Part shown: positions 1 through 18,657 of the stretch, piece after piece
How the letters are laid out: every line of letters begins with the position of its first letter
Numbering within the stretch: position 1 is the first letter of the stretch
Assembly: GCF_946479755.1 (NCBI RefSeq)
Contig: NZ_CAMLHC010000057.1
Span: 1-18,657, forward strand
DNA length: 18,657 nucleotides
Reading direction: 5' to 3'
DNA from: an uncultured Chitinophaga sp.
Lineage (GTDB): Bacteria; Bacteroidota; Bacteroidia; Chitinophagales; Chitinophagaceae
Program-made: the position numbers and the translations under genes
The notes under the pieces: generated by a model
What the model was told of the DNA's origin: nothing
Seen by the model: only the letters and a program-made list of their open reading frames with translations
Database searches by the model: none

Positions 1-639
1 GTTGTTGACCGTAGCCTGTATATTACCTTTCTGCGGGTCCAGCATGGCGCTGAGGGAGGCGGAGGTATGGGAGAAATTGCGCATGGTGGTGTTCAGGTTG
101 CGCATGGTTTCCTGGAGGTTACCTTTAGCGGTGGTGTCGAGGATAGCGCTAACGGCCAGCAGTACGGTGTCGATATTGGACAGGGTGCCTTCGAGTTTTT
201 TCACCAGCGGGGTGATTTGTTCTTTGATGGCGTCTGTCATGGTGCCGTCTACTGCGGCGTAGATGGTATCGCCGTCAGCCAGGTATTCTGTGGCGTTGCC
301 GAGGTCCATCTGGACTGTTTTGGTGCCCAGCAGGTCGCTGCTGATGCGGGCGACGGAGTTGCGGGGGATGTCTACTTTTTTCTTGAGGGTAAGGGTAACC
401 AGTATTCTGGATGGATCGTGGTCCATAACATTCAGCTCCGATACGTTTCCTACCACCAGTCCATTTACCTGTACGGCGTTGGAGGGTTGCAGTCCATTCA
501 CCTGTTTATAGACAGCATAGATGGTTTTTGTTTTTGAAAACAGGCTCTTTCCCTTCAATAAATTAAAGCCCAGTACGAGTAAGGTGATACCCAGCACGGT
601 AAGTATGCCTACCTTGGTTTCATTAGATAATTTGAGCAT
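1..639 (-). CDS. MlaD/MCE-family lipid transport protein (3' part missing, runs off window)
   Basis: The 213 codons visible are open to the window edge with no stop, so the C-terminus lies outside. The product begins MLKLSNETKVGILTV and has one N-terminal membrane helix at about residues 10-28, then an MCE domain at about 37-117 (VNGLQPSNAVQVNGLVVGNV, later ISSDLLGTKTVQMDLG), then a helical stretch rich in Thr, Asn and Met. MCE proteins of the MlaD type are anchored in the inner membrane and form periplasmic rings or tubes that pass phospholipids between the two membranes, usually with an MlaE permease and an MlaF ATPase. Those partners are not in this window. The gene lies 126 bp behind the amidase gene on the same strand. 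An ATG at 637-639 precedes the membrane helix and has a TAnnTTTG element shortly upstream, which supports both the start and a promoter of its own. The family call is firm; the transported lipid is unknown. Confidence 0.9.
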   Translation of the reverse strand, partial: MLKLSNETKVGILTVLGITLLVLGFNLLKGKSLFSKTKTIYAVYKQVNGLQPSNAVQVNGLVVGNVSELNVMDHDPSRILVTLTLKKKVDIPRNSVARISSDLLGTKTVQMDLGNATEYLADGDTIYAAVDGTMTDAIKEQITPLVKKLEGTLSNIDTVLLAVSAILDTTAKGNLQETMRNLNTTMRNFSHTSASLSAMLDPQKGNIQATVNN

Positions 640-660
640 GAGATTCGTATACGTTCACCG

Positions 661-668
661 CAAAAATA
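661..668 (-). promoter_or_regulatory. Candidate -7 element (TATTTTTG) upstream of the MCE gene
   Basis: Read on the minus strand, TATTTTTG matches the Bacteroidota -7 consensus TAnnTTTG exactly and is followed by C. It ends 21 bp before the ATG at 639, which would give a leader of about 15 nt. No TTG sits at the expected -33 distance, so the element is only half supported. Confidence 0.45.
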
Positions 669-765
669 ATCAAAAAGCATGCACGGGGCGTAGGTGGCAG
701 AAAATGTTGATAATAAAAAAGAGGAGCGGGGCGATGGGGGTATGGGGGAGGGGTAAAGGGAATGA

Positions 766-1998
766 TCAGCAGGAAGTTACGAAAGCATCTCTGAATCCGA
801 GCCTGCGGGCTTTTCGTACAGCCGTGGAGGCCTGGCGGTCTGTTTTAAAGTGGCCCCAGGTGTATCGGTGCATTTTTTTTTTATTCATGACAATCTGTTC
901 ATGACTGATATTTCCGTGGAGCTTCCTGAAAATGGAAGCTCCCGGTGTATATAATTTGTCGGTGGTCATCAGTTGAACGCAGTACTGGTCGTCAGGCTGC
1001 GGAACGGAACTTTTGCCTTTACCGGCTGGTTTGCGGATATGATTGAATGCCTGCGGGCGGCTGGCAGTGGTTTCTTCGGTGGTGGAAGAGCGGCGGTTGG
1101 TAAAGCGTTCCAGCTCGTCGCGGTACCGTTTGATGGCTTTGAAGATACCGAGGGCCAGTTCCTGCTGTCCGCCGGCGGAGTTGAGGTATTCTTCCTCTTC
1201 CGGGTTACTGATGAAGCCCAGTTCCACCAGTACGCTGGGCATGGCGGTGGCGGAGAGCACCCAGATGCCTTTTTCATTCCGTTGACGGGCGCCTCTGCTG
1301 ATGCGGCCGGCTTTGGTGAATTCGTCCTCGATGAGGGTAGACAGCCGGAGGCTCTGGTCGAAGTAGGCGTTACGCAGGGTGTTGAGGAGGATGAATGTTT
1401 CCGGGTCCTCATCTGCGAGCTGTTTGGTTTCTTCAGAGTCGGCGTCCAGTACGATCACGGAGTTCTGTTTAAGGGACTCCATTTTGGCGTTGTTCTTACT
1501 GGTGGCCCAGATATATGTCTCCGTACCTTTGGCATTGCTCGGGTAATAGGCATAAATGGGCGTTTTTACGGGTATTTTCTTTTTCCCTTTCTTGCGGTAC
1601 GTGGTCTTGTAGCCGGTTACTTTCCTGATTTTGCCGGTAGAGTTGCAGTGGATAGACACGAAAAGGTCTCCTTTGGCGTCGTTGGCGATCTGTGCTTTTT
1701 TGCGGGGATCGTCGAAGCGGTCTGTTTTTCGTGTATACACTACCTTTACATCCGGGAGGTTGTCTTCCAGGATCTTGCCCAGTTTCAGGGCTACGGCCAG
1801 TGTCACCTGTTTTTCTGTGGAGTAGCTTCCTCTTGCCCCGGGGTCTTCACCGCCGTGACCGGCATCAATTACAATAGTGCGGATAGGGTTTTCCTGTTTC
1901 TTTGAAACTGGATTGTTTTTTGCCTGAATAAAAAAGGTACAGGTGAAAAGAGTTCCCAGTCCTAAAATCCAAAATCGGTTCCAGCGCATGATTCTCAT
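766..1998 (-). CDS. N-acetylmuramoyl-L-alanine amidase (Amidase_3) with C-terminal SPOR domain
   Basis: Zinc amidase that cuts the bond between N-acetylmuramic acid and the stem peptide of peptidoglycan in the periplasm, as AmiC-type cell-separation enzymes do. With the start at 1998 (410 residues) it has a basic n-region and hydrophobic core of a signal peptide at 1-25. Zinc ligands are His48 in IDAGHGGEDPG, Glu62 in STEKQ and His117 in FVSIHCNS; the catalytic Glu is 259 in VLVELGFISNPEEEEYL. A Lys-rich insertion follows the third ligand region. A Ser/Thr/Pro-rich linker at about 300-335 leads to a C-terminal SPOR-like domain from about residue 338 (YCVQLMTT, later RYTWGHFKT and RRLGFRDAFV). 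SPOR domains bind denuded glycan at the septum, so a division role is inferred. A GTG at 2019 in frame would add seven residues; I prefer the ATG at 1998 because it begins a normal signal peptide. The gene is divergent from lptD and upstream of the MCE gene. Confidence 0.93.
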   Translation of the reverse strand: MRIMRWNRFWILGLGTLFTCTFFIQAKNNPVSKKQENPIRTIVIDAGHGGEDPGARGSYSTEKQVTLAVALKLGKILEDNLPDVKVVYTRKTDRFDDPRKKAQIANDAKGDLFVSIHCNSTGKIRKVTGYKTTYRKKGKKKIPVKTPIYAYYPSNAKGTETYIWATSKNNAKMESLKQNSVIVLDADSEETKQLADEDPETFILLNTLRNAYFDQSLRLSTLIEDEFTKAGRISRGARQRNEKGIWVLSATAMPSVLVELGFISNPEEEEYLNSAGGQQELALGIFKAIKRYRDELERFTNRRSSTTEETTASRPQAFNHIRKPAGKGKSSVPQPDDQYCVQLMTTDKLYTPGASIFRKLHGNISHEQIVMNKKKMHRYTWGHFKTDRQASTAVRKARRLGFRDAFVTSC

Positions 1999-2124
1999 TT
2001 TAATGGGTGCTGTTATCACAAAAAATAAAAAAAAAGTTTATCTGTTAAATTAGTAATTCCTTTGCTCCATGCGTGTTTACAGTTACTTCCCCGTCGTTGG
2101 CCATCAAACTTTACAAGTGGTGAT

Positions 2125-2157
2125 TTGTAATAAATTGTATAATTTCTTGTAGGTTTG
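2125..2157 (+). promoter_or_regulatory. Bacteroidota-type promoter of lptD
   Basis: TAGGTTTG at 2150-2157 matches the -7 consensus TAnnTTTG exactly. A TTG at 2125-2127 lies 22 bp upstream as a -33 candidate, slightly at the long end of the usual spacing. Transcription would begin around 2162-2165, giving a very short leader before the ATG at 2173. Confidence 0.6.
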
Positions 2158-2172
2158 TGCCCGCCTTAACAC

Positions 2173-4941
2173 ATGAGCTCTAGCTACAAAAATAATTATA
2201 AAAAGTTTTTACGGCAGACATACCTGGCTTTTGCAGGTGTGGTGATCGCCGTTCCCTTTATTATAGATGCATCAGGGGTCGGAAGGCCACACGCATCGCT
2301 GACTTTTAACAAAACTTTGGCAGATACCGTTCCTGCCCGCAAAGACACTGTAAAGCCGAAAGCGCCTAAAGTGACTGCCAAACCGGGCGCCGACACCAAC
2401 CAGGTGTCAAAAGACCAGGATACGACCGGAGCGGTGACCGTAGACACCGTTTTTATCCCCAAAGTGTCCAAAGATACGCTGGATGCGCCGGTAACCTATA
2501 AGGCAAAGGACTCTATTATCCTCATGGTGCCCGACAAACGCTTTTACCTGTATGGTACTGCCAGCACCAAATATAAAACGATCGATCTTTCTGCCGAAAA
2601 AATGAATTTCGACCAGGCTACGGGCGTACTGGAGGCTACCAATGCCAAAGACACCGCAGGCAAGATCATCGGCCGGCCCGTGATGAACGACGGCGGCCAG
2701 AGCTTCGAGTCCGACACGCTCCGCTACAATTTCACCTCCCAGAAAGCAAAGATCTACAATACCCGGTCTCAGTATGGCGAAGGTTATATCCACAGTGAAC
2801 TGACCAAAAAGGCCGCGGACAATACCATTTTCGGCTTTAAAAACGGCTACACCACCTGTAACCTCGACACGCCGCACTTTAGCTTCCGGGCCCGTAAAAT
2901 AAAGGTTATCCCTGATAAACTGGTAATTTCCGGGCCGGCAAACCTGGAAATTATGGGGATTCCCACCCCACTGTACATCCCGTTCGCCATTTTCCCGATC
3001 ACGCAGGGCCAGCGTTCCGGTATCCTGCCACCGCAGTATGTGGTGAACCAGCAGAAAGGGATGGGCCTCGAAAACGGAGGGTATTACTTCGGGATGGGAG
3101 AGCACATGGACCTCACCCTGCGGGGAGACGTTTACTCCTACGGCAGCTGGAGCCTGACGGCCAGCCCTACCTACCGCAAGCGGTATAAATACAACGGTGG
3201 TCTTAACCTGAGCATTGCCAACACCCGCTTCGGCGACCCTTCCGTACCGTCGGAGTTTACCAAGTCCCGCGACTTCCGTATTACCTGGAACCACAGCATG
3301 GACAGCAAGGCCCGCCCGGGGGTGAACTTCGGCGCCAGCGTGAACTTCGGCAGCTCTTCCTATAACAGGTTCAACGTATTTGACTATAGTACCCGTGTCA
3401 ACAACAACATCGGGTCGTCTATCACCTTCTCCAAAACATGGCAGGGCAAGCCTTACAACCTGACCCTGGGCCTGAACCACTCGCAGAACCTGGCCACCCG
3501 CGACGTGTCTATCTCTTTCCCGGACGGTACCTTCACGGTCAACACCATCTACCCGTTCCAGCCGAAAGAAATGGTAGGCACCCCTAAATGGTACGAAAAA
3601 ATCGGTGTTTCCTATAACGCCGTATTGCGTAACCAGGCCAGCTTCAAAGACTCCCTGTTCGGCAAACAGGCTATGTTCGACGCGATGCAGACGGGTATGC
3701 AGCACACCATCCCGGTGTCTTTCTCCATCCCGATCCTGAAAACGCTGACCCTGTCGCCAGGTATCAACTACAGCGAGTACTGGTACACCAAAAAAATGAC
3801 TAAACGGTGGAACGATATTAAACCCGTTTCCAAAGACTCCATCGGCGGTATCGATACCCTCTACGAAGCCGGCTTCTTCACCGCCCGCGATATCAGCGTG
3901 AGTGTGTCCCTGTCTACCGCCGTATATGGTATGTATGCTTTCAGCAAGAATTCAAAAGTGAAAGCTATCCGCCATGTGGTAAGACCTACCCTCAGTGCCA
4001 GCTACCGGCCCGACCTGGCCAGCCAGTATTATTATGAATACTATTACAACCGCGCCCACGAAGCTACCAGGGCTTCCTATTTCGACGGGTCCATTATAGG
4101 CGTGCCTTCCCCCGGGGCCTTCGGGGGTATCAATTTCGGGTTGGACAACAACCTGGAGATGAAGGTATTCTCGCGAAAGGACACGTCGGGCAACCATGAG
4201 AAAAAGGTGAAACTACTGGACGGCTTCGGTATCAACGGCAGCTATAACCTGGTGGCAGACTCCTTTAAGCTCTCCAACTTCAGTCTCTATGCCCGTACTA
4301 ACCTGTTCGACAAGGTGAATATCTCCGCCAGCGGTACCCTGGACCCTTATGCGACCGATGGCCGCGGACGCCGTATCGATAAATTCGTGTGGCAACAGGG
4401 GAAAGTGAGCCTTGGCCGGTTGACCAACGCCAGCATCTCCCTGAGCACCTCTTTCCAGTCGAAAGACAAGAAAGGGCAGGACAAGCAGAAAAAGATAGAT
4501 TCCCTGGAAAATATTACCAATGCGGATGCTGCCATGGCGGCGCAGCAGCGACAGTTGCAGATGATGCGCAACAACCCCGGCGAATACGTGGATTTTGACA
4601 TTCCGTGGCGGTTGGACCTGTCTTACAGCTTGTCGTATACCAACCAGCTGATTCCTGACTCCGGCGGCGTGATAAAGCGTATAACCCAGTACGTTAGCTT
4701 CAACGGCGACTTCAGCCTGACACCCAAATGGAAGGTGGGCCTGAACAGCGGCTTCGACTTTACCAATATGCAGATCGCCTATACGAACATGTATATATCG
4801 AGGGACCTGCACTGCTGGCAGATGTCGATTAACCTGATACCGTTTGGTACCTTCCGGCAGTTCAGCATCACCATCAACCCGAAAGCCGGTATCCTGCGGG
4901 ATTTGAGGATCAACCGACAGCGGCAGTTCTATGATTTTTAG
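2173..4941 (+). CDS. lptD: LPS-assembly outer-membrane protein LptD (OstA-like, Bacteroidota type)
   Basis: Outer-membrane translocon that inserts lipopolysaccharide into the outer leaflet. The 922-residue product has a signal-like hydrophobic segment at 18-33 and a Lys/Thr/Asp/Pro-rich low-complexity stretch at about 50-108. An OstA-type periplasmic beta-jellyroll follows at about 115-265; typical features are KTIDLSAEKMNFDQATGVL, SFESDTLRYNFTSQKAKIY, YTTCNLDTPHFSFRARKIKV and MGIPTPLYIPFAIFPI. From about 285 to the end it is an amphipathic beta-barrel rich in Tyr, Asn and Gly, closing with a terminal aromatic (FYDF) as expected of a BAM substrate. LptD in Proteobacteria is about 780 residues; the longer form with a Thr/Lys linker is usual in Bacteroidota. 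The conserved disulfide pairs of the E. coli protein are not evident. The gene has its own promoter at 2125-2157, is divergent from the amidase gene, and ends at a strong hairpin terminator, so it is probably monocistronic. Confidence 0.92.
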   Translation: MSSSYKNNYKKFLRQTYLAFAGVVIAVPFIIDASGVGRPHASLTFNKTLADTVPARKDTVKPKAPKVTAKPGADTNQVSKDQDTTGAVTVDTVFIPKVSKDTLDAPVTYKAKDSIILMVPDKRFYLYGTASTKYKTIDLSAEKMNFDQATGVLEATNAKDTAGKIIGRPVMNDGGQSFESDTLRYNFTSQKAKIYNTRSQYGEGYIHSELTKKAADNTIFGFKNGYTTCNLDTPHFSFRARKIKVIPDKLVISGPANLEIMGIPTPLYIPFAIFPITQGQRSGILPPQYVVNQQKGMGLENGGYYFGMGEHMDLTLRGDVYSYGSWSLTASPTYRKRYKYNGGLNLSIANTRFGDPSVPSEFTKSRDFRITWNHSMDSKARPGVNFGASVNFGSSSYNRFNVFDYSTRVNNNIGSSITFSKTWQGKPYNLTLGLNHSQNLATRDVSISFPDGTFTVNTIYPFQPKEMVGTPKWYEKIGVSYNAVLRNQASFKDSLFGKQAMFDAMQTGMQHTIPVSFSIPILKTLTLSPGINYSEYWYTKKMTKRWNDIKPVSKDSIGGIDTLYEAGFFTARDISVSVSLSTAVYGMYAFSKNSKVKAIRHVVRPTLSASYRPDLASQYYYEYYYNRAHEATRASYFDGSIIGVPSPGAFGGINFGLDNNLEMKVFSRKDTSGNHEKKVKLLDGFGINGSYNLVADSFKLSNFSLYARTNLFDKVNISASGTLDPYATDGRGRRIDKFVWQQGKVSLGRLTNASISLSTSFQSKDKKGQDKQKKIDSLENITNADAAMAAQQRQLQMMRNNPGEYVDFDIPWRLDLSYSLSYTNQLIPDSGGVIKRITQYVSFNGDFSLTPKWKVGLNSGFDFTNMQIAYTNMYISRDLHCWQMSINLIPFGTFRQFSITINPKAGILRDLRINRQRQFYDF

Positions 4942-4948
4942 ATTTTTT

Positions 4949-5047
4949 GATTTACGATTTTTTGATTTCGGGATTTATAAATGCAGCGAAGTTCCAACGA
5001 TCTTCGCTGCATTTTTTTTGAATATCAAAATCAAAAAATCGTAAATC
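4949..5047. repeat. Perfect 20-bp inverted repeat enclosing the lptD terminator
   Basis: The arm at 4949-4968 (GATTTACGATTTTTTGATTT) is the exact reverse complement of 5028-5047. Between the arms sits the separate terminator hairpin, giving a nested double stem. The left side also continues as degenerate GATTT repeats from 4939, reaching into the lptD stop codon. The make-up suggests a dispersed intergenic repeat of A+T-rich type, but only one copy lies in this window. Confidence 0.8.
4979..5019 (+). terminator. Rho-independent terminator after lptD
   Basis: A 13-bp perfect stem (4979-4991 pairing with 5002-5014, core ATGCAGCGAAG) with a 10-nt loop runs directly into an eight-T tract at 5012-5019. 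It ends the lptD transcript 38 bp after the stop codon and separates it from the sigma-factor operon. Confidence 0.9.
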
Positions 5048-5195
5048 CATAAATTCCGGTGTTATTTTCTCTTCTTTTTAGATGATCTCCACATGATAAT
5101 GATTTCATAATATTAAACCCGTCTATGTATTTTTAATTTTATTTCCTGTTGTGTAATTTAAAGTCGATATCGATCTGCCATAATCCAATGATCTG

Positions 5196-5816
5196 ATGAA
5201 GCTAACCGGAGTCAACGAGGAAACGTTATGGAATAACGTGATAGCAGGCGATCAGCAGGCTTTCAGGGTACTGTATGAGGCGTCGGCTGATATGCTCTAT
5301 GCCTATGCATTGCGGTATTTTCCCGATAAGGAAATGATCATGGACTGTATTCATGACCTGTTCACTGACCTGTACCTGCAGCGCCGCAACCTGGCACGGC
5401 AGGTCAACATCCGTTTTTACCTGCTGGTATCTTTCCGGCGTAAACTGAATGCTTCCCTGAAGAAAAATGCCCGGTTCTCCCTGCAGGCGGATATGACCCA
5501 GGCCGAAAGCTATTTCCAGCTTAATTTTGAAGCCAACGACGCCCAAAGCCGGATCATTGCAGCGGAAGAGCAGCAGGGTGCTTTGCACCGGCTGGCCGCC
5601 GAGATGAACAAGCTGCCGGCGCGACAGAAAGAAATCCTTTATCTGAAATATAACTGTGAACTTTCCTACGAGGAGGTAGCCCGGCTGATGCAGATTTCCG
5701 TACCTACCTGCAGGACCCTTGCCTACAGGGCTATCCGCCAGTTGCGGCAGGATATGCCGGTCACCACTATCCCGGCTTTCAGCCTGTTGTTGCTTACCTG
5801 TCTGAAAAATTTTTAA
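5196..5816 (+). CDS. ECF sigma-70 family RNA polymerase sigma factor (FecI-like)
   Basis: A 206-residue cytoplasmic sigma factor with only regions 2 and 4. Region 2 spans about 20-87 (AFRVLYEASADMLYAYALRY, then DCIHDLFTDLYLQ, which corresponds to the core-binding and -10 recognition helices). A short acidic linker at 98-130 precedes region 4 at about 135-186, where LPARQKEILYLKY, LSYEEVARLMQISVPTCRTL and YRAIRQLRQ form the helix-turn-helix for -35 binding. The hydrophobic C-terminal tail (FSLLLLTCLKNF) is common in Bacteroidota members. It lies 70 bp upstream of a fecR gene and ahead of a susC gene whose product carries an STN domain. That is the standard order for cell-surface signalling, in which the FecR protein holds the sigma factor until the transporter binds its ligand. 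The target promoter, probably that of the susC operon itself, is an inference. The ATG at 5196 is the first in frame and yields a normal N-terminus. Confidence 0.93.
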   Translation: MKLTGVNEETLWNNVIAGDQQAFRVLYEASADMLYAYALRYFPDKEMIMDCIHDLFTDLYLQRRNLARQVNIRFYLLVSFRRKLNASLKKNARFSLQADMTQAESYFQLNFEANDAQSRIIAAEEQQGALHRLAAEMNKLPARQKEILYLKYNCELSYEEVARLMQISVPTCRTLAYRAIRQLRQDMPVTTIPAFSLLLLTCLKNF

Positions 5817-5886
5817 AATTTTTTTTCCAAAAGAAGTCTATAAAAACGAAACAGCCTGCTCTGTTATATAGGGGCAAATAGTAGCT

Positions 5887-7002
5887 ATGGATATCAACAA
5901 CCAGTCATATGGCAGGGAAGACAGCCTACCGGAAGGCGCTGGCGACGACAAAGACAAAATGATCTCCATCGTTCGTGCGTCCGGTAATGAGCAGTTGTCC
6001 GTAGCGGAGAAAGCGAGCCTGTGGGAACGTATTGCCGCCGATATCACCCAGCCGCCGGTGCGGCTTTGGTGGCAGTCGTGGAAGGTGGCCGCCGCCGTAG
6101 CTTTACTGCTGACGGCCGGAATGGGCTGGTGGCAGTGGCAACGCACGCAGGAAGCGCTGCCGGCGCTGGTGGCCTTCGCTACCGGTCAGACTTACACCCG
6201 GGGCGATTCCACAGTGACCCGGATGATACTGGGCAACCAGCAACAGTTGAGCATCCGCAATACGCACGCAGCTATTACCTACCAGGCTAAAGGCACGCAG
6301 TTGCGCGTAGACTCGCAGGAGATACGCCAGGAGCTGGCCGCCGGCCGGCAGGTATTTAACACGCTGCTGGTGCCTTACGGCAATGTGGCCTCGCTGCAGC
6401 TGGAAGACGGCACCAAGGTATGGCTCAATGCGGGGTCCCGCCTGGTGTATCCTGCTGCATTTGCAGCCGGCCGCCGCGAAGTGTTCCTCGAAGGAGAAGC
6501 GTATTTTGAAGTAGCCACCGATGCGGACCGCCCGTTTAGTGTATACGCCAACGATATGAAGATCGCTGTATTAGGTACCGCATTTAATGTGTCGGCTTAC
6601 CGGGAAGATGTTGCTTCGCAGGTAGTCCTCGCCAGCGGCAGTGTGCAGCTGGAAGCTTTCAGAGGGCCCGGGAAAACAGTGGCGCCGGTACAGCTTTCTC
6701 CGGGTAACAGGGCTTCATACACCGGTGGTCATATGACAGTGGATAATGTGAACGTCGCCGGGCACATCACCTGGAAAGACGGGATTATTGTAGCAGAACA
6801 CACATCTTTACATGAAATACTCAAAAAACTATCCAGGTATTACAATCAACCAATAACAACAGACACGCGGTCGGGCAATGAAACATTTTCGGGTAATCTT
6901 GACCTGCAGAAAACACTGAACGATGTACTTGACATAATAGCAGCTTCCACTTCATTGAAGTACGAAAAGCAAGGGGGGACAATCATTTTTAAAACCAGAT
7001 AA
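5887..7002 (+). CDS. FecR-family anti-sigma factor with DUF4974 domain
   Basis: Inner-membrane anti-sigma factor expected to bind the preceding ECF sigma factor with its cytoplasmic N-terminus (residues 1-60, with the helical stretch EKASLWERIAADI) and to contact the SusC-type receptor in the periplasm. One membrane helix lies at about 66-81 (KVAAAVALLLTAGMG) and is flanked by Trp residues. The FecR domain is at about 160-256; typical segments are PYGNVASLQLEDGTKVWLNA, GRREVFLEGEAYFEV and LGTAFNVSAY. A C-terminal DUF4974 at about 300-371 (LHEILKKLSRYYNQPI, later FSGNLDLQKTLNDVLDII) resembles an STN/secretin fold and is the usual partner surface in Bacteroidota. Length, 371 residues, is normal. 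It is co-directional with the sigma gene and susC; 113 bp containing two hairpins separate it from susC. Confidence 0.95.
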   Translation: MDINNQSYGREDSLPEGAGDDKDKMISIVRASGNEQLSVAEKASLWERIAADITQPPVRLWWQSWKVAAAVALLLTAGMGWWQWQRTQEALPALVAFATGQTYTRGDSTVTRMILGNQQQLSIRNTHAAITYQAKGTQLRVDSQEIRQELAAGRQVFNTLLVPYGNVASLQLEDGTKVWLNAGSRLVYPAAFAAGRREVFLEGEAYFEVATDADRPFSVYANDMKIAVLGTAFNVSAYREDVASQVVLASGSVQLEAFRGPGKTVAPVQLSPGNRASYTGGHMTVDNVNVAGHITWKDGIIVAEHTSLHEILKKLSRYYNQPITTDTRSGNETFSGNLDLQKTLNDVLDIIAASTSLKYEKQGGTIIFKTR

Positions 7003-7024
7003 ACATCAGCGAAAAGCCAAAAAA

Positions 7025-7077
7025 ACCGGAAGATGCGGTAACATCTTCCGGTGAAGACTGCCTGCGGTAACAGGCGG
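7025..7077. promoter_or_regulatory. Two tandem hairpins with identical CGGTAA loops between fecR and susC
   Basis: The first hairpin pairs 7025-7035 (ACCGGAAGATG) with 7042-7052 over 11 perfect base pairs, loop CGGTAA at 7036-7041. The second pairs 7058-7064 with 7071-7077 over seven pairs including one G-T, loop CGGTAA at 7065-7070. No T-run follows on the plus strand, so it is not an ordinary forward terminator; on the minus strand the first stem is followed by a T-run. Likely roles are mRNA end protection or partial attenuation, which would set different levels for the regulators and the transporter. These roles are inferred. Confidence 0.65.
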
Positions 7078-7115
7078 CCCGGCTAACTATTTCATTAATT
7101 AAACCAAACAAATGT

Positions 7116-10100
7116 ATGCAAAAATTTTACGTTTGTTGGCGCTACCTGCCCGTGGGCATAGTGCCAGCCAAATTATGGCATGTTATGCGGCTAATCATAA
7201 TCCTGTTGTTCGTAGGGCTGGTGAGCGCCTACGGAAAAACCTACTCACAGAATACCCCGCTCCATGTGCGGGTGAACAACGCTCCGCTGCCGGAGCTTTT
7301 CCGCCAGATACAAGCGCAGAGCAACTGGCGTATTTTCTACAAAGATGAACTGTTGCGCGGCGAAAAAAACATCACGCTGCATCTGCGCGGTAAAAGGCTG
7401 GTGGAGGTGCTTGACAAAGCACTCGACGGTACCAGTCTCGGCTATACGATCGTAGGCACACAGGTAGCCATCGTTCCCAAAGAAGAACAGCCGGTACGGC
7501 CGCTGAAGCTTGCGCGGGAAGATACTATGCTGACCATCAAAGGCCGCGTGTACGACACCCATGAGCCGCCGGTAGCGCTGCCCGGTGTTTCCATCGGCGT
7601 AAAAGGCACTTCCCGTGGTACTACCAGCGACGCCGACGGTTACTTCACCATCCAGGCTCCCAGAAATGCTACGCTGGTATTCAGCCTCGTCGGGTTTACC
7701 GCAACGGAATATAGTGTCCTGCGCAGCAACAACGGCCTTTCCATCTCCCTGAAAGAAAACGTGTCAGCCCTCGACGAAGTAGTGGTAGTGGGCATTACAG
7801 AGCAACAGCGTAAACACATCGCCAGTTCTGTGGCTTCCCTTAACGTAAAATCAGCCATGAGCGGCAAGCCCATCACTACTATTTCGCAATCGCTGCAGGG
7901 CGGCGTCACCGGTCTGCAGGTAAGCCAGGCGTCCGGCCTGCCCGGCGGGGATGCGGCCACCATCAAGATACGCGGCATCACCTCCCTCAACGGTTCCAAT
8001 CCGCTGGTGCTGGTAGACGGTATCCCGATGGACATGAACTATATAGACCCGCTCACGGTAGAAAGTGTGACCGTGCTGAAAGATGCGGCCGCCGCTTCCA
8101 TCTATGGCGCCAGGGCCGCCAGCGGTGTTATCCTCGTTACCACCAAAAGAGGAACGCCCGGCCGTGTAGCCGTTACCTATGACGGTTATTACGGTGTGCA
8201 GTCACCCACTAAAATGCCTGCGCTGGTAGACGCTCCCCAATATATGCGCATGTACAATGAAGCACTGGCCAACTCCGGTAAAACGCCCCTGTATTCCGAA
8301 GAAGATATTCAACAAACCATCGCCGGGACCGACCCGGTAAAATATCCGAATACCGATTGGCAGAAAGTCATTGTCAACAAAAGAGCGCCTATCACCAGTC
8401 ATTCTGTAGGCGTGAGCGGCGGTAACAGCCTTGCCCGTTTCGCACTGAATGCCAACTACCAGTACCAGGATGGTATGACACCGCTGACCAGCAGCAGGAA
8501 GTATAACATTCGCGCCAATACCTCCGTGTCGCTGACCAAAAACTTCCAGATCAATATGGACCTGCTGGCCATCAAACGTAATATCCTGTTGCCTAACAGG
8601 ACACTCGGCCATGATGGTACCCGCCTGCTGGAAGATGTGTTCCGCGTGCCACCTACCATTTTGCCCAAATATCCGCAGAAAGAAGGTTCCTCCGAGATCT
8701 ACGGCCGTTACGTTGATATCGTGAATCCGCTTGCCTACGCTGAAAAAGGCGGCCGTTTTGTCAATGAATACGGGCAGTCCAGTATTAACCTGCAACCCAA
8801 GTGGGAGGTGATACCGGGACTGAACCTGCGGGGACAGTTCAGCTACCGCCTCAACAGCGACCTGCTGGGCAGCCTGCGTGACAACTATAACTTCTTCGAC
8901 TACTATACCGGTCAGCTGCTGCAAACCTGGACGCAGCAACGCGCGTATGCACAGGCGAGGACGACCTACTATTACATCGCCGCCAATGCTGATTACACGC
9001 TTGATGTAAAAGACCATCACTTCTTCCTGATGGCGGGCTATTCGCAGGAAGAAAAAAATACAAGTGCCAGCTCCGCCGGAACTTATTTGTATATCAACTC
9101 CCTGTTGTCGTCCTATGCCAAATTGAATTACTCTTACCAGGACAGGTATCTGCTGGAGCTGACCGGCCGTATGGACGCCTCTTCCAAATTTGCCAAAGGG
9201 CATAAATATGGTTTCTTTCCTTCCGTGGCCTTCGGTTGGAATATCAGCAAAGAGAAATTTATGTCCTCCGTGAAGGCGGTCAGCAACATGAAGCTGCGCG
9301 CTTCCTATGGCCAGCTGGGCAATGAGTCGGACGTGGACCTGTACCAGTATCAAACTACGATCAATTCTGGTTCAGGCCTGGAGACCAACTACGGTAATCC
9401 GAACCTGAGCTGGGAAACCGTGAACATGGCCGATGTGGGATTAGATATCGGGTTGTTTAACAATAAGCTGGAGATCGTGGTAGACTATTACAATAAACTC
9501 ACCAAAGACATTATTCTGCGTCCGCCGCTGTCCTATACCGGCGGCTTTGAAGATAAGGTGCCTGTCAATGCCGGCAAGCTGCGGAACACAGGCTGGGAGG
9601 CTTCCGTGAACTACAACGGTAACATCGGTAAAAATGTGGCCGTGTCTTTCCGCCCGGGTGTGACCTACAACAAAAACGAGATCGTGTCGCTGTTGAGCGG
9701 CCCTTATGTGAGCGCTACCACCATTCAGCAGGAGGGGGGCCCGTACGGCGGTATTTTCGGTTACAAAACCGCGGGGCTGCTGCAGGAAAGCGACTTTGAC
9801 AAGGATGGTAATCCGCTGGTACCGGTATTGCCCGGCGCCAGGCCTGGTGATATCAGGTACCTGGACCTCAGCGGCAATAAAATCATCGATGGGTCTGACC
9901 AGACATTGATTGGTAATCCGCTTGCCCGCCTGAATTACTTTGCCAATTTCCGGGTAGCGTATAAAAATTTCGATCTCGAATTTTTGTTGCAGGGAACCGG
10001 CAAGTCGGACGTAGTGCTGGAAGGTATGCTGGCATTGCCGATGGACAACAGTAAAGATGGTGGCGTACCTACCCGTTTTTATGCAGACAACTACTGGACA

Positions 10101-10400
10101 CCTCAACGTACCAACGCGATGTTCCCGCGTTTGAACACGTTGCCTACCAACAATAAATTATCCTCTGATTTCTGGTTCCAGAACGGGGCGTATATGCGGG
10201 TGAAGTATATCCAGCTGGGGTATAATTCGCAGGCTGATTGGCTGAAACGTGTTGGCATCCGTGGTTTGCGGGTGTATGTGAATGCACAGAACCCGATCAC
10301 CTTTACGAAGATGAAGCTCACCGATGCAGAGAGCCAGGGGGATCAGTGGACCTATGGTATCATGAAGGCATTTATTGCCGGTATTAATGTTCAACTTTAA
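7116..10400 (+). CDS. SusC/RagA-type TonB-dependent outer-membrane transporter with STN domain
   Basis: Energised outer-membrane importer of 1094 residues. A long basic N-region precedes a signal peptide core at about 24-38 (MRLIIILLFVGLVSA). An STN domain follows at about 48-122 (LHVRVNNAPLPELFRQIQAQ, later VLDKALDGTSLGYTI). A carboxypeptidase-regulatory-like domain lies at about 139-213 (IKGRVYD, PGVSIGVKGTSRGTTSDADG). The segment ALDEVVVVG at 218-226 is the usual SusC junction and TonB-box region. The plug covers about 233-346 (IKIRGITSLNGSNPLVLVDG and IYGARAASGVILVTTKRG). The remainder is the 22-strand barrel. The STN domain is what marks transporters that signal to FecR, matching the two genes upstream. 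The start at 7116 overlaps an out-of-frame ATG at 7112; an in-frame ATG at 7185 would leave a shorter signal peptide, but long N-regions are usual in this family. susD follows after 10 bp. The substrate is unknown. Confidence 0.95.
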   Translation: MQKFYVCWRYLPVGIVPAKLWHVMRLIIILLFVGLVSAYGKTYSQNTPLHVRVNNAPLPELFRQIQAQSNWRIFYKDELLRGEKNITLHLRGKRLVEVLDKALDGTSLGYTIVGTQVAIVPKEEQPVRPLKLAREDTMLTIKGRVYDTHEPPVALPGVSIGVKGTSRGTTSDADGYFTIQAPRNATLVFSLVGFTATEYSVLRSNNGLSISLKENVSALDEVVVVGITEQQRKHIASSVASLNVKSAMSGKPITTISQSLQGGVTGLQVSQASGLPGGDAATIKIRGITSLNGSNPLVLVDGIPMDMNYIDPLTVESVTVLKDAAAASIYGARAASGVILVTTKRGTPGRVAVTYDGYYGVQSPTKMPALVDAPQYMRMYNEALANSGKTPLYSEEDIQQTIAGTDPVKYPNTDWQKVIVNKRAPITSHSVGVSGGNSLARFALNANYQYQDGMTPLTSSRKYNIRANTSVSLTKNFQINMDLLAIKRNILLPNRTLGHDGTRLLEDVFRVPPTILPKYPQKEGSSEIYGRYVDIVNPLAYAEKGGRFVNEYGQSSINLQPKWEVIPGLNLRGQFSYRLNSDLLGSLRDNYNFFDYYTGQLLQTWTQQRAYAQARTTYYYIAANADYTLDVKDHHFFLMAGYSQEEKNTSASSAGTYLYINSLLSSYAKLNYSYQDRYLLELTGRMDASSKFAKGHKYGFFPSVAFGWNISKEKFMSSVKAVSNMKLRASYGQLGNESDVDLYQYQTTINSGSGLETNYGNPNLSWETVNMADVGLDIGLFNNKLEIVVDYYNKLTKDIILRPPLSYTGGFEDKVPVNAGKLRNTGWEASVNYNGNIGKNVAVSFRPGVTYNKNEIVSLLSGPYVSATTIQQEGGPYGGIFGYKTAGLLQESDFDKDGNPLVPVLPGARPGDIRYLDLSGNKIIDGSDQTLIGNPLARLNYFANFRVAYKNFDLEFLLQGTGKSDVVLEGMLALPMDNSKDGGVPTRFYADNYWTPQRTNAMFPRLNTLPTNNKLSSDFWFQNGAYMRVKYIQLGYNSQADWLKRVGIRGLRVYVNAQNPITFTKMKLTDAESQGDQWTYGIMKAFIAGINVQL

Positions 10401-10410
10401 TAATGGTCGT

Positions 10411-11994
10411 ATGAAAAAGATATATGCAGTCATTTTTTCAGCCGTGATGCTGACATGCAGCAGTTGTGAAAAGTTTCTCACCCATGATGATCCGGTGAGT
10501 GTGACAGATGATAACTGGTGGAAGACAGAAGCTAATGCCACCGGGGCGTTGGGATCGGTGTATGCCGGTCTGCCGGGCGGTTCCAGCGGGCGGCAGCTGA
10601 TGTTCCTTTCTGCTTTGAGTGACGAGGCAGTGGCGCGTCAGGATACCCGTGGAGCCTATGAGGCGTACGCCAAAGGATTACAGAACAGCAACTGGGACGT
10701 GGCGCTGAACTTGTGGCGGGATGACTATAAGGATATCCGCCGCGCCTGCCGGTTCCTCGAAAATGTAGACCGCTGTTATATGGATTCTTCGTTGAAAGAC
10801 CGCTATAAATATGAGGCGAGGGCCATGCGCGCTTACTATCATATGGAGATGATGCTGTTCTTTGGTGGTATTCCGATTGTTACGGAATCGCTGGAGCCGG
10901 GCAATAGTAATACTATCCGTAATTCAGAAAAAGAGGTATATGATTTTGTGGTGAGCGAGCTTACGGCGTGTGCGCCGCATTTGCCGGATGTGTATAACAA
11001 TAATGAAGCGTGGCGTATTTCTTCCGGTGTATGCTGGGCGCTGATCGCCAAGCTGGCTATGTTTTACAAGGAATATGAAACTGCGAAGATGGCCGCGCAG
11101 AAGGTGATTGATCAGAACGTGTATAAATTATACCGCAGTACTAATACAAAAGTCAACAGTTTTGCCGAGCTGTTTACTTATGCCGGTGAGTTGAATAAGG
11201 AGCGGGTGTTTTTCCGTGACAATGGCTGCTCCAATGCATGGCGGACGTTTGCACCTTATGGTGTGGGCGGGCAGACAGTGGTGTCGCCTACGATGAAGTT
11301 GGTCAACAGTTTTGAGACGCTGCAGGGTAAAACACTGCAGGAGCTGGGGCCTGATTCGCTGGCTGTTTACCAGAAAGACCCTTTCTATAAAAACAATCGT
11401 GATCCGCGGCTGGTGGCTTCTGTACTGGTGCCCGGGCAGGTGTATGAAAAAGATACGCTTCGTCCGTTTGCCAGCGAGGGCAGTGACCGTATTGGTATCC
11501 TCAACAGTACCGCCACTGGTTTCTGGGTAAAAAAATATCTCGATCCCAAAGACCGTAACGGTGCCAGTCCTTCGCTGGATTATATGATCATCCGTTATGC
11601 CGAGGTGTTGCTGAACTATGTGGAGTCGCTGGTGGAGCTGGGCGACTGGCAGAACCCTGATGTGATCAATCATCTGAATGATATCCGTACGCGTGCAGGC
11701 ATGCCCGTAGTAGATGCAGGCAAGTATAACACACAGGAGAAGCTGCGGCAGCTGATACGCCGTGAGCGTACCGCTGAGCTGGCGTTTGAAGGCGCCCGTT
11801 TTTATGACATCCGTCGTTGGGGGATACTGGGAGATGTAATGAACGGGCAGGTGCATGGTGCTGTGGATCCTGCAACCGGCGTGCCGGTGCAGGTGGAAAC
11901 GCGTTCCTGCAATGTGGAAAGGGATTTCCGTTATCCTATTCCTTTGAATGAGTTGTTAGCGAACCCGAAGATGACGCAGAATCCTTTGTATTAA
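10411..11994 (+). CDS. SusD/RagB-type nutrient-binding outer-membrane lipoprotein
   Basis: Surface lipoprotein that forms the lid over the SusC barrel and binds the substrate. The 527-residue product starts MKKIYAVIFSAVMLTCSSCEKF: a lipoprotein signal peptide, with Cys19 the likely lipidated residue by analogy with the usual SCxKF pattern (Cys16 is an alternative). The N-terminal half has SusD-type features such as DDNWWKTEANATGALGSVYAG and the TPR-like helices around YKYEARAMRAYYHMEM. The C-terminal SusD domain shows DYMIIRYAEVLLNYVESLVE, LNDIRTRAGMP and, from residue 448, LIRRERTAELAFEGARFYD followed by IRRWG. The protein ends with the usual YPIP...N.LY pattern. An in-frame ATG at 10375 would overlap susC and put 12 residues before the signal peptide, so I chose 10411. 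It is 10 bp behind susC and is followed by a strong terminator. No sugar-active enzyme is linked. Confidence 0.95.
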   Translation: MKKIYAVIFSAVMLTCSSCEKFLTHDDPVSVTDDNWWKTEANATGALGSVYAGLPGGSSGRQLMFLSALSDEAVARQDTRGAYEAYAKGLQNSNWDVALNLWRDDYKDIRRACRFLENVDRCYMDSSLKDRYKYEARAMRAYYHMEMMLFFGGIPIVTESLEPGNSNTIRNSEKEVYDFVVSELTACAPHLPDVYNNNEAWRISSGVCWALIAKLAMFYKEYETAKMAAQKVIDQNVYKLYRSTNTKVNSFAELFTYAGELNKERVFFRDNGCSNAWRTFAPYGVGGQTVVSPTMKLVNSFETLQGKTLQELGPDSLAVYQKDPFYKNNRDPRLVASVLVPGQVYEKDTLRPFASEGSDRIGILNSTATGFWVKKYLDPKDRNGASPSLDYMIIRYAEVLLNYVESLVELGDWQNPDVINHLNDIRTRAGMPVVDAGKYNTQEKLRQLIRRERTAELAFEGARFYDIRRWGILGDVMNGQVHGAVDPATGVPVQVETRSCNVERDFRYPIPLNELLANPKMTQNPLY

Positions 11995-12085
11995 CTTTGA
12001 TGATCATGATTATTGCTGATCTTTCTCATTCACGGAGATGACAGCGATAGAAACCGGTCTGTCTTTTTTAGCTTATACTTATATG

Positions 12086-12129
12086 AAAGAACCCGTTTGA
12101 TGTTGATCAAACGGGTTCTTTGTTTTTTT
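12086..12129 (+). terminator. Rho-independent terminator after susD
   Basis: A perfect 16-bp stem, 12086-12101 pairing with 12106-12121 (core AGAACCCGTTTGAT), closes over a GTTG tetraloop and is followed by G and seven Ts. It ends the sigma-fecR-susC-susD unit 92 bp after the susD stop, and lies 12 bp beyond the end of the convergent acyltransferase gene. It lacks a T-run in the other direction, so it serves mainly the plus strand. Confidence 0.92.
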
Positions 12130-12140
12130 ATCTTTTGTGG

Positions 12141-12887
12141 TTACAGTTTGTCTTTAGTTGTGACGTAATAATCCAGCATCAGGTTAAACACTTTCTCTTT
12201 CAGCGCCGGCAGATCGTCGCGGGTCATGCCGGTGGTGGGGATGGGAGGAAGTACATGATAGTGGATCGGGTGTGGCCAGGCGAAGAATGTTTTGCCGGGC
12301 GGTTGTATTTTCCTGGTATTGAACAGCAGGGAGGGCATCAGTGGTGTCTGGGTATCTATGGCGAGAGCGAAGGCGCCGTCATAGAATGCTTTCAGCGGGT
12401 CGGCGGTGCGGTTGCGGGTACCTTCGGGGTACAGCAACATGTGGATGCCGAGGCTGAGGGCATGTTTCATGTCCACGACGCTTTGTTTGCGGCTGGCTTC
12501 ACTGCTGCGGTCTACCAGTATGCTGCCGATTTTGTACAGGACATTGAATACCGGGATTTTAGCCATGGAGGCTTTCGCCAGCGTTTTGTTGGCCCCGGGG
12601 ACATAACCCGTGGTGATGGGGATGTCCATCAATGCGTTGTGGTTGCAGACGATGACATAGGTCTGGCCTGGGGCGAAATATTCCTGGCCTTTCAGCCTGG
12701 CCGGGCATCCTATCAGCGGCAGGTAGACGTTCATCCACCGGCGGCCGAGGGCCACGAAGAAAGCGGTAGGCTTGGGTTCTGGCCAGAAAGAGGCGATCAG
12801 GATAGGGATAAAGACGATCAGCATGGTGATGACAAACATCAGCAATGCATAGAGCGCATAAATTCTTCCCAGTATATTTTTTAGCAT
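12141..12887 (-). CDS. 1-acyl-sn-glycerol-3-phosphate acyltransferase family protein (PlsC-like)
   Basis: Membrane acyltransferase of about 248 residues that probably puts the second acyl chain on lysophosphatidic acid to give phosphatidic acid. With the start at 12887, an N-terminal membrane helix at about 12-34 (YALLMFVITMLIVFIPILIA) is followed by the HX4D catalytic motif NHNALMD (His83, Asp88) and by YPEGTRNR at 153-160, the glycerol-phosphate-binding motif. MPSLLFN further on corresponds to the fourth acyltransferase block. A TTG at 12926 would extend the frame by 13 residues, but the ATG at 12887 puts the membrane helix at the normal distance. It lies 42 bp behind ung on the same strand and may be co-transcribed with it, though the two functions are unrelated. 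Other lysophospholipid or ornithine-lipid acyltransferases share these motifs, so the acceptor is not certain. Confidence 0.88.
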   Translation of the reverse strand: MLKNILGRIYALYALLMFVITMLIVFIPILIASFWPEPKPTAFFVALGRRWMNVYLPLIGCPARLKGQEYFAPGQTYVIVCNHNALMDIPITTGYVPGANKTLAKASMAKIPVFNVLYKIGSILVDRSSEASRKQSVVDMKHALSLGIHMLLYPEGTRNRTADPLKAFYDGAFALAIDTQTPLMPSLLFNTRKIQPPGKTFFAWPHPIHYHVLPPIPTTGMTRDDLPALKEKVFNLMLDYYVTTKDKL

Positions 12888-12929
12888 AACAGATAGGTTA
12901 TCGTAAAGATACTGATAGTATGCCAATGA

Positions 12930-13601
12930 TCAGAGGCGCCAGTCCACCGGTTCGATACCGGCTTTCAGCAGGAGCTCGTTGGTTTTGGAAAAATGTCTGC
13001 AGCCGAAGAAGCCGTTGGCCGCGCTGAAAGGCGAGGGGTGTGCCGCTTTCAGGATATGGTGGCGGGTGGCGTCTATGAGGATTTGTTTATCCTGCGCGAA
13101 GCGGCCCCACAGCAGAAATACCACATCGTTTTTCATGTCGGATATTTTGCGGATGACAGCGTCGGTAAAGTTCTCCCAGCCTATTTTGCTGTGGGAGGCA
13201 GGTTCGCTGGCCCTTACCGTCAGGAAGGCGTTGAGCAGGAGCACGCCGTGTTCCGCCCATTTGGTGAGGTTGCCGCTGGTGGGTATGTCCAGGCCGAGAT
13301 CGGTTTTCATTTCCTTGTATATATTGCCCAGCGACGGCGGCGGTTTGATGCCGTCCGGTACGGAGAAACTGAGGCCATGCGCCTGTCCGGGACCATGGTA
13401 GGGGTCTTGTCCTAAAATCACTACCTTTACTTTGTCGAAAGGTGTTTGTTGGAAGGCGTTGAAGATGTTGTTACCTGCCGGGTAGATGGTTTTTCCCAGT
13501 GCTTTCTCGTGTTTCAGGTGCATCACAATCTCCGCGAAATAGGTTTTGTTGAACTCATCTTTGAGCACTTCTTTCCAGCTTTCTTCGATCTGTACGTCCA
13601 T
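12930..13601 (-). CDS. ung: Uracil-DNA glycosylase, family 1
   Basis: Removes uracil from DNA as the first step of base-excision repair in the cytoplasm. The 223-residue product has the full family-1 signature: GQDPYHG at 64-70 with the catalytic Asp66 that activates water, the Phe/Ser-rich uracil pocket GLSFSVPDG at 76-84, LLLNAFLTVR at 121-130 with the uracil-contacting Asn124, and HPSPFSA at 188-194 with the catalytic His188 and the minor-groove loop. FFGCRHFSKTN at 198-208 is the conserved C-terminal block. Length matches the family norm of about 220-230. The start ATG at 13599-13601 gives the expected N-terminus of the family. It is divergent from the tRNA-Arg gene, with the promoter region shared between 13602 and 13734. 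Confidence 0.97.
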   Translation of the reverse strand: MDVQIEESWKEVLKDEFNKTYFAEIVMHLKHEKALGKTIYPAGNNIFNAFQQTPFDKVKVVILGQDPYHGPGQAHGLSFSVPDGIKPPPSLGNIYKEMKTDLGLDIPTSGNLTKWAEHGVLLLNAFLTVRASEPASHSKIGWENFTDAVIRKISDMKNDVVFLLWGRFAQDKQILIDATRHHILKAAHPSPFSAANGFFGCRHFSKTNELLLKAGIEPVDWRL

Positions 13602-13638
13602 ATTTTTCAGTCAATATTTTAGAAAAATTAAATTAAAT

Positions 13639-13670
13639 TTGATTTATTGGAAAATATTTCCATAAATTTG
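13639..13670 (+). promoter_or_regulatory. Promoter of the tRNA-Arg gene (TTG-N21-TAAATTTG)
   Basis: TAAATTTG at 13663-13670, followed by C, matches the Bacteroidota -7 element exactly; TTG at 13639-13641 sits 21 bp upstream as the -33 element. Transcription should begin about 13675-13677, roughly 60 nt before the mature tRNA 5' end, leaving a leader for processing by RNase P. A second TTG at 13647 is too close (13 bp). Confidence 0.65.
13648..13662. promoter_or_regulatory. 15-bp palindrome in the promoter spacer
   Basis: TGGAAA at 13648-13653 and TTTCCA at 13657-13662 are perfect inverted arms around ATA, abutting the -7 element of the tRNA promoter and facing the divergent ung gene. It could be a protein-binding site; in such A+T-rich DNA chance is also possible. 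Confidence 0.4.
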
Positions 13671-13734
13671 CACTCCCAAAATGAGAGATAAATATAGGAA
13701 TTTATTTCACATTGACGGAAAAAACAAAATATAA

Positions 13735-13808
13735 GTCTCGGTAGCTCAGCTGGATAGAGCAACTGCCTTCTAAGCAGTAGGTCATTGGTTCGAATCCAAT
13801 CCGGGATA
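13735..13808 (+). tRNA. tRNA-Arg (anticodon TCT)
   Basis: A complete 74-nt cloverleaf. The acceptor stem pairs 13735-13741 (GTCTCGG) with 13801-13807 (CCGGGAT), including two G-T pairs; the discriminator is A13808 and CCA is not encoded. The D stem uses GCTC and GAGC, the anticodon stem ACTGC and GCAGT closes the seven-base loop CTTCTAA with anticodon TCT, the variable loop is AGGTC, and the T arm is ATTGG-TTCGAAT-CCAAT. It reads AGA (and AGG by wobble). It stands alone, with its own promoter and a long hairpin directly downstream, and marks the left edge of the A+T-rich cassette. Confidence 0.96.
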
Positions 13809-13859
13809 CAAAATGAATAGGGGAAAATTGCGATAGCGGTTTTCCCCTATTCATTTTGT
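13808..13859 (+). terminator. Long hairpin directly after tRNA-Arg, probable terminator
   Basis: Positions 13808-13827 and 13840-13859 are perfectly complementary over 20 bp (core AATAGGGGAAAA), and four more pairs (two G-T) lead to a GATA tetraloop at 13832-13835, so the stem is about 24 bp. It begins at the tRNA discriminator base. The far side of the stem ends in ATTTTGTG, so the lower pairs can act as the U-rich tract of an intrinsic terminator. It lacks a clean T-run beyond the stem. Confidence 0.65.
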
Positions 13860-13883
13860 GAAAAGTTCCCCAAACTATATTTG
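13856..13883 (+). promoter_or_regulatory. Candidate promoter for the ATPase-nuclease operon
   Basis: TATATTTG at 13876-13883 fits the -7 consensus TAnnTTTG, and TTG at 13856-13858, inside the tail of the tRNA hairpin, lies 17 bp upstream. Start at about 13890 would leave a long leader of about 160 nt that contains the inverted repeat at 13960-14007. The TTG match is weak evidence by itself. Confidence 0.35.
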
Positions 13884-13959
13884 GTTTTATCCGTTATTTC
13901 ATCTCCTGTGAATTAAAATAACTTATTTATCTTGTTTATTTTGGTATAAAGGATTGCTT

Positions 13960-14007
13960 TTCCATTCTATGTTATTGACAAAAATGTATCTTACAATAAC
14001 AATGGAA
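13960..14007. promoter_or_regulatory. Imperfect inverted repeat in the ATPase leader
   Basis: The left arm TTCCATT (13960-13966), a four-base bulge CTAT, and GTTATTG (13971-13977) pair with CAATAAC (13994-14000) and AATGGAA (14001-14007), giving 14 pairs around a 16-base A+T-rich loop. It ends 45 bp before the ATPase start codon. As DNA it has the layout of an operator; as RNA it would be a leader stem-loop. Neither use is proven. Confidence 0.5.
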
Positions 14008-14041
14008 TGCCTGAAAGTGATCTCTTGTAACTATTCTAAAT

Positions 14042-14046
14042 GAGGT
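14042..14046 (+). promoter_or_regulatory. Shine-Dalgarno-like GAGGT before the ATPase gene
   Basis: GAGGT lies 6 bp upstream of the ATG at 14053, an ideal ribosome-binding position, and fixes this start. None of the neighbouring genes has a comparable site, in keeping with the usual lack of Shine-Dalgarno use in Bacteroidota. Confidence 0.6.
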
Positions 14047-14052
14047 AATCAG

Positions 14053-15315
14053 ATGAGTAAGATAAGGATAAAGAATTTTGGGCCTATCGTTGAGGGGTAT
14101 ACGCAGGATGATGGTTGGATGGATATACGTAAGGCGACAGTGCTTATCGGTAATCAGGGCTCAGGAAAGAGCACCGTCGCGAAGCTGATATCTACCTTTA
14201 CGTGGATTGAAAAAGCTTTGGTGAGGGGCGACTATCCTCAAAAGTGGTTTGAACGCAAGAATAAACTAAAAAATCAATATTTACCGTACCACAGGCTTGA
14301 GAACTACCTTAAGTCTGACAGTTCTGGTCAGACGGAAATTGACTTTCAGGGAGAGGCATATTCTATTAAGTATCGAAACGGTTCGTTGATAATTGAAGAG
14401 ATAAACCATTCGGCTTATCCTTTACCGCAAATAATGTATGTCCCTGCAGAGCGTAATTTCATTACTTATGTGAAGACGCCGAAAGAATTGAAGCTTTCTT
14501 CTCCTTCTATGCAGGAGTTTCTCACAGAATTTGACAATGCCAAAAACAATCTGAAAGGACCTGAACCACTTCCAATAAACGGCACCGCCATAGAGTATGA
14601 CAAATTAAACGATACGCTGAATCTTAGAGGCTCTGACTATAAACTGAGATTATCAGAAGCATCCAGCGGTTTTCAATCTTTAGTGCCATTGTACCTTGTA
14701 TCATCTTATCTGGCGAACTCAATTCTTATTAACAGGACTGGTGATTTGAAAGAAAAGGAAGGAATGACAGCAGATGAAATGGAGAGATTTAGAAAGGGAG
14801 TGGCAGAAATCTGGACAAATGAAAGCTTAACAGAAGAGCAACGTAGAGTCGCTCTTTCTGTATTAGCAGAAAAATTCAATAAGTCTGCATTCATTAACAT
14901 TGTTGAAGAACCCGAACAAAATTTGTTTCCCGGCTCCCAATGGGAAATGCTGCAAAGCCTGCTTGGATTTAACAACATGGCGGCTGGCAATAAGCTGATC
15001 TTAACAACTCATAGTCCTTATATTATTAATTTTCTAAACATTGCCATCCTTGGTTATGATTTAAAAGAAAAAATAGAGGATGCTAACCGGGTATCGGATT
15101 TACTACCAAAATTGCAGAAAATAGTAAAAGAAAATTCTCTGATCAGTTCATCGGATGTGGTAGTTTACCAATTAGATGAAAAAGAAGGTGTTATTCGGAA
15201 GCTACCGGCTCCTGAAGGTATTCCGACTGACAAAAACCTTCTTAATATGAAGATCCGGGAAGCCAACCAATTGTTTGATGCCCTATTAGAAATTGAAGAA
15301 GATCTAGCAAAATGA
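14053..15315 (+). CDS. AAA/ABC-type ATPase (AAA_15/COG4938-like), first gene of candidate defence pair
   Basis: A 420-residue soluble ATPase of the SMC/OLD-like ABC class. Visible motifs are an N-terminal IRIKNFGPI strand, Walker A GNQGSGKST at 33-41, an arginine-bearing YVPAERN at 129-135, an ABC-signature-like SSGFQS at 204-209, Walker B FINIVEEPEQNLFP at 280-293 (Glu285 in place of the common Asp, catalytic Glu286) and the H-loop TTHSPYIIN at 318-326. A helical insertion at about 230-275 is highly charged. The C-terminus (VVVYQLDEKEGVIRKL, then a helix to residue 420) resembles the end of COG4938-type ATPases; there is no TOPRIM domain of the OLD, Gabija or PARIS effector kind. Its last codon and stop overlap the next gene by 4 bp (ATGA), implying translational coupling. 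Nine of its 17 arginine codons are AGA or AGG and the G+C content is low, so recent acquisition is likely. Role in phage defence is inferred from architecture. Confidence 0.85.
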   Translation: MSKIRIKNFGPIVEGYTQDDGWMDIRKATVLIGNQGSGKSTVAKLISTFTWIEKALVRGDYPQKWFERKNKLKNQYLPYHRLENYLKSDSSGQTEIDFQGEAYSIKYRNGSLIIEEINHSAYPLPQIMYVPAERNFITYVKTPKELKLSSPSMQEFLTEFDNAKNNLKGPEPLPINGTAIEYDKLNDTLNLRGSDYKLRLSEASSGFQSLVPLYLVSSYLANSILINRTGDLKEKEGMTADEMERFRKGVAEIWTNESLTEEQRRVALSVLAEKFNKSAFINIVEEPEQNLFPGSQWEMLQSLLGFNNMAAGNKLILTTHSPYIINFLNIAILGYDLKEKIEDANRVSDLLPKLQKIVKENSLISSSDVVVYQLDEKEGVIRKLPAPEGIPTDKNLLNMKIREANQLFDALLEIEEDLAK

Positions 15316-15797
15316 ATTTTTTTGACAGCAAATGCCAGGAATCTCCTCGCGATGAAGAATTATTTGGTATATGTGATGATCAGAATGGAGAAAAAGCCTA
15401 CACAAATATAGATGACAGCTCAAAATGGGTGGCGACGGTCATTAATAAAAAAAAGGTAGAACTGGTTTTTACCGCAATTGATGCATGTGTAATTACGGGA
15501 AGTGAGCATAAGGATAGAGGACGTTGTGACGGAATGCTGACTTCTGATGAGCATATATTCTTTGTGGAATTAAAAGACCAAAAGGCAAATTGGAGAGAGA
15601 AAGCCATTAATCAGTTAGAATCTACCGTTCAATTTTTTCTGGAAAAAAACAGCCTCATGCAATACAGGCACAAAAAAGCATTTGCCTGTAATAAGCAACA
15701 TGCCCATTTTCAGGAAATTGATCAGGAGGAACAAATGAGATGGTTTAGAACATATGGAGTCAGGTTGGATCTTCAAGCAGAGGTTATTGTCGTCTAA
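15312..15797 (+). CDS. Small protein with PD-(D/E)xK nuclease-like motif, second gene of candidate defence pair
   Basis: I do not recognise the family. The 161-residue product has no signal peptide or membrane helix. Residues 71-90 read RCDGMLTSDEHIFFVELKDQ: an Asp (73), a short beta hairpin, then Glu86-x-Lys88 at the end of a hydrophobic strand. This is the layout of the PD-(D/E)xK nuclease core. The following helix carries a Gln (NQLESTVQFF, Gln101) as in motif III of RecB- or Cas4-like members, and strand-helix-strand elements continue to the hydrophobic end AEVIVV. Acidic residues at 50 or 65 could supply the first helix Glu. At 161 residues it is a bare nuclease domain, suggesting it acts with the ATPase, whose stop codon it overlaps (ATGA). 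Six of eight arginine codons are AGA or AGG. Nuclease activity is inferred from motif spacing only; it could be an inactive binding subunit. Confidence 0.7.
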   Translation: MNFFDSKCQESPRDEELFGICDDQNGEKAYTNIDDSSKWVATVINKKKVELVFTAIDACVITGSEHKDRGRCDGMLTSDEHIFFVELKDQKANWREKAINQLESTVQFFLEKNSLMQYRHKKAFACNKQHAHFQEIDQEEQMRWFRTYGVRLDLQAEVIVV

Positions 15798-15839
15798 TTA
15801 TCAAGCGTGTTAAGTAAACCCTCTAAACAATCAAAAGAC

Positions 15840-16340
15840 TCACCTCGCCGCTCTCACCCAATGCGGCGCATCGCCGGTATCTTTTCTCAGTATCATGTTT
15901 AACTGTGCCGCATGATGCTGTACATGGCGCATGTTATACAGGAACAGTTCAAAAACAGGCATTACTTTATTGCCTTCTGTTTCTACCCATAACTGTGTGA
16001 AATCATCTTCGGTCATGTGAAGGAGGAGGTCATGACATTTTTTTCTGCTTATCTGCAGGTAGGCCAGTACTTCTTCTTTGCTGTAAATCCTGTCCGGCAC
16101 AATATCGTCGATACCATCTTCCGGGATTTCATCACTGAGCGTGAAGGACAGCGGCGAGGTGAGCGGACCTGCGGGGATGGTTAAATAATAGTCCAGGAAA
16201 ACGGCTACATGATAGGATATATAAAAGAACTTTTTCTGTTCGCTCCAGCGGCTTTCAGGATAAGCGGAAATAGCATTGGTCAGCATGTCGATACTGCCGC
16301 CAAATTGTTTCCATAAGCTTTCCCGGATAGTTTGTGTCAT
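15840..16340 (-). CDS. DinB-family (YfiT-like) four-helix-bundle protein
   Basis: A 166-residue soluble protein of the DinB superfamily, which are four-helix bundles that bind a metal through three histidines; characterised relatives are thiol transferases using bacillithiol or mycothiol, but many have no known role. With the start at 16340 (MTQTIRESLWKQFGGSIDML), the likely metal ligands are His44 in YISYHVAVFLDYYL and the HxxxH pair His139 and His143 in NMRHVQHHAAQLN. An in-frame ATG at 16382 would add 14 residues (MITFCAGSS...) before the first helix; the shorter form fits the family better. The gene is convergent with the defence-like pair, only 42 bp apart with no clear terminator between, and divergent from the next gene. 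Nothing in the neighbourhood tells its substrate. Confidence 0.85.
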   Translation of the reverse strand: MTQTIRESLWKQFGGSIDMLTNAISAYPESRWSEQKKFFYISYHVAVFLDYYLTIPAGPLTSPLSFTLSDEIPEDGIDDIVPDRIYSKEEVLAYLQISRKKCHDLLLHMTEDDFTQLWVETEGNKVMPVFELFLYNMRHVQHHAAQLNMILRKDTGDAPHWVRAAR

Positions 16341-16505
16341 GGTGTTTTTTTTAGAAGATGATCCTGCACAAAAGGTAATCATTTCCTTATCAATTTACAG
16401 GAAAAAATAAGCGCGAGATTTTTCCGCCCGGGGAAATGTTACCAGCGGTAATCCTGCTGAAATAATACATCGTATTTTACCCTGGTATAAAACCTTTGAT
16501 GCCAT

Positions 16506-16958
16506 ATGAAATATCTGATCGTAAGTTTTCTTGTAGCCTGCTCTTTATCTTTGCAGGCACAAATCAGTAATCCAGTTAAATGGACTTTTAGCTCTCAAAA
16601 AATTGCTTCCGGTATTTATGAACTACAGCTGAAAGCCAATATCGAAAGGGGATGGCATGTGTATGCGCAGCAGGTGCCGGAGAATACCGTGGATCCGACA
16701 GTTATCACTTTTTCCAGGAATCCTTTGTTGAAAGCAGACGGAAAAACAAAAGAAAACGGTCGGCTGATAAAAACGTTTGATAAAAGTTGCGGTGCCACGT
16801 TACCCTACTATGAGCATGAAGTCAGCTTTGTGCAGCGGGTGTCTGTAAAGGGCACTGCCAAAACGAAGATGAAAGGTATGGTGAGGTTTATGGTTTGTAA
16901 TGACCATGAATGTCTCCCCGCAAAAGAAATAACGTTTGATATACCTGTAGGAGGATAA
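16506..16958 (+). CDS. Secreted stand-alone DsbD N-terminal (thiol-disulfide) domain protein
   Basis: A 150-residue exported protein: signal peptide MKYLIVSFLVACSLSLQAQ, then one domain matching the periplasmic alpha domain of DsbD (NPVKWTFSSQKI, GWHVYAQQVPENTVDPTVI, VSFVQRVSVKG, and MVRFMVCNDHECLPAKEITF). Cys131 and Cys136 in CNDHECLP correspond to the redox-active pair that passes electrons to periplasmic partners. Cys95 in KSCGA is an additional cysteine. Normal DsbD continues with eight membrane helices and a thioredoxin domain; here the frame stops cleanly after the alpha domain and the following DNA codes for a peptidase, so it is a separate small protein rather than a truncated gene. 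The electron donor would have to be another protein. It may share a transcript with the S41 peptidase, 90 bp downstream. Confidence 0.87.
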   Translation: MKYLIVSFLVACSLSLQAQISNPVKWTFSSQKIASGIYELQLKANIERGWHVYAQQVPENTVDPTVITFSRNPLLKADGKTKENGRLIKTFDKSCGATLPYYEHEVSFVQRVSVKGTAKTKMKGMVRFMVCNDHECLPAKEITFDIPVGG

Positions 16959-17048
16959 AATTGATGGGAGGACAGGAAAAGATATCACAATTAGTTTCGT
17001 AGCTTGCGGTAAATATATCAACCAACATTTGCCACTGGAGAATAACTT

Positions 17049-18602
17049 ATGAGAAAATTGTTCTTATTGTTTTTGCTGTCACCATCCCTGGCCCTGAAAG
17101 CGGCCGCTACACCTGCGACGCCGCAGCCACCGGACGACAGCCTGAAAATCTACAACAGGGTACTGACAGCCCGTGAAATGAAGGAAGACCTTCAGCTTTT
17201 TCGTGATATCCGGGAGAAGGCCAATTCGGGGTTATACCGCTACCGCACCAAAAAGCAGGTGGACAGTATTTATAAAGTGGCTTTCAGAGAGATCAAAAAG
17301 CCGCTGACCACCACTGAATACTTCAAAGTGATATTGCGGTTGACTGACTTCGAAGGCAGCTGTCATAACTACACCGAAGTGGGGAAAGACCTGATGGATT
17401 TTTACAGCCGTCAGCGTGGTTATTTCCCCTACGACCTGAAGTACATTCAAGGCAACATCATTTTCAACCATCAAACAACGGAGATCCCCGCGGGTTCCCG
17501 GGTATTGAGCATTAACGGTGTGCCTGACAGCACCCTGATGCAGTCGTTCTATAAATACTTCACGGCTGACGGGTTTAACGTCACACAGAAATGGACCGGG
17601 AGCGTACACCGCTCGTTCAATTACCGCTACATGATCGAGTATGGTGTGAAGGACAACTTTACCGTTACTTTCACCCCGCCTTACAGCAAAGATGTAAAGA
17701 CGGTTACCCTGCCGGCCGTTACGCTGCCTGTCCGCAAGGAAAACCTGACGCATCGCTACAGTGCCGGGGTGGATAGCCTGATAGATTACAACGTGCAGCC
17801 GAAATACAGTTTCCGGATGGTAGACAACGCCACCGGCCTGCTCAGCTTCCGCATTTTCAGCATGGCAGATGGGGCGGATGATCCGCGGTTCCCGGGGTAT
17901 GTGCGTTTTATCGATAGTGTGTTCCAGACGCTGGATAAAAACGCCGTACCGAACCTCATCCTGGACATCAGGAGCAACCCTGGCGGCAGCGATCCTACTT
18001 TCGAGCAACCGATGATGTACCTGACAGACCATCCGTTTAAAGAAAATATATCTGCCTATGCTAACTTCGACCGGGACACCATCCCTTATATGCAGTATTT
18101 CTGGGGCGTAAGCACCGACAGCAAATGGGGCCCGGAAGAAGTGAAGGGGGGCAGAGCGTTCCTGAAAAGTTATCTGCTGCCTTACAAAAACGGGAGAAGT
18201 TACCAGGACAGTGCCCATAACCCTGTTTATTATCCCAAACAACCGGCGTATAAAGGGCATTTATACCTGATGATTGATGAAAATACCGCTTCTGCGGCCT
18301 CCCACCTGGCATCGCTGGTAAGGGCGTACGCCAGGAACGTCACCATTGTGGGCGTTGAAACGGTAGGCGGCTATTATTGCCATAACGGACACGCAGGCGT
18401 GGTATATGAATTACCGCATTCTAAGATCAAAACGAAATTCTCTATCATGTACGTGGTACAGGACGCTCCTGTGAAGCCTATGCAGCCCGAGGGCAGAGGC
18501 ATTATGCCAGACCATGAGGTATGGCAGTCTTACGAGGATTATATGAACCGAAAGGATTCCCAGATGGAACATGTGCTCCAACTTATCCGGGAAAAGAAAT
18601 AG
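17049..18602 (+). CDS. S41-family serine peptidase (tricorn/C-terminal-processing-like), exported
   Basis: A 517-residue exported peptidase. A signal peptide at 1-20 (MRKLFLLFLLSPSLALKAAA) is followed by a Pro/Thr-rich stretch, a helical N-terminal domain at about 37-100, GSCHNY with His106 in the position of the tricorn-type histidine, and a PDZ-like segment at about 140-225 (AGSRVLSINGVPDS at 148-161). The S41 catalytic domain covers about 255-495: LILDIRSNPGGS at 303-314 and MIDENTASAASHL at 408-420, whose Ser415 is the presumed nucleophile, then GVETVGGYYCHNGHAG and GRGIMPDHEV at 482-491. The lysine used by bacterial Tsp/CtpA enzymes is replaced (VGG), so a Ser-His arrangement is inferred. 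This variant is common among Bacteroidota S41 proteins. It probably sits in the periplasm or on the cell surface; no substrate can be named. A terminator follows at 18624. Confidence 0.92.
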   Translation: MRKLFLLFLLSPSLALKAAATPATPQPPDDSLKIYNRVLTAREMKEDLQLFRDIREKANSGLYRYRTKKQVDSIYKVAFREIKKPLTTTEYFKVILRLTDFEGSCHNYTEVGKDLMDFYSRQRGYFPYDLKYIQGNIIFNHQTTEIPAGSRVLSINGVPDSTLMQSFYKYFTADGFNVTQKWTGSVHRSFNYRYMIEYGVKDNFTVTFTPPYSKDVKTVTLPAVTLPVRKENLTHRYSAGVDSLIDYNVQPKYSFRMVDNATGLLSFRIFSMADGADDPRFPGYVRFIDSVFQTLDKNAVPNLILDIRSNPGGSDPTFEQPMMYLTDHPFKENISAYANFDRDTIPYMQYFWGVSTDSKWGPEEVKGGRAFLKSYLLPYKNGRSYQDSAHNPVYYPKQPAYKGHLYLMIDENTASAASHLASLVRAYARNVTIVGVETVGGYYCHNGHAGVVYELPHSKIKTKFSIMYVVQDAPVKPMQPEGRGIMPDHEVWQSYEDYMNRKDSQMEHVLQLIREKK

Positions 18603-18623
18603 TCTTTATAAACGCATTTAATG

Positions 18624-18656
18624 AAAGCCTTACAGTTTTGAACTGTAAGGCTTTTT
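18624..18656 (+). terminator. Rho-independent terminator after the S41 peptidase gene
   Basis: A perfect 14-bp stem (18624-18637 pairing with 18641-18654, core GCCTTACAGTT) closes over a TTG loop and ends in a five-T run at 18652-18656 just before the window edge. It lies 21 bp after the stop codon. Confidence 0.88.
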
Positions 18657-18657
18657 G

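Follow-up and report, generated by a model that had tools for sequence, protein, structure and literature searches.

A pair of adjacent forward-strand genes encoding an ATPase and a small nuclease-like protein (positions 14,053–15,797) forms a mobile two-gene module at a variable site next to a tRNA gene in the 18,657-nucleotide stretch of uncultured Chitinophaga sp. DNA analyzed here (the window), and matches the database candidate PDC-M29. By analogy, the pair is probably (roughly 0.6) a phage-defense module in which the ATPase (gene A) gates the nuclease (gene B). The analysis gives this anonymous candidate a defined architecture, in which a putative sensor ATPase resembling PtuA is paired with a predicted PD-(D/E)xK-like effector; new here are the PD-(D/E)xK assignment, which we grade as likely, the two-way linkage of the genes, a clean insertion polymorphism and placement between hsdS and hsdR in several lineages.

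Gene A (14,053–15,315) encodes a 420-amino-acid ABC/SMC-type ATPase and gene B (15,312–15,797), recognized by ORF analysis, PADLOC and modeling, a 161-amino-acid PD-(D/E)xK nuclease-like protein. As the initial annotation described, both ORFs are present and share 4 bp, with the gene B start inside the gene A stop (ATGA; ORF analysis). The tRNA gene that it placed beside them was identified by both ARAGORN and Rfam as tRNA-Arg (anticodon tct; 13,735–13,809, forward strand), which is the upstream edge of the variable site and lies 243 bp before the gene A start codon. Directly 3′ of this gene, a repeat search detected a perfect inverted repeat with 20-nt arms and a 12-nt loop (13,808–13,859) that is perhaps the end of the tRNA-Arg transcript. 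The downstream edge is a DinB-family gene (15,840–16,382, reverse strand; Pfam), and the whole two-gene cassette is ~2 kb.

Conservation was counted in alignments of 221 rows for gene A (the window, 120 database proteins and 100 locus proteins; 208 distinct) and 217 rows for gene B (the window, 120 database proteins and 96 locus proteins; 207 distinct). Because some loci were fetched twice, identical sequences were recounted once. The database proteins were the best 120 of 504 matches for A and of 5,700 for B, so these rows lean to close relatives; broken copies were left in the counts and account for some exceptions. All four ATPase motifs reported by the initial annotation were present in gene A (forward strand): Walker A (GNQGSGKST, residues 33–41, 14,149–14,175; K39 in 206/208 distinct sequences), an ABC-signature-like motif (SSGFQS, residues 204–209, 14,662–14,679; S205 in 206, G206 in 207 and S209 in 207 of 208), Walker B (FINIVEEPEQ, residues 280–289, 14,890–14,919; E285, E286 and E288 in 207/208 each) and the H-loop (HSP, H320–P322, 15,010–15,018; each residue in 219/221 rows, H320 in 206/208 distinct sequences). 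Fold comparison gave 17.8 with PtuA and 16.9 with Rad50, a gap of <1 Z that does not separate them. A sequence search of solved structures with gene A returned distant ATPases as the sole matches, and PHROGs and NCBIfam searches gave weak matches only. Assignment of gene A to the broad SMC/OLD/PtuA type of ATPases is supported.

In gene B, the pattern D73-x12-E86-x-K88 is carried by C72–D73 (15,525–15,530, forward strand), of which C72 is found in 207/207 distinct sequences and D73, the predicted metal-binding aspartate, is Asp in 202 and Glu in the other 5, and by E86-L-K88 (15,567–15,575, forward strand), the predicted catalytic motif at a strand end, with E86 and K88 each in 207/207. Q101 (15,612–15,614, forward strand; 206/207) follows in the next helix of the model, and D57 (206/207) and N45 (207/207) are likewise near-invariant. 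The motifs of both proteins are not chance, since they are near-invariant among the distinct aligned sequences. The D-x12-ExK residues noted at the outset are conserved across the aligned homologs, which retain D73 (or Glu), E86 and K88, the D...ExK of PD-(D/E)xK active sites, and the reading of the small protein as PD-(D/E)xK-like holds. In the AlphaFold model (mean pLDDT 94.8, pTM 0.91), D73 lies just before strand 74–77, E86-x-K88 closes strand 81–88 and Q101 is within helix 95–112, which is the usual PD-(D/E)xK order over strands and helix.

Foldseek with this model gave zero matches at E ≤ 0.001, the top three rows being Cdn1, McrC and EcoT38I; VIA-align scored Upx 5.5, McrC 5.5 (4.0 Å, 108 aligned), FokI 5.2, EndoMS 4.7 and Cdn1 4.5, with unrelated Rab proteins at 4.4 intermixed with the nucleases. 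Absence of a family from the fold-match lists of either protein was given no evidential weight. Pfam gave no match above its cut-off for gene B and PADLOC a weak Cas4 match (4.9e-4); a sequence search of solved structures found none with gene B alone and two meaningless matches with the gene B profile. The PD-(D/E)xK fold is taken as likely mainly because of the conserved residues. Four cysteines of gene B (window 15,333–15,527) are also conserved (C72 in 207, C59 in 200, C8 in 199 and C21 in 193 of 207 distinct sequences), and C8, C21 and C59 are all absent from gene B of two loci (L015 and L020); the conserved cysteines are possibly a metal or structural site.

Searches of PADLOC-DB 2.0.0 matched gene A to PDC-M29A (E = 6.4e-186, residues 1–417 to profile positions 1–409 of 410) and gene B to PDC-M29B (E = 1.4e-65, and 1.1e-61; residues 1–161 to 1–161 of 162), and the two full-length matches lie in adjacent genes, as membership in PDC-M29 entails. 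According to the available portion of PMC12988326, PDC entries are putative defense candidates that come from guilt-by-embedding and are mostly unvalidated. Neither the term PDC-M29 nor a functional description or mechanism for it was found in the main texts of one open literature library. Because the PADLOC profiles match and no functional account was found, we regard PDC-M29 as catalogued yet uncharacterized, as far as the literature searched shows. The initial annotation had proposed an undescribed system, a description that a match of both proteins to a named system would overturn: a catalogue number does exist but a functional description was not found, so that this refutation is half achieved and "undescribed" is not supported. 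Supported from its reading are an ATPase/nuclease-like pair with conserved residues, the linkage and a defense context in some other genomes.

Linkage was analyzed in both directions. Named genomes scanned with the gene A alignment yielded 492 stretches with a relative of the ATPase, part of them checked for gene B, and the best 80 were used, a sample that leans to close relatives. A full gene B lay directly downstream of gene A in 77 of these 80 loci, and the 4-bp overlap was found in 46 of the 77. Conversely, gene A was beside gene B at 25/25 places examined among 28 detected with the gene B profile (20/20 in a first set, with L016 in pieces, and 5 more, with the gene B ORF itself unrecognized in L170). 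Within the genus, the 14 genomes with gene A (E ≤ 1e-30) all fall among the 18 with gene B. Distances for A and B were correlated (r = 0.59 over 94 rows, after exclusion of four loci that were broken or partial; 1,000 permutations reached at most 0.19), with shared ancestry contributing to r. Pairing is near-obligate, and the expectation that the genes occur together rather than rarely is borne out. The three exceptions among the 80 loci were a gene B start at a contig end (L080), a C-terminal gene B remnant beside an intact gene A (L037), and an intact gene A without gene B, followed directly by a further ATPase-like gene of 427 aa and a gene of 218 aa (L046, 10,001–13,190). Gene A was split into two ORFs beside an intact gene B in L033 and L084; these two broken copies and that of L037 are possibly assembly errors.

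The pair differs from named systems in its partner protein or its setting. PtuB of Septu is an HNH nuclease, whereas gene B carries PD-(D/E)xK residues; PDB titles likewise give an HNH nuclease as the partner in the PtuAB-related complex of retron Ec78/Ec83. Pfam and PADLOC searches with gene B (E ≤ 1) found neither HNH nor PtuB, and Septu membership through a PtuB partner was rejected. Gene A falls in the broad ATPase superfamily of Gabija and OLD (the GajA profile matched it at 3.6e-8), but it has no Toprim match (E ≤ 1) and its neighbor is gene B, with no helicase gene beside it; the ATPase-Toprim fusion of these systems, with the GajB helicase for Gabija, is not what is found here, and membership was rejected. 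AriB of PARIS is a Toprim tRNase according to the part of PMC12409363 available, whereas Pfam and PADLOC searches with gene B found neither Toprim nor DUF4435 at E ≤ 1 and thus no AriB-type partner. The AriA profile matched gene A at 1.4e-18, a match judged generic because the profile (373) is nearly the length of Pfam AAA_15 (374) and rejected as evidence of PARIS membership. The combination of such an ATPase with a PD-(D/E)xK-like protein is thus unlike the HNH pairing of Septu or the Toprim pairing of PARIS.

The cassette is an insertion in the window. In a blastn comparison with the nearest genome compared (G001), ~1,994 bp (13,846–15,839, forward strand) with the two genes as sole content were missing, and the flanks matched at 95.7% (13,400–13,845) and 87.2% (15,840–16,353). 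The UDG-tRNA-Arg region was present, in whole or in part, in 79/79 congeners searched, and a DinB homolog followed the site within the fetched stretch in 9/20 relatives fetched. These nine sites held A+B (G030, G075), nothing (G001), a different ATPase pair (G044, G045) or other genes (four). Since the pair in G044 and G045 differs from A+B, ATPase pairs of at least two types occur at the site, and because relatives carry different contents there, the site is a small accessory-gene hotspot. Flanking repeats of the att-site type were not found around the window's cassette, nor was a partial tRNA copy found in the window; in G075, the tRNA 3′ end recurs in part ahead of gene A (a 45-nt copy, 93%), which hints at insertion at the tRNA. 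Between tRNA-Arg and this copy, ahead of A+B, G075 carries a toxin-antitoxin-like pair named by eye (102 and 85 aa; L152, turned, 1,105–1,726). The pair in G044 and G045 consists of an ATPase, named by eye, of 362–363 aa and a 220-aa gene (L135, turned, 1,247–2,994; L137, 1,279–3,029), and the tRNA-Arg site of G060 (L140, 1,114–2,598) encodes a 494-aa, putatively caspase-like protein containing YYSGHG.

At E ≤ 0.001, the gene B profile was found in 22/148 relatives, in 21 of 395 sampled genomes of the phylum (E-values weak in some) and in 0/14 control genomes. Named loci extend to Chlorobiota, Thermodesulfobacteriota and Pseudomonadota, and since relatives of the ATPase are common, the family is worth characterizing. 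A gene B relative was present in 1/72,556 plasmid records and in none of the phage records and viral contigs searched, leaving phage carriage of close relatives unsupported.

Restriction-modification (RM) genes were scanned with HsdR, HsdM and HsdS profiles grown from L160 in 100 loci (L021–L100 and L153–L172; 96 distinct, as four were duplicates) and two viral contigs. Nine of the 100 loci had hsdS, A, B and hsdR in this order on a single strand: in L056, L064 and L067 no extra same-strand ORF of ≥70 aa lies between these genes, in L047, L054, L063 and L160 one ORF lies between hsdS and A, and in L052 and L066 several extra genes are included. Five more loci had RM genes on one side (L051, L059, L060, L065, L080); L043, with a weak HsdR-like match (1,661 aa), was left uncounted. 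The count is limited by contig ends, 2 kb being present on both sides in only 53/80 loci. Pfam found type I RM domains in 10/10 proteins tested (from L047, L052, L056, L063, L064 and L160), and the same Hsd profiles found none in 18 control regions or 20 tRNA-site regions, which are mostly of one genus and in phyla unmatched to the RM-positive loci. On a gene A tree of 88 rows, made by a quick method and with some long branches, the RM label changed 7 times (at least 4 forced by starred branches) against 8.6 on average for random labels, so the label is only loosely clustered; some of these changes may be losses rather than gains. The gap between hsdS and hsdR has known defense-gene occupants, among them prrC (PMC3014915 and PMC3874165, each available in part) and, in the accessible text of PMC12255303, darTG2 and an AAA-like ATPase/RNA-binding-protein pair. 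Placement there supports a defense module well and the sensing of restriction weakly, and accords with the suggestion that homologs lie near known defense genes, in some genomes.

Defense-profile families were also counted around the pair. For 20 relatives' loci, the neighbors (131/210 ORFs) gave 86 families and control regions of the same genomes (134/213 ORFs; 18 regions existed, one of them short) gave 4, both at E ≤ 1e-20. In the named loci at 1e-60, ORFs adjoining the pair (121/271; 66/80 loci) gave 34 families and ORFs >6.5 kb away (150/179; 54 loci) gave 15, so the far set also contains defense genes. Because these counts are of profile families, many per protein, among the matches listed, defense-island enrichment is only suggestive.

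In the proposed mechanism, gene A product probably oligomerizes, binds gene B product and holds it inactive; when A senses a phage-derived signal and binds or hydrolyzes ATP, B would be freed or activated and, as a small metal-dependent PD-(D/E)xK nuclease, would cut phage and/or host DNA, or RNA, and so stop infection, probably through abortive infection. Gating is inferred from PARIS, in which an effector nuclease is sequestered by the ATPase until a phage protein is sensed, whereupon the ATPase activates it (PMC12409363, available portion). The tRNA gene was considered as a target of B and dropped, as the data analyzed have no bearing on it. An unlikely alternative is that A, in the manner of Rad50/Mre11, spots DNA ends or unusual phage DNA and directs B to degrade it while the cell survives; against this, A has just 420 residues, and its model lacks a long coiled coil, the longest helix having 23 residues. 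It is quite improbable that the pair has no defense role and is instead a selfish element, a toxin-antitoxin-like element or an accessory pair for DNA repair: a small mobile two-gene cassette beside a tRNA, with the toxin-antitoxin-like pair at the same site in G075, would fit this reading, but in distant phyla the pair lies between hsdS and hsdR, which, like the PADLOC entry, argues against it, and patchy presence argues against a core-repair role.

A special case of the gated-nuclease reading, itself unlikely, is a PrrC- or PARIS-like guard coupled to RM, in which A would watch the type I complex or anti-restriction proteins and B would be a suicide nuclease; a stand-alone pair such as the window's would act in trans, guarding a different RM system. 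The nine hsdS-A-B-hsdR loci share the slot that prrC, an NTPase with a nuclease, has in EcoprrI (hsdM-hsdS-prrC-hsdR; PMC3014915, in the text available), and T7 Ocr is one of the phage proteins that trigger PARIS, a two-gene ATPase/nuclease system (PMC12409363, same portion). However, most loci scanned, including the window's, are not beside RM genes, and the slot may receive any defense module, as its other occupants indicate (PMC12255303, text accessible in part). PrrC is, moreover, one chain with an anticodon-nuclease domain encoded within the hsd operon, whereas here there are two genes with another nuclease type and the window's copy lies outside any hsd operon. Rather unlikely in its full form is that PDC-M29 is an independent two-gene counterpart of PrrC that more than once reached the hsdS-hsdR slot, its A monitoring the type I enzyme's state or a phage anti-restriction protein and unleashing a PD-(D/E)xK suicide nuclease to guard restriction, with tRNA-site copies guarding RM elsewhere in the genome. 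For the gated module generally, placement in this slot in distant phyla makes the trigger a testable anti-restriction question.

Two viral contigs (L101, 4,599–6,494; L102, 9,950–11,690) encode a distant ATPase (27–28% identity) followed by a small ORF with a D...ELK...Q pattern, seen by eye only. Elsewhere in the window, sigma factor, FecR, TonB-receptor and SusD-like genes lie in series (5,196–11,994) and are a usual Bacteroidota uptake locus.
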